From positions 1 to 64,000 of the forward strand of contig CANJIV010000004.1 of the NCBI GenBank assembly GCA_947474595.1: a DNA stretch of 64,000 bases, written 5' to 3'. This DNA comes from Solirubrobacterales bacterium (lineage in GTDB: Bacteria; Actinomycetota; Thermoleophilia; Solirubrobacterales; Solirubrobacteraceae). Of this stretch, positions 1 through 64,000 are shown in pieces (positions within the stretch are counted from its first letter, which is position 1; each line of letters begins with the position of its first letter). A model generated the notes under the pieces. That model saw only the letters and a program-made list of their open reading frames with translations, was not told the origin of the DNA and did not search any database. Both the position numbers and the translations under genes were made by a program.

Positions 1-473
1 CCAATTGCTTCACCCGCCGACGCGAAGCCAGGCCGGTCACGGTATCGGCCAGTCTGGCCATAGCCCGTGACACGAGCGTAGATGCAGTTGGGGTTGCCAG
101 CGAATACATCCTCGGGGCCTAAGCCCCAGCCCTCCATCGTTCCTGGTCTGAAGTTTTCTACGATGACATCGGCCGCCGCGCAGAGCTTTCTCGCCAGCGC
201 TTGACCGCGCTCGGTCCGCAGGTTAAGTGTCGCTGAACGCTTGTTGCGTGCCACCACAGCCCACCACAGCGAATGATCATTGTGGCGCAGGCGCCCCCAG
301 GCGCGCATCGGATCTCCGCTACCAGGAAGTTCCACCTTGATGACTTGGGCACCGAAATCGCCGAGCAGAGTACCCACATAGGGCCCAGCAATCAGCTGAC
401 CAAACTCGACCACGCGGATTCCCTGCAGTGGTCCGTCTCTCAGTGAATCGCCGACACCATTAGGCGCGGACAT
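1..473 (-). CDS. CaiB/BaiF family (family III) CoA-transferase, N-terminal part
   Basis: The reading frame starts at ATG 471-473 on the minus strand and runs off the left edge, so about 157 N-terminal residues are visible out of the family's usual ~400. Seen: the family's opening block around [19 protein letters not shown], then [18 protein letters not shown] and a [15 protein letters not shown] segment, the classic Rossmann-like N-terminus of formyl-CoA/carnitine-type CoA-transferases. Family members move CoA between acyl-CoA and a free carboxylic acid through an aspartyl-CoA intermediate. The substrate cannot be told from this fragment. It is divergent from the trpB2 gene on the right. Confidence 0.93.
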
Positions 474-606
474 CGATCACCTCACTTAGAAACTCACGTG
501 CGCCAATTATGTTCATCTGCCTTGTCGACTCAGCCAGCCCGTATTTCTGTTTAGCTAAGCGGGCGCGCAACGGTTCGCGGCGGCAAAAGAGGAACTGCCA
601 GCGCCT

Positions 607-612
607 TATAAT
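607..612 (+). promoter_or_regulatory. Putative -10 box of trpB2
   Basis: A perfect TATAAT lies 37 bp before the trpB2 ATG. No convincing -35 hexamer is seen 16-18 bp upstream, so this is a -10-only call. Confidence 0.4.
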
Positions 613-649
613 CACTGCCTCGCCCAGAGAAGAACGACTAGGAGATCCA

Positions 650-2014
650 ATGTCCGACGACACCGTCAAGTACCTACTCTCAGAGCGCGACATTCCGACC
701 CATTGGGTCAACCTGCTTCCCGATCTCCCCGGTGAACCGCTGCCACCGCTGAGCCCAGCGACGCTGGAGCCAGCCGGACCGGCCGATCTCACACCGATCT
801 TCCCGATGGGATTGATCGAGCAAGAGGTCTCAATGGAGCCTGAGATCGAAATCCCCGAGGAGGTCCGCGATGCCTACAAGATCTGGCGTCCAACGCCACT
901 CTTTCGTGCGCGGCGACTAGAGAAGGCTCTCGATACGCCGGCCCACATCTACTACAAATACGAAGGCGGCTCGCCGGCGGGATCGCACAAGCCCAACACC
1001 GCCATCCCTCAGGCCTACGAGAACGCCAAGGCCGGGATCAAGAAGCTCTCGACCGAAACTGGAGCGGGCCAGTGGGGCTCGTCGCTAGCCTTCGCCTGCG
1101 GCATGTTCGGACTTGAGTGCGAGGTCTTCATGGTCGGTTCCAGCTACGACCAAAAGCCGTACCGTCGTTCGATGATGCAAAGTTGGGGAGCGACAGTTCA
1201 TCGCTCGCCCAGCACGCTCACCGAAGCCGGCAACTCTCAAGCCTCACATCCGACAGGATCGCTGGGCATCGCGATTTCCGAGGCGGTTGAAGTTGCCGCC
1301 CAAGACCCAGATTGCAACTACGCGCTGGGCTCTGTTCTCAACCACGTGCTGCTACACCAGACGATCATCGGGCAGGAGGCGATTGCCCAGCTCGAGATGG
1401 CCGGCGAGTACCCTGATGTCGTCGTGGCTTGCGTTGGCGGCGGGTCGAACTTCGCCGGAATCACATTCCCATTCGTGCGGCGAAATCTGCGCGACGGCGA
1501 AAAGACTAGGTTCATCGCCGCAGAGCCTGCAGCATGCCCGACTCTGACAAAGGGCGTCTACCGCTATGACTATGGCGACACCGTTGGCATGACCCCACTA
1601 ATGGCGATGTACACGCTTGGCCACGACTTCGTGCCACCACCGGTCCACGCAGGCGGACTGCGTTATCACGGCGACGCGCCGATGGTCTGTGGGCTAGTCA
1701 AGGCTGGACTAGTCGAGGCCAGGGCCTACAAGCAGAACGAGACTTTCGCGGCCGCGCTGCAGTTTGCTCGTTCAGAGGCAATCATCCCTGCGCCTGAGCC
1801 TGCGCACGCAATCCGCGCAGTAATAGAGGAGGCCGAAGCCGCCAAGCAGGCCGGCGAGGAGCGGGTGATCCTGTTCAATCTGTGTGGCCACGGCCACTTC
1901 GACCTGGCAGCCTACGACGCCTACCTTGCAGGCACACTCGAAGACCCCGAGTTCTCCCAGGCCGACATGGATGCGGCAGTAGCCAATCTCCCTGACGTCC
2001 CAATCCCAGCCTAG
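650..2014 (+). CDS. trpB: TrpB2-type tryptophan synthase beta chain-like protein
   Basis: A 454-residue PLP enzyme of the TrpB2 subfamily, which makes L-tryptophan from indole and serine, often without a partnered TrpA. The PLP lysine is K114 in GSHKPN, and the phosphate-binding glycine loop GGGSN is near 263-267. The long N-terminal extension before the catalytic core (DLTPIFP, then [10 protein letters not shown]) is typical of TrpB2 rather than TrpB1. The frame stays open upstream to 509, but ATG 650 is chosen because an AGGAG lies just before it and homology begins there. No trpA or other trp gene is adjacent, so it may act in indole salvage (inference). Confidence 0.92.
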
Positions 2015-2048
2015 CCGTAGGTCGAAACCAAGGGCTTCTACGCGGCCT

Positions 2049-2990
2049 CTAGCGGTGCTTCTTGCGCTTGCGCTTGTTGGTTGAAGTCGGCGACGAGATG
2101 CCGTTGCTGGCTCCACCTTCACCATCACCTAAAGCTACCGGCGCTCCCGTAGGTGGATCGCCACTGCCAAGCGCCGGCTTAGCGCGCGCGCCAAATAAAC
2201 CGCCGAGAAGCCCACCGGCTGGCGGAGCACTGCCGCTGGCGCCCCTCGCAGCCACCTGAGCTTCCATCTGCTGCTGGCGACCGGGCCACGGTTGGGCTAG
2301 GCCGCTCTCCCATGCCGGTACTGGCGTGGGCCAGCGGCCCAGCAGTAGGAATCCCAGCGCAATCAGCCAGAACGTCTGCACAATCGGAAGCGGGCCACCC
2401 AACGGAATCACGAGAAGCACTCCGGAGATCACGCCGAGCACGCCCATGAAGCGGGTCAGTAGGCCGATGCGCATCGCGCTGAGGCAGATCATCACAACGC
2501 CAAAGCCCATACCCAGCTGCCCGACTAGCTGAGCGGTCGAGGCGACTACAACCGGTGCGTCGCCTTGGGCCTGACTGGCGGCCGAATAACCAAAGACCCC
2601 GTCAGAGACGTAGGTCGAGGACTTAAAGATCAGCAAGGCATAGAGGATTATCTGACCAAGACAGACGAGAACAGAGCCGCCAACTACGCCCCATTTCGAC
2701 GCAGGCGGGAACTCTGGCTTGCGCGCCTTAGTGGCGACCCAGAGGTAGTAAAGGGTTCCACCAACTGCGAGGGCCCCGATCCCGAGGATTACAACTGAGA
2801 GCATCAAAGCCAGACCGTGATCATCGATGTAGAGCAGCTGTCCGGCCTTGTTAAGAGGTTGGTCAGGCGCCAGCAGCAGCCTGACGATCACTCCAACCAT
2901 CGGCAGTATGCCGCCGAGGAGCGCAGCGATGACAGCGGGCGTGCGCCAGCGCTTCTCCCACTGAAGTTGTTGGTCTATCGACACGGGCAA
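2049..2990 (-). CDS. Multi-spanning membrane protein of unknown function
   Basis: 313 residues with about six hydrophobic helices (roughly 19-40, 58-82, 98-120, 148-172, 177-200 and 205-222). A Gly/Ala/Pro-rich cytoplasmic-looking tail follows, ending in the strongly basic KRKRKKHR. No catalytic motif is visible. It resembles small DUF4386-like actinobacterial membrane proteins in layout only. It is convergent with trpB2, with 34 bp between the stops. Function unknown. Confidence 0.75.
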   Translation of the reverse strand: MPVSIDQQLQWEKRWRTPAVIAALLGGILPMVGVIVRLLLAPDQPLNKAGQLLYIDDHGLALMLSVVILGIGALAVGGTLYYLWVATKARKPEFPPASKWGVVGGSVLVCLGQIILYALLIFKSSTYVSDGVFGYSAASQAQGDAPVVVASTAQLVGQLGMGFGVVMICLSAMRIGLLTRFMGVLGVISGVLLVIPLGGPLPIVQTFWLIALGFLLLGRWPTPVPAWESGLAQPWPGRQQQMEAQVAARGASGSAPPAGGLLGGLFGARAKPALGSGDPPTGAPVALGDGEGGASNGISSPTSTNKRKRKKHR

Positions 2991-3056
2991 CCCATCCTAG
3001 CGGCGGGCGGGCACAAGGCGGGCAACGGTGGCTCGTGGCCTAGCTTGCACGGAGGC

Positions 3057-3803
3057 TCAACGCGACCCAATAAGGGACAGGACAGCGCCGACGACGTCGT
3101 CTGACTCCTGCTCAAGAGCGGTCTCACCAAACAGCGGCGCCAGAGCCTTGGCTGCAGCGCGTTCGTGGGGAGCGGCTCGGGTCGTGCTGAGGATCAGCGT
3201 CGCGATATCTAGGCCACGCAGATCGCGCCTGACTATCTCCAGGGTTGCCAATCCGGCGTAGTCGGCGAAGAAGGCTGTAGGGGTCAAGGCGCCACGCGCG
3301 CATCGGACAGCGTCATATCCGCAATCTCGGAGATGGCCCTCGATCGCGGCGCTCGCACCGTCGTCGCGCATACGCTGCTCTAAAGCCAGCCGCTGAGCAG
3401 AGAGCGCCTCGGTGGCTTGATCGACAAACGCGAACACCGGAGGGTCGACTAACACCATGCCTGCCACAAGTTCACGGTGGCGCTGGGATAGGTCAAGGCA
3501 GATCAACGCTCCAAAGTCAAAACCACAAAGCACCACCGGCGCAACACCGACGGCCTCGATTAACGCAGCCAAATCCTCAGCCTGTTCCTGCACCGTAGTC
3601 GCCCCGTACGGCTGAGGCGAGCCACTGCCTCCGTAGCCCCTGCGGTCATAGGTCACCACACGGGCCCGCGATGCAAGAGGGGCCGCAATCGCCTGCCCGC
3701 CCTCCCCGCAGTCACCAACGCCGTGAACCAAGACCACGGTTGGCCCTGACCCTCGCTCCTGGTAGGCGATCTCGACTCCCGCGCCTTCGACTATTCGTGA
3801 CAT
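3057..3803 (-). CDS. Alpha/beta hydrolase fold protein with Asp at the nucleophile position
   Basis: 248 residues. The fold is recognisable from VVLVHGVGDCGEGG (HG oxyanion loop, ~24-37), TYDRRGYGGSGSP (~51-63) and the nucleophile elbow CGFDFGA (~93-99). The elbow residue is Asp96 instead of Ser, as in haloalkane dehalogenases and epoxide hydrolases. The usual late GxGH motif with the catalytic histidine is not seen. The C-terminus reads LFGETALEQESDDVV, so activity is uncertain. Divergent from the small gene at 3865. Confidence 0.85.
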   Translation of the reverse strand: MSRIVEGAGVEIAYQERGSGPTVVLVHGVGDCGEGGQAIAAPLASRARVVTYDRRGYGGSGSPQPYGATTVQEQAEDLAALIEAVGVAPVVLCGFDFGALICLDLSQRHRELVAGMVLVDPPVFAFVDQATEALSAQRLALEQRMRDDGASAAIEGHLRDCGYDAVRCARGALTPTAFFADYAGLATLEIVRRDLRGLDIATLILSTTRAAPHERAAAKALAPLFGETALEQESDDVVGAVLSLIGSR

Positions 3804-3864
3804 CTCCCAAAGCCTAGATGAGTCATCTGCCCACCACCCTGCGCGCGATCGCTACCATTAAGGA

Positions 3865-4134
3865 ATGGACGAAGGATTCGGAGGACTTTTCGGCGACCCA
3901 GAGGAGCTTCAGCGCCGCATGGCTGAGTTCGCCGATCAGATGCAGGGCCAGCAGAAGCTCCAGTGGGCCGACAATGCAATCAAGCTCGCCGTTGACATGA
4001 CAGTCGCAGCGATCAACCGCGCCAACATCCAAGGATCGACCGAGGAGCAGGCGGAGCAGATCCGCAAGGTCATGGCGATCGTCTTCCCCGAGGCCGTCAC
4101 GCTCGTGCGTGAAGCGCGCCAAGGCCTGCAGTAG
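3865..4134 (+). CDS. Small hypothetical protein
   Basis: 89 residues, acidic and Gln/Ala-rich, predicted mostly helical (MDEGFGGLFGDPEELQRRMA, then EEQAEQIRKVMAIVFPEAV). No signal peptide or membrane segment. It lies divergent from the alpha/beta hydrolase and convergent with the membrane protein at 4162. Its codon use matches the neighbours, which supports it as a real gene, but no family is recognised. Confidence 0.65.
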   Translation: MDEGFGGLFGDPEELQRRMAEFADQMQGQQKLQWADNAIKLAVDMTVAAINRANIQGSTEEQAEQIRKVMAIVFPEAVTLVREARQGLQ

Positions 4135-4161
4135 CCCGCGCGAGTTAGGGATCTCTACTCG

Positions 4162-5199
4162 CTAGAAGCCCCCGCGCGCCGCGGCGCGTGCTTGGGCGGC
4201 GTGCTCTTCTCGCTCGGCCGCCTCTCGCTCAGCATCCTGGGCCCGCGACTGCTTGCCCGCAGCGATGACCTCGCGGAATGAACGAAAGCGGAAGACGAAG
4301 ATAATCGCGCCAAAGCCAACTGCGAGGCTAAAGGCGCCGATCGCAATCTGTTGGCCGACCGAGTAGGCGGCAACCGTTGCCGAGGTTGCTGTGGCAGAAA
4401 AAACCTGCACGATCAGTGCCTGCTGCACGCCGGCTCCACCGGGCGTAAACGGAACGATCGCCGCGATCGCATTGACGCCAAGCACAAGCAGGGTGTTGGT
4501 AACCGATCCGCCCACCCCGAAGGCATCTAGTAAGAACCAAAACGCAGCGAAACGAAAGAGCCACGCAACGAACTGAACGGCGAAGACCTCGCGTATAAAT
4601 CGCGGGCGATCGCGCAGGATCACAACGCCCTGCTTGACGCGCTGCCAGAACGCCTTTACGCGGACCGAGAGCAGCGCGAACAGGCCTAGCAGAGCGACCA
4701 TCGCTGCGGTCACCACGAACAGCGTGAAGCGAAGGTGAGATGCGAAGTAGGAGAGGTCAAAGGCCTGAAGCTTGGAGAAGTCCGGCGGCTTTGGAAAGAC
4801 ACCCTGAGAGAAGGCGAAAGAAAGGACAAAAACCGCCATCACTGCGTCAAAAACTGCCTCTACAAAGAAGCTCGAGCCGATCGCCGGATAGCTGGAGTTT
4901 GGAACTGTGCTGCGAACTAGGAACAACTTCATCACGTCGCCGCCCCGTGCCGGCACAACGTTGTTAAAGCCGTAAGCCGCCCAGTAGGCGCCCCAGATCT
5001 TCCAAAATGGGAAATTCTCCTGTGGATAGGCGGCCCGCAGAACGTTGTAGTAGGCGTAGGAGCGCGTGGAGATATAGATGCAAAAACACGACAGCCCGGC
5101 GATCAGTGAGAGCGGGTCTAGCGCGGCAAGGCTTGAGAAGAAGTCATCGACGGCGTTAAAGAACGAGCCGAAACTGCTTGCGAGCGGCGGTGCGGTCAC
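4162..5199 (-). CDS. Lysylphosphatidylglycerol synthase transmembrane-region/UPF0104-like flippase family protein
   Basis: 345 residues with about eight membrane helices. Diagnostic features are the loop YYNVLRAAYPQENFPFWKIW followed by the conserved NNVVPARGGDVMKLFLVR (family motif N-x-x-x-P-x-R-x-G-D), and later VPFTPGGAGVQQ (the PGG-G motif). These mark the AglD/MprF-N-terminal superfamily of membrane proteins implicated in lipid or polyprenyl-glycan transfer. The cytoplasmic C-terminus is charged and Ala-rich. Substrate unknown. Confidence 0.88.
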   Translation of the reverse strand: MTAPPLASSFGSFFNAVDDFFSSLAALDPLSLIAGLSCFCIYISTRSYAYYNVLRAAYPQENFPFWKIWGAYWAAYGFNNVVPARGGDVMKLFLVRSTVPNSSYPAIGSSFFVEAVFDAVMAVFVLSFAFSQGVFPKPPDFSKLQAFDLSYFASHLRFTLFVVTAAMVALLGLFALLSVRVKAFWQRVKQGVVILRDRPRFIREVFAVQFVAWLFRFAAFWFLLDAFGVGGSVTNTLLVLGVNAIAAIVPFTPGGAGVQQALIVQVFSATATSATVAAYSVGQQIAIGAFSLAVGFGAIIFVFRFRSFREVIAAGKQSRAQDAEREAAEREEHAAQARAAARGGF

Positions 5200-5254
5200 G
5201 CTCGGAAGGGTACGCGAGCACCCACCGGTCGGCAGCGTTGAGCGTGCGTCAGCG

Positions 5255-6328
5255 TCAGATCACCCACGGCGCCGGCATCACGATGTCGCGGTTGAGGTCG
5301 GCGGCGACAGGCACGCCGGCCAGTGCCAGGGCATTATCAAACTCCTTAAGCAGCAGTTCCAAGACCCGTCTTGCGCCCTCCTCACCGCCCACAGTTAAGC
5401 CCCAGAGGATCGGCCGCCCGACTTGAACTGCCGCTGCTCCAATTGCTAGCGCCTTGAGGATGTCGCTACCACGGCGGATACCCCCATCGACGATCACGTC
5501 GATCTCACCACCGACCTCATCAACCACGCCCGCCAGCGCATCGGCTCCTGACAAGACGCCGTCTAGCTGGCGGCCTCCGTGGTTGGAGACGACGACTCCA
5601 GCCGCACCGTGCTCAACCGCTAGCCGCGCATCGGCTGGCTCTAGGATGCCCTTGACCAAAATCGGCAAGCCCGACTGCTGGGCCAGCGCCTCAACGTCAC
5701 TCCAGGTCAAGCTGGGGTCGATCAGGCCAACCACCTCTGACATCGTTAGAAGCCCTGAGGCACCGGTTTGGCTGACGTGCGGCACGCCGGTCTCAAGATC
5801 GATGACGAAGCCAGTATGAAGGTCACGCTCACGGATCCCGAGTTCAGGCATATCCACGGTTAATACGATCGCCTCATACCCGCCAGCCACCGCGGCGTCG
5901 ACCATCTGGGCCGTGACCCCGCGGTCCTTAAAGACGTAAAGCTGGAGCCAGCGGTTGGCGTCAGGTACCTTCTGGGCAAGCGTGGTGACGTCAGTTGTTG
6001 CCAGTGAAGAGAGACAGTAGGTCGCTTGTGCGCCCAACGCCGCGCGGGCCGTTGCCACCTCTCCCTCCGGCGTGGCCAGCTTGTGGAATGCCGTTGGGGC
6101 GACGATCAGAGGGTGCGCGCGTTGGCGTCCCAAGACCGTGGTTCTCATGTCGCGCTGGCTAACGTCGACCATAACGCGCGGCCGCAGAGCTATCCGCTGC
6201 CACGCAGCCACGTTATCGACAAGAGTGATCTCATCCCCGGCCCCTCCCGCGTAGTAGCCGAGCGAGCCGGCACTTAGGATCTCGGCTGCTTGGGCCTCAA
6301 ACTGCCCGACTGTCAGTGGCAAAGTCAT
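5255..6328 (-). CDS. FMN-dependent alpha-hydroxy-acid oxidase/dehydrogenase
   Basis: 357 residues of the lactate/glycolate oxidase (LldD-like) family, which oxidises 2-hydroxy acids to 2-oxo acids with FMN. Seen: the N-terminal YYAGGAGDEITL, the PTAFHKLATPEGE FMN-binding region, the active-site block SNHGGRQLDG with the catalytic His, and the late FMN-phosphate segment IDVIVDGGIRRGSD. The frame is open to 6544, but ATG 6328 is chosen because the extension would overlap bcp and lacks family sequence. The downstream gap to the LPG-synthase-like gene is 55 bp. The exact substrate (lactate, glycolate or a longer acid) is not determinable. Confidence 0.92.
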   Translation of the reverse strand: MTLPLTVGQFEAQAAEILSAGSLGYYAGGAGDEITLVDNVAAWQRIALRPRVMVDVSQRDMRTTVLGRQRAHPLIVAPTAFHKLATPEGEVATARAALGAQATYCLSSLATTDVTTLAQKVPDANRWLQLYVFKDRGVTAQMVDAAVAGGYEAIVLTVDMPELGIRERDLHTGFVIDLETGVPHVSQTGASGLLTMSEVVGLIDPSLTWSDVEALAQQSGLPILVKGILEPADARLAVEHGAAGVVVSNHGGRQLDGVLSGADALAGVVDEVGGEIDVIVDGGIRRGSDILKALAIGAAAVQVGRPILWGLTVGGEEGARRVLELLLKEFDNALALAGVPVAADLNRDIVMPAPWVI

Positions 6329-6371
6329 CGCGGCAAGACTATCGGCGCAGCTGGGTCCAAGGGAAATACGC

Positions 6372-6836
6372 TCAAACGAGCTCGGCGAGCGCCTTAAGAA
6401 CGACCTCGTCATGCGTCTTGGGTGAGACCTTCGGGATGACTTGGGCGACCTTTCCGTCAGGCGCAACAATGAAGGTCGCCCGCGCAACTCCCATGTAAGA
6501 CTTGCCATACATCGACTTCTCCACCCAAACCCCATATGACTCACAGACCAAGTGGTCCTGATCGCCCAATAGCGTGAAGCCTAGGTCGTACTTCTCGTCG
6601 AACTTTTTGATCTTCTTAGCGGGATCGGGAGAGATGCCTAAGACGGTGGCACCGATGGCCTTGTAGTCGGCGCGATGGTCACGTATTCCGCAGGCTTGAA
6701 TCGTACATCCCGGAGTATCCGCTCTGGGATAGAAGTAGATAACGACGGGCCCTCCTGCCAGTGCCGATAGCGTCACCAAATTCTCATCCTGGTCGGGAAG
6801 AGTGAACTCTGGGGCCTTGGTACCGATAGTGATCAC
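6372..6836 (-). CDS. bcp: Thioredoxin-dependent peroxiredoxin, Bcp/PrxQ type
   Basis: 154 residues. It reduces hydrogen and organic peroxides using thioredoxin in the cytosol. The peroxidatic cysteine sits in PRADTPGCTIQACGIRD, and the second cysteine five residues on matches the Cys-x4-Cys pattern of PrxQ. The standard opener TIGTKAPEFTLPDQDE is present. Its ATG overlaps the stop of the TetR gene by 4 bp, so the two are translationally coupled, which suggests the regulator controls an oxidative-stress function (inference). Confidence 0.95.
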   Translation of the reverse strand: MITIGTKAPEFTLPDQDENLVTLSALAGGPVVIYFYPRADTPGCTIQACGIRDHRADYKAIGATVLGISPDPAKKIKKFDEKYDLGFTLLGDQDHLVCESYGVWVEKSMYGKSYMGVARATFIVAPDGKVAQVIPKVSPKTHDEVVLKALAELV

Positions 6837-7486
6837 AGCGATCCTTTCCCGACTGCGCTAGGGGCCGAGATAATAGCGGCGAGGCTGTGTCGCAGCGTAG
6901 TGGTGGCGTCAACGATCGATACTCCCTGGTGGGCGCGCAAGCTCTCCCAAAATGGCCATTCGGCTACCGCCGTCATCCCCTCGTGCACGATCTGACGATC
7001 GCCTATCTGCAACGCCAGGAGTTCATTGGCAAAGATTCGTCCGATCTCGTCGTGTGTTGTCGAACGGAAGAACGCCAGCGCCCGATGGATCGCCGGCGAA
7101 AACGGCTCGGTCAAGATTGCGGCCCGGCGAACGGGAGTGACCTCTTCCCAGATCTTGGCCTGTTGGGCGGCCACCTCGTCAAGGCGGTGGGCAAGCGAGG
7201 CGTCGGCCGAAATAGAGCGAACCATCGTGGCGATATGGGCAAGCTGGTACTCACCGAGCGCTAACAGCAGCGCCTCTCGATCGACGAAGTGCTGGAAGAT
7301 TGAACGCTCAGAGACACCAGCGCGCTGCGCGACCGCTTCGGTCGTCGGACGCAAGTCGCCCTCAATGACTAGAGCGCGCAACGCCTCCACGATCGATCGG
7401 CGCGTGCGCTGGCTTCGCAGTGTCCGACCATCGGGGCGGTTGCCATCTGGAGCCGCCACAGCGGCGGGTGGTTCGATATCGGACAT
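6833..7486 (-). CDS. TetR/AcrR family transcriptional regulator
   Basis: 217 residues. The N-terminal DNA-binding domain (about 25-75) has RSIVEALRALVIEGDLRPTT followed by the helix-turn-helix AEAVAQRAGVSERSIFQHFVDR-type block ending in FVDREALLLAL. The remaining helical ligand domain is not assignable to a known effector. It forms a two-gene unit with bcp (4-bp overlap). A good sigma-70-like promoter lies directly upstream, and a small unknown gene is divergent. Confidence 0.92.
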   Translation of the reverse strand: MSDIEPPAAVAAPDGNRPDGRTLRSQRTRRSIVEALRALVIEGDLRPTTEAVAQRAGVSERSIFQHFVDREALLLALGEYQLAHIATMVRSISADASLAHRLDEVAAQQAKIWEEVTPVRRAAILTEPFSPAIHRALAFFRSTTHDEIGRIFANELLALQIGDRQIVHEGMTAVAEWPFWESLRAHQGVSIVDATTTLRHSLAAIISAPSAVGKGSL

Positions 7487-7498
7487 TAAGTTACGTCG

Positions 7499-7528
7499 AT
7501 TCTAAGACTTTTTGCAGAAAAGGTGCAA
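7499..7528 (-). promoter_or_regulatory. Putative sigma-70-type promoter of the TetR-bcp unit
   Basis: On the minus strand a TTGCAC -35 (7523-7528) and TAGAAT -10 (7499-7504) are separated by 18 bp. The -10 ends 12 bp before the TetR ATG, so the transcript would have a very short leader. Hexamers seen directly; promoter activity inferred. Confidence 0.5.
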
Positions 7529-7627
7529 TTTTACCCCCCAAGGCCAGTAGCCAAGCCAAAGCAAATCCTAATGTTGCGCTAATGCTCCCTTGAGGCTGGC
7601 CTTAGGAGTAGGAGAGAGGGTACGTAC

Positions 7628-7930
7628 ATGATCAATATTCTCATCACCACAACTACCAACAACCACGACATCGAATACCTATCAGCGGCCGCAGCCGAAG
7701 CTCACCCAGACGCAGTGACCGTCCTCTTAAACCCCGGCATCCCAGCCCAACAGTGGGGATGGGCAGATACTCCCCGTGAACGCGACTTGCGCGATCAGAT
7801 GGCCTTCCTCTTGGCCCACGTGCAACGCGCAACGGGCGCCGCTGTGGCAGGCATAGTCGGCGATGAAGCAACCGTCGCACAGATGAAGTTCGACACCGTA
7901 TTGCGTTCGCGCATGCTCGTAGCCGCATAG
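7628..7930 (+). CDS. Small hypothetical protein
   Basis: 100 residues. A Gly/Ala/Gly-rich purine leader (AGGAGTAGGAGAGAGGG) precedes the ATG. The N-terminus alternates hydrophobic residues as in a Rossmann-like first strand (INILITTTTNNHDIEYL), and the body contains PGIPAQQWGWADTPRERDLR. No family recognised. It is divergent from the TetR gene, so it is a candidate target of that regulator. The imperfect inverted repeat AAGGCCAG (7540-7547) / CTGGCCTT (7596-7603) lies in its upstream region. Confidence 0.65.
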   Translation: MINILITTTTNNHDIEYLSAAAAEAHPDAVTVLLNPGIPAQQWGWADTPRERDLRDQMAFLLAHVQRATGAAVAGIVGDEATVAQMKFDTVLRSRMLVAA

Positions 7931-8015
7931 CTCAAAAGCGCAACAACCCGCGCCGCCGTTGCACATCACACCCACCACCGGGCCAGCTGACCTCGCGTCG
8001 CTGGTCCGGACTACG
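7931..8015. other. Short intergenic gap, nothing recognised
   Basis: 85 bp between the convergent stops of the small gene at 7628 and the SixA-like gene. No hairpin with T run is seen. Confidence 0.5.
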
Positions 8016-8477
8016 TCAGACGCCACTTCCCTCTATTGCGGCAAGATCGCGTGGTCGCAGCACAGCTAGTAGCTGACTTGCGCCGGACTCGATCCGAATC
8101 CCGACCACGCTGCCCTTCTTGACGTCGATGCGGCCACCGGTTAGGTCAAAGGCGGTCTGAGAGAAGTCTGGCTCGTGCCCGACCACGAGGATCCGGTCAT
8201 CCACACCTTCGGTCTCGATTAGCTCCAGTGCCTCAGAGCGCCCAAATCCAGACGACAGGCCTGCGTAAACAACTGGCTCCCCACCGAGGGCCTCGCAGGC
8301 CAAGAGCGCCGTATTGAGTCCGCGGACCTTCGGGCTGGCGTAGACGGCCGAGAAAGTAAGGCCGATCGCAGCCAGCGCTACTCCGGCGCAGCGCGCCTGC
8401 TGTTCGCCACGCTCAGTCAGACAGCGATCTGAATCGTTGGCGCTGCCGTGTGGCTGTGCTTCGCCGTGGCGCAGCAT
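8016..8477 (-). CDS. SixA-like phosphohistidine phosphatase (histidine phosphatase superfamily)
   Basis: About 153 residues. The catalytic RHG motif is in MLRHGEAQPHG at the very N-terminus, and a second histidine is in VVGHEPDFSQ, as in SixA. LTERGEQQAR is the usual second conserved block. Family members dephosphorylate phosphohistidine in phosphorelay or PTS proteins. The ATG falls right at the first beta strand, one or two residues shorter than usual. The upstream in-frame sequence reads LIARQLW but has no ATG, GTG or TTG, so the start is uncertain. Confidence 0.85.
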   Translation of the reverse strand: MLRHGEAQPHGSANDSDRCLTERGEQQARCAGVALAAIGLTFSAVYASPKVRGLNTALLACEALGGEPVVYAGLSSGFGRSEALELIETEGVDDRILVVGHEPDFSQTAFDLTGGRIDVKKGSVVGIRIESGASQLLAVLRPRDLAAIEGSGV

Positions 8478-8689
8478 CCAGAGTTGACGGGCTATTAGCG
8501 CACCGTATCGATCATCGTATCGCGGCAGAGTTGCCTTGAAACGTGCATGCGCGCTTGAGGTTATCAGTTGGCTCCAATACCCCGAAACGCAACGGCCCGC
8601 GGCAAGACATAAGTTTCTCTAATCAGAGCGATCCCAGAAACCCTCCGAGATCCGGCAGACTCAGATGTGCTGGGATTGGATATCAGCTT

Positions 8690-9322
8690 ATGACGCCGGC
8701 GAAAAGCGACTCCCGAGCTGGTCTAATCGTAGACTTTGGCGGCGTCCTGACCACCAACGTCTTCGCCTCCTTCCGAGCATTCTGCGCCGCCGAGCAACTC
8801 GACCCGGACCTAATTCGTGACCGCTTCATGACGGATCCGAGCGCATTTGAGCTGCTAGATGGTCTCGAAACCGGCAGGCTTGCCGAGTCGGCTTTTGAAG
8901 CTCGCCTTGCCGCGCTGTTGGGTATCGAGGACCACGCCGCATTGATCGACCGCCTTTTTGAAGCGATTAGGCCCGACTTCGCAATGGTCGAGGCAGTCAG
9001 GCAGGCCAAGAGCCTTGGCGTCAAGACGGGCCTACTCTCTAACTCTTGGGGAGTGGGACGTATGTATGACCGCGCGCAGTTCCCTGAGCTATTTGTTGGC
9101 GTCGTGATCTCTGGGGAGATCGGCATCCGCAAGCCAGACCCTCGAATTTACGCGCTAGCCGCCGAGTCCGTCAACCTGCCGCCCCAAGAGTGCGTCTTCG
9201 TTGATGACCTAGTCCACAACCTCGAGCCAGCGCGAGCGCTGGGGATGATCGGCGTGCACCACATCAGCGCGGACCAGACAATCTACGAGCTTGAGGAGCT
9301 GCTGGGCGTGGTGCTCAGATAG
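8690..9322 (+). CDS. HAD-superfamily hydrolase (subfamily IA)
   Basis: 210 residues. Motif I is VDFGGVLTTN (nucleophile D15; the usual second Asp is replaced by Gly, as in many epoxide-hydrolase-N/YihX-type members). Motif II is LLSNSW (S117), motif III is the lysine of GIRKPDP (K148), and motif IV is FVDDL (D172-D173). The missing second Asp of motif I argues against a simple phosphatase that needs a general acid there. The frame is open from 8543, but ATG 8690 begins just before motif I and is preferred. Confidence 0.88.
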   Translation: MTPAKSDSRAGLIVDFGGVLTTNVFASFRAFCAAEQLDPDLIRDRFMTDPSAFELLDGLETGRLAESAFEARLAALLGIEDHAALIDRLFEAIRPDFAMVEAVRQAKSLGVKTGLLSNSWGVGRMYDRAQFPELFVGVVISGEIGIRKPDPRIYALAAESVNLPPQECVFVDDLVHNLEPARALGMIGVHHISADQTIYELEELLGVVLR

Positions 9323-9354
9323 CGGCTTGGAGACCACCCGTTGAGCCAGCGTCA

Positions 9355-10197
9355 CTACCCGGCAGCGATCAGGATCACTCCAGCCATCGTCACCGCGATG
9401 CCAACTGCTTGGATCGCTCGTACTCGCTCGCCGATCACGACTCGAGCGAGAACCACCACCGTAATTGGATAGAGCGCCGATAGCACCGAAGCGACGCTTA
9501 GTAGGCCCGATGTGGTTGCCAGCGCAAAGCAGACTCCGCCCACAACTTCGAACACACCGACTCCAACAACGGTCCGCATATCGTTGCGGCTTAGCCGCAA
9601 CGAGGCTCCGGTCACAACAACTATGCCTGCAACCATCAGTAGCTCCATCCCCCGGCCAGTGAACAGTGCCCACCAAACGCTGGCATCTGCCGAGGCGTCG
9701 ACGCCGACGTAATTAATCCCAAGACAGATTGCAGCGAAGGCCGACAAGGCGATCGCCTTGCGCGCCTTGCGTGACTGCTCATTGTCCTCGCTAGCCTCCA
9801 TTCCAGCCAGCCCGGCACCGCATGCAGCGGCAACGATGCCGATCAGCTGAAGCGCCTGTAGTTGGTCACCTGTCGCCACCCCAAAGATCACCGGAACTGC
9901 CACGCCAGTCGCCGATATCGGAGCGACGATGCTCATCGTTCCAGTCGCCATCGCACGGTAGAAGGCGGCTAGTCCGATAATCGCCAGGGGCGTCGTTACC
10001 GAAACCTGCCAAACCTCGCCGATGCCGGGAAAAGAGTCGCCGGAGATGACAAGGATTACTCCGATGGCGACCATTCCCAGCGTCTGGCTGATCAAGATGA
10101 GCACAAAAACGGGCACTCTGCGCGCAACTAGACCGCCCCAGAAGTCAGAGACACCCCAGCCGGCCGACGCGACCAGAGCGATAACTATCGTGAACAA
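9355..10197 (-). CDS. EamA/DMT family transporter
   Basis: 280 residues with about ten hydrophobic helices arranged as two similar halves of five. Each half shows EamA features such as AFYRAMATGTMSIVAPISATG and SVLSALYPITVVVLARVVIGE, followed by QAVGIAVTMAGVILIAAG. DMT carriers export or import small metabolites. The substrate is not evident. Convergent with the HAD gene. Confidence 0.9.
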   Translation of the reverse strand: MFTIVIALVASAGWGVSDFWGGLVARRVPVFVLILISQTLGMVAIGVILVISGDSFPGIGEVWQVSVTTPLAIIGLAAFYRAMATGTMSIVAPISATGVAVPVIFGVATGDQLQALQLIGIVAAACGAGLAGMEASEDNEQSRKARKAIALSAFAAICLGINYVGVDASADASVWWALFTGRGMELLMVAGIVVVTGASLRLSRNDMRTVVGVGVFEVVGGVCFALATTSGLLSVASVLSALYPITVVVLARVVIGERVRAIQAVGIAVTMAGVILIAAG

Positions 10198-10240
10198 GAG
10201 ACCCTCGCCGCGCCTTTTTTAACCGCCCCGATCGGAGCGA

Positions 10241-11803
10241 TCAATCGCGCTTGCCGCGACCATATAGGACGCTGATTAGCTTCCCAAGGGTCTTGGATTT
10301 GCGCACCGAGTTAGGGAAATGCTGGAGATCTTTTCGCGGAGCGATCCGCGGCACCATGATCGACTGAGACGCTGTGTACTTGCGGATCCCGCCAGCACCG
10401 TGGCGTGTCCCTAGTCCCGAGGCCTTCCACCCGCCCATCGGCAGCTCTAACGCTGCATAGTTGAGCTGGGCATCGTTGACACAGACCGCGCCAGCTTCGA
10501 TGCGCCGCGCAATCTCCTCTCCTCTCGCCGTGTCCTTGGTGTAGACAGAAGCAGCCAGCCCATATGGAGAGTCGTTGGCCAATCTCACGGCCTCGTCGGC
10601 ATCGGCAACCTTCATGATCGGCAGCGTTGGACCGAAGGTCTCTTCCATCATGCAGTCCATCGAGTGGTCGACGTCAACCAAGACGGTCGGCTCGTAGAAG
10701 CGGCCGCGTACTCCCTCGGCCTGCTTGCCGCCGGTCAGGACCCTGGCACCTTTAGCTACAGCGTCCTTGACGTGAGCGTCAATGGTGTCGAGTTGGGGCG
10801 GGAAGATGACGGCACCGACATCTCCTACACCAGGGCGATTTGCGCCCTCGCTCTGGCGTAGTCCTCGAACCTTGCTAGTCACCTTGGCGACGAACTCGTC
10901 GTAGACGGGGGCTTCGACGTAGAGGCGCTCGACGGAGATACAAACCTGTCCACCATTGTTCATCGAATAGTAGGTCGCGGCGTTAGCGGCACGTTCGAGG
11001 TCGGCGTCGGCTAAGACGATCATCGGATCCTTGCCACCAAGTTCGAGTGAGACAGGAGTTAGGGTCTCGGCGGCCTTTGCCATCACCTTCTTGCCCGTGC
11101 GAGTTGAACCGGTGAACATGATGAAATCGACTTGGCCGATCAGCGCTGCGCCGGTTGCGCCTGCGCCCGTGGCGACCTGAAAGACGTCTTTGGGACAGCC
11201 GCACTCGGTAAGCATCTCGGCCATCAAAAGCGAGGTCAGCGGCGTGATCTCTGACGGCTTGAGAATTACTGCGTTCCCCGCGGCCAATGCCGGTATACAG
11301 TCGCCAAAAGAGTTGGTCAGTGGAAAGTTCCACGGCCCGATTACGCCGACGACGCCGACGGGCGCATAGCGCAGGATTAGCTTGCGACCCTTGACGAACA
11401 ACGACGAAGTCTTGACCTTCTCATCGGCGAGGTATTTCGGAGCCATCTTGGCCCAGAATCCGAACGAGGCTGCGCCATAACTGATCTCAGCTAGCTGAGC
11501 ATCCTCGTAAGTCTTGCCCGTCTCAGAGACGATCGTCTCGATAATGCGAGCGCTGTTGTCGACGATCCACTTCTGAGCGCGAAGCAAGACGCGTGCGCGA
11601 CCATCGAAACCGAGCGCCTCCCAGCCGGGCTGGGCTGCACGTGCACGTGCAACCATCTCGATTACCTCAGCGGGAGTGCGGTCAGGTACCGTCGCGACGA
11701 TCTCCCCGGTCGCCGGATTTTCAACAGCAATCTCGCCGTGATCGCTAGCAGCAGAGCCATTCACAGCCGATGCTTTTGCTTGATCTCCCTTAACCTTGGC
11801 CAT
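10241..11803 (-). CDS. Succinic semialdehyde dehydrogenase (aldehyde dehydrogenase family)
   Basis: 520 residues. NAD(P)-dependent oxidation of an aldehyde, most likely succinic semialdehyde to succinate as in mycobacterial GabD2. Seen: VIGPWNFPLTNSFGDCIPAL (cofactor site), the FTGSTRTGKKV loop, the general-base Glu in SLELGGKDPMIVLADAD, the catalytic Cys in NNGGQVCISVERLYVE and the late EETFGPTLPIM. ATG 11803 is chosen over the longer frame because GGCAAGGGAC precedes it and the extension has no family match. The specific substrate is inferred by family resemblance. Confidence 0.88.
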   Translation of the reverse strand: MAKVKGDQAKASAVNGSAASDHGEIAVENPATGEIVATVPDRTPAEVIEMVARARAAQPGWEALGFDGRARVLLRAQKWIVDNSARIIETIVSETGKTYEDAQLAEISYGAASFGFWAKMAPKYLADEKVKTSSLFVKGRKLILRYAPVGVVGVIGPWNFPLTNSFGDCIPALAAGNAVILKPSEITPLTSLLMAEMLTECGCPKDVFQVATGAGATGAALIGQVDFIMFTGSTRTGKKVMAKAAETLTPVSLELGGKDPMIVLADADLERAANAATYYSMNNGGQVCISVERLYVEAPVYDEFVAKVTSKVRGLRQSEGANRPGVGDVGAVIFPPQLDTIDAHVKDAVAKGARVLTGGKQAEGVRGRFYEPTVLVDVDHSMDCMMEETFGPTLPIMKVADADEAVRLANDSPYGLAASVYTKDTARGEEIARRIEAGAVCVNDAQLNYAALELPMGGWKASGLGTRHGAGGIRKYTASQSIMVPRIAPRKDLQHFPNSVRKSKTLGKLISVLYGRGKRD

Positions 11804-11919
11804 AACCAGAGTCCCTTGCCTTGCCGTCGGTTTCCAGCGGCCAAGCATAGCGACCTAAACGTCTGACCAGATGGCCCCGATCGGCGAACCGTTGTTCTAA
11901 TGCGTCTGCGCGCGAAAGA

Positions 11920-11971
11920 GGGGGTGAGCTCCCTAGCCCTGAATATCTCAGGACAACTACGCACACCCCCC
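11920..11971 (+). repeat. Hairpin repeat element, copy 1
   Basis: The left arm GGGGGTGAGC (11920-11929) pairs with GCACACCCCC (11961-11970), with one A-A mismatch. An inner stem CCCTGA/TCAGG surrounds the loop ATATC (11937-11952). The right part 11935-11971 matches copy 2 at 28274-28310 with 3 differences in 37 nt. It lies between the cyclophilin stop and the succinic semialdehyde dehydrogenase start, antisense to both. Function unknown. Confidence 0.75.
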
Positions 11972-11977
11972 GTTTAA

Positions 11978-12436
11978 CTACTCGGCTAGTTCAACTCGTT
12001 CGATTGCCGCTGGCTCGGTCGGACGATCGCTGCCGTCGGTCGGAATCGCCTCCAGCGCAACGACAACGTCGATGCCGTCAGTGACCTGGCCAAAGACCGT
12101 GTGCTTGCCGTCAAGCCACGGGCAGGCGTCGGCGGTGACGATAAAGAACTGTGAACCGTTGGTGTTCGGGCCAGCGTTAGCCATCGCCAGCGCGCCGCGC
12201 ACAACCTTGTGGTCGTTGAACTCATCCTTGAAGGTGTAGCCGGGGCCGCCCGTGCCGGTCCCTTCGGGGCAGCCGCCTTGGATCATGAAGTCAGTGATGA
12301 TGCGGTGGAACCCGAGTCCGTCGTAAAAACCATCGGCCGAGAGCTTACGAAAGTTCTCGACTGTCTCTGGAGCGTCTTGATCGAAGAGCTCGAAGGTGAT
12401 TGGGCCGGCGCTTGTGTGCATGATTGCTTGGGACAT
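11978..12436 (-). CDS. Peptidyl-prolyl cis-trans isomerase, cyclophilin type
   Basis: 152 residues, a complete single-domain cytosolic cyclophilin that catalyses proline isomerisation. Family blocks: [19 protein letters not shown], the [13 protein letters not shown] loop, [18 protein letters not shown] and [12 protein letters not shown]. No signal peptide. The frame is open to 12595, but ATG 12436 has an AAGGAGAG ribosome site and starts where the family starts. It follows the DEAD-box gene on the same strand after a 43-bp gap. Confidence 0.95.
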
Positions 12437-12479
12437 TTGTCGCTCTCCTTGGCGTAGCAGGTGGTTTGGGTTTAAGACG

Positions 12480-13901
12480 TTATGACTTGGCTGCTTGCAA
12501 GCGAACAGTGTGACCGTTGATCGCGGTTCCGTCGATCGCTTTGATGACCGCATCGCACTCGGTAGTCGGCACCTCGACAAAGGCAAACTGCTCAAGAACC
12601 TTTACGTTGCGCACCGCCTCGCCCTGCAACTCGGTGGCCTTGGTGATCGCAGTGACGATCTGTGCCACGTCGATACCGGCCGCGCGACCACCGCTAATGA
12701 TCAACTTTGCATACGGCTCTGAGGCGTTGCGCGAGAGTTGTGGCTTGGCGTGGCGCTTGGGGCGTTCCTCCACGGCAGCTGCAGCGACATGGGCGCCCTC
12801 GGTCCACGGAGACATGACCGTACTAGCGTGACGCTCGATCGCCTCGACGTCATGCTGTTGGCGAGGCTCGTAGAAGGTGATCGCGCGACCAGACCGTCCG
12901 ACGCGGCCGGTTCGCCCGATCCGGTGTACATAAACGTCGGGCGAGTTTGGAACGTCAAAGTTAATGACGTGCGTGACGGTAGAGATGTCAAGTCCTCGAG
13001 CCGCGACGTCGGTCGCGACGAGAATTGGTAGCCGGCCGCTCTTAAAGGCGATCATCACACCGTCACGAGCACCTTGGCTCATGTCACCGTGCAGAGCCTT
13101 AACGTCGATACCTTTGTCGCGCATTGTGCGGTTGAGTTGGTCACAGCGGACCTTGGTTCGCACGAAAACAATCGCCTGCTTGGGACGTTCTGCCTTGAGC
13201 ACCCGAAACAGCATCTCGTTCTTATCGGGCGCTTTGACCTCGATCGAGAACTGCTCAACGCTCTCGACGGTCAACTTCGGCGTCTTGACCTTGACGGTGA
13301 CCGGATCGTAGAGGTAGGTCTCGGCAAGCCGGCGGATCTCGCTGGGCATCGTCGCTGAGAACAGCGCAGTCTGGCGCGAGCCAGGTGTCATCGAAAGAAT
13401 CTTCTCGACGTCCTCGAGGAATCCGAGGTCGAGCATCTCGTCGGCTTCATCTAGCACCATAAAGCGACAGCTGGAGAGCATCAACGAATGGCGTGAGATG
13501 AGATCCAACACGCGACCAACGGTGCCGACGACGATCTGACCGCCGGCTCGTAACTGGGCCTGCTGGGTGCGGATTGGCGCACCACCAAAGACCGCGACTA
13601 CGTCAATTCCCTTGCGTGAACCGTACGTGCGCAACGCTTGGGTCACCTGAATGCACAGCTCTCGCGTCGGAGTTAGTACCAGCGCCTGAACCTCACTGAC
13701 ATCAGGATCGACGTACTCGACCATCGGGAGACCGAAGGCGGCCGTCTTGCCGCTGCCGGTCTGAGCCTGGCCGATAACGTCGCGGCCTTCGAGCAGTGGG
13801 GGTATCCCTTGAAGCTGGATCGGGCTTGGCGACTCGTATCCGACGTCCTGAAGCGCTTGCAGTGTGGACTCTGAGAGGCCGAGGTCGGCAAATGAAGTCA
13901 T
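12480..13901 (-). CDS. DEAD-box ATP-dependent RNA helicase with DbpA/CsdA-like RNA-binding C-terminus
   Basis: 473 residues. Motifs in order: FADLGLS and the Q-motif region SPIQLQ (~26-31), Walker A AQTGSGKT (46-53), [12 protein letters not shown] (151-154), SAT (182-184), the [13 protein letters not shown] block and HRIGRTGR. The last ~70 residues (from [14 protein letters not shown] to [11 protein letters not shown]) form the small RRM-like DbpA RNA-binding domain that targets such helicases to structured RNA, often 23S rRNA or cold-stress mRNA. Likely role: ribosome assembly or RNA decay (inference). Confidence 0.95.
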
Positions 13902-14048
13902 CGGCCTTGAGCTTAGGGACTCCTAACCGCGGCCGCCCTGCGGTACGGACCAAATCTAAGTTTGGGCCAACCGAACGGCAGCGCCTGTGGACTCAATCTC
14001 GATGGCTGACAACGCAGTAAGCGACCAGTGGTCTAGGCTCCGACGCCA

Positions 14049-14984
14049 ATGAGCTTGACAGTAGTCGGATCAATCGCCTTCGACGCAGTGCGCACACCCT
14101 TCGGCGAGCGCGAGCGGATGCTCGGCGGCTCTGCCGTTCACTTCTCGCTGGCCGCCTCGTTCTTTACTGATGTTCGCGTCGTCGGCCCGGTCGGCGAAGA
14201 CTTCGGAGCCGACCACTATGAAGTGCTCGGCCGCCGCGGCGTGATCACCGAAGACATCGAAGAGATCTCCGGTGGAAAGACCTTCTTCTGGCGCGGTCAC
14301 TATGAGTACGACTTAAATACCGCCCACACCGACGACACACAGCTCAACGTATTTGGCGACTTCTCTCCCAAGCTATCGGCCGCCTCGCGTGACTGCGACG
14401 TTCTCTTTCTCGCCAATATCCAGCCCGATCTACAACGGCAAGTACGCGATCAGTGCGCGGAGGCACGGTTTGTAGCGATGGACTCGATGAACCTCTGGAT
14501 TGAGATCTCGCGTGACTCACTCAAACAGGCAATCGCAGGGGTCGACGCACTGCTCCTAAACGACGCCGAGCTACGGATGTTGACAAACGAGTCCAACCTG
14601 GTGCGTGCAGCCCGCCAAGTGATGAGTTGGGGGCCAACGATCGTCGTGGCCAAGCAAGGCGAGTACGGTGCGGCGCTATTTACTAAAGACACCTTCTTCG
14701 CCCTCCCAGCCTTTCCGCTCGACGAAGTCGCTGATCCGACGGGGGCCGGGGACTCGTTCGCTGGAGGATTCGTTGGCTACATAGCGGCCCATCCAGAGCA
14801 GCCACTCGAAGCAGACCTACTCAAGCGTGCGATGGCCCACGGAACTGCGCTGGCCTCCTACAACGTTCAGGAGTTCGGAACCGAACGCGTGGCGCGCCTA
14901 ACTCCAGCCGAAATCACAAGCCGCGTGACCGACCTAGCCCAAATCACGGCGTTCGTCGACGTACCGCTATCTCTTCGCAGCTGA
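14049..14984 (+). CDS. PfkB family carbohydrate/nucleoside kinase
   Basis: 311 residues. The PfkB signature 2 DPTGAGDSFAGGFVGY has the catalytic base D235 and anion hole G232-A-G. The N-terminal half has the substrate region MLGGSAVHFSLAASFF and VRVVGPVGEDFG. It phosphorylates a sugar or nucleoside with ATP; the short lid and the GGSAVHF motif do not allow a specific assignment (adenosine-kinase-like or ribokinase-like are possible). Divergent from the DEAD-box gene. Confidence 0.9.
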   Translation: MSLTVVGSIAFDAVRTPFGERERMLGGSAVHFSLAASFFTDVRVVGPVGEDFGADHYEVLGRRGVITEDIEEISGGKTFFWRGHYEYDLNTAHTDDTQLNVFGDFSPKLSAASRDCDVLFLANIQPDLQRQVRDQCAEARFVAMDSMNLWIEISRDSLKQAIAGVDALLLNDAELRMLTNESNLVRAARQVMSWGPTIVVAKQGEYGAALFTKDTFFALPAFPLDEVADPTGAGDSFAGGFVGYIAAHPEQPLEADLLKRAMAHGTALASYNVQEFGTERVARLTPAEITSRVTDLAQITAFVDVPLSLRS

Positions 14985-15016
14985 CAGAACCCTGACCAGA
15001 TAGCATTACGCTGCAG

Positions 15017-15262
15017 ATGAGCTGGACATTTATATTTCTGATGGTGGGCCTCAAGATTCCTATCCTTGGGCTGCTCTACATCGTCTGGTGGGCGATCCGC
15101 TCTGGCAGCGAAGCCGTCCCACCCGCCAGCGCTGACGATGGTGGAACCAAGGACCGTCACCCCCGCCCACCACGCCCTCGCCGCCCTCGGCGTGGCCCTC
15201 ATGCGGAGCCCGATCCAGCGTCACCGCGGCGCGTGAGGACAACGCTCGCTCGCTCGCGCTAA
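15017..15262 (+). CDS. Small single-pass membrane protein with Pro/Arg-rich tail
   Basis: 81 residues. One N-terminal hydrophobic helix (about 3-27, TFIFLMVGLKIPILGLLYIVWW) is followed by a disordered, basic tail with PRPPRPRRPRRGPH. It sits 32 bp after the PfkB kinase and 56 bp before dcd on the same strand, so it is probably part of that run. No family name is recognised. Confidence 0.6.
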   Translation: MSWTFIFLMVGLKIPILGLLYIVWWAIRSGSEAVPPASADDGGTKDRHPRPPRPRRPRRGPHAEPDPASPRRVRTTLARSR

Positions 15263-15318
15263 GCCGGTCTTTGTTGGATCGAAGCCAATCACGCGCACGG
15301 GGATTAGACTCCACCGCG

Positions 15319-15924
15319 ATGACCCCACCCGTCTCCGTACTCTCCGATGCCACGATCATCGCTTTGGTCACCGAAGGCCGCATCCGGATTGATCCTTGGG
15401 ACCCATCGCTCGTCCAACCGGCCAGCGTAGATCTCCGTCTAGGCGACTCCTTCCGCGTCTTTCACAACCACCGCACGTCGGCGATCGATCTGCGCGATCC
15501 ACCGGTCAACCTGACCGAGGAGATCAAGATTGAAGCCGACGAGCCTTTCGTCATCCACCCGGGAGAGTTCGCTTTGGGGCGCACCTTGGAGTGGGTCGAG
15601 CTGCCAGATGACATCGTGGCCCGGATCGAGGGCAAGTCGAGCCTCGGGCGCCTCGGGCTGATCGTTCATGCAACGGCAGGGTTCTGTGACCCAGGCTGGC
15701 GCGGCACGCTGACGTTGGAGTTAGCCAATCTGACGCGGATACCGATCAAACTCTACGCTGGCCTAGCGATCGCCCAGCTCTCCTTCATGACCCTCGATGC
15801 TCCGGCCCAGAGGCCATACGGCCACGAGCAGCTCGGCAGCCACTACCAAGGCCAAGTCGAGGCCACCGAGAGCCGCTACGGAAATCCAGCGGGCGAGAGC
15901 CAAGGGGCAAAACGTCCGCGATGA
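15319..15924 (+). CDS. dcd: dCTP deaminase, probably bifunctional dCTP deaminase/dUTP diphosphatase
   Basis: 201 residues. It makes dUMP precursors for dTMP synthesis. Seen: PASVDLRLGDSFRVF, the nucleotide site GKSSLGRLGL, the catalytic region HATAGFCDPGWRGTLTLEL with the general-base Glu, and the C-terminal YGSxxxxSHYQGQ-like block. The HxTAGFxDPG variant is the mycobacterial/archaeal type that both deaminates dCTP and hydrolyses dUTP, unlike the enterobacterial HxTAHxxDPG. ATG 15319 is chosen where homology starts. Its stop overlaps the next ATG by 4 bp. Confidence 0.93.
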   Translation: MTPPVSVLSDATIIALVTEGRIRIDPWDPSLVQPASVDLRLGDSFRVFHNHRTSAIDLRDPPVNLTEEIKIEADEPFVIHPGEFALGRTLEWVELPDDIVARIEGKSSLGRLGLIVHATAGFCDPGWRGTLTLELANLTRIPIKLYAGLAIAQLSFMTLDAPAQRPYGHEQLGSHYQGQVEATESRYGNPAGESQGAKRPR

Positions 15925-16280
15925 CGGCGTCAGCGCAACCGCCTAACGACGACGATCACGCGATCTCCTACCACCTGCTTGAGGCCGGAACGCCAGTCTT
16001 CTCAAGTGATGGCCACGAGATCGGCAGCGTTGATCGGGTATTGGAGAACGAACGCGAACAGATCTTTGACGGCATCGTGCTGCGGACCGCAAGTGGCGAG
16101 CGCTTCCTCGACGCCCCTGACATTCAACGGATCACGGCCACTCGGGTAACTGCGGCTCTCGACCTAGCCGATACAGCGACATTGCCCGCCTACCAACCAG
16201 GCCCGCCCTCCTTTGTTGCCAACACTTCAAAAGGGAGGCTCTCCCGCCTCTTTGGAGGGGGCTGGAAGCGTCAGCGATGA
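15921..16280 (+). CDS. PRC-barrel-like domain protein
   Basis: 119 residues. The segment GTPVFSSDGHEIGSVDRVLE followed by DGIVLRTASGERFLDAPDI has the strand and turn pattern of PRC-barrel/DUF2171 domains. These small beta-barrels are often involved in RNA handling or photosystem-like assembly. The C-terminus is basic (GRLSRLFGGGWKRQR). It is translationally coupled to dcd (ATGA overlap) and precedes citrate synthase by 31 bp. Role unknown. Confidence 0.65.
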   Translation: MTASAQPPNDDDHAISYHLLEAGTPVFSSDGHEIGSVDRVLENEREQIFDGIVLRTASGERFLDAPDIQRITATRVTAALDLADTATLPAYQPGPPSFVANTSKGRLSRLFGGGWKRQR

Positions 16281-16311
16281 CTAAGCGCCGCCAATCCGGT
16301 ACAACCAAGCC

Positions 16312-17604
16312 GTGACGCAACCAAACAACTCACTAACCGTGACCGACAACCGGACCGGAACGACCTACGAGGTTCCGATCGAGGATGGCACGGTGCGCGC
16401 AACGGCATTTCGCCAGATGAAAGTCGACGAATCCGACTTTGGTCTGATGACCTACGACCCCGCGTTCATGAATACCGCGTCGTGTCGCAGCGCAATCACC
16501 TATCTCGATGGCGACAACGGAGTCTTGGAGTACCGCGGCTATCCGATCGAGACACTCGCCGAGCACTCGACCTACCTCGAGGTCGCCTACCTCCTCGTTC
16601 ATGGTGATCTGCCCAACAGCGCTCAACTCGATGAGTGGACCCACCAGATCACGATCCACACCTTTGTCCACGAGAACATCAAGGCGTTCATGCAGGGTTT
16701 CCGCTATGACGCGCACCCGATGGGAATGCTGCTGGCCTCGGTCGGCGCTCTCTCAACCTTCTATCCCGATGCCACGCAGATCGAAGACCCGCATTCGCGC
16801 CACATCCAGACGATCCGCTTGATCGCCAAGATGCCGACTCTGGCAGCCTTCGCATTCCGCCACTGCCTCGGCCAGCCCTACAACTATCCAGACAACGACC
16901 TGCAATACCCGGGCAACTTCCTCGGAATGCTCTACAAGATGACCGAGCTTAAGTACGAGCCGGATCCGCGCATTGAGCGAGCGCTCGACATCCTCTTCAT
17001 CCTCCACGCCGACCACGAGCAGAACTGCTCGACGACCGCGGTCCGCAGCGTCGGCTCCTCGCAAGTTGATCCCTACTCGGCCGTGGCGGCTGGAGTCGGA
17101 GCGCTCTACGGGCCTCTGCACGGAGGAGCCAACGAAGCGGTTCTGCGCATGCTTCAACGGATTGGCAGCCGCGAGGAAGTACCTGCCTTTATCGCTGGCG
17201 TAAAGGCAGGCAACGAGCGCCTAATGGGCTTTGGCCACCGCGTCTATAAGAACTACGATCCGCGCGCCCGGATAATCAAGAGCGCTTGTGATGACGTATT
17301 TGAGGTCACCGGAACCAGCCCATTACTTAACATCGCCACCGAGCTCGAGAAGATCGCTCTTGAAGATGAGTACTTCGTCTCGCGCAAGCTATATCCAAAC
17401 GTCGACTTCTACTCCGGCCTGATCTACGAGGCCCTCGGGATGCCGATGGAGATGTTCCCTGTGATGTTTGCGATCCCGCGTACGAGCGGATGGATCGCCC
17501 AGTGGTTGGAGATGGTCAGCGATCCAGAGCAGAAGATCTCGCGGCCGCGCCAGATCTATACGGGCGAGCGCGGCCGCAGCTACGTACCGCTCGACCAGCG
17601 CTAG
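16312..17604 (+). CDS. gltA: Citrate synthase
   Basis: 430 residues, GTG start. It condenses acetyl-CoA and oxaloacetate to citrate, the first TCA step. Seen: SAITYLDGDNGVLEYRGYPIE, the active-site His in GPLHGGANEAV, the second His in GFGHRVYKNYDPRA, and the Asp region VDFYSGLIYEALG. The length and the N-terminal beta-rich extension fit the hexameric type II form. The last block, AQWLEMVSDPEQKISRPRQIYTG, is well conserved. Confidence 0.97.
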   Translation: MTQPNNSLTVTDNRTGTTYEVPIEDGTVRATAFRQMKVDESDFGLMTYDPAFMNTASCRSAITYLDGDNGVLEYRGYPIETLAEHSTYLEVAYLLVHGDLPNSAQLDEWTHQITIHTFVHENIKAFMQGFRYDAHPMGMLLASVGALSTFYPDATQIEDPHSRHIQTIRLIAKMPTLAAFAFRHCLGQPYNYPDNDLQYPGNFLGMLYKMTELKYEPDPRIERALDILFILHADHEQNCSTTAVRSVGSSQVDPYSAVAAGVGALYGPLHGGANEAVLRMLQRIGSREEVPAFIAGVKAGNERLMGFGHRVYKNYDPRARIIKSACDDVFEVTGTSPLLNIATELEKIALEDEYFVSRKLYPNVDFYSGLIYEALGMPMEMFPVMFAIPRTSGWIAQWLEMVSDPEQKISRPRQIYTGERGRSYVPLDQR

Positions 17605-17631
17605 GAGACCGGGACGCCAAAGGGGGCGAAG

Positions 17632-18003
17632 ATGGCTCACGCCTACAAACTCACGATCCGCCACGGGCCAAGGGTGCTGAGGTCTCGTCACCCCTGCGTC
17701 AACGAGGCGATATCTGCACTAGAGGGCGAACTTACAGCTCTGACGGCGGTCGCGCGGCGGCCGCGCATAGATCTCAAAGTCAGGCAGTTCGAGCCCGTCG
17801 CCCAGATCGTTGCCCGCGGCGAAATCTCTGGGCCAGGGCGCTTTTTCCCGACCATCCGTGCTGGTGTTGATCTGCGCGGCGATGGGTCGATAGAGGCCTA
17901 CGTGGGCCGCATGAATCGGCGGCTGGTCCTCGAAGGACCGGGCGAGTCAGCCTACGCAGCGTTGGCTCGCGAGCTATCTCAAAGCGAGAGCGCGGCGCCG
18001 TAG
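17632..18003 (+). CDS. Hypothetical protein
   Basis: 123 residues, 27 bp after citrate synthase on the same strand. Mixed alpha/beta with basic patches (LTIRHGPRVLRSRHP), no signal peptide and no recognised motif. The last 25 bp overlap the 3' end of the convergent metallopeptidase gene. G+C and codon use fit neighbouring genes. Confidence 0.6.
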   Translation: MAHAYKLTIRHGPRVLRSRHPCVNEAISALEGELTALTAVARRPRIDLKVRQFEPVAQIVARGEISGPGRFFPTIRAGVDLRGDGSIEAYVGRMNRRLVLEGPGESAYAALARELSQSESAAP

Positions 18004-18644
18004 CGCCGTAGCCACTGCTGATGCTGGGAACACTCTGGGCTACGCGACTCCAACAACGCCCAGAAGCGTGGCGAATGGTCACGGATCTCAAGGTGGCAGA
18101 CCTCATGCCAAACGACAGCATCCAGCACCGCCGACGGGGCCAAGAGTAGGCGCCAGTTGAAGCTCATTGCACCGTCGGCGCCACAGCTTGCCCAGCGCGT
18201 CCGCTGGGCTCGGATCGTGAGGCTTGGATAGGACATCCCGACTGCAGCGCACGCCGCATCGAGCCGTGGAGCGATCTCAATCCGAGCTTGGCGACGATAC
18301 CAACGCTCCAAGGCTGGTCGGTAGTCGCCATCTGGAACCAAGATCGTCTCTTGCCCTGCACGCCGGTGGACCCGCGTCCGGCCAGGTTCAGCGATCAGCG
18401 TGAGGCGCTCGTCTAGATAGGCAACCGAGCCCGGTGGCCCACGCAGCTCGGTGCGGGCGTGCTCGAGCTCGGCCAGACGACGCTCGATCCAAGGACGCAG
18501 CTCACGCACGGCGCTAGATGCTTCACGCTCTGACGCTGAGCGTGGCAGGACAACCTCGACGCCGGACGTGGCGTCGACCGTAACTCGCACGCGCCGAGCT
18601 CGATCGGAACGACGGATGCGGTAGGGGATTTCGGTGCCAGTCAC
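17979..18644 (-). CDS. YgjP/DUF45-like zinc metallopeptidase
   Basis: 221 residues. The zinc motif HEVCHL (H180, E181, H184) with the following H190 in RDHSPRFW is the family signature. WASCGADGAMSFNWRLLLAP and YRIRRSDRARRVRVTV are the other conserved blocks of the YgjP/SprT-like 'M48-related' proteins. The function of the family is unsettled (putative peptidase or nucleotidase). It is convergent with, and overlaps by 25 bp, the hypothetical gene at 17632. Confidence 0.88.
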   Translation of the reverse strand: MTGTEIPYRIRRSDRARRVRVTVDATSGVEVVLPRSASEREASSAVRELRPWIERRLAELEHARTELRGPPGSVAYLDERLTLIAEPGRTRVHRRAGQETILVPDGDYRPALERWYRRQARIEIAPRLDAACAAVGMSYPSLTIRAQRTRWASCGADGAMSFNWRLLLAPSAVLDAVVWHEVCHLEIRDHSPRFWALLESRSPECSQHQQWLRRYGAALSL

Positions 18645-18726
18645 GGCCCATCACCATACGCCGCGTGGCGGCGCGCAAGTGAGACCACCAAGCGCGCCCA
18701 ATTGCTCCACAGGTACGGTTGTCGAC

Positions 18727-19017
18727 ATGGCTTACACGAAGGTTCCCCTCCCCTTAGGCGTCAGCCAACCTTTTGAGGTCTACCTAAACGCAGTCGCACA
18801 GACCGAAGGCGTTGACTACACGCTGAGCGCCACGGCCATTATCTTCCCCACTGCGCTGGCCAAAGAGGGCAAGCTTGGTTTCTGGCGCTGGTTCATGGGA
18901 GCCTGGGGTATCGGCAGCTACCGCCGCAACGATGTAGTCGACATCAGGTACCAGGCCAGCGGACAATCTCAAGTCGCCCACGATGTGGCATTTGAGCCAC
19001 CTCCCGCTGACCACTAA
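18727..19017 (+). CDS. Small hypothetical protein
   Basis: 96 residues from ATG 18727; the longer frame from 18634 overlaps the divergent metallopeptidase start region. The N-terminus PLPLGVSQPFEVYLNAVAQT and the aromatic block LGFWRWFMGAWGIGSYRRND are distinctive but match no family I recognise. It is convergent with metF, with 23 bp between the stops. Confidence 0.6.
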   Translation: MAYTKVPLPLGVSQPFEVYLNAVAQTEGVDYTLSATAIIFPTALAKEGKLGFWRWFMGAWGIGSYRRNDVVDIRYQASGQSQVAHDVAFEPPPADH

Positions 19018-19040
19018 CTCAAAGTCGCCCAGCCCAGCGA

Positions 19041-19961
19041 CTAAGCCGCGGGACCGCTGCGCTCGGCGAATGGTCGACCCGTCTCCCACGGGCGCATCGC
19101 CTGTAACGCGGCAAGTATCGCTCGGGTCGAGAGGGAGCGGTTGAGCGTGTAGAAGTGGATCCCCGGGGCGCCATTCGCCAGCAGCTGAGCGCACTGCATC
19201 GTCGCGTATGCGACGCCAAACTCGACCACCGCTTCGGGTCGATCTCCGATCAGTTCCAGCTGCTCGACTAGCGCCGCTGGCAAGGTCGCACCGCACATCG
19301 AGGTAAACCGTTTGATCTGCGCGACGTTTGTAATAGGCATGATCCCGGGCACGATCGCAACGTCGATGCCGGCTGCCCGCGCTGCGCCAACAAAGCGGAA
19401 GTAGGCATCGTTGTCGAAGAAGAGCTGAGAGATCAGCACGGTAACTCCGGCGTCGATCTTGAGGCGCAGAGTGGCCAGCTCGGACGCCATATCGTCTGAT
19501 TCAGGGTGACACTCCGGATAACAAGCACCAGCGATACAGAGATCGTGGTTGGCGCCGACCAGTGCCGCAAGCTCGCTGCCGTGAGAGAGGCCACCGGGCG
19601 TAGCCACAAACTCACCCACCCCTTGCGGAGGATCTCCACGCAGCGCAAGGACGTTCTGCACTCCTGCGTCATGCATCTGACCTACGCAAGCGCGGAGCTC
19701 TTTGACCGTGGCGCCGACGCAAGTGAGGTGCGCCATCGCTTCAAGGTTGTGGCGATCACGTATGCGCGTGACGATCTCAATCGTCTTCTCTCTAGTCGAC
19801 CCACCAGCGCCCCACGTCACCGAGACAAAAGTTGGCTCAAGTGCGCGCAGTGCCTCCAATGCCTCGTAGAGATTCTGCTCGCCCTCTTGACTCTTAGGCG
19901 GGAAGAACTCAAACGAGAAGCACGGCTCAGTGGCGGAGGCAATGGCCTCATCGATGCGCAT
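19041..19961 (-). CDS. metF: Methylenetetrahydrofolate reductase
   Basis: 306 residues. It reduces 5,10-methylene-THF to 5-methyl-THF for methionine synthesis, using FAD. Seen: FSFEFFPPKSQEGEQNL (catalytic Glu region), VSVTWGAGGSTREKT, HLTCVG, VLALRGDPP (folate and FAD site) and ITNVAQIKRF. Full length for a bacterial MetF. A monocistronic minus-strand gene. No riboswitch-like element is obvious in the 55 bp upstream. Confidence 0.96.
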   Translation of the reverse strand: MRIDEAIASATEPCFSFEFFPPKSQEGEQNLYEALEALRALEPTFVSVTWGAGGSTREKTIEIVTRIRDRHNLEAMAHLTCVGATVKELRACVGQMHDAGVQNVLALRGDPPQGVGEFVATPGGLSHGSELAALVGANHDLCIAGACYPECHPESDDMASELATLRLKIDAGVTVLISQLFFDNDAYFRFVGAARAAGIDVAIVPGIMPITNVAQIKRFTSMCGATLPAALVEQLELIGDRPEAVVEFGVAYATMQCAQLLANGAPGIHFYTLNRSLSTRAILAALQAMRPWETGRPFAERSGPAA

Positions 19962-20016
19962 TAGATTGATTCTACGAGGGCAGAGTGGCAGTCAGCTAGC
20001 GCCTGAGCTGCCCCCA

Positions 20017-21036
20017 TCACGAGGCTCGCCACTGCCAGCCCTTGCCAGCCTCTGATAAGTCGGCGTCTCCCCCATCACGAACCGCGTCGCCGATCAGCGC
20101 GAGATGGTCGAGATAGGCCAACGTCTCCAGCATCCACCAAGCTCCGAGCGCGGCGTTGGCTGGCTCGCCGTAGACCTCAGGGACGATCTCTACAACCGTG
20201 CGCGAGCGCCGCGCGATTGCAGCCTGTACTTTGGCGATCCGCTCGGCCACGAGCGTCTGGTTGGCCACGACGTGAGCGTGCACATCTGTAAAGGAGCGGC
20301 CATGGCCGGGAATGCAGAGACGGGCATCAAGTCGATCGACGACCTCTAATGAGTTTAGGAACTCGCCGACCGGATCTGGGCTCCAGCCGTAGTCATAGAA
20401 CGGCGCCACACGCCCAAGAAGGTGGTCGCCGGAGATCAGCAGTCGATGATCGGGCTCAAAAAAAGATACGTGCGAGGGAGCGTGACCTGGGGTCTCGTGC
20501 ACCGACCAGGTTCCGACATCGGTTGCGATCTGCACGCCTGGAAGCAGCTGCTTATGGGGTAGCACTACCCCGGCTATTCCTGAACCCTGCCCCCTACGTG
20601 ACTGAGCAAACTGCTCGAGCGGCTCCTGCGGCACGCCGCAGTGGCGCGCGATCTCAATTCGCATCTCCAAGGCCGCCTCGGGATCAGCAGCGTAGCTGGT
20701 CATATGCTCGTAGTTGGGGTGCATCCACAACTCACAGCCAGAACGTGCGATAACTTCCGCCGCCTGACCGTAGTGATCGGAGTGAGCGTGAGTGCAGACC
20801 AGAAGCTTGACCTGCTCAACGCTCAGATTGACCTGATCGAGAGCGCGCTCGAGCTGGAGGAAAGAGCCAGGCTCATGCATCCCACAGTCGACGAGCACGA
20901 TCCCATCTCCAGCCGCCAGCGCCCAAGCGTTGCCGTGAGGGATGCCCGGCCAAGGAAGTGGCAGGCGCAAGCGCCAAACGCCTGGCAGTAGCCGCTCACC
21001 ACGGCCTAGCTCTCGCTTGCGAGCAGGGGAGGACAT
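20017..21036 (-). CDS. Metallo-beta-lactamase-fold hydrolase
   Basis: 339 residues. The zinc motif THAHSDHYG (83-88), the later ETPGHAPSHVSFF and SGDHLLG (bridging Asp), and IPGHGRSF (last His) give a complete two-metal site. GNAWALAAGDGIVLVDCG is the usual first strand. The C-terminal helical segment (~270-339) resembles the LACTB2/GloB-like extension. The longer frame to 21237 runs into the divergent gene and is rejected. The substrate is unknown. Confidence 0.88.
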   Translation of the reverse strand: MSSPARKRELGRGERLLPGVWRLRLPLPWPGIPHGNAWALAAGDGIVLVDCGMHEPGSFLQLERALDQVNLSVEQVKLLVCTHAHSDHYGQAAEVIARSGCELWMHPNYEHMTSYAADPEAALEMRIEIARHCGVPQEPLEQFAQSRRGQGSGIAGVVLPHKQLLPGVQIATDVGTWSVHETPGHAPSHVSFFEPDHRLLISGDHLLGRVAPFYDYGWSPDPVGEFLNSLEVVDRLDARLCIPGHGRSFTDVHAHVVANQTLVAERIAKVQAAIARRSRTVVEIVPEVYGEPANAALGAWWMLETLAYLDHLALIGDAVRDGGDADLSEAGKGWQWRAS

Positions 21037-21082
21037 CGCCACCCACGATACTCTCGATCTACACGGATACCGGGAGAGTGAG

Positions 21083-21880
21083 ATGGCCGACGCTTTACCA
21101 AACCAGCCTTCGGGCTCACAGAAGTGGATGTTGACTGCCTCTAAGGCCAAGAAGCAGTTGCTAGAAAAGGCGCAAGCGAGCCCACCGCAGAGGATCGCCG
21201 ACGGCGTCTGGCTGATCCGCGGCGGATTCCCCTCCAAGACGATGAACGTCTACCTGATTGAAGACGAGAGAGAGGTCACCATCTTTGACGCAGGCATCCA
21301 CGCAATGGCGCCCGCGATCGCCGAGGCTGGCGCACGCATGGGTGGGATCCGCCGCGTCGTTCTCGGCCATAGCCACGCCGATCATCGAGGTAGCGCACCG
21401 GCCCTAGGTGCGCCGATCTACTGCCATCCAGCCGAGCGCGCTGATGCCGAGGGTGACGGGGGCGACCACTACTTCGATATCGCAAAGCTCCCTCCCCACG
21501 CGCGCTTCTTGATACCCCACCTCCTCCAAATGTGGGATGGCGGCCCTGTCGATATTGCTGGGACGGTCACGGAGGGAGATGAGATCGCCGGATTCCGCGT
21601 GGTCGAGATTCCAGGCCATGCGCCGGGGATGATCGCCTTGTGGCGCGAATCCGACCGCATGGCCTTGACCAGCGACTGCTTCTACACACTCAACCCGACC
21701 ACGGGACTTAAAGGCCACCCTCGCCTACCTCACGCCGCCTTCAACCTCGACACCGAAGCGGCCCGCGCGAGCATCTCTAAGATTGCGGCCCTGGAGCCTG
21801 CCAGCGTCTGGCCCGGCCACGCTGATCCACTCACCAGCGACGTTCGTAGGCAGCTTGAAAAAGCCGCCGCGACGACCTGA
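21083..21880 (+). CDS. Metallo-beta-lactamase-fold hydrolase
   Basis: 265 residues. Motifs HSHADH (96-101), VEIPGHAPGMIALW, TSDCFY and WPGHADPL complete the metal site. It is divergent from the MBL-fold gene on the left, 46 bp apart, so both probably share a promoter region. The two proteins share the fold but little sequence outside the motifs. ATG 21083 sits behind GGGAGAGTGAG. Confidence 0.88.
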   Translation: MADALPNQPSGSQKWMLTASKAKKQLLEKAQASPPQRIADGVWLIRGGFPSKTMNVYLIEDEREVTIFDAGIHAMAPAIAEAGARMGGIRRVVLGHSHADHRGSAPALGAPIYCHPAERADAEGDGGDHYFDIAKLPPHARFLIPHLLQMWDGGPVDIAGTVTEGDEIAGFRVVEIPGHAPGMIALWRESDRMALTSDCFYTLNPTTGLKGHPRLPHAAFNLDTEAARASISKIAALEPASVWPGHADPLTSDVRRQLEKAAATT

Positions 21881-21898
21881 GAAGGGCTAGTCGCGAGC

Positions 21899-22261
21899 AT
21901 GGGCCGAAAGCAACGACGCCAGCAACGCATTGCTGCGCCGACCTCTGACTACAGCTCGGCCGAGGGCGACACCTTGACCCTGCGTGGATCGATGAGCCCA
22001 GCCACGAGGCAGGAGTACGCTGCGGTACGGACCGGCGAGCACGCGGCTCCGGCAGCCGTACGCGAAGACGTCTGGCAACGGGCCCGCGAGTTTCTCTTTG
22101 AGCGTCTAGCCGTCCGTTGGACGATCGCTGGCATGATGATCGACAATCAGAAACAACTACTAGCGCGTTACCGCATGGCATCGGCCAGCGAGCGCGACTG
22201 GATACACGGCGTCATGCGCGAGCACTGCGGCGAACACTTCCCCGACCTGGAGTCCCCTTAA
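21899..22261 (+). CDS. Hypothetical protein coupled to pyruvate kinase
   Basis: 120 residues. A basic N-terminus (GRKQRRQQR) and a helical C-terminal half with REFLFERLAVRWTIAGMMI and EHCGEHFPDLE. Its stop overlaps the pyk start by one base (TAATG), and it starts 18 bp after the MBL-fold gene, so it lies in an apparent MBL-hypothetical-pyk operon. No known domain is seen. Confidence 0.65.
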   Translation: MGRKQRRQQRIAAPTSDYSSAEGDTLTLRGSMSPATRQEYAAVRTGEHAAPAAVREDVWQRAREFLFERLAVRWTIAGMMIDNQKQLLARYRMASASERDWIHGVMREHCGEHFPDLESP

Positions 22262-23676
22262 TGCATCCATCCCGGCGCACCAAGATCATCGCGACAATCG
22301 GCCCCGCCTCGCGTGATCCCGAGGTCCTAGTTCGCCTCGTAGAAGCTGGCATGGACGTCGCACGCCTGAACTTCTCCCACGGTAGCCTCGAAGAGCACGC
22401 CGAGACAGTCCAGCGCGTGCGTGAGGCCGCCTCTAGGGCTGGCCGCGCCGTCGCGGTCCTGCAAGACCTCCCCGGCCCCAAGCTGCGGATCGGTCCGCTA
22501 CGCGGTGGCGCCGTCGAACTAAAGCCAGGCGACCGCGTAACGTTTGCCTGCGGACTCGAAGATGAAGGCGATGCTAGGCGGATGACCTTAGATTGGGCTG
22601 GCCTACCCCAGGCGGTCGCCCCGGGAGAGATCCTCTATCTAGCCGACGGGTCAGTGCGACTGCGCGTCGAAGCCGTTCGCCCCGACGCCTGCGAACTCGA
22701 CGCCATGGTGGAGATCGGCGGCGGCGTTGCCTCGCGACACGGACTCAACATCCCGGGCGAGCTCAGCGACCTTCCGTCGGTTCCAGAAGAAGACTTAAAG
22801 CTTTTGGAGTTCGGCGAGTCGATCGGGGTCGACCTCGTCGCCTTGTCCTTCGTCCGTAGCGCTGATGACGTCGAAGAGGTCCGCCAGCACACTCGCCTGC
22901 CGCTGATCGCCAAGATCGAAAAGCCTCAAGCGGTCGTCAACGCTGAAGCAATCATCCGTGCATCGGACTGCGTGATGATCGCACGCGGCGATCTCGGGAT
23001 CGAGCTTGATCTGGTGGAGGTTCCGATCGTCCAAAAGCAGGTCATTGCGCTCGCTGGTCTCCACGCCCGCCCATCGATTACTGCTACCCAGATGCTCGAC
23101 TCGATGGTCTCGTCTTCGCGCCCGACGCGCGCCGAGGTAACCGACGTCGCCAATGCAATCCTCGATGGCACCGACGCCGTGATGCTCTCCCAGGAGACCG
23201 CTATCGGCTCATACCCGGTCGAGGCGGTGGAAACGATGGCAAGAATCGCGATCCGCACCGAACGTGAGGCGCCCTACGCTAAATGGAATGAACAGCGGGT
23301 CTCACGCGATGGCCGCGACCCTGCCTACACGATCGCCCACAGCGCCTGCCACGCCGCACGCGAGCTCAACCTCGATGCGCTGGTGATCCCTACGCTCTCC
23401 GGGCGCTCCGTCCGCTTGATCAGCGCCCACCGCCCCAACGTGCCGATCTACGCGCTCTCCCCGGGACGTGAAACGGTCCGGCGCTGCAGCCTGATGTGGG
23501 GCGTAGAGGCCGATTCGATGCGCCGCCACGAGGTCACCGAAGAGCTGATCGCAGACTGTGCCGTGCGGGCAGTGGAGCTCGGCTGGGCCAAGCGCGGCGA
23601 CAGGATTGGAATAACGGCCGGGCTGCCGAGCGGCACCCCCGGCACAACTAACCTTTTTTCGATCCAGACGGTATGA
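22261..23676 (+). CDS. pyk: Pyruvate kinase
   Basis: 471 residues. Final ATP-forming step of glycolysis. Seen: RRTKIIATIGPASRDPE, MDVARLNFSHG, LIAKIEKPQAVVN (the active-site KIEKP), IARGDLGIEL, ATQMLDSM and RAEVTDVANAILDGTD. The C-terminal allosteric domain ends with LPSGTPGTTNLFSIQ. Start ATG 22261 overlaps the preceding stop, indicating translational coupling. Confidence 0.97.
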   Translation: MHPSRRTKIIATIGPASRDPEVLVRLVEAGMDVARLNFSHGSLEEHAETVQRVREAASRAGRAVAVLQDLPGPKLRIGPLRGGAVELKPGDRVTFACGLEDEGDARRMTLDWAGLPQAVAPGEILYLADGSVRLRVEAVRPDACELDAMVEIGGGVASRHGLNIPGELSDLPSVPEEDLKLLEFGESIGVDLVALSFVRSADDVEEVRQHTRLPLIAKIEKPQAVVNAEAIIRASDCVMIARGDLGIELDLVEVPIVQKQVIALAGLHARPSITATQMLDSMVSSSRPTRAEVTDVANAILDGTDAVMLSQETAIGSYPVEAVETMARIAIRTEREAPYAKWNEQRVSRDGRDPAYTIAHSACHAARELNLDALVIPTLSGRSVRLISAHRPNVPIYALSPGRETVRRCSLMWGVEADSMRRHEVTEELIADCAVRAVELGWAKRGDRIGITAGLPSGTPGTTNLFSIQTV

Positions 23677-23729
23677 GTGCGCGTGCCCCTTGGCAGCCCG
23701 CTTGACCAGCTGTCCAGCCAACAGTCGCG

Positions 23730-24488
23730 CTAAGCCTCGGCGTCGGCCACTACGGTGATTTTGGATCCGGCCACGATGTCGTCACGGCCGTCCGGCCAGC
23801 GCACCCACGCTTTATGGCCGCCGTCGTAGTCGTCACCAAGCAAGATCAAAGTAGCTGGCTCTCCCATCGCCAGGCAGCTGCCTGTTCCCTCGGGATCGAG
23901 ACCACGCCAGATCCGGATGAAGCCGTTGTGCTCGAACTCGTCCCCAATCGTCGTCGGATAGGTGTGTCCTGGATGGACGACTGTGGCGGGATCAAGGGCC
24001 ATCAGGACATCCATCACGGATGACTTAAGGTCGGAGTAGGAGGTACTGCCGGTTGCGCTCACTCCGCCGACCGAACCCTTAAAGAGCGTATCGCCGGTAA
24101 AGACATCACTGCCGTTGACAACGAACGCGAGCATCCCGTTCGTATGGCCAGGGGTATGGAGAGCCTCTATCTCAAGCCCACCGGCGACGATCACGTCGCC
24201 TGGGTTTAAATCACCGGTCACCTGCCCAACGTGCTCGCGCTCGCCAGGGTGGATCAGTACCGGCGTGGCCGGAAATCTCTCTAACACCTTGTCGAGCTCA
24301 CTGACATGGTCGTAGTGGTGGTGGGTTAGGAGAATGTGAGAGAGCGTGTAGCCACCCGTGTCGATAGCGTTGAGCAGAGGCTCTACCGGACCGCCAGCGT
24401 CGATTAGGACGGCCGTTTCGCCCGGGTCATCGGCAACCAAATAGGTGTTAGAGAGAAACTGAGGGTCCATCGCGCGTTCAATGATCAT
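23730..24488 (-). CDS. Glyoxalase II-like hydroxyacylglutathione hydrolase family protein
   Basis: 252 residues with a complete MBL-fold site: LTHHHYDHV (56-61), HTPGHTNGMLAFV, FTGDTLF and VHPGHTYPTTIGDE. The order and spacing fit GloB-type thioesterases, which hydrolyse S-lactoyl-thiol to D-lactate. It is divergent from the GloA-like gene 57 bp away, which supports a methylglyoxal-detoxification pair. In actinobacteria the thiol is more likely mycothiol than glutathione (inference). The shorter ATG 24488 is used; the long frame overlaps the partner. Confidence 0.85.
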   Translation of the reverse strand: MIIERAMDPQFLSNTYLVADDPGETAVLIDAGGPVEPLLNAIDTGGYTLSHILLTHHHYDHVSELDKVLERFPATPVLIHPGEREHVGQVTGDLNPGDVIVAGGLEIEALHTPGHTNGMLAFVVNGSDVFTGDTLFKGSVGGVSATGSTSYSDLKSSVMDVLMALDPATVVHPGHTYPTTIGDEFEHNGFIRIWRGLDPEGTGSCLAMGEPATLILLGDDYDGGHKAWVRWPDGRDDIVAGSKITVVADAEA

Positions 24489-24545
24489 GGGCTCGATCCT
24501 AGCCGAAGCTAAAACCCCGTCGCAGTGGTCGTTACTCTGGGGCCC

Positions 24546-24926
24546 ATGGGATTCCTTCACACCTGTTACCGAATCACCGATATCGACCGTTCGGTTGCCT
24601 TCTACGAAACGCTTGGCTTTGTCGAGATCAGCCGAATGCCAATCCGCGAGGAAGCAATCAATGTCTTCATGAATATCCCCGGCGACGGCGACAAGCCCAA
24701 ACTGGAACTCACATATAACTTTGGCGTCGACAGCTACGAGATGGGGACCGGCTACAACCACATCGCAATTGGTGCCGCCGATCTCGACGCGACACTCGTG
24801 CGCCTCGCCGACCAGGGAATCGAACCCGAGAAGCCGCCTTACAGAGTGCGTGAAGGTGGCAGTCGGCTCTGTTTCGTGCGCGATCCCGATGGCTACCGCA
24901 TTGAGCTCATCGAGATGGCTCAGTAG
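24546..24926 (+). CDS. gloA: Glyoxalase I/lactoylglutathione lyase-like VOC protein
   Basis: 126 residues. The VOC pattern is close to GloA: GFLHTCYRITDIDRSVAFYE with a metal-binding His, ELTYNFGVDSYEMGTGYNHIAIG with the Glu and second His, and FVRDPDGYRIELIEM with the last Glu. It isomerises the methylglyoxal-thiol hemithioacetal to S-lactoyl-thiol. An alternative GTG start lies at 24525. Divergent from the GloB-like gene and followed after 20 bp by the Ppx gene. Confidence 0.9.
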   Translation: MGFLHTCYRITDIDRSVAFYETLGFVEISRMPIREEAINVFMNIPGDGDKPKLELTYNFGVDSYEMGTGYNHIAIGAADLDATLVRLADQGIEPEKPPYRVREGGSRLCFVRDPDGYRIELIEMAQ

Positions 24927-24946
24927 GGGAAGGACGGCTCGCTTCG

Positions 24947-26491
24947 ATGCCTGATCGCGTCCGTCGCACCGCGGTCATCGACCTCGGCTCTAACTCGTTC
25001 CGCCTTGTCGTCTTTAGCGACAGGCCCGGAGCTTGGTGGCGGCGCTCCGATGAAATCTACGAGGCGGTGCGAATCGGCGCGGGGATGACTGCCTCAGGCG
25101 AACTCCAGCCAGAAGCGACCGATCGAGCCCTCCACACAATCGAACACTACGCCCACTTCTGTCGCGCGTCGGGACTGACCGCATCCGATATTCGGGTAGT
25201 CGCCACCAGCGCTATCCGCGAAGCCACCAACCGAGCAGAGTTCCTCGAGCGCGCTGAGCAGATCAGTGGACTGCAGATCCGCGTCCTTTCGCGCGAGGAC
25301 GAGGCTCGCTATGGCTATCTCGCAGCGATCAACTCGACGACGCTTGAGCGCGGCTGCGTCCTCGATCTAGGTGGCGGCAGTCTGCAACTCGTCGATGTCA
25401 GCGACCGCCAGGCTGTCGCGATGGACTCGTGGCGACTAGGGGCGATCCGCATGACCGAGCGCTTCCTAGCCGCCGAGGACCCTCCAAGTAAGAAGGCGCT
25501 GCGTGATCTGCGCGACCACGTTGCACGAAAGCTTGACTCTGCTCAGTGGCTTATGGAGAACGGGGAACGGTTGGTCGGTGTCGGGGGAACGGTCCGCAAT
25601 CTTGCCGCGGCCGCTGAGTTTGAGGCGCGTCTACCTTCGTGGGGAGTTCAAGGGTTCGTAATGACACGCGCCGCACTCGACACGCTAGTCGACCAACTAG
25701 CGGCGCTGCCGGCATCTGAACGCGGTCGCCTACCTGGGATCAAGCCAGAGCGAGGCGACGTGATCCTCGCAGGGGCGATAGTCGTGCAGAGCGCTATGGA
25801 AGCCGGCGGCTTTGCCACACTCGAGGCCACCGAAGCAGGCCTACGAGAGGGGATCTTCTTCGAGCAGCACCTTACTGCGACCGACCCACCACTATTCCCG
25901 AATGTGCGCGAGGCCAGCGTGCGCAATCTAGCCGCTCAGTACCACTCCGATCCGCCCCACGTGAGCCACGTCGCACGCCTGGCACTGCAGATGTTCGATG
26001 CACTAGCCGCCGGCGGCCTGCACCCCGGCGACCACGCAGAACGCGAGCTGGTCTGGGCCGCAGCGATGCTCCACGACATCGGCGTCACCGTCGACTACGA
26101 CGACCACCACAAGCACTCTCGCTACCTAATTCTCAACGCCGGTCTGCCCGGATTTACCCCGCGCGAAGTCGCACTGATCGGTCAGATGGCCCGCTACCAC
26201 CGTAGGGGCTCGCCGCGCCTTGGAACTCTCGCCCCGCTGATGGCCGACGGCGACGAGCAAGTGTTGGCCCGAGGGGCAGCGTTACTGCGTATAGCCGAGC
26301 AGATCGAACGCTCACGCGACCAGCTTGTGCGGGAGGCGAAGGTAGAGATTCGAGTCGGCAAAGCTAACGCCAAGGCGCCTGTCGAGCTAACGCTCGTCGC
26401 TGACGAAGACGTCAGCGTCGCCCGTTGGGCCGCGGCTGGCCAGGTCGACATCTTTGAGGCTGCGTTCGGGCGCAGCTTGACGATCACCTGA
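24947..26491 (+). CDS. Ppx/GppA phosphatase with C-terminal HD domain
   Basis: 514 residues. The N-terminal ASKHA domain shows VIDLGSNSFRLVVF (phosphate loop 1), VVATSAIREATN, VLSREDEARYGYLA with the catalytic Glu, and LDLGGGSLQLVDV. The C-terminal part (about 330-440) has HVSHVARLALQMFD, AAMLHDIG and HHKHSRYLI, i.e. an HD-type metal site as in long GppA-type exopolyphosphatases. It degrades polyphosphate or (p)ppGpp 5'-phosphate. Which of these applies is not determinable. Confidence 0.92.
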   Translation: MPDRVRRTAVIDLGSNSFRLVVFSDRPGAWWRRSDEIYEAVRIGAGMTASGELQPEATDRALHTIEHYAHFCRASGLTASDIRVVATSAIREATNRAEFLERAEQISGLQIRVLSREDEARYGYLAAINSTTLERGCVLDLGGGSLQLVDVSDRQAVAMDSWRLGAIRMTERFLAAEDPPSKKALRDLRDHVARKLDSAQWLMENGERLVGVGGTVRNLAAAAEFEARLPSWGVQGFVMTRAALDTLVDQLAALPASERGRLPGIKPERGDVILAGAIVVQSAMEAGGFATLEATEAGLREGIFFEQHLTATDPPLFPNVREASVRNLAAQYHSDPPHVSHVARLALQMFDALAAGGLHPGDHAERELVWAAAMLHDIGVTVDYDDHHKHSRYLILNAGLPGFTPREVALIGQMARYHRRGSPRLGTLAPLMADGDEQVLARGAALLRIAEQIERSRDQLVREAKVEIRVGKANAKAPVELTLVADEDVSVARWAAAGQVDIFEAAFGRSLTIT

Positions 26492-26752
26492 GCTTCGCAG
26501 CGGCGAACGCCACAACCGATTACCGTCAACATCTCCGGCGCGGCAGCTCCAGCATGGGAACCGGCATAGCTCGTGTGGCAGATAGTCGTCAGCGTGGACA
26601 GGCGCTCACGCGGTTGCGCGAGCACTACCACGAGAGTTACTGGCCTACGGCAAGCCGCGATGCGACTGAAATCAAGCTCGCAAGGGTTCCAGATAATATT
26701 GGCGCCAAGGTCGCCCGATAAACGCATGAAGCCATAGAGGAGCAGGTCATAG

Positions 26753-28192
26753 ATGAGCCAACAAAGTGAAATCGGAGTTACCGGACTCGCGGTCATGGGC
26801 GCCAATCTCGCCCGCAACATCGCTCGTAAGGGCATCCCCGTGGCGGTACACAACAGGACGCCTGCGCGAACCCAGCAAGTTATCGCCGACCACGGCAGTG
26901 AGGGATCTTTCACATCGACCGAAAGCCTTTCGGAGTTCGTCGACGCCCTCGAGCGCCCGCGGCGCATCATCATCATGGTCAAAGCTGGTGCTCCAGTAGA
27001 CACCGTGATTGACGACCTCACGCCGCTACTTAGCAGTGGCGACATCCTGATCGACGCAGGTAATTCGCACTTTGCAGACACGAGACGCCGTGCGCAGGCT
27101 TGCGCCGAACGCGGCCTAGGATTCATCGGCACTGGCGTGTCGGGAGGCGAGGAGGGAGCACTACTGGGCCCGAGCATCATGCCTGGCGGCGACCGCGAAT
27201 CCTACGCCTGCGTGGAAGAGATCTTTACCCGCATCTCCGCTCAGGTAGATGGCACTCCGTGCTGCGCCTACATCGGCGCCGACGGCGCTGGCCACTACGT
27301 GAAGATGGTCCACAACGGAATCGAATACGCCGACATCCAGCTGATCGCCGAGGCCTACGACCTTCTGCGTCACGGCGCCGGACTAGAAGTCCCCGCGATT
27401 GCTGGCATCTTCAATGAGTGGAACAGTGGCGACCTCGAATCCTTTCTGATCGAAATCACCGCCACGGTGCTTGCCAAGCAAGACGGCGAGACCGGCCTGC
27501 CGCTGGTCGACGTAATAGTCGACCAGGCAGAGCAAAAGGGCACGGGATGCTGGACGAGCCAGGACGCTCTCGAGTTGGGCGTTCCATTAACTGCCATCAC
27601 CGAAGCCGTCTTCGCCCGCTCCCTCTCCGCCTTACGCGACCAACGTATCGCGGCTTCCAAGACCTTGGCTGGGCCTCGTCCGGGCTCCAGCGACCGTGCA
27701 CAGGAAGCGCTCGTCGACGATGTTCGCAAGGCGCTCTATGCCAGCAAGGTGATCGCCTACGCGCAGGGCTTCGAGCAGATGACCGCCGCGTCACAAGCCT
27801 ATGACTGGAACCTTGACATGGGATCGCTTGCGACTATCTGGCGGGGTGGCTGCATTATCCGGGCAGGCTTCCTCAACCGGATTCGCGATGCCTATGTTGA
27901 AAGCCCAGACACCACCAACCTGCTGATGGTGCCCTACTTTCGCGACGCTGTCGCCGAAGGCCAAGAGGCATGGCGGCGCGTCGTCTCTAACTCTGTCGAG
28001 CTCGGAATTCCTGTCCCAGCCTTCTCCTCATCGCTGGCCTACTACGACGGCTACCGACGCGAGCGGGGGCCGGCCAATCTGATCCAAGGCCTACGCGACT
28101 ACTTCGGTGCCCATACATACCGACGCACCGACCGCGAAGGCTCCTTTCACACCCGCTGGAGCCAAGACGGCTCAGAGGTCAGAACAGACTAA
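26753..28192 (+). CDS. gnd: 6-Phosphogluconate dehydrogenase, decarboxylating
   Basis: 479 residues. NADP-dependent oxidation of 6-phosphogluconate to ribulose 5-phosphate and CO2 in the pentose phosphate pathway. Seen: GLAVMGANLARNIARKG (dinucleotide loop), GTGVSGGEEGALLGPSIMPG, KMVHNGIEYADIQLI with the catalytic Lys, and the C-terminal YDGYRRERGPANLIQGLRDYFGAHTY block. RBS GAGGAG is 8-13 bp before the ATG. The 261-bp gap upstream shows no convincing gene. Confidence 0.97.
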   Translation: MSQQSEIGVTGLAVMGANLARNIARKGIPVAVHNRTPARTQQVIADHGSEGSFTSTESLSEFVDALERPRRIIIMVKAGAPVDTVIDDLTPLLSSGDILIDAGNSHFADTRRRAQACAERGLGFIGTGVSGGEEGALLGPSIMPGGDRESYACVEEIFTRISAQVDGTPCCAYIGADGAGHYVKMVHNGIEYADIQLIAEAYDLLRHGAGLEVPAIAGIFNEWNSGDLESFLIEITATVLAKQDGETGLPLVDVIVDQAEQKGTGCWTSQDALELGVPLTAITEAVFARSLSALRDQRIAASKTLAGPRPGSSDRAQEALVDDVRKALYASKVIAYAQGFEQMTAASQAYDWNLDMGSLATIWRGGCIIRAGFLNRIRDAYVESPDTTNLLMVPYFRDAVAEGQEAWRRVVSNSVELGIPVPAFSSSLAYYDGYRRERGPANLIQGLRDYFGAHTYRRTDREGSFHTRWSQDGSEVRTD

Positions 28193-28256
28193 TCCGCTAG
28201 AGCACGTGGCCACGATCGCCATCGGTCGAAGCTTGGCCGTTCAAGGCGGTCGCGCT

Positions 28257-28310
28257 GGGGGGTCTGTATGCCCAACCCTGAATATCTCAGGGTAACTACG
28301 CACACCCCCC
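28257..28310 (+). repeat. Hairpin repeat element, copy 2
   Basis: The left arm starts with GGGGGG (28257-28262) and pairs with the terminal CCCCCC (28305-28310). The inner stem CCCTGA/TCAGGG with loop ATATC spans 28276-28292. Between them the pairing is imperfect with several G-U pairs. An A8 run follows (28311-28318). It lies between gnd and the sigma-factor gene in the same direction as both, opposite to the situation of copy 1. Confidence 0.75.
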
Positions 28311-28497
28311 AAAAAAAACGGCCGTTGCTGACCTCCTAGGACCTAAGACGAGCGCGCCGATAAGCGACCGGCCGCGCAGTAGCTCTCACTCGAAATATCA
28401 CGCTCATAGCGGGAATTCAAGGGCCACTAACTCTCAAAAGGGGGGTGAACCGGCGCCCCCGTAGCCCTCTGCCACCTACATTGCGCGACCAGTCACG

Positions 28498-28502
28498 GAG
28501 GA
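28498..28502 (+). promoter_or_regulatory. Ribosome-binding site deciding the sigma-factor start
   Basis: GGAGG lies 8 bp before GTG 28511. The earlier in-frame GTG at 28445 has no comparable site and is inside a G/C-rich palindromic stretch, so 28511 is the better start. Confidence 0.6.
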
Positions 28503-28510
28503 CTACGCAG

Positions 28511-29887
28511 GTGAAGACAAGACGTCAGGCCAAGATGGCCGTCGCTCTGGCAGCACCACAAGTATTGCCCGACGCAACGCCCTTAGCCACCAACATATCT
28601 AGCGCTCGGCGCCACCCGCCCCTACTTTCCCAAGAGTGGGTGTTGGCCGCAATCGGAGAACATGCAGCGTCGCTGCTGAGGACCGCTCGGCGACACTCCC
28701 TCTGCAGCGATGACGCTCAAGATGCATACCAGCGAGCGATCGAAATCTTCCTGCGTCGCGCTCCCAGCTTAGAGCGAGCCACCGTCGTCGGATGGCTACA
28801 TACCGTCGTCAAGCACGAAGCTCACACGGTTCGCGACGAGCGCCAACGTCTCTTACATCGCAGCGCCGACGATCTAGACCTTCAAGAGGCAAGCGATCTG
28901 CCGACGGCCGACGAACAAGTCGATCGCCTCGATCGACTCTCTTACGCTGCCGAGGCATTGCAGAGAATAAAACCTGCGGAACTGCGGGCCTTAGTACTGA
29001 AGGCCGAAGGGCATAGTTACGCTGAGATCGAGGCTATTTCAGGGTGGTCATACACCAAAGTCAACCGCCTCTTAAGCGAGGGTCGCCGCCGCCTCCTTGA
29101 CCGCTACGCCGAGATCGAATCCGGCGCTGAATGTGCGCGCTGGTCGGCTGTTCTATCGGCGATGGCAGATGGTGAAGCATCTGCCAAAGAACTCATCGCG
29201 ATCCGCCCGCACCTGCGCAGCTGTCGCGGATGCCAATCTACGTTGCGGGTCTACAGAACGGCCCCGGCTGACGTACAGCTGCTGATTCCAGTTGCCGGGC
29301 TGGGCCTCTTGGCCGCTGCCCCGGCGCGCGGCGGCGGGCTGATCGGTCGTATCTACGAACTCGTCGCAGGTGGGTTCTACGAGCGGGCAACCCTTTCGGC
29401 GGCTAAGCTCCAGGCTGGGCTTGAAGCCGCATCGGCCGGCAAGGTAGCGGCCGTCGCCGCCACCGCAGTGGTCGTTGTAGGCGGCGGTGCGGCTGTTATC
29501 CAACAGGTACCCCCGCCCGCAAATCAATCCCCCGCGGCCCGCACTGCCGTCGCTAAAACAGCACCGGCCCAAGCGACTGTGGTTGGCAGCATCGAGGCCA
29601 ATAACTCGGCTGGACCGGTGGCTTCAGCAGCCGCGGCGCGCGCCAAGACAGTCGGGCCAGTCAAGGCATCGGCGGCCACCGTTAGCCCGGCCCAAGCCAG
29701 CGATCTGGCCGCCGCAACGGAGTTTGGCTTCGAGGGCACCAACGGTCATTCAAGCAGCCCGTCGGCAGCGACCTCGACCAAGGCCTCCAATCCGAAAGCC
29801 ACCTCGAAGCCGGCCTCTAGTCCAGCCAAAGCCTTGCCGTCTACCCGACCGTCATCGCCCGACGCTAGCGGCGAGTTTGGCCCCTGA
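28511..29887 (+). CDS. Sigma-70-family (ECF-like) factor fused to ZAS-like zinc segment and membrane anchor
   Basis: 458 residues from GTG 28511. The sigma region 2-like part (~42-113) has CSDDAQDAYQRAIEIFLRR and VGWLHTVVKHEAHTVRDE. Region 4 (~146-200) has LRALVLKAEGHSYAEIEAI and SYTKVNRLLSEGRRRL. Then C208 and H234-x3-C238-x2-C241 (PHLRSCRGC) match the zinc-binding anti-sigma (ZAS) pattern. A hydrophobic helix near 312-330 is followed by ~125 residues rich in Ala/Ser/Thr/Pro. Sigma and anti-sigma-like parts are in one chain tethered to the membrane. It is 19 bp upstream of a secreted protein, its likely operon partner. Confidence 0.8.
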   Translation: MKTRRQAKMAVALAAPQVLPDATPLATNISSARRHPPLLSQEWVLAAIGEHAASLLRTARRHSLCSDDAQDAYQRAIEIFLRRAPSLERATVVGWLHTVVKHEAHTVRDERQRLLHRSADDLDLQEASDLPTADEQVDRLDRLSYAAEALQRIKPAELRALVLKAEGHSYAEIEAISGWSYTKVNRLLSEGRRRLLDRYAEIESGAECARWSAVLSAMADGEASAKELIAIRPHLRSCRGCQSTLRVYRTAPADVQLLIPVAGLGLLAAAPARGGGLIGRIYELVAGGFYERATLSAAKLQAGLEAASAGKVAAVAATAVVVVGGGAAVIQQVPPPANQSPAARTAVAKTAPAQATVVGSIEANNSAGPVASAAAARAKTVGPVKASAATVSPAQASDLAAATEFGFEGTNGHSSSPSAATSTKASNPKATSKPASSPAKALPSTRPSSPDASGEFGP

Positions 29888-29906
29888 GCCACGAAAGAGA
29901 AACCTG

Positions 29907-31187
29907 ATGTCGCGTCATTACTCACCACTCCTGCTTGCTCTACTGGCACTCGTCTGCTCAATAGCGACGCTGCCATCGACATCTGCCTTTGCTGGTAGCT
30001 ACACCGTAATCTCATGCGGTGGAGCGAGCCCTTCTACCAACAATGCGTGGGCGCCTGGCGCCAACCAATATATGTCGGCCTACACCAACTGTCCCCAGCA
30101 AGGCTCCGGCAACGAAGCCACGACTGGAATCGTCACGCGTAACGTTGTCACTCCCTCTGCCAGTGGCTCTAGAGCTGGTTGGCTCGCAGGAGCAAGCCAG
30201 ACCTTCACTGCTCCCGAGGGAACAGGCATCGGCCAGATCAACGCGACCACATCGCTGCGTCGTTATCCCTCTGGCTACTGGACGGTTGGTTTTGTCGGCT
30301 GGAGCGGAGATACGCTCGCAAACTTCTTTGGCGCATCTCTGCTGTGGGGAAACACTTCGGGAGATGGTGGTGGAGGTGCGTTTGAGTACAACGGCATCAA
30401 CGCGAACTTCAATGCCGGCGGGCGCACGCGCGTGCGCCTCGACACTCGCTGCGGGGACATCGCTGGCTGCCTAACCGACTGGCTAGCGATCGACTCCTCG
30501 ACCAACCGCTCCCACCAACGGGCCTACGCGACGATGACTAATGTCAGCGTCCAGGTGCTCGATAGCGTCCCTCCGTCGGTCACGGGTGGCGGCCCGGCAT
30601 GGGGCTCAGGCTGGCAGCGCGCAACCAAGACCGTCCACGTAGACGCCTGGGACTCAACCGGGATCAAAGCCGTCTCAGCGACACTCGACGGCATTCCGAT
30701 AGATACGCGCACCAGCACGTGCGACTTCACGCAGCGCGCACCCTGCCCCAACCGCTCCGACGACTTAGCTGTAGTAACCGCAGCAACCGCCGACGGGCCA
30801 CACTCGCTCGCAGTCAACGCACTAGATACCGCCAACAATGTGCGGTCCTCGGCAGTCACCATCTACACCGACAACAGCCCTCCCGGGCGTCCGACCGCGA
30901 TCGCTGTCGATGGCGGAGATGGATGGCGAGCGATGGACGAGTTCGCAGTTACGTGGAATAACCCCGGCGGGCAGGCTTCACCGATTGTGCGGGCAAACTA
31001 TGAACTCTGCTCGGTAGCTAATCCAGCCTCTTGTGAGCGTGGCTTTCAAGATGGCGTTGGGATATCGCGCCTGTCGAAGCTCGCAGTCACAGAGGTCGGT
31101 GCCTATACCGTCAGGATTACCCTCCAAGACGAAGCCGGGAACTCTCTCGATGCACAGGCATCAGATCCCTGTGACCCTGCGCTTTGA
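29907..31187 (+). CDS. Large secreted Ig-like protein, N-terminal part (ends at a frameshift)
   Basis: 426 residues as read. A signal peptide is clear: SRHYSPLLLALLALVCSIATL followed by STSAFA and the mature start GSYTVISCGG. A lectin/glucanase-like beta domain follows (WTVGFVGWSGDTLANFFGASL), then bacterial Ig-like segments (VSATLDGIPIDTRTSTCDF). The frame ends at TGA 31185-31187. The continuation SDPVTLRFDD is found in the +1 frame from 31171, so the natural product probably extends to 32826 (~972 residues). Probably co-transcribed with the sigma-factor gene. Function likely surface or adhesion-related (inference). Confidence 0.75.
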   Translation: MSRHYSPLLLALLALVCSIATLPSTSAFAGSYTVISCGGASPSTNNAWAPGANQYMSAYTNCPQQGSGNEATTGIVTRNVVTPSASGSRAGWLAGASQTFTAPEGTGIGQINATTSLRRYPSGYWTVGFVGWSGDTLANFFGASLLWGNTSGDGGGGAFEYNGINANFNAGGRTRVRLDTRCGDIAGCLTDWLAIDSSTNRSHQRAYATMTNVSVQVLDSVPPSVTGGGPAWGSGWQRATKTVHVDAWDSTGIKAVSATLDGIPIDTRTSTCDFTQRAPCPNRSDDLAVVTAATADGPHSLAVNALDTANNVRSSAVTIYTDNSPPGRPTAIAVDGGDGWRAMDEFAVTWNNPGGQASPIVRANYELCSVANPASCERGFQDGVGISRLSKLAVTEVGAYTVRITLQDEAGNSLDAQASDPCDPAL

Positions 31188-32826
31188 TGACACTATCCCC
31201 GCCGAGGCGGCCGTAGCAGAGCCGCAGGAGTGGCTTAACTCCGCAGATGCGGCCGCATTCGCAGTAACGGTCGCGCCCCAAACAGCAACTCCGGCTCCGC
31301 CATCGGGGATCGCTGGATACTCGATCACCACCGATGGAAGCACGCCCGACACAAGCATCGACCTGCCCGGGCCGACCCCACGGCTCACACCGCCTCGCCT
31401 CAGCGAAGGACTCACGACTGTGCGCGTCAGGGCGATCACCGGCGCCGCAGTAGCCGCAGATGAGATTGGATCGGCAACCATTCGGGTAGATAGACAAGCG
31501 CCATCTGTGGCTGTCGTCGACGGCCCAGATGCCAGCGTATGGCAACGCACGCCTGTAAAACTAGCCCTCAGCGGCACAGACCAAGAGGGACTATCCTCGC
31601 TCGAGGGCGAGCTACCCAGCCAGAAAGGGGGCTGGATCGCCTACGCCGTCGATGACGCGTCGCCGGTACAACAACGTGGCGCCACGGCCGACGTCACCGT
31701 CAGTGGTGACGGCGCTCACTCTGTCACTTACGCAGCGACCGACCGCGCCGGCAATATCTCAACCCAGCGCGTAGCAAACTTCCGCATCGACGCTACCCCT
31801 CCCGACACACTCGGGTTCGAGGCTCCCGATCCCGAGGATCCTCGCGAGATCTCGGCGATCGCAACCGACCTCACCTCAGGTATCGCTGACGGCGAGATCG
31901 AGATTCGTCTTGCCGGCACGCACATTTGGAAGCAGCTCGCGACGACTAGGGCCCACGGGCGTCTCCTCGCTCGTATCGATGACGATGGCCTAGCCAGAGG
32001 CATCTATCTACTGCGCGTGCGGGCCAGCGACGTCGCTGGCAACGAGAGAGTCACAGATCGACTGCTAAGTGGCAGCCACGCCGACGATGCCTTCGTTATC
32101 GACGTACCGATACGGCAGGAGAGTCGCCTAGTGGTGGACCTCCCCCGCCATCCAATCACCCGCCGCTCGTGCGAGGTCGTGATCGCAGAAGGACGAGCCG
32201 TTAACCGCTGCCGCTCGATCACAGTCGCCGCGCCTAAGTCAGGACCGGTAGAGCTTGCTTTCGGTGATCAAGGCGCACTGTCGGGCCAACTAATCACGAC
32301 CAGCGGCGCGCCACTCAGCGCGGCCACAGTAGTCATCTCAGCCACGAACGCCAATCAAGGTGCAGTCGAACAGCGGCTCGCCTCGGTTCGCACCGACGCC
32401 GCCGGCCGGTTCAAGTTCAGCGCACCAGCCGGGCCGTCACGGACGATCACTGTCCGCTACGGCGGCTCTGATATGACGGGGACGTCTGCAGCCAAGATCC
32501 GCATCACGGTGCCAGCCAAACTGGCACTTTCGGTTGACCGTCGATCGGTCAATAACGGTAGCTCCATCACCTTCAAGGGACGGTTGATCGGGCAGCAACT
32601 CCCACTTACCGGGAAGTTAGTAACTCTGCAGGCCTTTTATCGCGGTAAGTGGCGTGCCTTCGCAACCACCCGCGCCACAGCCGCCGGAAAGTTCACCTAC
32701 AGCTACCGCTTCGAAGCTACGCACGGACGAGTTACATACCGCTTTCGCGCCCAAGCCCAACCAGAGCCCAGCTACCCTTACGGACTAGGTAGCTCGCCAG
32801 AGGTTGCGGTCACCGTCACCGGCTGA
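31171..32826 (+). CDS. Large secreted Ig-like protein, C-terminal part (after the frameshift)
   Basis: About 551 residues continuing the protein of 29907 in the +1 frame. This frame alone could begin at GTG 31033, but its sequence is only protein-like from about 31171 (VTLRFDDTIPAEAAVA). It carries repeated Ig-like segments (HSVTYAATDRAGNISTQ, DVAGNERVTDRLLS), a carboxypeptidase-regulatory-like segment (LSGQLITTSGAPLSAATVVI, TDAAGRFKFSAPAGPSRTI) and a final beta domain (ALSVDRRSVNNGSSITFKGR). No signal peptide of its own, which supports it being the rest of the upstream product. Confidence 0.7.
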   Translation: MTLRFDDTIPAEAAVAEPQEWLNSADAAAFAVTVAPQTATPAPPSGIAGYSITTDGSTPDTSIDLPGPTPRLTPPRLSEGLTTVRVRAITGAAVAADEIGSATIRVDRQAPSVAVVDGPDASVWQRTPVKLALSGTDQEGLSSLEGELPSQKGGWIAYAVDDASPVQQRGATADVTVSGDGAHSVTYAATDRAGNISTQRVANFRIDATPPDTLGFEAPDPEDPREISAIATDLTSGIADGEIEIRLAGTHIWKQLATTRAHGRLLARIDDDGLARGIYLLRVRASDVAGNERVTDRLLSGSHADDAFVIDVPIRQESRLVVDLPRHPITRRSCEVVIAEGRAVNRCRSITVAAPKSGPVELAFGDQGALSGQLITTSGAPLSAATVVISATNANQGAVEQRLASVRTDAAGRFKFSAPAGPSRTITVRYGGSDMTGTSAAKIRITVPAKLALSVDRRSVNNGSSITFKGRLIGQQLPLTGKLVTLQAFYRGKWRAFATTRATAAGKFTYSYRFEATHGRVTYRFRAQAQPEPSYPYGLGSSPEVAVTVTG

Positions 32827-32847
32827 GCAGCACTAAGGAAGCGTCAA

Positions 32848-32925
32848 TCACCAAGTGCTGGGTTTGATTACGTAGTTCCATTCGCCGTGGAACTTGTCGC
32901 GGGTGAGGTTGACTGCAGCGATCGA
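32848..32925 (-). pseudogene. Remnant of an ISAzo13-like transposase C-terminus
   Basis: The minus-strand reading ends in a stop at 32848 and gives IAAVNLTRDKFHGEWNYVIK. FHGxWNYxI close to the stop is the C-terminal hallmark of DDE transposases of the ISAzo13 family. An in-frame stop at 32959-32961 closes the frame upstream and no other transposase part is seen, so this is only a tail of about 25 recognisable residues. It lies between the secreted protein gene and the pxp cluster. Confidence 0.55.
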
Positions 32926-33034
32926 CGGGAAAATCTCACAACAACCCACCGAATTGCGCTAGTAGCCGCGACTCCGGGAGGAGCCGCCGGAGGTAGCGGC
33001 GCAGCGGCGCCCGATAGCGCCAGGAGCTCGTCCA

Positions 33035-33991
33035 TCAGCCGAAATGGCCACGCAGCCTAGATATGCGCTCGGCGCGCTCGGCGCGCGCAGCCAGCGCGGC
33101 GTATAGGTCGACGGCGACGAAGCGCGTAGTCGAGCCGGGCGCAGACTGCGCGATAGCGTCCATATCTGCGCTAATGACCGTCGCAATCATTGCGTACCCG
33201 CCGCCTGAGACCGCGTCTCGATGCAACACGATCGGCTCAACTGCGCCAGGGATCTGAATCGACCCGATCGGGTACGGCGCGTCGACGATGTTCGACGGAT
33301 CGCTCCCGGCGCCGAACGGCTGCTCGCGCTCGACCATGTCGAGTTGCGCACCTTTGTAGCGGAATCCGACCCGATCGGCGACCGGGGTTAGTGTCCAGGA
33401 CGTCGCCAGGAAGGTCTGCCGACCGAGATCGGTTAGCAAGTGGTCATAGAGTCCCATCACGACACGGATTTCCAGCTCGCTGGGCAGATCTGGTCGTAGC
33501 GCCAGCGGCACGGTCCTCGTCGCCACCTTGCCCCGAACCGGTCCGATCGCCAGTTCGTCACCGGCCTGTAGGACGCGACCCTCGTGGCCTCCGAGCGCTC
33601 CGAGCGTGTAGGTCGAACGACTGCCGAGGACCTCGGGTACATCGATCCCGCCCGCCACCGCCAGACACATTCGCGCGCCGCGCTTAAGGTAGCCAAACGT
33701 AACCACGTCACCCGGTGCAACGACCACGGAGGTCCAGGCTGGCTGCGCCTGACCGTTGATCTGCAGCTCGATGTCAGCGCCGGTGGCCGCGACGACTGTT
33801 GACTCGGTGAAGTGCAGCTCGGGGCCCATGTAGGCGCACTCCAACGCGGCGGCGTCCGAGGAGTTGCCGACCAACAGGTTGGCGGCCAGGAGGGAGAATT
33901 GGTCGAGGGCTCCCGACGGCGGTACGCCGACGTGGTAGTAGCCGCGGCGCCCGAGGTCTTGGACGCTGGTCGCAAGTCCGGGCTTGATCAC
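33035..33991 (-). CDS. pxpC: Biotin-dependent carboxyltransferase family protein, PxpC/KipA-like (AHS2 domain)
   Basis: 318 residues. IKPGLATSVQDLGRRGYYHV, VPPSGALDQFSLLAANLLVG and CLAVAGGIDVPEVLGSRSTY are the hallmark blocks of the AHS2/KipA domain, which with PxpB forms the ATP-dependent 5-oxoprolinase. The same domain occurs inside urea carboxylase. The start is uncertain: GTG 33991 lies one base after the pxpB stop but has no well-spaced ribosome site. GGAG inside pxpB is better spaced for an ATT codon slightly upstream, and an ATG at 34036 overlaps pxpB. Confidence 0.9.
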   Translation of the reverse strand: MIKPGLATSVQDLGRRGYYHVGVPPSGALDQFSLLAANLLVGNSSDAAALECAYMGPELHFTESTVVAATGADIELQINGQAQPAWTSVVVAPGDVVTFGYLKRGARMCLAVAGGIDVPEVLGSRSTYTLGALGGHEGRVLQAGDELAIGPVRGKVATRTVPLALRPDLPSELEIRVVMGLYDHLLTDLGRQTFLATSWTLTPVADRVGFRYKGAQLDMVEREQPFGAGSDPSNIVDAPYPIGSIQIPGAVEPIVLHRDAVSGGGYAMIATVISADMDAIAQSAPGSTTRFVAVDLYAALAARAERAERISRLRGHFG

Positions 33992-33992
33992 C

Positions 33993-34889
33993 TTAATCGG
34001 AATTGAGTATCTCCAGCAGTCGTTTGTTGTAGGCATCAGGATTCGCGGTGAACTGCTTCAGGTTAAAAGTCACAGGCTTACGCCGAATAGAGATCCGTCC
34101 CTGCTCGACCTCGCCCCGCAGCTCGTCGTAGCGCTCCCGGTCGATCGGCTCAAACTTCACGATGTCTCCCGGCTCAAAGAAGCAGACGAAGTCCTTGAAA
34201 TCCGGCAGCTCTTGGCGCGGGTCGTAAATCGGCGTCGGCGTGATGCCGAACATCTGATAGCCGCCAGCGCCCCGCACGGAGTAGATGCAACCAAAGCAGC
34301 CGCCGTGGCCGATCGTCAACGCTGGAGTGTCGGTCCGTGGACGTACGTACTTGGGCACCTCCAGCTGGCGGTCGCGCGAGACCATCTGATAGAGAAACGG
34401 CAGCCCCGCGACGAAGCCGACCATCGACGCCATCCACGGCGCGCCGGAGTGGGCGTCGATGAAGCCCTGGACGTCATCGAAGCCGTTGATGCGCGCCGCG
34501 TACTCCAGGTCTGTGGCCTCAGGATCCTGATGGCGGTCGCGAAATCGCATCAGCGTCTCGTGCGTCCAAGGGTCGCCGTAGAGCACCGGAATCTCGACGA
34601 TGCGGGTCTCGAACTCGAAGTCAGTCGCGTCGCCCACCTGCGCCTCGATCTCGCGCAGCAGAGCCTCAAGTCGGTCGGGCGCGAGCACGTCGGGATCGAA
34701 CCGCACTTGATAGGAGGCGTTAGCGGGACAGATGTCAATCACACCCTCGGGGCGCCGCTCGCGCAGCGCGGTGACGACGGCCATCGAGCGAAAGTAGGCC
34801 TCAAGGCTCATCGCCTCGTCCATCTCCACGAAGAGGTGCTCATCACCACCCCAGCTATAGCGAGCGCTCGTCGTGCCTGCGGTGCTCAC
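33993..34889 (-). CDS. pxpB: 5-Oxoprolinase subunit B/KipI-like (AHS1 domain)
   Basis: 298 residues. Seen: the AHS1 core with IDICPANASYQVRFDP, VEIPVLYGDPWT, VGFVAGLPFLYQM and the very conserved GGYQMFGITPTPIYDP. GTG 34889 overlaps the biotin carboxylase stop (GTGA) and follows AGGAGC, so it is translationally coupled. This version carries an internal insertion (about 100-200) longer than in KipI, as in urea-carboxylase-type AHS1. It is thought to work with PxpC in ATP-driven lactam opening. Confidence 0.9.
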   Translation of the reverse strand: MSTAGTTSARYSWGGDEHLFVEMDEAMSLEAYFRSMAVVTALRERRPEGVIDICPANASYQVRFDPDVLAPDRLEALLREIEAQVGDATDFEFETRIVEIPVLYGDPWTHETLMRFRDRHQDPEATDLEYAARINGFDDVQGFIDAHSGAPWMASMVGFVAGLPFLYQMVSRDRQLEVPKYVRPRTDTPALTIGHGGCFGCIYSVRGAGGYQMFGITPTPIYDPRQELPDFKDFVCFFEPGDIVKFEPIDRERYDELRGEVEQGRISIRRKPVTFNLKQFTANPDAYNKRLLEILNSD

Positions 34890-36250
34890 GCTCCTGCCCT
34901 CCCGTTCGCCGTCTCCTCCAGCCACCTCTCCAGCGTACCGGTGTTGAACTCAGCTGTGGCGAACCACTCTTGCGCGAGCAGCGTGACCAGCATCGCCTTG
35001 GTGGTCTTGACACCCTCCACGTCGAGCTCGTCCAGCGCCCGGCGCGCCCGCGCCAAGGCTATGTCGCGGTCTGGGGCCCAGACGATCACCTTGCCCAGCA
35101 GTGAGTCGTAAAACGGCGTGACCTCACCGCCCGCCTCCATCCACGTGTCTACACGGACCCACGGCCCGGCAGGCAAAACCACGCGGGTCAGCGGCCCGGG
35201 GCTGGGCATAAAGTCGTTGTCTGGGTCCTCGGCGTTAATGCGCAGCTCGATCGCGCACCCCCGTGGCGTGATATCTGATTGGCGCAGGCCCAGCGGCTCG
35301 CCGGCCGCAATGCGTAGCTGTTGGGCGATGATGTCGACACCGGTGATCGCCTCGGTGATCGGATGCTCGACTTGAATCCGCGTATTCATCTCGATGAAGA
35401 AGAAATCGCCGCTTGTAGCGTCCACGAGGAACTCCACCGTACCGGCGCTGCGGTAGCCGATTCGGTCGCAGAGGGCGATGGAGGCCTCGTGGATCCCGAC
35501 CCGAGTCGCCTCGGCGAGCCTCGGTGCCGGCGTCTCCTCGAGCACCTTCTGGCGCCGCCGCTGGAGAGAGCACTCGCGTTCGTGCAGGTGGATCGTCCGC
35601 TTGCCGTCACCGAGCACCTGGACCTCTACGTGGCGAGCATCGGCAATCAACCGCTCGACATAAATCCGGCCGTCATTGAAGGCTCCGGATGCTTCGCGCG
35701 AGGCGGTCTTGTACTGGTCGTACAGGGTCGCCTCATCGTGCACAATCCGAATGCCTCGACCGCCGCCGCCGCCTGCCGCCTTGAGCGCTACCGGGTAGCC
35801 GATCTCGGCGGCCACGGCCGCCGCCTCGTCTGCGTCAGCGACCGCACCGTCACTGCCCGGGATCGTCGCCACACCGACGTCATCGGCTACTCCACGTGCA
35901 CGCGCCTTGTCGCCCATCAACGCGATCTGCTCGGGCGTAGGCCCGACGTAACGAAGGCAGGCGTCCTCTACCGCCGTCGCGAAGTCGGCGCGCTCGGCGA
36001 GAAATCCGTAGCCCGGGTGCACACCATCGGCCGCGCTGGTGCGCGCGGCCTCGATGATCGCGTCTATATCGAGATAGGACCTACCCGCAGGCGGCGCGCC
36101 GATTAGTACGGCGGCGTCAGCCATGCGGACATGCGGCGCCTGGCGGTCGGCCTCACTGTATACCGACACGGCCTCAAGCCCGAGGTCGTGGACGGCACGG
36201 ATAATGCGCACGGCGATCTCACCACGGTTGGCGACGAGAACCCGCTTCAT
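34886..36250 (-). CDS. Biotin carboxylase subunit (AccC-like)
   Basis: 454 residues. ATP-grasp enzyme that carboxylates biotin on a carrier protein. Seen: KRVLVANRGEIAVRIIRA, HPGYGFLAERADFA, the glycine-rich KAAGGGGGRGIRIV, HVEVQVLGDG, ERECSLQRRRQKVLEE and FIEMNTRIQVEHPITEAITG with catalytic residues. Its ATG overlaps the BCCP stop and its stop overlaps the pxpB GTG. The neighbours suggest a dedicated carboxylase for the pxp cluster and not the fatty-acid acetyl-CoA carboxylase. Confidence 0.92.
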   Translation of the reverse strand: MKRVLVANRGEIAVRIIRAVHDLGLEAVSVYSEADRQAPHVRMADAAVLIGAPPAGRSYLDIDAIIEAARTSAADGVHPGYGFLAERADFATAVEDACLRYVGPTPEQIALMGDKARARGVADDVGVATIPGSDGAVADADEAAAVAAEIGYPVALKAAGGGGGRGIRIVHDEATLYDQYKTASREASGAFNDGRIYVERLIADARHVEVQVLGDGKRTIHLHERECSLQRRRQKVLEETPAPRLAEATRVGIHEASIALCDRIGYRSAGTVEFLVDATSGDFFFIEMNTRIQVEHPITEAITGVDIIAQQLRIAAGEPLGLRQSDITPRGCAIELRINAEDPDNDFMPSPGPLTRVVLPAGPWVRVDTWMEAGGEVTPFYDSLLGKVIVWAPDRDIALARARRALDELDVEGVKTTKAMLVTLLAQEWFATAEFNTGTLERWLEETANGRAGA

Positions 36251-36495
36251 GCGCCGTCGTCAACCACTGCGACAGGCTGCCCGGCAGCAACAAAGCCCTC
36301 GTTCTCAACGAGGAACCTTAAGACCGTGCCGCTGACCTGCGCATCGACGTGCTGAAAATTCTTCATAATTTCCACCACACCAATCGTCTCCCCGGCCACA
36401 ACGGTGTCGCCCTCGCTCTTGAATGGGGCGCTTTCGGGGTCCGGGCTCCGGTAAAACGTTCCTGGAACGGGGGTCACTACTTCATGGTCTGCCAT
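36247..36495 (-). CDS. Biotin carboxyl carrier protein-like
   Basis: 82 residues, the length of a lone biotinyl domain. The biotin-acceptor site is in VVEIMKNFQHVDAQVSG (K45), a variant of EAMKM with Asn after the lysine instead of Met. The flanking GDTVVAGETIGVVE and FLVENEGFVAAGQPV give the two half-motifs of the swollen beta-barrel. Coupled to the biotin carboxylase by an ATGA overlap; 7 bp after pxpA. Confidence 0.88.
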   Translation of the reverse strand: MADHEVVTPVPGTFYRSPDPESAPFKSEGDTVVAGETIGVVEIMKNFQHVDAQVSGTVLRFLVENEGFVAAGQPVAVVDDGA

Positions 36496-36502
36496 TGGCT
36501 CC

Positions 36503-37240
36503 TCATCGTCTCTGGGGTGGCTGGGCTTCACGTAGTGCCTTGCCCACGGCGCGAGCCAGATCCGGGGCGCCAGGCGTGTCGGAATGGATGCACAAACAGT
36601 CGGCGCGCATCGGTATCTCACGACCAGAGTGAGCAATGGCCACCCCATCAGAAAGCACGCGCACGACGTCTTCGTACACCTGCTGGGGGTCGTAGGCCAC
36701 ATGCCGGCGAGTGATCAGCAGCGAGCCATCGTCGGCGTACTCCAGATCGACGTAATACTCCGCCAGAAAATCGAGACCGCGAGCCGTATAGACCGACTCG
36801 TGCAGCGTCCCCGCCATTCCGACCACCGGGACGCCGAGGATCTCGGCAGCATCCGCAACGGCGTGGGCCGTAGCTTGGTCCTTGGCGGCGCGGCCGTAGA
36901 GGGCGCCATGCGGCTTGAGATGTGAGAGCGACATCTCCTGCTCGTCGAGAAAGGCCTTCAGTGCGCCCGCCTGGTAGAGGATCATCGCTGTCAGCTCATC
37001 GGCGTCCATGTCCATCCGCCGCCGTCCGAACCCTTGAAGGTCGGGGTACCCGGGGTGCGCACCGACCCCGACTCCGTGCTGCTTGGCCAGCGCGACCGTC
37101 TTACGCATGACCAGAGGATCACCCGCGTGAAAGCCGCAAGCGACGTTGGCCATCGAGATCAGCGGCATCAGCTGCTCGTCGTCACCGAGACTCCAGAGCC
37201 CGAAGCTCTCTCCCATGTCACAGTTAAGAACGACAGTCAT
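36503..37240 (-). CDS. pxpA: 5-Oxoprolinase subunit A/LamB-YcsF family protein
   Basis: 245 residues. It starts with VLNCDMGESFGLWSLGDD, followed by MPLISMANVACGFHAGDP, KQHGVGVGAHPGYPDLQGFG and LKPHGALYGRAA, all signatures of PxpA. It is the first gene of the five-gene minus-strand cluster. With PxpB and PxpC it hydrolyses 5-oxoproline to glutamate using ATP. The presence of biotin carboxylase and BCCP between A and B suggests a carboxylated intermediate or a related lactam substrate (inference). Confidence 0.93.
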   Translation of the reverse strand: MTVVLNCDMGESFGLWSLGDDEQLMPLISMANVACGFHAGDPLVMRKTVALAKQHGVGVGAHPGYPDLQGFGRRRMDMDADELTAMILYQAGALKAFLDEQEMSLSHLKPHGALYGRAAKDQATAHAVADAAEILGVPVVGMAGTLHESVYTARGLDFLAEYYVDLEYADDGSLLITRRHVAYDPQQVYEDVVRVLSDGVAIAHSGREIPMRADCLCIHSDTPGAPDLARAVGKALREAQPPQRR

Positions 37241-37390
37241 AGGCTTTCACTCCCGATCGCGAGGCCGCTAGCGCTATTTATACATTCGCGACATCGTCGG
37301 AGGCTACGCGATTCGTCGAGGCCGCGCAGTAGAACTCCGTCAAATTTGAGCGCGTATGTCGACGTTAAGCCTGCCTCGCCTACCCCCGGC

Positions 37391-37585
37391 TTAAAGCTTG
37401 AGGAACAACGCTTGGGCGAGCGCGAAGTGCTCGATCTCGGCTGGATCGACGCTCTCATTGGGGGCATGGATCAGGCACTTGAGCTCCTCCACGCCGTAGA
37501 GCATGATCTCGGCGTCGGGAAAGATCTCGGCGAAGACGCTTATCAAGCTCCCCGGCCAGCGCCCGGTAGCGATCCCCGATCGCAC
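37391..37585 (-). pseudogene. 3' remnant of an M20-family dipeptidase
   Basis: A 64-residue minus-strand reading contains EIFPDAEIMLYGVEELKCLI followed by HAPNESVDPAEIEHFALAQALFL. This is the conserved end of M20 (carboxypeptidase/dipeptidase) enzymes, whose metal-ligand His lies in the HAPNE motif. The ~400 upstream residues are absent: to the right the sequence has no protein-like frame. The 525-bp gap between pxpA and the gene at 37766 therefore contains a gene relic and otherwise nothing recognisable. Confidence 0.6.
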
Positions 37586-37765
37586 GGTCAGCGATCACGC
37601 ACCCAGAGTTCTACATTACCCAGTCCACTCCTCCTATATTGTCCCTTCACGCTTTCTAAGGCACGCCCCCCAACAGGGGATCTGACGGTCACTGCGTTTT
37701 ACCGTCCACCCCTACCCCTATCGTCGCACTCGTCTGGTCCGTTTTAACCGAGGCGAGAGGCCGCA

Positions 37766-38221
37766 ATGCCGTTGTGTTTTATCGAACCGCGTGATGCCAT
37801 CCGCGTAATCGCTGAGTCCGTCGGGCGCGAGGCGCGCCGACAGATTCTTGGCGAGCTCGTGCGAGCCTGGGTAGATGAGATTCCCGAGCCAGAGCTCGAG
37901 ACCCACTACGTCAAGGCGCTCAACGACCTCGACGAGCATGACCTATCGATGCTCGCTGCTTGGCACGCATCGCTGGAGGTCGGCCATCCGGTCGCCAACC
38001 GCGACTTCCTCGTAAACGCATTCTCTTCCTTAGGCGAGAACCGCCGCGAGGCCCTCAAGATCGCAGCCGGCTTTCGTGGTGAGGAGGCCTTTGAATCTGG
38101 GGTGACCGAAGAGCAGACCCTTAACACGGTCTTGCCGTGGCTCTCCCCCGAGCGAGCATCACAGTTGGCAGACGAATGCCTAGACCTCTACTGCTGGGAT
38201 CGGCTCGGCTCCGAGAACTAA
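37766..38221 (+). CDS. Hypothetical protein
   Basis: 151 residues, acidic and largely helical (HDLSMLAAWHASLEVGHPV, SLGENRREALKIAAGFRGEE). No signal peptide or membrane segment. Cys residues occur near both ends only. Precedes the MFS transporter by 30 bp on the same strand, so it may be co-transcribed. No family recognised. Confidence 0.6.
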   Translation: MPLCFIEPRDAIRVIAESVGREARRQILGELVRAWVDEIPEPELETHYVKALNDLDEHDLSMLAAWHASLEVGHPVANRDFLVNAFSSLGENRREALKIAAGFRGEEAFESGVTEEQTLNTVLPWLSPERASQLADECLDLYCWDRLGSEN

Positions 38222-38251
38222 TACGGACACCTTGTCTGTATCGTCGCCAGC

Positions 38252-39853
38252 ATGAGTGAGGCTGGCGACCAAATCCAGAGTGCGCCGCGGTCGACTAGCC
38301 CAACTCGGAGTGGCTTGATTCTAGGCACGCTGATTCTTGTCGCCGCCGTCGCCAACTTGAACCTGATGGTGGCAAATGTCGCGCTGCCAGACATCGGCAA
38401 ATCCTTCAGTGCCAGTCAGACCGAATTGAACCTAATCGCTGTCGCCTATTCATTGGGGTTGGCGGCCTCTGTCCTCTACCTAGGCGCCCTTGGCGACCGC
38501 TACGGACGCAAGCTAATGCTCATGCTCGGCATGGCAATCTCGATACCAGCGAGCCTAGTGGCCGCATTTGCTCCCAACTTTGAAGTGCTCTTTGCGGGAC
38601 GCCTGATTGGCGGCATCGCCGCTGGTATGGCTTATCCAACGACCCTAGCCCTCATCGCCGCGCTCTGGTCTGGCCCTGCGCGCACGCGCTCGATAGCGTC
38701 CTGGTCGGCCTTCGGCGGAGCCATCAGCTCGCTTGGTCCGGTCGTCTCTGGTGGATTGCTAGAGCTAGCCGGGTGGTGGTCGGTTTTCGCAGTCACGACA
38801 CCTCTTGCCCTGCTGGCGCTAATCGCCTCTTGGCGGCTCGTGCCAGCCCATGTGCACGAGACCAAAGACCCGGTAGACAACCTTGGAGGGGTCTTCTCGA
38901 TCTTCCTGATTGGTGGCCTAGTTCTGGCGATTAACTTCGCCCCACTTCCAGGAGCCGCCACGGCTACAGTGATTTTTGCAGCGGTCGCGATCTTTGCAGG
39001 AGTGATCTTCATTCTGCGCCAACGAGCGGCGCGTTTCCCCCTCTATGACCTAAAGATCGCCGGACGTCGCCTCTTCTGGGTCGCTGCAGTAGGAGGAATC
39101 TGTGTCTTTGGCTCCTTGATGGGTGGCATCTTCGTCGCCACTATGTATATGGAGAATGTGCTCGGCTACTCGGCGCTAGAGGCCGGCTTAGCTTCCCTAC
39201 CTGCGGGAGCGGCCCTGGTCTTGATCGCGCGACACTCGGCGTCATTAGTCGAAGCGCGAGGGTCACGATTCACGCTCCTACTGGGGTACGCATTCTGCCT
39301 AGCCGCCTTCTTGATGATGCTCTTAACTTGGGACGCCTCGACATCTTTTTGGGTGGTCGGGGTGACTGCGACAATGCTTGGTATCGGCGTCGGACTCGCT
39401 GGGACTCCTGCATCACGCGCCCTTACGGGATCGGTCCCGAGGATCCGCGCTGGAATGGCCTCGGCAACGGCCGATCTACAGCGCGACCTAGGCGGGGCCA
39501 TCTTCCAATCGATCCTCGGCGCCCTGCTCACTGCAGGCTATGCAACCGCGATGGCTGCGGCAGTAGCGAGCTCACCCCAAGGAGCCAAGGTCCCAGCCGC
39601 AACCCTCTCCGAGCTGACCATGTCTTTTGGTGGCGCGCAGCAGACAGCGCAGCAGTATCCGCAGTTCGGCGACGCGATTATTACCGCAGCGAAGAGCTCA
39701 TTCCTACATGGCGATCAGTGGGCCTTCGCTGCCGGGTGCTTAGTGATCATCTTTGGCGGCGCCCTAATCCTCTTCCTCTTCCCGGGCCATGACGGCGAAC
39801 GCCGCCTGCTTGCCCAGTACGAGCTTGAAGACTCCGCTGCCAGCAGCGCCTAA
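38252..39853 (+). CDS. MFS transporter, DHA2-type drug/proton antiporter
   Basis: 533 residues with about 14 hydrophobic helices, the DHA2 number. The first-helix motif is LNLMVANVALPDIGKSF; motif A after helix 2 is LGDRYGRKLMLMLG. A periplasmic loop in the second half carries VAAAVASSPQGAKVPAATLS. DHA2 proteins export drugs, dyes or lipids by proton exchange. No adjacent regulator is seen; the substrate is unknown. Confidence 0.9.
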   Translation: MSEAGDQIQSAPRSTSPTRSGLILGTLILVAAVANLNLMVANVALPDIGKSFSASQTELNLIAVAYSLGLAASVLYLGALGDRYGRKLMLMLGMAISIPASLVAAFAPNFEVLFAGRLIGGIAAGMAYPTTLALIAALWSGPARTRSIASWSAFGGAISSLGPVVSGGLLELAGWWSVFAVTTPLALLALIASWRLVPAHVHETKDPVDNLGGVFSIFLIGGLVLAINFAPLPGAATATVIFAAVAIFAGVIFILRQRAARFPLYDLKIAGRRLFWVAAVGGICVFGSLMGGIFVATMYMENVLGYSALEAGLASLPAGAALVLIARHSASLVEARGSRFTLLLGYAFCLAAFLMMLLTWDASTSFWVVGVTATMLGIGVGLAGTPASRALTGSVPRIRAGMASATADLQRDLGGAIFQSILGALLTAGYATAMAAAVASSPQGAKVPAATLSELTMSFGGAQQTAQQYPQFGDAIITAAKSSFLHGDQWAFAAGCLVIIFGGALILFLFPGHDGERRLLAQYELEDSAASSA

Positions 39854-40041
39854 TCCCCGCCCGACAGCAAGCCTCAACGACCGCGACTTTCGGGCAAGCC
39901 GACTGTTAAAGCAATACAACGAATGGGGCGTGGATTACAGGCACAGAAGTGTCGCTTCGCGCGCCCTAGCTGTGCTACCGTCCGCGTATCAAGTGTGATG
40001 AGTGACTCTTTTTTTCCTTTACCCGAAACGGAGAAGTACAG

Positions 40042-41781
40042 ATGACGTTTTCTACTAAGCGCTCACTAGCCCTCTATACAGCCGCGGCCCTGGCAATCAC
40101 AATCTTTGCCGCTGCTCCCGCCGGCGCCCAGAGCGCAAGTGCGGCTGCATCTAAGTCCTACACGGTCAAAGCAACCGTCAAGCTAGGCAAAAACCTGACC
40201 TTGTTGCTGGTGGGCAAGTCCGGGCGTACTTTAGCGTCGGTAAAGCTGACATCTAACTCTCAGGCCGTAACCCTAAAGACCGCAAAGGTCTCTTCGATAG
40301 CTGGCGCCACGCTGCAGCTAATTAACGGCGCCAACACTAAGAGCAAGGGTGACTACTACGGCCCTGTGGAGCTTGGCTTCAAGGGCACCAAACGGACGTC
40401 TGCTACCCGCGTCTACCCCAGACTAAAAGCGTCATCATCGACAGCTATCGCACTCGGGACCATAACGGTGTTTAAGGTCACGGCTCAGCAGGGCTACGCC
40501 TCAGTAGCTGTTTCTTCTAAGGCCGCTGACAGTGCTACGAAGAGCCAAACAGTCGCCGTCAAAGGCAAGCCATCAGGCGTCGGAAGTTACGGTAAGGCGC
40601 CAACGCCTGGTGCGAGTAAGTCGCAGTCTCAGCCGCCTAACGGTCCGCCTAACGGTCCGCCTAACGGTCCGCCCAACGGTCCGCCCAACGGTGGTGGCGG
40701 TGGCGGTGTTGCAGAGGACAAGCTGCTCGGGGGCGACCTCGACAAGGACGGTCTCATTAACGCATTCGACGTTAACGACGACGGCGACAACCAGACCGAC
40801 TCCTCCGACAGCAACACGCCAACGCCCAAGGTGACGGGGGACGAAAGCGGTGCCTGCGCCGCCGTGGACTTCAGGATCTTTACGAACTTCAAGGCCACCC
40901 AACCAGGGTTTGCTGGCACTATCAACGCATACGGAACAGGTCCGTTCCTGGCAACTAAGAGCGAGACGATTCCTGCGGCGCTGACCCGCACGATGAGCAT
41001 GGTCTTCTCGCCGATCACGACGGTCTGTAACTCGGCGGTCACAAAGACAGAGCTAAAGGGAGTCGGAGTGCCTTACGCGCCGGCTGACTACGTTGAGCTT
41101 GGGAGCGTCTGCAACACCGGCGACTACCAGTGGACGATCGGCAACGGCAAAATGTGCGGTAACGCTGATTTCGCTACCGCCTACACGTTCTCAGCGACAG
41201 ACCTGCCCTCGGGCACGGATACCTTCTCCATGCGGGTGACCACGGCTGACGCCAAGATCTACGAGTTCACCTCCAGCCCAGGGTTCGTCTTCGTAACTAA
41301 TCCGATGGTTATCCGCTGGGCAGCGGGGGCAGGCTCAGGGACGATTGACTACGCCGACAACACACCTGGTCCAGACGGTCCAAGGGTCGACAGCCCGAAC
41401 ATCCCACTCGCTCAGGACGCAACACTTGAGGTAGAGCTTTACCGCCCTCAGCGCTTGGCGATCGACGGCGAGCCCGGGTTTGCCGAAGGTGCCTTTTACG
41501 ATCTCGGCGGCTTCAAGTACTCGCCAGATCTGCCAGGCGGGGCTGGTAAGTGCGACGCTCTGTCAACCACGGACACAACGATGGCAATCGACACACTTAG
41601 CGACACCCTGACCAAGCCGACGATCACTTTGTCTTGGGCGATAGGCACTAAGTGCTACGGGATAGCTCCACGCAACGCCTCGTGGCCAAATGGCGAGATG
41701 ACGGGTGGCATAGATATTCAAGTCGAACCCTCCGGCATCGGCGGCAACACTGCTCAGAAGCTCTTTATAGACGCCCTGTAG
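40042..41781 (+). CDS. Secreted protein with PPNG repeats and a calcium-binding-like segment
   Basis: 579 residues. Signal peptide at 1-30 (basic start, ALYTAAALAITIFAAAPAGA, cleavage near AQS). Then a beta-rich domain with Lys/Ser/Thr, a hinge of five PPNG units and a Gly run, and an acidic segment DLDKDGLINAFDVNDDGDNQ resembling dockerin/thrombospondin-3 calcium loops. A C-terminal domain of ~310 residues with scattered Cys pairs follows. RBS GGAG is 10-13 bp before the ATG. No enzyme motif; probable cell-surface or matrix protein. Confidence 0.75.
   Translation: MTFSTKRSLALYTAAALAITIFAAAPAGAQSASAAASKSYTVKATVKLGKNLTLLLVGKSGRTLASVKLTSNSQAVTLKTAKVSSIAGATLQLINGANTKSKGDYYGPVELGFKGTKRTSATRVYPRLKASSSTAIALGTITVFKVTAQQGYASVAVSSKAADSATKSQTVAVKGKPSGVGSYGKAPTPGASKSQSQPPNGPPNGPPNGPPNGPPNGGGGGGVAEDKLLGGDLDKDGLINAFDVNDDGDNQTDSSDSNTPTPKVTGDESGACAAVDFRIFTNFKATQPGFAGTINAYGTGPFLATKSETIPAALTRTMSMVFSPITTVCNSAVTKTELKGVGVPYAPADYVELGSVCNTGDYQWTIGNGKMCGNADFATAYTFSATDLPSGTDTFSMRVTTADAKIYEFTSSPGFVFVTNPMVIRWAAGAGSGTIDYADNTPGPDGPRVDSPNIPLAQDATLEVELYRPQRLAIDGEPGFAEGAFYDLGGFKYSPDLPGGAGKCDALSTTDTTMAIDTLSDTLTKPTITLSWAIGTKCYGIAPRNASWPNGEMTGGIDIQVEPSGIGGNTAQKLFIDAL
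40633..40692 (+). repeat. Five tandem 12-bp units encoding PPNG
   Basis: CCGCCTAACGGT repeated five times; the last two units carry C for T at position 6. In frame with the secreted protein; the repeat number could vary by slippage. Confidence 0.9.
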
Positions 41782-41803
41782 CCGCTTCCACTGTGAACGG
41801 TCT

Positions 41804-41836
41804 GAAACCCGCTGGCGGTAGACGCCAGCGGGTTTC
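41804..41836. terminator. Bidirectional hairpin terminator
   Basis: A perfect 14-bp inverted repeat: GAAACCCGCTGGCG (41804-41817), loop GTAGA and CGCCAGCGGGTTTC (41823-41836), between two convergent genes. No long T run, but each arm ends in T3 or A3, so it could serve both directions. Confidence 0.65.
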
Positions 41837-41858
41837 AAGCAGGCGCTATGAGTTGCCT

Positions 41859-42797
41859 TTAGAGTCGTCGGATCAGGTCATAGCGACCGATGCCAGAGCG
41901 ACCGTTCATCCGCCAGAGAAAGAATGCGCACTCCATGCGCAGCGCAGCCTGGGACTCTGGTGAGCCGAGATAGAGCGTCGTACCGCACAGCAGTAGCCCG
42001 CTCGCGCGTTGTGGCCTATCGCAGTCGTCTGTCTCCCATAGCTCTAAGGCCGCACGGCGTTGGCGGCCATCGCTGTCATAGCTAGTTGATAGACGGGGAT
42101 CTTCGACGACAGCAGCGGCCGCGACCTCATCGGCGGCTTTGATTACCCACGCCGTCGTCGCCTCTTGAGCGTGGCCCACAGCCTCAGTCGAGCGGACCGC
42201 AGACAGCAAGACCGCGTCGTCGCCTGCGATCCACGCACCGACCGAGCGGGCCAATTGGATCTTTGTCCAGTCAGCCACCCCCCATGAGTGCCCCCGCTGA
42301 CCGAGGCAGGCGATCTCATGCACCTCTGCGGCGACCGTGGCCTTACCGCTGACGCGGCAGATCTGTTCGTAGCCTTCTAGGCCACCACCACGGGCAATCT
42401 CGCTGTTCGGGCCAGCCTCGCATGGCTGAGTTGTTGCCTCAAGCTCAACGTCAAAGGAGACGCGCTCCCCGTTGAAGCTAACGCGCCAGGTCCTCAACGG
42501 CTCCACTGTCTCGAACCTGAGGCCGGCTACCTCAAGCTCAGACCACTCCTCTGAGTCGATAGCAATCTCGCCTTGAGCGAGAACCTCAGCGACGTCGCCG
42601 CCACTAAAGACAACAACGAGCACGGTGGCTAGCGCAGGCGCGGCTGGCGACACGCCATCGTGGGCCCTGGCGGCAGTAATGCTGATGCGCGCCGTGACAA
42701 AGATTGCGGCTTGCCCGTCACCGAACGCGACCTCTACTCCATCACTAAAACCTGGCTGGGTTAGCGATCGACGCTTCTCATCATCGGCTGCGATCAT
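41859..42797 (-). CDS. Hypothetical protein, DUF7064/AttH-like
   Basis: 312 residues, mostly beta-strand-like. The motif CLGQRGHSWGVADW (~170-183) matches the GxGxRxHSWG signature seen in AttH/CrtC-related lipocalin-like proteins and the DUF7064-type actinobacterial proteins. No signal peptide. Its start overlaps the fxsA stop by 4 bp, so they are coupled. Family assignment is tentative and the function unknown. Confidence 0.55.
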   Translation of the reverse strand: MIAADDEKRRSLTQPGFSDGVEVAFGDGQAAIFVTARISITAARAHDGVSPAAPALATVLVVVFSGGDVAEVLAQGEIAIDSEEWSELEVAGLRFETVEPLRTWRVSFNGERVSFDVELEATTQPCEAGPNSEIARGGGLEGYEQICRVSGKATVAAEVHEIACLGQRGHSWGVADWTKIQLARSVGAWIAGDDAVLLSAVRSTEAVGHAQEATTAWVIKAADEVAAAAVVEDPRLSTSYDSDGRQRRAALELWETDDCDRPQRASGLLLCGTTLYLGSPESQAALRMECAFFLWRMNGRSGIGRYDLIRRL

Positions 42798-43264
42798 CGC
42801 GGCAGACTCGGAGTGTCGATCTCGACTGCTGTGCCTTCAACGTCGTATGGCTCGGGGCCAGGCCCGCGACGGCTTTTGCTAACTCCGGCCACAGTAACCG
42901 TGAGGTGAGCAAACAGAGTGCGACTCAAGGCAGTGCGCATGATTGCTCGCGTGGGCGGGAGGATCATCAGGATTGCGAGGATGTCAGTTATGAAGCCCGG
43001 CGTCAGCAGAAGTACGCCACCGAACATGATCAGCCCACCGTCGGCTACCTCGCGCGCCGGCACACGCCTCTCCTGTATTGCCTTGTTCAGGAGTATCCAA
43101 GCTCCGCGGCCCTGCGTGCGCAACAGCCAGACGCCAACCACTGCGTCGGCAACGAGCAAAGCGACTGTCGGCAGCACGCCGATCTGCGAGCCGACTTCGA
43201 TAATCACGAAGATCTCGGCTATCGGCAGAACGATGAAAAGCATGAAAAGCGCGAGCGCCACCAT
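42794..43264 (-). CDS. fxsA: FxsA family membrane protein
   Basis: 156 residues with three to four hydrophobic helices. LFMLFIVLPIAEIFVIIEVG at the N-terminus and GGLIMFGGVLLLTPGFITDI (~75-95) are the family signatures. FxsA in E. coli relieves F-plasmid exclusion of phage T7; its cellular role is unclear. The cytoplasmic tail is basic and then acidic. First gene of a two-gene unit with the AttH-like gene. Confidence 0.9.
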   Translation of the reverse strand: MVALALFMLFIVLPIAEIFVIIEVGSQIGVLPTVALLVADAVVGVWLLRTQGRGAWILLNKAIQERRVPAREVADGGLIMFGGVLLLTPGFITDILAILMILPPTRAIMRTALSRTLFAHLTVTVAGVSKSRRGPGPEPYDVEGTAVEIDTPSLPR

Positions 43265-43273
43265 GCCAACAGG

Positions 43274-43555
43274 TTACGCAGGTGACGGGCCGGCCATCCG
43301 TACGCTGGGCAGTCGGTGGACGCCCATCATCTCGATCAGCCTTAAGACTTGCGGCTGAGCGCCGTAGACGATAACCCGCTTGCCACGCTGGCGCAGCCGG
43401 CGGACGAGTGAGACAAGGTCGAGCATCAACGTGACGTCGGCGAAGCCGAGTTCCCGCAGATCCACAGTGAGATCGTGTTCGACCTTAAGTGCCCGGGAAA
43501 AGGCTCTGCGACGCAGGCTCTGCGACGCGGCTCCCTCATCCCCCGAACAGCTCAA
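43274..43555 (-). CDS. STAS-domain protein (anti-sigma-factor-antagonist-like)
   Basis: 93 residues from TTG 43555. VDLRELGFADVTLMLDLVSL and RGKRVIVYGAQPQVLRLIEMMG are strand and helix blocks of STAS domains. The usual phosphorylatable Ser (DxSG-like) is replaced: the site reads FADVTLML, so Thr may take its place. The open frame continues upstream as FPIVKFDKSDSLL, a good first beta strand, but has no ATG or GTG, so the true start may lie ahead of 43555. Confidence 0.65.
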   Translation of the reverse strand: MSCSGDEGAASQSLRRRAFSRALKVEHDLTVDLRELGFADVTLMLDLVSLVRRLRQRGKRVIVYGAQPQVLRLIEMMGVHRLPSVRMAGPSPA

Positions 43556-43628
43556 CAGCGAATCACTTTTATCGAACTTGACGATAGGGAAACCCTACAC
43601 CAGGCGCCCGCTGGCTAGACTGCGGCGT

Positions 43629-43946
43629 ATGGAAGAACCCACAACTGAGATCCCACGCGCCGACCAAGTAACAGAGGCGCTGACCAACGTCATCGATCCC
43701 GAGCTCGGACTTGACTTTGTCGAGCTTGGATTGGTCTACGACGTGGAGGTAGATGGTGGCTCGGTCACGGTCACCTTCACGCTGACCACTCCTGCCTGCC
43801 CGATCGGGCCTCAGGTGAGCGAACAGATGCAAGAGTTCGTCGGCGAGCTCGACTGGGTTGAAGAGGTCACCCCAAAGATGATCTTCACGCCGCCGTGGAC
43901 TCCCGACAGGATGAGCGAAGACGCGAAGTTCGCGCTCGGCTTCTAA
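43629..43946 (+). CDS. Iron-sulfur cluster assembly factor, MIP18/DUF59 family (SufT/PaaD-like)
   Basis: 105 residues. VTEALTNVIDPELGLDFVEL and FTLTTPACPIGPQVSEQM (with the conserved Cys in TxxxCP) are the DUF59 hallmarks. Such proteins help deliver Fe-S clusters, and are found in suf or phenylacetate-oxidation operons, but none is adjacent here. The last 4 bp overlap the convergent wax ester synthase stop. Confidence 0.9.
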   Translation: MEEPTTEIPRADQVTEALTNVIDPELGLDFVELGLVYDVEVDGGSVTVTFTLTTPACPIGPQVSEQMQEFVGELDWVEEVTPKMIFTPPWTPDRMSEDAKFALGF

Positions 43947-45511
43947 CGCTTAAGAGCGCCGACGTTCAGGATCTTCCTGCTCTTGGCGCCCGCGCTTGGC
44001 TTGGCCTTAGCCTTAGCGCCTACCGTCTTGGTCTTGGTCTTGGTTGTTCTCTTAGTCTTGGCTAGGGACCTTTCCTTGGCCTCAACCTTCGCTTCGGCCG
44101 TCGCGATCACGCTCTCGGCCAGCTCTGCTGCTACCAATAGCTCCTGCCTTGCCTCGACGATTGCGTCGGCGAGGAAATCAAGGTCTGGCATCGCGTCGTA
44201 GTCGGCCAGAAGGCCGAAATTCAGCTGGCCGTTGTAGGACATGATCGCGATCGCCAACGCATGATTCTCGGGCAGAAAAGCGACTGGAAAGAGGTCTTTG
44301 AGTTCGCGGCCTAGGACATAGAGGGGAAACTGCGGCCCCGGCACGTTGGTGACGATCAGATTGAACAGCCTCGTCGAAAAGTTCAGCCGTGCGGCCTGGG
44401 CGAGCAGCGTCGGCGGCGCAAAGTTCTGCGCGCCAGCAATCACCTCGGCGCCAAGCGCCTGCTTGGACTCCTTCACTCCATCCATCGCCTGCTTGACGAA
44501 GCGCAACCGCGCAACTGGATCCTTGATGTAGACCGGCAACGGACCACGAACCGCGGCGATCTGGTTTCCAAGTTGATTGTGCTGATCGGCCGTCCGCGTG
44601 GAGACCGGCACTAGTCCACGCAGCTCCATCCCTTCGGTCCGCACGCCGCGCGAGTGAAGCCAACTAGCCAACGCCCCGCTGACCACAGCGAGCACGACAT
44701 CATTTACGGTGCCGCCTAGCGCGTTCTTAATCCGCTTGTAGTCGTCAAGCTCATTGCGAACCACCGCGACCCGCCGGTGCGGGCCGATCTCAACGTTGAG
44801 CGGCGTCACGGGGGCAGGATTTAGGCCCTCCCAAACAACCTCCCCCACGCCCTCGACCGCCTCGCGCACGGCCCCGAGCGCCGCTGCTGGCTGCGTCATG
44901 CCGCGGGCTAGGCGCCCTACAACCTCAGCTCCAGCGCCTATCCATCCTCGAATGCCAGCCGCAACAAGCTCAGCAGAGGAGGGTTCAGCTCGTGCAATCC
45001 ACTCCTCGCCGCCTTCTATCTTCCGCGGCTCGGAACTGAGATCGAAAAGGACTGTCGCTAGATCAACGCCCGATACGCCATCGATCAGAGCATGATGCGT
45101 CTTCGTAATTAAGGCGAAGCGATCGTCAGCCAGTCCCTCGACCAGCCACATCTCCCACAGCGGCTTAGAGCGGTCCAAGCGCTGGGAGAAGATCCTGCCC
45201 ACCATGCTGAGTAGCTGGCCCTCGTCGCCTGGATCTGGCAGCGCGGTATGGCGGATGTGGTACTCGAGATTGAAGTTGGAATCGTCAACCCACATTGGGC
45301 GAGATGTTTCAAGCGGCGGGAAAACTAGCTTTTGTCTGTACCGTGGGACTAGGTGCAGTCGCGAGCGGATCTGATCGAGGAAGTCGTTGATCGGCGGCGC
45401 GGGACCCTCAAATGTGGTCATGGCACCGACATGCATATGCGAGGACTCGCCCTCGTTGTGGAGGAAGGAAGCGTCAACAGCAGTCAGTTGATCGAGGTGA
45501 TTTTGTCCCAT
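43943..45511 (-). CDS. Wax ester synthase/diacylglycerol acyltransferase (WS/DGAT)
   Basis: 522 residues. The active site HHALIDGVSG (HHxxxDG) is present near 136-145, preceded by the SFLHNEGESSHMHVGAM opener. The C-terminal half has the PLYVLGRELKDLFPVAFL and LNFGLLADYDAMPDL blocks. It esterifies acyl-CoA to long-chain alcohols or diacylglycerol to form wax esters or triacylglycerol, the storage lipids of actinobacteria. A Lys/Thr/Ala-rich tail of ~50 residues is added after the fold, of unknown role, possibly binding lipid or DNA. Confidence 0.92.
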   Translation of the reverse strand: MGQNHLDQLTAVDASFLHNEGESSHMHVGAMTTFEGPAPPINDFLDQIRSRLHLVPRYRQKLVFPPLETSRPMWVDDSNFNLEYHIRHTALPDPGDEGQLLSMVGRIFSQRLDRSKPLWEMWLVEGLADDRFALITKTHHALIDGVSGVDLATVLFDLSSEPRKIEGGEEWIARAEPSSAELVAAGIRGWIGAGAEVVGRLARGMTQPAAALGAVREAVEGVGEVVWEGLNPAPVTPLNVEIGPHRRVAVVRNELDDYKRIKNALGGTVNDVVLAVVSGALASWLHSRGVRTEGMELRGLVPVSTRTADQHNQLGNQIAAVRGPLPVYIKDPVARLRFVKQAMDGVKESKQALGAEVIAGAQNFAPPTLLAQAARLNFSTRLFNLIVTNVPGPQFPLYVLGRELKDLFPVAFLPENHALAIAIMSYNGQLNFGLLADYDAMPDLDFLADAIVEARQELLVAAELAESVIATAEAKVEAKERSLAKTKRTTKTKTKTVGAKAKAKPSAGAKSRKILNVGALKR

Positions 45512-45600
45512 GATTTACCTCTCGGTGGCCCTAAATCAGATTTTTAAGACTATCGCGAGCCAGCAGTCTTAGTCCATCAAGCCAGAAAAACATCACGAAC

Positions 45601-46893
45601 ATGATCACTCGCCAATCAATACCCCTCCTCTGCGCCTTGGCTTGTGCTGTCGTCGTAGCACTGCCCGCAGCGGCGGATGCGAGTCCACTTGTCGTCGTCG
45701 ATGGCGCTAAACAGACGGTCATCAACGACACCTTCTTGGCTCCGCCCACTGCCGACGATCTTGCGGCTCAACCCCCGCCCCCGGCACCCGCGCAAGCCAG
45801 CGACGGGAAGGTTATGGCCACCCTGCGGGCTGCACTAGAGCGCAGGTCCATCAATCAAGATGAGTACGACCACTGGCGCGAGATCTATATCAACGCATTG
45901 AACACGGCAACGGTCCTAAGCGGCCGCTGCCGCGGCCAGCTGGCTACCGTGATCTCTCAGCTCCAACGGATGGCTCGTGCAGGCGACCTGACGCCGTCAC
46001 GGATGCCGATCCTCTTCCTCCAACTACAGCGAAACACCGAGTACTGGGCCAGCTCGCCCAATATCTCCAACGGCGGGCGTGTCAGCTTTGCTGGGGAGTT
46101 TGTGATCTGGCAGCACTACGCTGGCCAAGGCCTGCAGTTTCAACCGCTTGCCAACTGGGGTCGCGCGGCTGCCGTGGCCGAGTACTGCCGCAAGCTGGGG
46201 CCATACTGCATCAGCGTAAAACAGTCGCTTGCAAGTCGCATCGACACGTTGATCAGCCTCGCCTCAGTGCGCCACGGTTCGACGGCGTGGGAGTACTACT
46301 TCTCATTTGACGGCGGGGCACCGCCGTGGATGAGTGGCATGGCGCAAGGCACGGCGCTGCAGGCGCTGTCCGTCGGTGCACAGGTCCTTAATCAGGCCTT
46401 CTACCTACAGGTTGCTCGCACGGCCCTGCCATCTTTTAGTCAGCCGACGCCTTACGGTGTGGCCGTTGCAGCAGACGGCGGCCGCCACTATGCCCTTTAC
46501 TCATTTGCCCCGAAGACCAAGGTTCTAAACGGCTTTCTTCAAGCAATCCTCGGTCTAAAAACGTTCGCCGCTGCAACTAAGGATCCGCTAGCAATCAAGC
46601 TCGCACGGCTGGGTGATCGTGCGGCCCGTCGTGAGACCCCGCGCTACGACACCGGCAAGTGGTCGCTCTACCAGCGCCCTGGCCGCGAGGAATCAACCAC
46701 TAGTTACCACATCCTCGTCCGCGACTTCCTGCGTCGGATGTGTCGCCTTACCGGCGCCAAGGTCTACTGCCACACGGCAGCGCGCTTCACCTACTACCTG
46801 CGCAAGCGGGGGATCGCCGACAACGGCCCCGAGGCAGGAGGCACCGCTCCCGCAGCGCTAGGGGCGCCCACAGGGCCTCGCTGCGGAGCGTGA
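45601..46893 (+). CDS. Secreted D-glucuronyl C5-epimerase-family protein
   Basis: 430 residues with a signal peptide (IPLLCALACAVVVALPAAADA). The C5-epim_C-type alpha-barrel region shows AWEYYFSFDGGAPPWMSGMA followed by QGTALQALSVG; PPWxSGMAQG is the typical motif. Eukaryotic members convert D-glucuronate to L-iduronate in heparan sulfate; bacterial ones act on cell-surface or exopolysaccharide uronates. Divergent from the wax ester synthase, 89 bp apart. The next gene is the arylsulfotransferase after 174 bp. Confidence 0.78.
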   Translation: MITRQSIPLLCALACAVVVALPAAADASPLVVVDGAKQTVINDTFLAPPTADDLAAQPPPPAPAQASDGKVMATLRAALERRSINQDEYDHWREIYINALNTATVLSGRCRGQLATVISQLQRMARAGDLTPSRMPILFLQLQRNTEYWASSPNISNGGRVSFAGEFVIWQHYAGQGLQFQPLANWGRAAAVAEYCRKLGPYCISVKQSLASRIDTLISLASVRHGSTAWEYYFSFDGGAPPWMSGMAQGTALQALSVGAQVLNQAFYLQVARTALPSFSQPTPYGVAVAADGGRHYALYSFAPKTKVLNGFLQAILGLKTFAAATKDPLAIKLARLGDRAARRETPRYDTGKWSLYQRPGREESTTSYHILVRDFLRRMCRLTGAKVYCHTAARFTYYLRKRGIADNGPEAGGTAPAALGAPTGPRCGA

Positions 46894-47067
46894 GACCGGG
46901 CGGGTTGCCGCCTTCCCACCGGACATCTTCAAGTTCTGGCTGGATAACAATCAACCCTTCCGCCTAGTCACCGGCCGAGCCCAACGACGTCGAGCCCGAC
47001 TACACATCAAAGGGCCTTTCGGTGAGCACATCACATACTCACGCACGAGAAACCTACGGTCTATAAG

Positions 47068-48789
47068 ATGCCGTTCTACATGCTCACTCACCCCCGCACA
47101 TTAATCACGTTCTTGCTCGTCTTTGGCAGCTTTCTTATCCTTCCCGCTTTGTCTTTGGCTAGCGGGGCTACTGTTAAAGTCGCGGACAAGGGCGCTAGTT
47201 CGCGCCTTGAAGTTAAATTAAGCGGCTTCTCTGATCGTGGCTCTTGGCGAATCATTCGCGTAACGGTCACTTCACCTCAGAAGAAGGTCTTTTCTCTGGC
47301 GCGGTCCGGCAAGAGCTGGGTTTCTTCTTGGCAGAAGTCAATTGCTCATTTGCGGGGTGCAAAAGTAACGATAGTTGTTCGCCGCCTCAATCGAACCTCT
47401 TTTATCAGAACCATTAAAATCCCCTCTAAACCAATAGTACCAACACAAATTGAAGTGGATTCCCTAATCCCAAGTTGGTCATCAGGGATTACTGATTTCA
47501 CGGTTGCTTGTGATGCACCAGTTCTTGTCCGGGCCAAGGGATCTGAGCCGCTGTCGATCGATGGCAGTCCTCCGCAGTCCGGTAGCTTCAGTAAAGAAGT
47601 TACTCTCACGCCTGGTCAATCCTTCAAAATGAGTGGAGTATCAGAGCAAACAGTTCGCTGTCGCCCGTCGGACCTGATGTTGCCCGAGATCGAAATTGAT
47701 GGCCCACGCCAAGCTGCCTTCTACATGGTTGCTCCTACTATAGGCGATCCGGCATCGCCTTATTACATGATTTTCAACAATCAAGGAGTTCCGGTTTGGT
47801 GGCTAAAGGAGACAGATACTGCCGGCGTCGGCAATGACTTCAAACTAATCTCGTCAACTACAGTTGCCGCTGGGCATGGTTGGCTTTCGGCTAGTTATGA
47901 TATCCGCAATCTCGACGGCAGTCTTGTCCATCAGGTGATGTCACCGACTGGTTATATAACTGATCGGCATGATATGCAGCCGACTCTTGATGGTGGCTTT
48001 TTAACAATGAGCTACGTACCGCGTGATTGCCCGTCCACTCCTGGAGATTGCGAGGATCTCTCACCTTGGGGAGGGCCAGCGGTAGTTAATGTTACTGACG
48101 GAGTTATCCAGAAACAGGACCGCAACGGCAATCTTGTTTGGACTTGGAATAGTCGCGATCATATTGATACCTCCGAAAGCGGCCCATGGATTCCTAACAT
48201 CGCAAGACAACCGGACGATATTATCCATTTAAATTCAATGGAAGAGGACGGCGATGGCTTTGTTTTCTCTGCTCGTCACCTTGACGCTGTCTATCGTGTT
48301 GCTGATCCAGGAGGCGCCGGCAACATCGACTGGAAACTCGGGGGAACGACGACGCCAGAAAGCCTCACTTCTGTGGATAATCCTCTGAGTCCTAATGTCT
48401 TCGGCGGTCAGCATGATGCCCGCATCTTGGCTGACGGGACTTTGACAGTTCACAATAATGGTACGCGGCTCGGGTTTCAGCCTCGCGCGGATCATTACCG
48501 TATTGACACTACGGCGCGGACAGCAACTTTGCTCGATAGCCTCTCGGATGATCAGGTTCCCTCCTCAGGTTGCTGCGGCGGAGCTCGGCGACTACCTGCC
48601 GGTGGCTGGGCAGTCTCTTGGGGTATGAACAATATTGTCGGTGAATATGATGCTCAGGGGCATCGAGTGTTCGCTTTGCACTATCCGCTGGGAGCCTTCT
48701 CATATCGAGTAGTTCCGGTGCTTGCTGATGAATTGTCAGCAAGTGATTTGCGCCAAGGAATGGATGATCAGTTTCCTGGCCAATTTTAA
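47068..48789 (+). CDS. Secreted arylsulfotransferase (ASST) family protein, low G+C
   Basis: 573 residues. An N-terminal hydrophobic segment (FLLVFGSFLILPALSLASG) serves as signal peptide or anchor, followed by a beta domain (~30-190). The beta-propeller ASST body has TDRHDMQPTLDGGFLTMSYV, ENGNLVWTWNSRDHI-like DRNGNLVWTWNSRDHI, LNSMEEDGDGFVFSARHLDA, WKLGGTTTPESL and FGGQHDARILADGTLTVHNN. ASSTs pass sulfate from an aryl sulfate to an acceptor through a His. G+C is about 45-50% in sampled stretches, well below neighbouring genes (~60-65%), and codon choice is A/T-richer. This suggests recent acquisition. Confidence 0.82.
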   Translation: MPFYMLTHPRTLITFLLVFGSFLILPALSLASGATVKVADKGASSRLEVKLSGFSDRGSWRIIRVTVTSPQKKVFSLARSGKSWVSSWQKSIAHLRGAKVTIVVRRLNRTSFIRTIKIPSKPIVPTQIEVDSLIPSWSSGITDFTVACDAPVLVRAKGSEPLSIDGSPPQSGSFSKEVTLTPGQSFKMSGVSEQTVRCRPSDLMLPEIEIDGPRQAAFYMVAPTIGDPASPYYMIFNNQGVPVWWLKETDTAGVGNDFKLISSTTVAAGHGWLSASYDIRNLDGSLVHQVMSPTGYITDRHDMQPTLDGGFLTMSYVPRDCPSTPGDCEDLSPWGGPAVVNVTDGVIQKQDRNGNLVWTWNSRDHIDTSESGPWIPNIARQPDDIIHLNSMEEDGDGFVFSARHLDAVYRVADPGGAGNIDWKLGGTTTPESLTSVDNPLSPNVFGGQHDARILADGTLTVHNNGTRLGFQPRADHYRIDTTARTATLLDSLSDDQVPSSGCCGGARRLPAGGWAVSWGMNNIVGEYDAQGHRVFALHYPLGAFSYRVVPVLADELSASDLRQGMDDQFPGQF

Positions 48790-49426
48790 ATTAGGTTCGG
48801 CCCCCTGCTAGGGCCTGGGAGTAGTTGGCAGGCTGCTTCAAGGGGAGCTGAAAGCTAGGTGCGAGCGGGCTCACGGGTTAGAGGCACTCTCGGGAACGTC
48901 CAAGACGCGGCAGAAGGAGTAGCTGGCTTGGCCGCGGGAGCACGGGGTAGGTCCCTGAGCGCAAACAGAGCGCTGGGATCAGCACGGCATCGTCCGCTGC
49001 CGTTACTGCGACACCATGAGCAGACGATCAACTGCAGCGCAGAATTGCTGATTGGACGATGTGGCCAACCAGCGACCCTTACCTGGCTTTGGAAGACAGC
49101 TCACGCACCTCTGAACGGGCTCACCATCTGTGGCGACGCCGTTACCGGATTGGATCAGACACGCATGAGCTGCCTCCTAAACGCCGAGGCCGAGCCTGGC
49201 TGCCAAGCGCAGCTTGCTGGGCCTCGACAATCCTTACGGCAAAGTGGCGTTCAAGCTGGGAATCGGGCCGCTCAGGCCGTAGCCGCCAAGCTGACCTAGG
49301 CCCGCTCCGCGAAGTTAAGTTCCGCCAGCTGCCTCACCGGCCGCTGCCTTAACAGGCGGCCGCTTCAGGCACAGCCAGAACGCTGAGGCTTTCGCCTCTT
49401 GCCGTCTGTTCTGTCGCCTGTACAAG
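48790..49426. other. Gene-poor stretch with decayed coding sequence
   Basis: No single intact gene is convincing. Protein-like pieces occur in different plus-strand frames: RWDQHGIVRCRYCD (around 48970), LWRRRYRIGSDTHELPPKRR (around 49120) and KRSLLGLDNPYGKVAFKLGI (around 49210). This pattern suggests a gene broken by several frameshifts. A 146-residue open frame (48859-49299) crosses the stretch but has low-complexity, shadow-like content. No family was recognised. A GGCCC/GGGCC hairpin (48799-48815) follows the ASST stop. Confidence 0.35.
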
Positions 49427-49500
<74 letters not shown>

Positions 49501-49517
49501 AACGGGGGTGAGTGTAC

Positions 49518-52500
49518 CTAGCCGCGAGTTAGCGGGCTAGGAGGGGTTAGGCCCAGGAGCCGATTGCGTGCGGCGGTGGTGAGCTTGCGCAGGTTCACGC
49601 TGACTACCCGAGTGGTACTCCCTTGGGTTATGCGCAGCGTCGCGCGCACGATCGTGCCGGCCGCGATTTGGCTAGCGAGGAAGCGGTCGATGCGGAAGTT
49701 CACGTTCGCCGTGCCCGCAGCAGAGATCCTCACGGTCCTGACGCTGTAGCCGCGGCTGGTCGATAGGCGCAGCGAGCCGATGCAGCGACCATCAGTCGAG
49801 CGGGCATGCATCTTGTTGCGACGGGCGGCCCCCGGCGACGACGCTGGCACACATCCGATCGCAAGGGTTGCGGTGCGGTCGACGACCGAGATCAGTGTGC
49901 TGATCGGCGTCAGAACTCCAGGGGTAATAACTGGAGCAGGCGTAGGAGCAGGCGTCGGGTCTGGAGTCGGGTCAGGCGTCGGGTCAGGAGTCGGATCTGG
50001 AGTCGGATCAGGCGTCGGGCTCTGCGCTGCAATGCCGATATAGAGCAGCCGGTTAGGAGACGCCGTACCGGGATCTGTGATGACGTCGGCGGTGGCCTTA
50101 GTAACCATCTTGGCGGCGATCGCTGCTGGAGTTGCCGTCGGTGCATCTGAGAGCAGCAGTGCGGCCGCACCGGCGACGTGCGGGGAGGCCATCGAGGTGC
50201 CTGAGATCGTATTAGTAGCCGTCGGCGAGGTGTTCCAAGAGGAAGTAATCGACGAGCCTGGGGCGAAGATATCTACGCAACTACCCCAGTTTGAGAAGGA
50301 TGAGCGCTCGTCAGCGGAGGTGGTCGCACCGACTGTCAAGGCCTGTGGCGTAGAAGACGGCGACGCGTTGCAAGCGTCGACGTTCTCGTTTCCAGCAGCG
50401 ACGGCGAAGACGACTCCGTCTGCCACTGCGGCAGCAGTCGCTGTGTTGAGTGCCTCAGAGTATCCGCCACCGAGGCTCATATTGGCTACGGCAGGCACTC
50501 CCGCGATGTGGTTGGCCGTAACCCAGTCGATACCGGCGATTACGCCGGAGACCGAGCCTGAGCCGCTACAGTCGAGCACGCGGACGGGGATGAGCGTTAC
50601 GGCCGGCGCAATACCAGCGGTTGCTCCGCCAACGGTCCCTGCCACGTGAGTGCCGTGACCGTTGCAGTCATTGGTCCCCTCGCCGTCGGTGATCTCGGTA
50701 TGTCCAGCGCTAATCCGTCCACCAAACTGGGCATGGTCGGCGCGTATGCCTGTGTCGATGATGTAGGCGTTAACACCGCTGCCGTTCTGGGTTGAGGTGA
50801 TCCGCCCGTCAAGCGGTAGCGCGCGCTGATCTAAGCGATCTTGACCCCACGAGATAGTCGCGCTGTCGCGCGGGCCAGGAACGGGTGGTGGTGGCGGCGG
50901 GGTCGGAGCCGGCGTCGCTGTAAAGGTACCTGCGAGGGTCGTGGTGCCCGTCGTGTGGCTGTAGCCGTCGATCACGATCTTGTAGGTCGTCCCGGCGATG
51001 ACTGCGAGCGAAACGCTGCTCCAACGGCCGCCGCTAGCATCGTCATTAGCAGCCTTGGCCGTAAGGCTAGAGACCGCCCCTCCAATGTAAACCGCCAGCA
51101 GGGTGTCGAAGCTACTGCCTTGGGTGCTAAGGGCTAGGATGCCGTCGGCGGGCGCCGTCCAGCTATACCAAGTCGATGCGCTCGAACCCACACCTGAGCC
51201 GATATGACTGGGCTCCCCAGTTTCATGGGTAGCGTTAACTGTTGAGCCAGTAGTGGCACCCAGGGATGTCAGGTTAATTAGCGAGCCGAAGTCATCATTG
51301 ATGGGAGGCGTTGGAGCCGGAGCCGGCGGCGTTGGATCCGGCGTTGGAGGCGGAGTCGGCGCAGCCGCAGCGGTGAAGGTACCGCTGAGAGTCGTAGTGC
51401 CAGTGCTGCGGTTGTAGCCATCGATCGCGATCCGGTAGGTCCTACCAGCGGTCACCGCGAGAGTCACTGTGCTCTGGACAGTCCCGCCAGCATCATCGTT
51501 TCCTGCGACTGCGGTCAAGGTAGAAACCGAACTGCCCTCATAAACCGCTAGCAGGGTGTCGAAGCTACTGCCCTGGGTGGTGAGAGTTAACGTGCCGTCT
51601 ACGGACGCTGTCCAGCCATACCAAGTCGACGCGCTCGAACCCATGACTGGGGCGACATGACTGGGTTCCCCAGTTTCATGGGTAGCGTTAACTGTTGAGC
51701 CAGTGGTGGCGCCCAGGGATGTCAAGTTAGTTGGCGAGCCGAAGTCATCATTGATGGGAGGGGTCGGAGCCGGAGTCGGCGGCGTTGGATCCGGTGTTGG
51801 ATTCGGAGTATCAGCAGACCCCGTAAACAGGAGGCGGTCAGGAGAGCCTGCCCCTGGGCCGCTAACCACGCCGGTCGTTGCGGCCGAGGTTAGGGAGCTC
51901 GCAACTTGAGCGGGCGTTGCCGATGGGTTACCTGAAAGCAGTAGAGCTGCGGCACCAGCGACATGTGGCGAAGCCATCGACGTGCCAGAGATCGTGTTAG
52001 TAGCCATCGATGATGTGCTCCAAGCCGATGTGATCGACGAACCCGGGGCGAAGATATCTAGGCAGCTGCCGTAGTTCGAGTAGAGAGCGCGCCCGTCGGT
52101 TGATGTCGTCGCGCCAACCGTCAAAGCGTTAGGGGCCGAGGCTGGGGAAGAGCCGCAGGCATCTGCGCTTGAGTTGCCGGCGGCCACTGCAAATGTAATC
52201 CCGTCGGCGACCGCGTTCTCAGTGGCGGTGTTTAGCGCCAATGAGTATCCGCCGCCTAGGCTCATGTTGGCCACCGCTGGTACTCCAGCAACGTGGTTGG
52301 CTGTTGCCCAGTCGATACCGGCAATCACACCGGACGTATAGCCAGATCCGCTACAGCTCAGTACGCGGACGGCAACCAGCGAAACTTGGGGTGCAACTCC
52401 GTAGGTTGAGCCACCAACGGTTCCAGCGACGTGCGTGCCGTGGCCGTTACAGTCGTTGGTGTTCTGGCCATCGCCGATTGCGTCGTAGCCAACCGTGACG

Positions 52501-53411
52501 CGGCCGCCGAACTCACTGTGATCGGCGCGAATCCCTGTGTCGATGATGTAGGCGCTAACGCCAAAGCCGTTCTGACTTGTTGAAATCAGATTGTTGAGCG
52601 GGAGTAAGCGTTGATCAATGCGATCCTGTCCCCATGAGGCAGCTGCGCCGCTGCGGGGGCCAGCACCAAGCGCCTCTACCGGCTGATCGCGCTCGACTAC
52701 AAGCACGTCCGATCGCGCCCTTAGGCGCGTAACATCGGTTGGATCGAGTGAGGCGACGAAGCCCTTGACCGCACTGCTGAAGACTGCCTGCACGTTATTG
52801 CCTAGGCTCTCCTCGGCTGTAACCTTCTGCGCCAAGCCAACGCCGGTGTTGTAAAGGACGATGTACTCCTGTGAGCCATCAGCTGTCGGTGCTTGAGCTA
52901 CAGACGATGGATCAGAGGCCGACGAGATGACCGGATGATCGGGCGGCGAACTCTGCGCGGTCGCCGCGGCCGTCGAACCCGTCGCCGCTGCGAGCGAAAT
53001 CGGGCCTACCGCCATCGCAAATACGCTGTCGGCAAAAGAGCTTCCTACAGCCGCGGCTGAAGGTTCGAGAAGGTCATTGATCGCCTTGACGGGCCGATCG
53101 CGCTCAACCAGCAGCACGCCGTCTTGAGCCTTTAGCCGAGCAACATCTGCCGCATCAAGTGAGGCAACAAACCCCTTGGCAGCGGTGCGAAAGACGTCTT
53201 GAACGTCATTACCGCGGCGCTCTTCGGCGGCAACCTTCTGCGTCAGCCCTGCGCCGCTGTCGTAGAGGACGATGTAGTCATGGGATGTACCGGCAGCTAG
53301 AGCTTGGCTAGGAACGAGGGCGACGATGGCGGCACCGACAAAGGCGGCCACCAGCACGGCCGAACGCCGTAACTCCCTAGCTCCAACAGCAGCCCTAGAC
53401 TTCAAAAACAT
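49518..53411 (-). CDS. Giant secreted protease with two complete subtilisin (S8) domains
   Basis: 1297 residues. Signal peptide 1-40; two I9-like propeptide domains (~44-105 and 181-245); S8 domain one (~258-533) with D291, H324, N413 and S478 ([12 protein letters not shown]); two PPC-like beta domains (~553-685, 705-835) each containing INDDFGS and [11 protein letters not shown]8 domain two (~850-1125) with D886, H919, N1008 and S1073. A long PTPDPT linker and a ~120-residue C-terminal beta domain follow. Both triads are intact. The domains arose by internal duplication, visible at DNA level. RBS GAAGGGAACGG precedes the ATG. Confidence 0.9.
49931..50027 (-). repeat. Short tandem repeats encoding PTPDPT-type linker
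   Basis: A run of about eight 12-bp units of the type GGAGTCGGGTCA on the plus strand, coding for alternating Pro-Thr-Pro-Asp on the minus strand between the second S8 domain and the C-terminal domain. Confidence 0.8.
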
Positions 53412-53588
53412 CCGTTCCCTTCAGATCTTCTAATTAAGGCTACCGCCTTTGGCAGAGCCCCGGGGCAGCACCCCGCATCCCCTACACCCCCATGACAACT
53501 GGGAACAGCCAAAGTTGCGGTCTAAATCGCAAACAAATTTGGGCCTGCCTCGGCCAGCGGTCCGACAGAGGTAGACTCCCGCCAGTCC

Positions 53589-53677
53589 GGAGAGGTGGCC
53601 GAGTGGCTGAAGGCACTCGCCTGCTAAGCGAGTAACGGGGGTAACTTCGTTCGCGGGTTCGAATCCCGCCCTCTCCG
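53589..53677 (+). tRNA. tRNA-Ser (GCT)
   Basis: 89 nt with a long variable arm. Acceptor GGAGAGG/CCTCTCC, anticodon stem CTCGC/GCGAG with loop CTGCTAA (anticodon GCT), variable arm TAACGGGGGTAACTTCGTT region, T loop TTCGAAT and discriminator G. CCA is not encoded. Its 3' end abuts the next minus-strand gene's stop. Confidence 0.97.
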
Positions 53678-54199
53678 CTAGCGGTTGATTGCGACTCCTA
53701 GTTGCCTCGCGGCGACAGCTGTCGAAGGCCCGCGGACCAACCACTCGACGACCCCGTCACGATCGCACAGGACGACCGCAATCTGACTGGTGTCGGGCAG
53801 GCACAGACCCTTGCGAACGCGATCGACATCGGTGTAAACCGTGAGTGTGCGAGCGCGCGCCTTGGGGTCGGCGATCGCCGCCGCCATCCCACCGTCGATG
53901 AAGCCGCGAACCGGTGCCCAGCGACGAGAGATCGTCGGCACCTCGTAGGTGAACAAGTCACGGTTACCTCTCTCAAGCTCTGCAAACTGCTCCAACCAAC
54001 TGTCGACATCCGACTGATGTCGACGCTGAAAAGCAACGGCGAGGAGGTTGCGTTCGCCTTCGAGCTCGCTTGGGAGGCGCAACCGTCGCCCGTCAAGCGA
54101 ATGGGCCTCTACCGCAACAAGCATGGGCTTTGGTTCGCTCACTTCAAAGAGATTACGGGTGAGGCTCGATCTAAGCGCCATCTCGGCAAGCCCAACCAA
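53678..54199 (-). CDS. Hypothetical protein, possibly thioredoxin-fold-like
   Basis: Up to 173 residues. ERNLLAVAFQRRHQSDVDSW, RWAPVRGFIDGGMAAAIADP and QIAVVLCDRDGVVEWLVRGP have the strand, helix and edge-strand pattern of thioredoxin-like proteins of the ATP10/redoxin kind, but without a CXXC pair. The start is uncertain: ATG 54199 or the later in-frame ATG at about 54124 (MLVAVEAHSLDGRRL). It ends directly against tRNA-Ser. Function unknown. Confidence 0.6.
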   Translation of the reverse strand: MVGLAEMALRSSLTRNLFEVSEPKPMLVAVEAHSLDGRRLRLPSELEGERNLLAVAFQRRHQSDVDSWLEQFAELERGNRDLFTYEVPTISRRWAPVRGFIDGGMAAAIADPKARARTLTVYTDVDRVRKGLCLPDTSQIAVVLCDRDGVVEWLVRGPSTAVAARQLGVAINR

Positions 54200-54242
54200 T
54201 CGAGCCGGCGCGCAGCCTGCAGTGGCTTGCTACCCTGAACTA

Positions 54243-55586
54243 GTGGGTCTCAAGCGAAAACGGCAGTCGGCAGTTACGGCCACCGTCGTGATGACATCAC
54301 TGGTTGCGGCGTTGGCCACGTTGACCACGCCTGCCCAGGCTGCTGGCCTAACCATCGTTGCCCAGCGCACCGTCACCGGCCCGGGCGTGATGTCTGTGAC
54401 GATCACCGCACATGGATGCAAGGGCGCACGGGGTGAGCCGGTCCACGCACTCGCACGCCTAACCGTTGATCGGCGGACAGTCAAATACCGACACCTAAAA
54501 GGCACCGAAAAGCTCGGCACGACGATCACTTCCGGGCCGCACAAGGTCGTACTCACACTTGAAAACCCCTCTCCCAGCAAAGCCCGATGCAGACGCTCCT
54601 TGCGCCTAATCTCGCTGAAGGTGACCAAGGGGCCAACTCCGCCAACTCCAGCCGCAAGCGCGTTTGCCTTCGCCCCCTACGTCGACACTTCCCTCTACCC
54701 GCAGTTCAAGCTCGCTCAGACGGCCCGCGACACCGGCGTGCGCTACTACTCATTGGCCTTCGTAGTGAGTGGGCCGAAAGGGTGTCAGGCGAGCTGGGGT
54801 GGAGTCACGACACTGGCTCAAGAGACCACAATCGCGTCCGAAATCAAAGCGCTGCGTGCGCTCGGAGGCGACGCCCTAGTCTCGTTCGGAGGCGCAGCTG
54901 GCACTGAACTTGCTGGTTCCTGTGACACCGCCACCGCCACTGCCGCCCAATACCAAGCGGTGATAGACAAGTACGGACTAACCCGAATCGACTTTGACAT
55001 CGAGGGCGGCGCTGTGGCCGACCCAAGATCGGCTCTCCGACGTGCCCAGGCGATCACTCTGCTGCAGTCAAATGCCAGTGCGGCTGGAAAGCGCCTAGAC
55101 GTCACCTTCACGCTGCCGGTCTTTCCCAGCGGCCTGACTGCCGATGGGATCAAGGTAATGCGCTCAACGATAAGCGCGGGCGTCAGGGTCACTGCGGTCA
55201 ACGGCATGGCGATGGACTACGGCAGTTGGGCGGCGCCTAATCCGGTCGGCCATATGGGCGACTACGCGATCGACGTAGCCAATGGCCTCAAGCGGCAACT
55301 TCACTCGCTTTACCCATCGCTCACCGATCGGTCCTTGTGGAAGATGGTTGGTGTGACTCCGATGATCGGCGTCAACGACGTCGCAAGTGAGATCTTCTTG
55401 ATCTCTGATGCCCATAAGCTCGTCAGCTTCGCCAAGATCAAACACCTCAATATGCTGTCGATGTGGTCTGGCGGGCGTGACAAACAGTGCTCGGGCGGTG
55501 CCAAGCAGTGGGCCGACGCAACATGCTCGAGCATCGTGCAACGGCCCTTTGAGTTCACCCAGGCGTTTATCGCCTACACCGGCTAG
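54243..55586 (+). CDS. Secreted GH18-like (chitinase-type barrel) protein
   Basis: 447 residues from GTG 54243, chosen because it gives a signal peptide (GLKRKRQ, then VVMTSLVAALATLTTPAQA). A beta domain of ~100 residues with Cys60, then the barrel starting FAFAPYVDTSLYPQFKL. The motif TRIDFDIEGG (DFDIE, 250-254) matches GH18 DxxDxDxE with E254 as acid; GGDALVSFGGAAG is the preceding strand and VNGMAMDYG a late conserved one. Likely hydrolyses or binds chitin/peptidoglycan-type N-acetylglucosamine polymers. Confidence 0.8.
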   Translation: MGLKRKRQSAVTATVVMTSLVAALATLTTPAQAAGLTIVAQRTVTGPGVMSVTITAHGCKGARGEPVHALARLTVDRRTVKYRHLKGTEKLGTTITSGPHKVVLTLENPSPSKARCRRSLRLISLKVTKGPTPPTPAASAFAFAPYVDTSLYPQFKLAQTARDTGVRYYSLAFVVSGPKGCQASWGGVTTLAQETTIASEIKALRALGGDALVSFGGAAGTELAGSCDTATATAAQYQAVIDKYGLTRIDFDIEGGAVADPRSALRRAQAITLLQSNASAAGKRLDVTFTLPVFPSGLTADGIKVMRSTISAGVRVTAVNGMAMDYGSWAAPNPVGHMGDYAIDVANGLKRQLHSLYPSLTDRSLWKMVGVTPMIGVNDVASEIFLISDAHKLVSFAKIKHLNMLSMWSGGRDKQCSGGAKQWADATCSSIVQRPFEFTQAFIAYTG

Positions 55587-55709
55587 CCGGGGGCTGGCGA
55601 CCCCGCGCCCCAGTCCGAGTAAAAGCTAAAGTCCATCGTTGCGCACTAGAAAAAGCAGCAGAGAGCGCGCGGGCGAGCAACCAGCAAACCAGTCAAGGAG
55701 CAGCACAAC

Positions 55710-57011
55710 ATGTCATGGGATTTCTCAACTGAACCGGAGTTTCAGGCACAGCTGGATTGGATGCGGGAGTTTGTGAAAGAGGAAATCTGGCCGCTGGAGA
55801 CGCTCCTCGATGAGATTGGCCACGAAGGGCTAGTTAAGGCGATGGTGCCGCTACAGGAGCAAGTTAGGCAGCGCGGGCTGTGGGCGGCACACCTCGACCA
55901 CGAGCTCGGCGGCCAGGGCTTTGGCCAAGTCAAGCTCGGACTAATGCACGAGATTCTCGGTAGCTCCCCGATTGCACCCTTCGCCTTTGGCAACCAGGCG
56001 CCCGACTCGGGCAACTCAGAGATCCTCGCTATGGCCGGTTCGCCCGAGCAGAAGGACCGCTACCTCCACCCGCTACTAGCGGGAGACCTGAAATCGGCGT
56101 TCTCGATGACAGAGCCCGAAACAGCTGGCTCAGACCCTACGCTGCTGCGCTCAACTGCCGTCAAGGACGGCGACGACTACGTCATCAACGGCCACAAGTG
56201 GTACTCGACAAACGCCTCGATCGCAGACTTCCTAATCGTAATGGCGGTCACTGACCCTGAAGCTCGCTCCTATCAACGTGCATCAATGTTCGTAGTCGAT
56301 GTCAACACTCCCGGAGTCGAAATCGTGCGTGACGTCGCAACGATGGAACATCCATCTGAGAGCTACGGCCTCTACGGTAATCACGCAGAGATCGTCTACC
56401 GCGACGTTCGCATTCCCAAGCAGGCCCTGCTTGGGGCGGAGGGATCCGGGTTCTTAATCGCTCAGCAGCGCCTCTATCCCGGGCGTATCCACCACTGCAT
56501 GCGCTGGTTGGGGGTTTCGCGCAGGGCCTTTGACATGCTCTGTGAACGAGCTCTGACGCGAGAATCTCACGGCTCTCTTCTGGCAGAGAAACAGACGATT
56601 CAGAACTGGATCGCCGACTCAACTGCGCAGATGCAGGCCGCGCGTCTGATGACGCTACATGCCGCATGGAAGATGGATACAGAGGGAGTCGCCGCCGCTC
56701 GCCAAGACATTTCGCTGATTAAGTTCTTCGGCGCTCAGGTGCTTCACGATGTTGTCGACCGTGCGCTGCAGACACACGGCTCGCTGGGCTACTCCACGGA
56801 TATGCCACTCGAGGCGATGTACCGTGCTGCTCGTGGCGCGCGCTTCTACGACGGCCCCGACGAGGTCCACCGCCAATCGGTTGCGCGCCAAGTGCTTCGC
56901 GGATACTCAGCCCCCGACGACGGCGTTCCTAGCGACCACATCCCGACGCGGCGAATTGCGGCTCGTGAACGATTTGCCGACCTGTTGGAGGCGGTGACCT
57001 CAAACGACTGA
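55710..57011 (+). CDS. Acyl-CoA dehydrogenase
   Basis: 433 residues. FAD flavoprotein that introduces a 2,3-double bond into acyl-CoA. Seen: LDHELGGQGFGQVKLGLM, FSMTEPETAGSDPTLLRSTA (FAD site), GHKWYSTNASIADFLIV, and the C-terminal ALQTHGSLGYSTDMPLEAMY. The catalytic base Glu position is not certain. The longer-than-usual N-terminus fits the 'medium-length ACAD10/11-like' group. RBS AAGGAG is 12-17 bp upstream of the ATG. Confidence 0.92.
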   Translation: MSWDFSTEPEFQAQLDWMREFVKEEIWPLETLLDEIGHEGLVKAMVPLQEQVRQRGLWAAHLDHELGGQGFGQVKLGLMHEILGSSPIAPFAFGNQAPDSGNSEILAMAGSPEQKDRYLHPLLAGDLKSAFSMTEPETAGSDPTLLRSTAVKDGDDYVINGHKWYSTNASIADFLIVMAVTDPEARSYQRASMFVVDVNTPGVEIVRDVATMEHPSESYGLYGNHAEIVYRDVRIPKQALLGAEGSGFLIAQQRLYPGRIHHCMRWLGVSRRAFDMLCERALTRESHGSLLAEKQTIQNWIADSTAQMQAARLMTLHAAWKMDTEGVAAARQDISLIKFFGAQVLHDVVDRALQTHGSLGYSTDMPLEAMYRAARGARFYDGPDEVHRQSVARQVLRGYSAPDDGVPSDHIPTRRIAARERFADLLEAVTSND

Positions 57012-57090
57012 GGATCTGCCATCGGTTGAGCACCCGGACAGCCGCGGTGGTCTATCTGTAAGGCTGCTGATCTTTGCCCTTGTTCTGCAG

Positions 57091-57963
57091 TTGCTGTTGG
57101 CTGGTGGGTTGATCTACTTCGCGATCAACGGCTTCCCGGGGTTTGGTCCCAGTGGCAACTCTGATGCCCACGCCGCAGCCCCCACCACGCCCACCCCTAC
57201 CGTCAACCGCTTTGATTCGGCCCGCGCATTTGCCCTCCTAAAGTCACAGGTCGCCATGGGCCAGCGCGAAGCCGGGTCGCCAACTTCACGCAAGCTGGGG
57301 CTGCGCCTGAGGGGCCTCCTACCCAACGGCCGCTTTGAAACAGTCCCTGGCGGCCTACGAAACGTGGTCGGGACTCTGCCAGGGACTCTGCCTGCGATCG
57401 TGATCGGCGCCCACTACGACAGCGAAGCGCTACCGGTCGGCTTCGTCGGCGCCAATGACAGCGCGGCCGGAACGGCTGCCGTAGTAGAGGTCGCGCGCGC
57501 GCTGTCTCGCTATCGCCGGCATGGTGGACCACAGCTGCGCTTTGTCTTATTCGACGGCGAGGAGGAGCCAGCTGGCTCTAAGGATTCCTTCGCTGACGGC
57601 CTGCGTGGAAGTCGAGCCTATGTCCTAGCCCACCCCGGACAGGTCAAGGAGATGATCCTGCTCGACTACGTCGCTAACAAGGGGCTCTCGATTCCACGTG
57701 AGCTGCAATCCGACGTCAAGCTTTGGGGCAATCTCCGGGCGGCGGCGGCTCGGGTAGGCGTCGCTAGCGTCTTTCCAAATAGCACTCAAGGTGGAGTCTG
57801 GGACGACCACACAGCCTTCGCCGATGCGGGCATCCCTGCGATCGACCTAATCGACTTCAGCTATCAGTACCGCGATACGCTCCAAGACACCGTAGACAAA
57901 GTCTGTGCGAGCAGCCTCGACACAGTCGGGGAGACCGTCGTTGAACTGATCCGGCGTCGATGA
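57091..57963 (+). CDS. M28-family zinc aminopeptidase-like protein, membrane-anchored or secreted
   Basis: 290 residues from TTG 57091. An N-terminal hydrophobic segment (LLLAGGLIYFAI) is followed by a Pro/Thr linker. Zinc site: His in IGAHYDSEAL, bridging Asp in ANDSAAG, catalytic Glu pair in FDGEEEPAG, and the late His in WDDHTAFADAGIP. M28 enzymes remove N-terminal residues from peptides outside the cell. The open frame extends upstream to 56998 and adds a longer helix (LLIFALVLQLLLAGG), but there is no ATG or GTG, so the start is uncertain. Confidence 0.85.
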   Translation: MLLAGGLIYFAINGFPGFGPSGNSDAHAAAPTTPTPTVNRFDSARAFALLKSQVAMGQREAGSPTSRKLGLRLRGLLPNGRFETVPGGLRNVVGTLPGTLPAIVIGAHYDSEALPVGFVGANDSAAGTAAVVEVARALSRYRRHGGPQLRFVLFDGEEEPAGSKDSFADGLRGSRAYVLAHPGQVKEMILLDYVANKGLSIPRELQSDVKLWGNLRAAAARVGVASVFPNSTQGGVWDDHTAFADAGIPAIDLIDFSYQYRDTLQDTVDKVCASSLDTVGETVVELIRRR

Positions 57964-58015
57964 AATCCTCCCGCAAAGCGATCTACAGACAACTACGTCC
58001 GTACACTCAGTAGCG

Positions 58016-58975
58016 ATGGCGCCCTCCCCTACAAAGATCCTTCTGGCCGCGCCGCGTGGGTACTGCGCCGGAGTTGACCGTGCAGTACAGACCGTCGAGC
58101 ATGCGCTTTCCCTCTACGGCGCTCCGGTCTACGTGCGCAAGGAGATCGTTCACAACAAGCACGTCGTTGAGGAGCTACGCGGCCGTGGGGCTATCTTCGT
58201 CGAAGAAGAGACCGAGGTGCCCAAGGGCGCCACCGTCGTCTTTTCAGCTCACGGCGTTGCGCCCAGCGTGCACGAGAACGCTGCCGCGCGCAACCTCTTC
58301 GCAATCGACGCTACCTGCCCGCTCGTCACCAAGGTCCACGTCGAGGCCAAGAAGTTCGCCCTCGAGGGCTACACGATCGTGCTGATCGGCCATGCCGGCC
58401 ATGAGGAGGTTGAAGGGACGATGGGAGAGGCGCCGGACCACATCGTCCTGATCGAAACCGAAGAAGACGTCGAGCGCCTTGAAGTTGAGGATCCCGAGAA
58501 GCTCGCCTACATCTCTCAGACAACACTCTCGGTCGATGAGACCCGTGCGATCATCAACAAGCTCAGGGCCAAGTTCCCGGCGATGATTGGGCCGCGCACA
58601 GACGACATCTGTTACGCCACAACCAACCGCCAAGCCGCCGTCAAGCAGATGGCCGTTCACTGCGACCTAGTGTTGGTGATCGGATCTCGCAACTCCTCAA
58701 ACTCAAACCGCCTTGTTGAGGTCGCCCGCGAGCATGGCGCCGCATCGCACTTGATCGATAACAGCACGCAGGTGCTCGACGAGTGGCTTGAAGGGGTCGG
58801 CGTATTAGGGATCACCTCCGGAGCAAGCGCGCCCGAAGGCCTCGTACTTGATCTAGTTGAGTTCTTCCGTGCCCGAGGTACGACGCAGGTCGAGGAGTTC
58901 GAGGTCATCAAGGAAGACGTGCGCTTCATGCTCCCTAAGACGATCCGCCAGGCCCTCGCTGCGCAGTCCGCATGA
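58016..58975 (+). CDS. ispH: 4-Hydroxy-3-methylbut-2-enyl diphosphate reductase
   Basis: 319 residues. Last step of the MEP isoprenoid pathway, making IPP and DMAPP with a [4Fe-4S] cluster. The three cluster cysteines are in APRGYCAGVDRAV (C17), DATCPLVTKVH (~103) and DDICYATTNRQ (~199). HKNHVVEELRG-type HNKHVVEELRG and ITSGASAPEGLV are also conserved. Isolated from other MEP genes. Isoprenoids would feed quinones and the carotenoid-type pathway suggested nearby. Confidence 0.97.
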   Translation: MAPSPTKILLAAPRGYCAGVDRAVQTVEHALSLYGAPVYVRKEIVHNKHVVEELRGRGAIFVEEETEVPKGATVVFSAHGVAPSVHENAAARNLFAIDATCPLVTKVHVEAKKFALEGYTIVLIGHAGHEEVEGTMGEAPDHIVLIETEEDVERLEVEDPEKLAYISQTTLSVDETRAIINKLRAKFPAMIGPRTDDICYATTNRQAAVKQMAVHCDLVLVIGSRNSSNSNRLVEVAREHGAASHLIDNSTQVLDEWLEGVGVLGITSGASAPEGLVLDLVEFFRARGTTQVEEFEVIKEDVRFMLPKTIRQALAAQSA

Positions 58976-59004
58976 AGCGGGGCCGGGAGCGCCCGATCGT
59001 CTTC

Positions 59005-59748
59005 CTACTGAGCTAAGCCGGGCGTGAAGCAGACCGCCTCACAGACAACCCCATCACCGATCTCGAGCTCAAGCGTGCCTGCTGTATGTACGGGATGCTC
59101 GATTAGGGCATAACAGCCAGGGTGAGTCACCGAAATCTCGCGTCCGGCGACGCGCACCACCCCCTCACCGTCTAAGACCGCCCACACTCCGCCAGCTTCA
59201 TAGGGGCCGCTATAGGGCCCAGCGACGTCTTCGCTCTGAGCGACTATCAAAGACCCTGGCTCATCCGCTGGCGTCAACATCGCCATCGGCTCCTGCTCAA
59301 CTCCGAGAAGGGATTGGATCGCTAGCTCGGTCTCGGCGTAATCGCCCTCGCCGTAGTGAAAGTCCACGAGCACACCCTTGTGGTCCCACAGGTAGCGCGC
59401 TGGCCAGCCAGCGTTCTCATAGAGATCCCAGACGATTAGATCGAGATCGATCGCAACGGGGTACTCAATACCTAGCCTTGCGCACGCCGCACGCACGCTC
59501 TGCTCGGTAGAAGAAGCCTCAAAGCCCGATGCGTGGACGCCGATAACCCGTAGCCCTTTAAGTTCGTAACGCCGGTGAAACTCGCGCATGTAGGGCAACG
59601 TACGCAGTGAGTTAACGCGACAAAAGTCCCAAAACTCCAGCAACACCGGTTGACCGGCCTGCTGGTCGATGTGTCCCTGGGCACCGTCTACCCACGGCAA
59701 CTGAGGCGGGAATGGCGGAGCGATAATCGTGTCAACAGTGGGGCGCAC
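59005..59748 (-). CDS. Thioredoxin-fold protein lacking the CXXC motif (DipZ/TlpA-like)
   Basis: 247 residues. A redoxin-like N-terminal domain: PVLLEFWDFCRVNSLRTLPY aligns with FWxxxCxNCxRTLPY of DipZ-type proteins, but the second Cys is Ser (C-R-V-N-S), so no disulfide can form there. RVIGVHASGFEASSTEQSVR is the next conserved strand. A C-terminal beta domain (~150-247) resembles the carbohydrate-binding-like part of DipZ. No signal peptide is seen. Likely a non-redox or single-Cys derivative. Confidence 0.78.
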   Translation of the reverse strand: MRPTVDTIIAPPFPPQLPWVDGAQGHIDQQAGQPVLLEFWDFCRVNSLRTLPYMREFHRRYELKGLRVIGVHASGFEASSTEQSVRAACARLGIEYPVAIDLDLIVWDLYENAGWPARYLWDHKGVLVDFHYGEGDYAETELAIQSLLGVEQEPMAMLTPADEPGSLIVAQSEDVAGPYSGPYEAGGVWAVLDGEGVVRVAGREISVTHPGCYALIEHPVHTAGTLELEIGDGVVCEAVCFTPGLAQ

Positions 59749-59804
59749 AGGCCGGGCGAGGCTAGCGGATGTGCGAGCGAGACCGACGGCTCGCGCTCAC
59801 ACCT

Positions 59805-61259
59805 TCAGCGACCGGCACGTACAGCCGCCGCGATCGTGCGCCCTGCCAAGGCCACGGCCATCGTCGACTGGCCGGGCACAACGCTGTCGCCAACCATCCA
59901 GATACCAGGGCCAATTCGAGGTGGAAAAGGGAGCGGTGGCGGGGTGCCTGCAAGGGCCGGGAAGCCGCCGACACGACCACCAGCGCGCCCGGCAAACTCA
60001 ACCCAAGTTTCGGGAGTCGCGGTGATCACATTCGTCGCACTGGGTAGGTGGGGTGCCAACAGCTCCAACACCGCCGCCTGCGAGGCTGCCTTGAGATCGT
60101 TGTAAGCACTGCCGCGACCAGGCCACTGGTCGCGGCGAGAGTGCACTGAGACCGTAGCCGGACGTAGCCCCTGCGGTGTCTGGCGCTCTTCTGCTGCAAT
60201 CGAAACAAAGACGCTTTGACGATCGCCGAGCACCGAACCGACCGGCGATTCAATCTGTATGAAACGCCCCATCTCAGGAAGATCATCAGCCGGTAGGGTG
60301 ATGTAGAGGCACAGCGCCCCCCAGACCTGCCGCTGAGCCGCTAAGCGGCGCTCGTGGCGGGCAGGCAGCTGCCCTAGTAGGCGACGCGCATCCCACGGGG
60401 TGACGTTGAGGACGACAGCATCAGTCGCGAGGCGCCGACCCGATGCGAGTGTGACTAGGCGTCGCTCGACAGTAACCGCCTCGTCAGTGACCAGCTCACC
60501 ACCAAGCTCCTTAAAGCGGCGGCCCAGTGCCTCTGCCAACGACCCCATCCCACCCTTTAGCACGGCCGTGCCGCGGTGAGGCAAGACGAGAGCCAGCGCA
60601 GCGTATAACGACATCGCCTCGCTGGCCGGAGCCTGTGCGGTGATCAGTAGTTGGAGGTCGCAGAAGCGGTGGAACGCTCCCCCATCAAGGCCATGGCGGC
60701 TCAGTAGGTCAACTAAGGGTCGCGCGATCATCGGCGCTAGCCGAGCCGCCTTGCGCGGTGACGTCGAGGTCATAATCCGTGCCCAGTCCTCGACACGTGT
60801 GGGCGGCAAAGGCGGGCGACGCAGCGCGGCCTCCAAGACGATATCTGATGCCATTTCGCACTCCTCCCAAAACCCTTCAATGCGAGGACCGAAGACGGCA
60901 GCGGCTTCCGCAAGCCAGCGGGCACGATCAACCCAACGGTTCACCGCAAAGCCCTCGCCGTGAACCTCCCACGCGCTAGGAGGAGTGTGGTGAGGCAGCT
61001 CCACCTCCAAATCAGCAAGCACACCGCCGAGCAGGCCTGGATGATCAAGGCCGAAGCAGAGCGTCGCGCCGGCGTCGTATGCGACTCCGGCTAGATTGAA
61101 GGTCGTCGCGCAGCCTCCGAGATGGCGGCGTTCGACTAAAACGACCTTGATTCCGAAGCGCGCTAGCTCGCAAGCCGCCGTGAGGCCTCCGATGCCAGCG
61201 CCGACGATCACGACATGGCGCGGACCGCGACGGTTGGTGTTTGACGTAATCGAACCCAC
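59805..61259 (-). CDS. FAD-dependent carotenoid desaturase/isomerase-like oxidoreductase (CrtI/CrtD-type)
   Basis: 484 residues. FAD loop VVIVGAGIGGLTAACELARF at ~15-34, then VLVERRHLGGCATTFNLAGV. The body has YDAGATLCFGL and TAVLKGGMGSLAEALGRRF, and the C-terminal FAD block is WMVGDSVVPGQSTMAVALAG. These features place it in the phytoene desaturase-related family (CrtI, CrtD, CrtO or CrtISO-like). The specific step cannot be told. No other carotenoid gene lies within the window. Confidence 0.85.
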   Translation of the reverse strand: MGSITSNTNRRGPRHVVIVGAGIGGLTAACELARFGIKVVLVERRHLGGCATTFNLAGVAYDAGATLCFGLDHPGLLGGVLADLEVELPHHTPPSAWEVHGEGFAVNRWVDRARWLAEAAAVFGPRIEGFWEECEMASDIVLEAALRRPPLPPTRVEDWARIMTSTSPRKAARLAPMIARPLVDLLSRHGLDGGAFHRFCDLQLLITAQAPASEAMSLYAALALVLPHRGTAVLKGGMGSLAEALGRRFKELGGELVTDEAVTVERRLVTLASGRRLATDAVVLNVTPWDARRLLGQLPARHERRLAAQRQVWGALCLYITLPADDLPEMGRFIQIESPVGSVLGDRQSVFVSIAAEERQTPQGLRPATVSVHSRRDQWPGRGSAYNDLKAASQAAVLELLAPHLPSATNVITATPETWVEFAGRAGGRVGGFPALAGTPPPLPFPPRIGPGIWMVGDSVVPGQSTMAVALAGRTIAAAVRAGR

Positions 61260-61345
61260 CGTGACATCATTCGCAGTATCAACGAGTAGAGATCACTTCG
61301 ATCGCCTAGCTCGGTCGGACCATCCAACCGTTAGAGGAGACAAAA

Positions 61346-62164
61346 ATGCGTAAGTTCGCAATCGCAGCAGCAATCGCAGCATTACCACTCATGTTGGCAG
61401 CGCCAGCGCTCGCGGCGCCGACTTCAACCTTCAAGCTGGGCGTAGTCCCGAACAAAGCCAGCAAGACCGCTGTTCTCACGACATCACTGACCTACGCAGA
61501 CACCCAGGGTAACGACGTCTTGGTCGTTCCACTTCAGTTCACCGACATCACCCTGCCTAAGGGCTTCGTGTTCGACACAGCCTTCCTCAATAACAAGGCA
61601 AACCAGTGTGATTCCAAGAAGGTCCAACAGGTGACCAAGGACCCAACCAAGGACTGTCCAAAATCCAGCCTTTTGGGCTTCGGTGGCGCAGGCTTCGTTG
61701 CAGTAGCGGGCACCACACAGATACCCGCAAACACAGTGAAGATCGACAAGCCGGGTGCACCAAGCGCAAACAAGGGCGTACTTGTCTACAACGCGAAGGT
61801 CCGTAGCGACGTCAATGCGACACCCGAAGACTCAAACCATGTCGCGCCGCAGTGCAAGGACAAGCCGACGTTCTTCATCTTCTCCAATGCAATCGTGCCG
61901 ATCCAAGACCAGCGGGTGTTCCCCGGCTGCTTCGTAACCGTTGCTGGTAGGTCCGTAATCCGTGTGCCAATCTACAAGATTTTGGTAGCCGGCCTGATGG
62001 TCTCGGTCGTGAAGTTTGAAACGACAATTAAGGGCGTCAAGACGGGCACCTGCCCGACTGGTGGCTGGAAGTCCTCCGCTACGACCACATTCCGTGACAG
62101 TCTCGGCAATCCCGGTACCGTCAAGTACACGGCCAACAGCGCAGCAACTCGCTGCACCAAGTAG
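61346..62164 (+). CDS. Secreted hypothetical protein A of a related pair
   Basis: 272 residues. Signal peptide RKFAIAAAIAALPLMLAAPALA. The mature part is beta-rich and contains LPKGFVFDTAFLNNKANQCD, a CPKSSLLGFGGAGF segment and the C-terminal GTCPTGGWKSSATTTF. It resembles actinobacterial secreted proteins with LPxGFxF...CPxxSxxGxGxA motifs. Strong RBS AGAGGAGA precedes the ATG. Ends with a perfect intrinsic-type terminator at 62188. Abundant secretion is likely; function unknown. Confidence 0.75.
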   Translation: MRKFAIAAAIAALPLMLAAPALAAPTSTFKLGVVPNKASKTAVLTTSLTYADTQGNDVLVVPLQFTDITLPKGFVFDTAFLNNKANQCDSKKVQQVTKDPTKDCPKSSLLGFGGAGFVAVAGTTQIPANTVKIDKPGAPSANKGVLVYNAKVRSDVNATPEDSNHVAPQCKDKPTFFIFSNAIVPIQDQRVFPGCFVTVAGRSVIRVPIYKILVAGLMVSVVKFETTIKGVKTGTCPTGGWKSSATTTFRDSLGNPGTVKYTANSAATRCTK

Positions 62165-62187
62165 GCAGTAGTAGAAGCAAAGTTTGT

Positions 62188-62218
62188 AAAGCGGGGTGGC
62201 TCTTGGCCACCCCGCTTT
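62188..62218 (+). terminator. Intrinsic-type terminator after secreted protein A
   Basis: AAAGCGGGGTGGC (62188-62200), loop TCTTG, GCCACCCCGCTTT (62206-62218): a 13-bp perfect stem ending in TTT, followed by CTGCTTT. Located 24 bp after the stop. Confidence 0.85.
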
Positions 62219-62239
62219 CTGCTTTCATCACTCAAACCG

Positions 62240-62938
62240 ATGGCGCCCAGCATCCGTATCCCATTCGCCGCCCTAGCACTCTTTTTTGCACTCATCGCAG
62301 CGGCGGCGCCCGCAAGCGCGGCGCCTAAGTTCAGCGTTCGCCTCAGCGATAACTCCCTAGCACTTTCGCTGGTCACTAACGCGCCGGCCACGGGGGGTCT
62401 GGCGAATGTCTCGCGGATTGCGATCACACTTGCCCCTGGCATCCGGCTCGGCTCGGTTGGAAAAACCTGTGCGCGCGCGACCGTGGAGCGCGCGCCACTG
62501 AAGTGTCCAGCCGCATCCAAGATCGGCCTCGGAAAGGCAAGGTGGGCAGCCTACAACCGGTACGTGCCAAAGATCGCCCAACGCATCGACCCGACTTCAC
62601 TGATCACGGCTTTCAACGGTATCGATGGGGAAGTGCTCCTCGCCCTCCCAGTCACCAGACCACTCCCTGAGACGATCTTGCTGTCGGGCCGAGTAGAGCG
62701 CACCGGCAATATCAGCCGCCTAGTTATCACGGTCCCGATGACCTTGATCGCTGGATATGACTTCACGCCGGCCTACTTAGAGCTGCAGCTTGGCGGCCCC
62801 GGCGCTGCCGGGTATGTCAGCCGCAGCGGCAACTGCCCAACGGCGGGCCGGCCGTTCACCGTTGAGCTTCGCTACCGCGCCAATGCCGAAGGCGCCTGGC
62901 CGCGACCGCAGCAGGCTGTGGCGAAAGCAGCCTGCTAA
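62240..62938 (+). CDS. Secreted hypothetical protein B of a related pair
   Basis: 232 residues. Signal peptide RIPFAALALFFALIAAAAPASA. The mature protein has CARATVERAPLKCPAASKIG followed by LGKARW, the same CPxxSKxGxG pattern as protein A, and a C-terminal SGNCPTAGRPFTVELRYR comparable with protein A's GTCPTGGW block. The pair probably arose by duplication and divergence. The gene starts just after the terminator, so it has its own transcript. Function unknown. Confidence 0.7.
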   Translation: MAPSIRIPFAALALFFALIAAAAPASAAPKFSVRLSDNSLALSLVTNAPATGGLANVSRIAITLAPGIRLGSVGKTCARATVERAPLKCPAASKIGLGKARWAAYNRYVPKIAQRIDPTSLITAFNGIDGEVLLALPVTRPLPETILLSGRVERTGNISRLVITVPMTLIAGYDFTPAYLELQLGGPGAAGYVSRSGNCPTAGRPFTVELRYRANAEGAWPRPQQAVAKAAC

Positions 62939-62989
62939 ATAGCCCGAGCCAGCAGCAGCGAGGTCACGGCTGTTGTGTAGATTCAAGCG

Positions 62990-64000
62990 ATGACTCGAGC
63001 TAGCCGAATTACGCTGCTCGTCGTCGTCGCCGCAGTAGCGGCGCTTTTCTTCGGACCGGAGGCGATCGCCCACGGTATAGCCGGTCGCACTGATCTACCA
63101 ATACCGCGCTGGCTCTTCGGCTGGGCCGCCGCGTTGGTCTTGGTAGTTTCGTTTGTCGCCTTGGCGATGCTCTGGCCCAAGCCGCGCCTTGAAGCCGCCC
63201 GCCGACGACGCCTAGTGCGGATTCCAGCAGCGGTTGACCCGATCTGCGCAGTGATCGGAGTCGCTCTCTTCACCGTCGTTGTCTACGCAGGATTAGCCGG
63301 AACACAGAGCGCGGTGGCTAACATCGCGCCGCGCTTCATCTACATCTTCTTCTGGGTAGGGCTCGTGGTCGCCAGCGTAGCTTTCGGAGACCTATTCCGA
63401 CTTTTTAACCCTTGGCGCGCGATCGCTAGGGCCGTCGCCTGGGGGATAAGACGCATCTCCCCTGACGGCCTGCCAAGGCCGATCGCCTACCCGGAACGCT
63501 TGGGCCGCTGGCCTGCGGTCGTGGGACTCTTTGCCTTCGCTTGGATCGAACTGGTCTTGCCAAGTCAAGATCGCACAATGCCATCCACGCTGTCGACTTT
63601 AGCGCTCGTATATGCGGCGGTGCAGTTCATTGGCATGAGCGTTTATGGGATAGAGCGCTGGACCCAGCGCGGCGATGGTTTTTCAGTCTACTTCGGCCTG
63701 TTCGCTGCACTCTCAATCTTCGAACGGCGCGAATCGACGCTCTACCTGCGACCGCCACTAGTTGGAGCAACGAGCCTCAAACGGCTCCCGGGGACCGCAG
63801 CACTGCTCTCGGTGATGATTGGAGCGACCGCATTTGATGGCGCATCAGAGGGCGAGTTGTGGCGTAGCGTAGGCCCGAAGCTGCAGGAGTTTTTTGTCGC
63901 TCGTGGGGCCGGATTAGAGGTCGGCCTAGAGCTTGCGTACACAGTCGGACTCTTGCTGATGATCTTGCTTATTGCAGGCATCTACCGCATCGGTGTCTAC
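62990..64000 (+). CDS. Multi-spanning membrane protein of the 'fenitrothion hydrolase'-annotated family, partial
   Basis: The frame is open from ATG 62990 to the window edge (337 codons), so the gene is incomplete. Several hydrophobic helices occur (for example ITLLVVVAAVAALFFGPEAI, FGWAAALVLVVSFVALAMLW, FIYIFFWVGLVVASVAFGDL). FNPWRAIARAV and LPRPIAYPERLGRWPAVVGL are conserved loop segments of this poorly characterised actinobacterial family; the enzymatic name comes from homology chains and is not proven. An N-terminal AHGIAGRTDLPIP suggests a periplasmic metal-binding-like start. Confidence 0.75.
   Translation, partial: MTRASRITLLVVVAAVAALFFGPEAIAHGIAGRTDLPIPRWLFGWAAALVLVVSFVALAMLWPKPRLEAARRRRLVRIPAAVDPICAVIGVALFTVVVYAGLAGTQSAVANIAPRFIYIFFWVGLVVASVAFGDLFRLFNPWRAIARAVAWGIRRISPDGLPRPIAYPERLGRWPAVVGLFAFAWIELVLPSQDRTMPSTLSTLALVYAAVQFIGMSVYGIERWTQRGDGFSVYFGLFAALSIFERRESTLYLRPPLVGATSLKRLPGTAALLSVMIGATAFDGASEGELWRSVGPKLQEFFVARGAGLEVGLELAYTVGLLLMILLIAGIYRIGVY

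What the first reader, a model, noticed from the sequence alone, without database searches (positions are those of the whole stretch)
28511..29887. Sigma factor, ZAS-like zinc finger and membrane anchor in one polypeptide
Regions 2 and 4 of an ECF-like sigma factor are followed by C...HxxxCxxC (residues 208, 234, 238, 241), a transmembrane helix (~312-330) and a ~125-residue Ala/Ser/Thr/Pro-rich outer tail. Sigma and anti-sigma modules are normally separate proteins. A tethered fusion would need proteolytic release or a conformational switch. The gene is 19 bp from a large secreted protein, suggesting a surface-sensing unit.
Basis: partly seen in the sequence, partly recalled or inferred. Interest (0 to 1): 0.6.

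Follow-up and report, generated by a model that had tools for sequence, protein, structure and literature searches.

The report
Membrane-tethered sigma factor with EFGP tail
This soil-type bacterium carries a transcription factor built in one piece with its own inhibitor and a membrane anchor; the fusion is a known kind, but its outer tail ends in a short conserved tag (EFGP) that recurs on unrelated membrane proteins encoded beside the same family of secreted proteins, which suggests an undescribed surface-docking signal.

Summary
P0001 (28511-29887) carries sigma-70 regions 2 and 4, a full zf-HC2 finger (C208-H234-C238-C241), one membrane helix (312-330) and a 126-residue Ala/Ser/Pro/Thr outer tail. 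The fusion alone is not new: ECF48, ECF52, ECF53 and IutY are tethered sigma/anti-sigma fusions. What is new lies in the tail. It ends in EFGP. Of 39 family tails, 31 carry EF within the last nine residues (shuffles: mean 0.35, maximum 5), and a family of another order of the class keeps EFGP although its sigma core is only 33-38% identical to the window's. The secreted gene 19 bp downstream belongs to a beta-sandwich/Ig-like family found in 34 of 41 related genomes. Of 51 partner genes found independently, 17 have an EF-tailed gene directly upstream, including single-helix proteins with no recognisable sigma domain. Best reading: a self-inhibited, membrane-tethered ECF sigma whose outer EF tag docks the secreted partner and which intramembrane proteolysis releases. 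Tethered fusion: well supported. EF-partner docking: inferred, about 50%. Release by proteolysis: by analogy only. Counter-evidence: the tag is equally common in sigma genes without an adjacent partner. New variant of a known kind.

The parts
28511..29887 (+). gene of the fused ECF sigma / zinc anti-sigma / membrane protein, P0001, 458 aa
28497..28501 (+). GGAGG ribosome-binding site before the GTG start
   Evidence: sequence
28658..28828 (+). sigma-70 region 2 (residues 50-106)
   Evidence: Pfam PF04542 E 5.1e-5; all 43 family members match
28949..29095 (+). sigma-70 region 4 (residues 147-195)
   Evidence: Pfam PF08281 E 3.6e-5; all 43 family members match
29132..29236 (+). zf-HC2 zinc anti-sigma domain (residues 208-242; C208, H234, C238, C241)
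   Evidence: Pfam PF13490 E 9.1e-6; the only zf-HC2 in the genome; invariant residues
29444..29500 (+). membrane helix (residues 312-330)
   Evidence: Kyte-Doolittle mean 2.35 over 19 residues; predicted helix at P0001 277-307, with low confidence from about 300 on, so the membrane segment itself is not modelled reliably
29507..29884 (+). outer Ala/Ser/Pro/Thr-rich tail (residues 333-458), predicted disordered
   Evidence: composition; pLDDT 37-56
29720..29734 (+). internal tail motif EFGFE (residues 404-408)
29873..29884 (+). C-terminal motif EFGP (residues 455-458)
   Evidence: the only gene of this genome found to end so (the second pattern match has no ORF)
29907..32826 (+). secreted partner gene: signal peptide, N-terminal beta-sandwich region, Big/Ig-like and carboxypeptidase-regulatory-like domains; frame broken once near 31166-31176
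29907..30716 (+). conserved N-terminal region of the partner family (alignment A2)
   Evidence: 34 of 41 related genomes; model of low confidence (pLDDT 62)
28401..28449 (+). diverged copy of a conserved upstream element (CGCTCATAGCG ... GGGGGGTGAA); relatives have CGCnnTTTGCG N17-20 GGGGGCGA
   Evidence: spacing in the window is about 10 longer than in relatives

Best explanation
P0001 is a membrane-tethered, self-inhibited ECF sigma factor. Step 1 (well supported): sigma regions 2 and 4 lie in the cytoplasm, covalently joined to a zinc anti-sigma domain and one membrane helix, so the tail is outside. Step 2 (inferred): the anti-sigma domain folds back on the sigma domains and keeps them off RNA polymerase. 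Step 3 (inferred from genetics): the flexible outer tail presents EF tags (EFGFE, EFGP) that dock the secreted beta-sandwich/Ig-like partner encoded by the next gene; the partner, alone or with its own surface ligand, is the sensed signal. Step 4 (by analogy with IutY): a change in docking exposes the tail to a first protease, a site-2 protease cuts the helix, the anti-sigma remnant is degraded, and free sigma directs transcription. The same tag and partner are also used by single-helix proteins with no recognisable sigma domain, so the tag works as a portable docking or display element and the sigma fusion is its signalling version. Rough odds: steps 1-2 0.85, step 3 0.5, step 4 0.6 given the rest.
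For: Domains, invariant Cys/His and helix. Foldseek puts the model nearer to E. coli sigmaE bound to RseA (1or7, rmsd 7.2 A over 177 columns) and AlgU-MucA (6.3-6.5 A) than to RNA polymerase-bound ECF sigmas (17-25 A); weak evidence. EF tag: 81 EF in 39 tails against 5.8 in shuffles (maximum 15); 31 of 39 have EF in the last nine residues against 0.35 (maximum 5). Third codon positions vary, so it is a protein-level signal. Six of eight sigma-fusion tails of family f5 (another order of the class) end EFGP or EFSP with core identity 33-38%. Partner pairing: 16 of 39 main-family genes have a secreted partner next door. Among partner genes found by profile without reference to the tag, 17 of 51 have an EF-tailed ORF directly upstream, against 2 of 947 background ORFs once the family's own 20 are set aside. 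Five or six of these 17 have no recognisable sigma domain (L129, L132, L139, L140, L170 and the truncated L166; HMM, and Pfam on four of them); four are small single-helix proteins beside rpsF-ssb-rpsR. Own genome: one zf-HC2 gene, one partner gene, two Peptidase_M50 genes.
Against: The EF tag is as frequent in main-family genes without an adjacent partner (19 of 23) as with one (12 of 16). G025, a one-contig genome, has an EF-tailed sigma and no detectable partner. Four f4 members have an adjacent partner but end GLAP or QAP instead. The tag is not strictly at the terminus (EFGFEGG, PEFGG) and has internal copies. No physical interaction was tested. Some divergent fusions lack the zinc ligands (L122, L131), so zinc is not essential to the architecture. 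The membrane segment is only moderately hydrophobic.
Confidence: 0.5

Rival explanations
1. The EF tag is a recognition site for an envelope protease or quality-control factor (a PDZ or C-terminal protease such as Prc), not for the secreted partner. The tag starts regulated proteolysis in every EF-tailed protein, and the partner is merely a target gene transcribed with the sigma.
For: The tag sits at or near the C-terminus, as PDZ and Prc substrates do; IutY is activated by Prc and RseP (PMC8999054); the tag is kept when no partner is adjacent; two S2P-type genes in the own genome.
Against: The tag often ends in Pro, Gly or Glu and can be followed by several residues, unlike typical PDZ C-termini; internal copies; EF-tailed proteins with no recognisable sigma domain still sit beside partner genes.
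Confidence: 0.25
2. The EF-rich tail is a structural anchor that holds the membrane protein, or the partner, to a cell-envelope polymer; it has no signalling role, and the sigma is controlled in the cytoplasm by zinc or redox at the anti-sigma domain (a conformational switch as in RsrA-type ZAS proteins).
For: Zinc ligands are conserved in most members; the low-complexity tail suits a wall-spanning spacer.
Against: A redox switch in the cytoplasm would not need a class-wide outer tag or a conserved secreted neighbour; zinc ligands are lost in some lineages that keep the tag and partner (L122, L131).
Confidence: 0.12
3. Ordinary ECF52-like fused sigma factor: the tail is passive, EF is an inherited remnant, and the neighbouring secreted gene is simply a regulon member.
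For: The architecture matches ECF52/53 up to the membrane helix (PMC8999054; PMC5826349).
Against: EF is kept while the rest of the tail is scrambled and the sigma core falls to about 35% identity; it is shared with proteins that have no recognisable sigma domain.
Confidence: 0.1

Closest known systems
ECF52 sigma factors (SCO4117 of Streptomyces coelicolor)
   Same: One polypeptide with ECF sigma, zf-HC2 finger, membrane segment and a proline-rich outer extension; Actinobacteria; release by proteolysis proposed (PMC5826349; PMC8999054).
   Different: ECF52 carries a carbohydrate-binding module at the outer end of the same chain. Here the tail has no domain; it ends in an EF tag, and a beta-sandwich protein is encoded separately next door.
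ECF48 and ECF53 sigma factors
   Same: C-terminal fusion with a zinc finger and one to two membrane helices (PMC8999054).
   Different: No EF tag or paired secreted protein is described in the review read; their group models could not be run here.
IutY (ECF243) of Pseudomonas putida
   Same: Sigma fused to a membrane anti-sigma domain; proven release by Prc and RseP (PMC8999054).
   Different: Proteobacterial, iron-starvation cell-surface signalling; no zinc finger or EF tail is mentioned in the review.
RsgI anti-sigma factors of Clostridium thermocellum
   Same: Single-pass protein couples outer substrate sensing to sigma control through RseP and ClpXP (PMC12203970 abstract).
   Different: A separate anti-sigma factor, not a sigma fusion.

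Membership tests
ECF sigma factor (sigma-70 regions 2 and 4 only) | Sigma70_r2 and Sigma70_r4_2, no regions 1 or 3 | tested here: met
   (TIGR02937 E 3.5e-8, below its cut-off); closest PDB sequences are SigE of M. tuberculosis
Zinc anti-sigma (ZAS, zf-HC2) domain | C...HxxxCxxC within a zf-HC2 match | tested here: met
   above gathering score; invariant residues
ECF52 | sigma, zinc finger, membrane helix, proline-rich extension | tested here: met
   (tail 13% Pro, mostly Ala/Ser)
ECF52 | carbohydrate-binding module at the outer end of the same chain | tested here: not met
   no significant domain in the tail in Pfam or NCBIfam; tail predicted disordered
ECF48 / ECF53 | match to the ECF group models of Casas-Pastor et al. 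| not testable with these tools
   group HMMs not available; architecture up to the membrane helix is compatible
Tethered sigma released by regulated intramembrane proteolysis (IutY-like) | release by site-1 and site-2 proteolysis | not testable with these tools
   two Peptidase_M50 genes exist in the genome; cleavage not shown
Tethered sigma released by regulated intramembrane proteolysis (IutY-like) | sigma and anti-sigma domains in one chain with a membrane helix | tested here: met

The most novel reading that the evidence does not exclude
EF[G/A]-type tags at the ends of disordered outer tails are a portable extracellular docking code of the class Thermoleophilia. Single-pass membrane proteins with unrelated cytoplasmic parts (several ECF sigma-anti-sigma lineages, small proteins with almost no cytoplasmic part, and proteins of conjugative elements) use it to capture secreted beta-sandwich/Ig-like partners, and the sigma versions turn the state of that surface complex into transcription.
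Probability: 0.4. Interest if true: 0.8.

Novelty: new variant of a known kind. Interest (0 to 1): 0.6.

Why it matters
If the EF tag docks the secreted partner, it is a short, testable extracellular binding motif that explains how a tethered sigma factor senses a separate surface protein, and how unrelated membrane proteins of a poorly studied soil class display the same secreted family. It also gives a sequence handle for annotating otherwise featureless Ala/Pro tails, and a natural two-gene contrast to ECF52, where the outer sensor is in the same chain.

Tried and rejected
(1) EFGP as a DNA or RNA element of the intergenic region: rejected; third codon positions vary, the distance to the next gene varies, and the tag is kept where no partner follows. 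(2) EFGP as chance or composition of the tail: rejected by shuffles and ORF background. (3) EFGP as a tag common in the proteome: the own genome has two pattern matches and only one is a gene end. (4) ECF52 membership: the defining outer carbohydrate-binding module is absent. (5) Partner N-terminal region as a known domain family: no significant Pfam or PDB sequence match; the AlphaFold model is weak (pLDDT 62) and Foldseek gives only sub-threshold beta-sandwich and carbohydrate-module hits (best E 3e-3), so 'CBM-like' is only a hint. (6) Rfam: nothing near the gene. (7) Sigma-70 promoter and terminator scan: no more than chance. (8) The upstream element as a sigma-specific promoter: it also precedes unrelated genes, so left open. 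(9) Literature on Thermoleophilia or Solirubrobacter ECF sigma factors: nothing relevant in the library.

Full report
OBSERVATION. The ORF at 28511-29887 starts with GTG after GGAGG and encodes 458 residues. Pfam finds zf-HC2 above its cut-off (208-242) and sigma regions 2 and 4 just below theirs. All 43 aligned relatives match regions 2 and 4, and 36 match zf-HC2. The four zinc ligands are invariant columns. One segment, 312-330, is hydrophobic enough to span the membrane (mean 2.35, no charge from 312 to 343). The tail has 126 residues, 79 of them Ala, Ser, Pro or Thr.

WHERE IT OCCURS. 36 of 41 related genomes have a match. Named relatives are nearly all Solirubrobacterales (Conexibacter, Solirubrobacter, Svornostia, Patulibacter). 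A profile search finds the family in 68 of 149 genomes of the class at E <= 1e-15, and only weakly and rarely outside it (21 of 296 genomes drawn from the phylum match at E <= 1e-12, 16 of them in the class). The window's own genome has one copy and no other zf-HC2 gene.

THE TAIL. In otherwise scrambled tails, 31 of 39 complete members have EF within the last nine residues, mostly EFGP, EFAP, EFGG or EFGFEGG; composition-preserving shuffles give 0.35 on average and 5 at most. In all there are 81 EF dipeptides against 5.8 expected. The codons use different third bases (GAG/GAA, TTC/TTT, GGC/GGA/GGT/GGG, CCC/CCA/CCG/CCT), so selection acts on the protein. Non-EF members show related endings (ELGLE, ELGIE, or GLAP in one family). 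In family f5, in another order of the class, the sigma core is 33-38% identical to the window's, yet six of eight tails end EFGP or EFSP, and in seven of the eight the next gene again encodes an exported protein.

THE PARTNER. The downstream gene encodes a secreted protein with an N-terminal beta-rich region containing three invariant cysteines, then Ig-like (Big_13) and carboxypeptidase-regulatory-like domains. A profile of the N-terminal region finds 1-11 copies in 34 of 41 genomes and one in the window's genome. The f5 partners match it by profile comparison only over the end of the region and the following Ig-like part (probability 94%), so they may or may not be the same family. The structure model has low confidence and fold matches are sub-threshold beta-sandwiches, including carbohydrate-binding modules.

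THE LINK. I fetched the DNA upstream of 57 partner genes that had been found by the partner profile alone (a few of them turned out to be the partners of main-family sigma genes); 51 gave an upstream ORF to score. In 17 of the 51 the gene directly upstream ends in the EF tag (one of them QFGFE). The background, ORFs of at least 150 codons in the window and the long loci, is 22 of 969, of which 20 are the family's own tails, leaving 2 of 947. Even with a generous 3% chance per locus the probability is 7e-14; relatedness of the loci is not corrected for. Most of the 17 upstream genes are sigma fusions, most of them divergent, two of which have lost the zinc ligands. Five or six have no recognisable sigma domain. 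L132, L139, L170 and L140 are about 140-170 residues, a short N-terminus, one helix and an Ala/Pro-rich tail ending EFGL or EFGFER, and they sit beside the conserved rpsF-ssb-rpsR genes (identified by eye) with no sigma gene seen in the fetched 2.4 kb. L129 is a 340-residue single-helix protein ending EFGYEC. L166 is truncated by its contig end. Two conjugative-element-like loci carry a sigma fusion ending EFGP or EFGQP, then a partner, then, 2-3 kb on, another single-helix EFGP protein next to a TcpC-like gene (TcpC assignment by eye). So the tag goes with the partner family and not only with sigma.

MECHANISM. Covalent tethering is shown by sequence; the cytoplasmic placing of sigma and ZAS follows from their known function. 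Self-inhibition is inferred from the anti-sigma domain, with weak support from the model, which lies closer to sigmaE bound to RseA (1or7, 7.2 A) than to polymerase-bound ECF sigmas (17-25 A). EF-partner docking is inferred from linkage. Release by proteolysis is by analogy with IutY (PMC8999054); two M50 proteases are present. Against docking: the tag is equally frequent with (12 of 16) and without (19 of 23) an adjacent partner, and G025 has the tag but no detectable partner. A tag-reading protease is therefore the main rival.

COMPARISON. The fusion itself is known (ECF48, ECF52, ECF53, IutY). ECF52 has its outer carbohydrate-binding module in the same chain. Here no outer domain exists and the candidate sensor is a separate gene. 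I therefore file it as a new variant of a known kind, not as an ECF52 member. I found no description of the EF tag in the papers searched, which is a limited search of open-licence papers.

SIDE RESULTS. Upstream of the sigma start, 15 of 39 relatives share CGC-N5-GCG N14-19 GGGG(G/C)CGA (shuffles 0-1). The element also occurs before a metallo-beta-lactamase-fold gene and a PafB/WYL-like gene (both assigned by eye), and the window has a diverged copy. In three genera (G007, G009, G017) the sigma gene is interrupted at or next to the TKVN codons of the recognition helix. The G007 insert has a large serine recombinase and a phage capsid gene, G017 has a serine recombinase at the junction, and the G009 locus has a relative of the G007 recombinase; the G007 enzyme is 29% identical to that of G017 and 37% to that of G009. 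The site looks like a repeated integration target, reminiscent of the skin element in Bacillus sigK (own knowledge); whether it is excised is unknown.

Noticed in passing
L240 2135-2704 and 11662-12579 (G007); L027 near 1912-1952 (G017); L058 near 2831 and L029 near 1507 (G009): The sigma gene is split at or next to the codons for TKVN in the recognition helix of region 4 by inserted elements with large serine recombinases (the G007 enzyme is 29-37% identical to the others; a phage capsid gene in G007). A repeated integration site inside a sigma gene, possibly a sigK-skin-like switch.
   Followed up: partly
window 31166-31176: The secreted partner gene is broken by one apparent extra base: the frame from 29907 stops at 31187 and the homologous protein continues in the +1 frame to 32826. 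Assembly error or real frameshift not decided.
   Followed up: partly
window 28401-28449; L016, L036, L046, L225, L231, L232, L236: Conserved upstream element CGCnnTTTGCG N17-20 GGGGGCGA before many sigma genes of the family, also before a metallo-beta-lactamase-fold gene (apparently including one in the window's genome, C7:94378) and a PafB/WYL-like gene; function unknown.
   Followed up: partly
L237 (G038) and L238 (G029): Conjugative-element-like loci carry a divergent sigma fusion ending EFGQP or EFGP, a secreted partner, and a second single-helix protein ending EFGP near a TcpC-like gene.
   Followed up: partly
L031 (G038), L215 (G032), L217 (G026), G115: In family f3 a related sigma appears unfused, ending right after region 4; in L031 an NTF2/SnoaL-like ORF follows.
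   Followed up: no
L133 (G011): A secreted subtilisin-like ORF lies upstream of a second partner gene, downstream of a sigma fusion ending EFRP and its own partner (assignment by eye).
   Followed up: no
L036, L058: Contigs of this Thermoleophilia-type gene are labelled Frankiaceae and Bifidobacterium breve in the public records; probably mislabelled metagenome bins.
   Followed up: no
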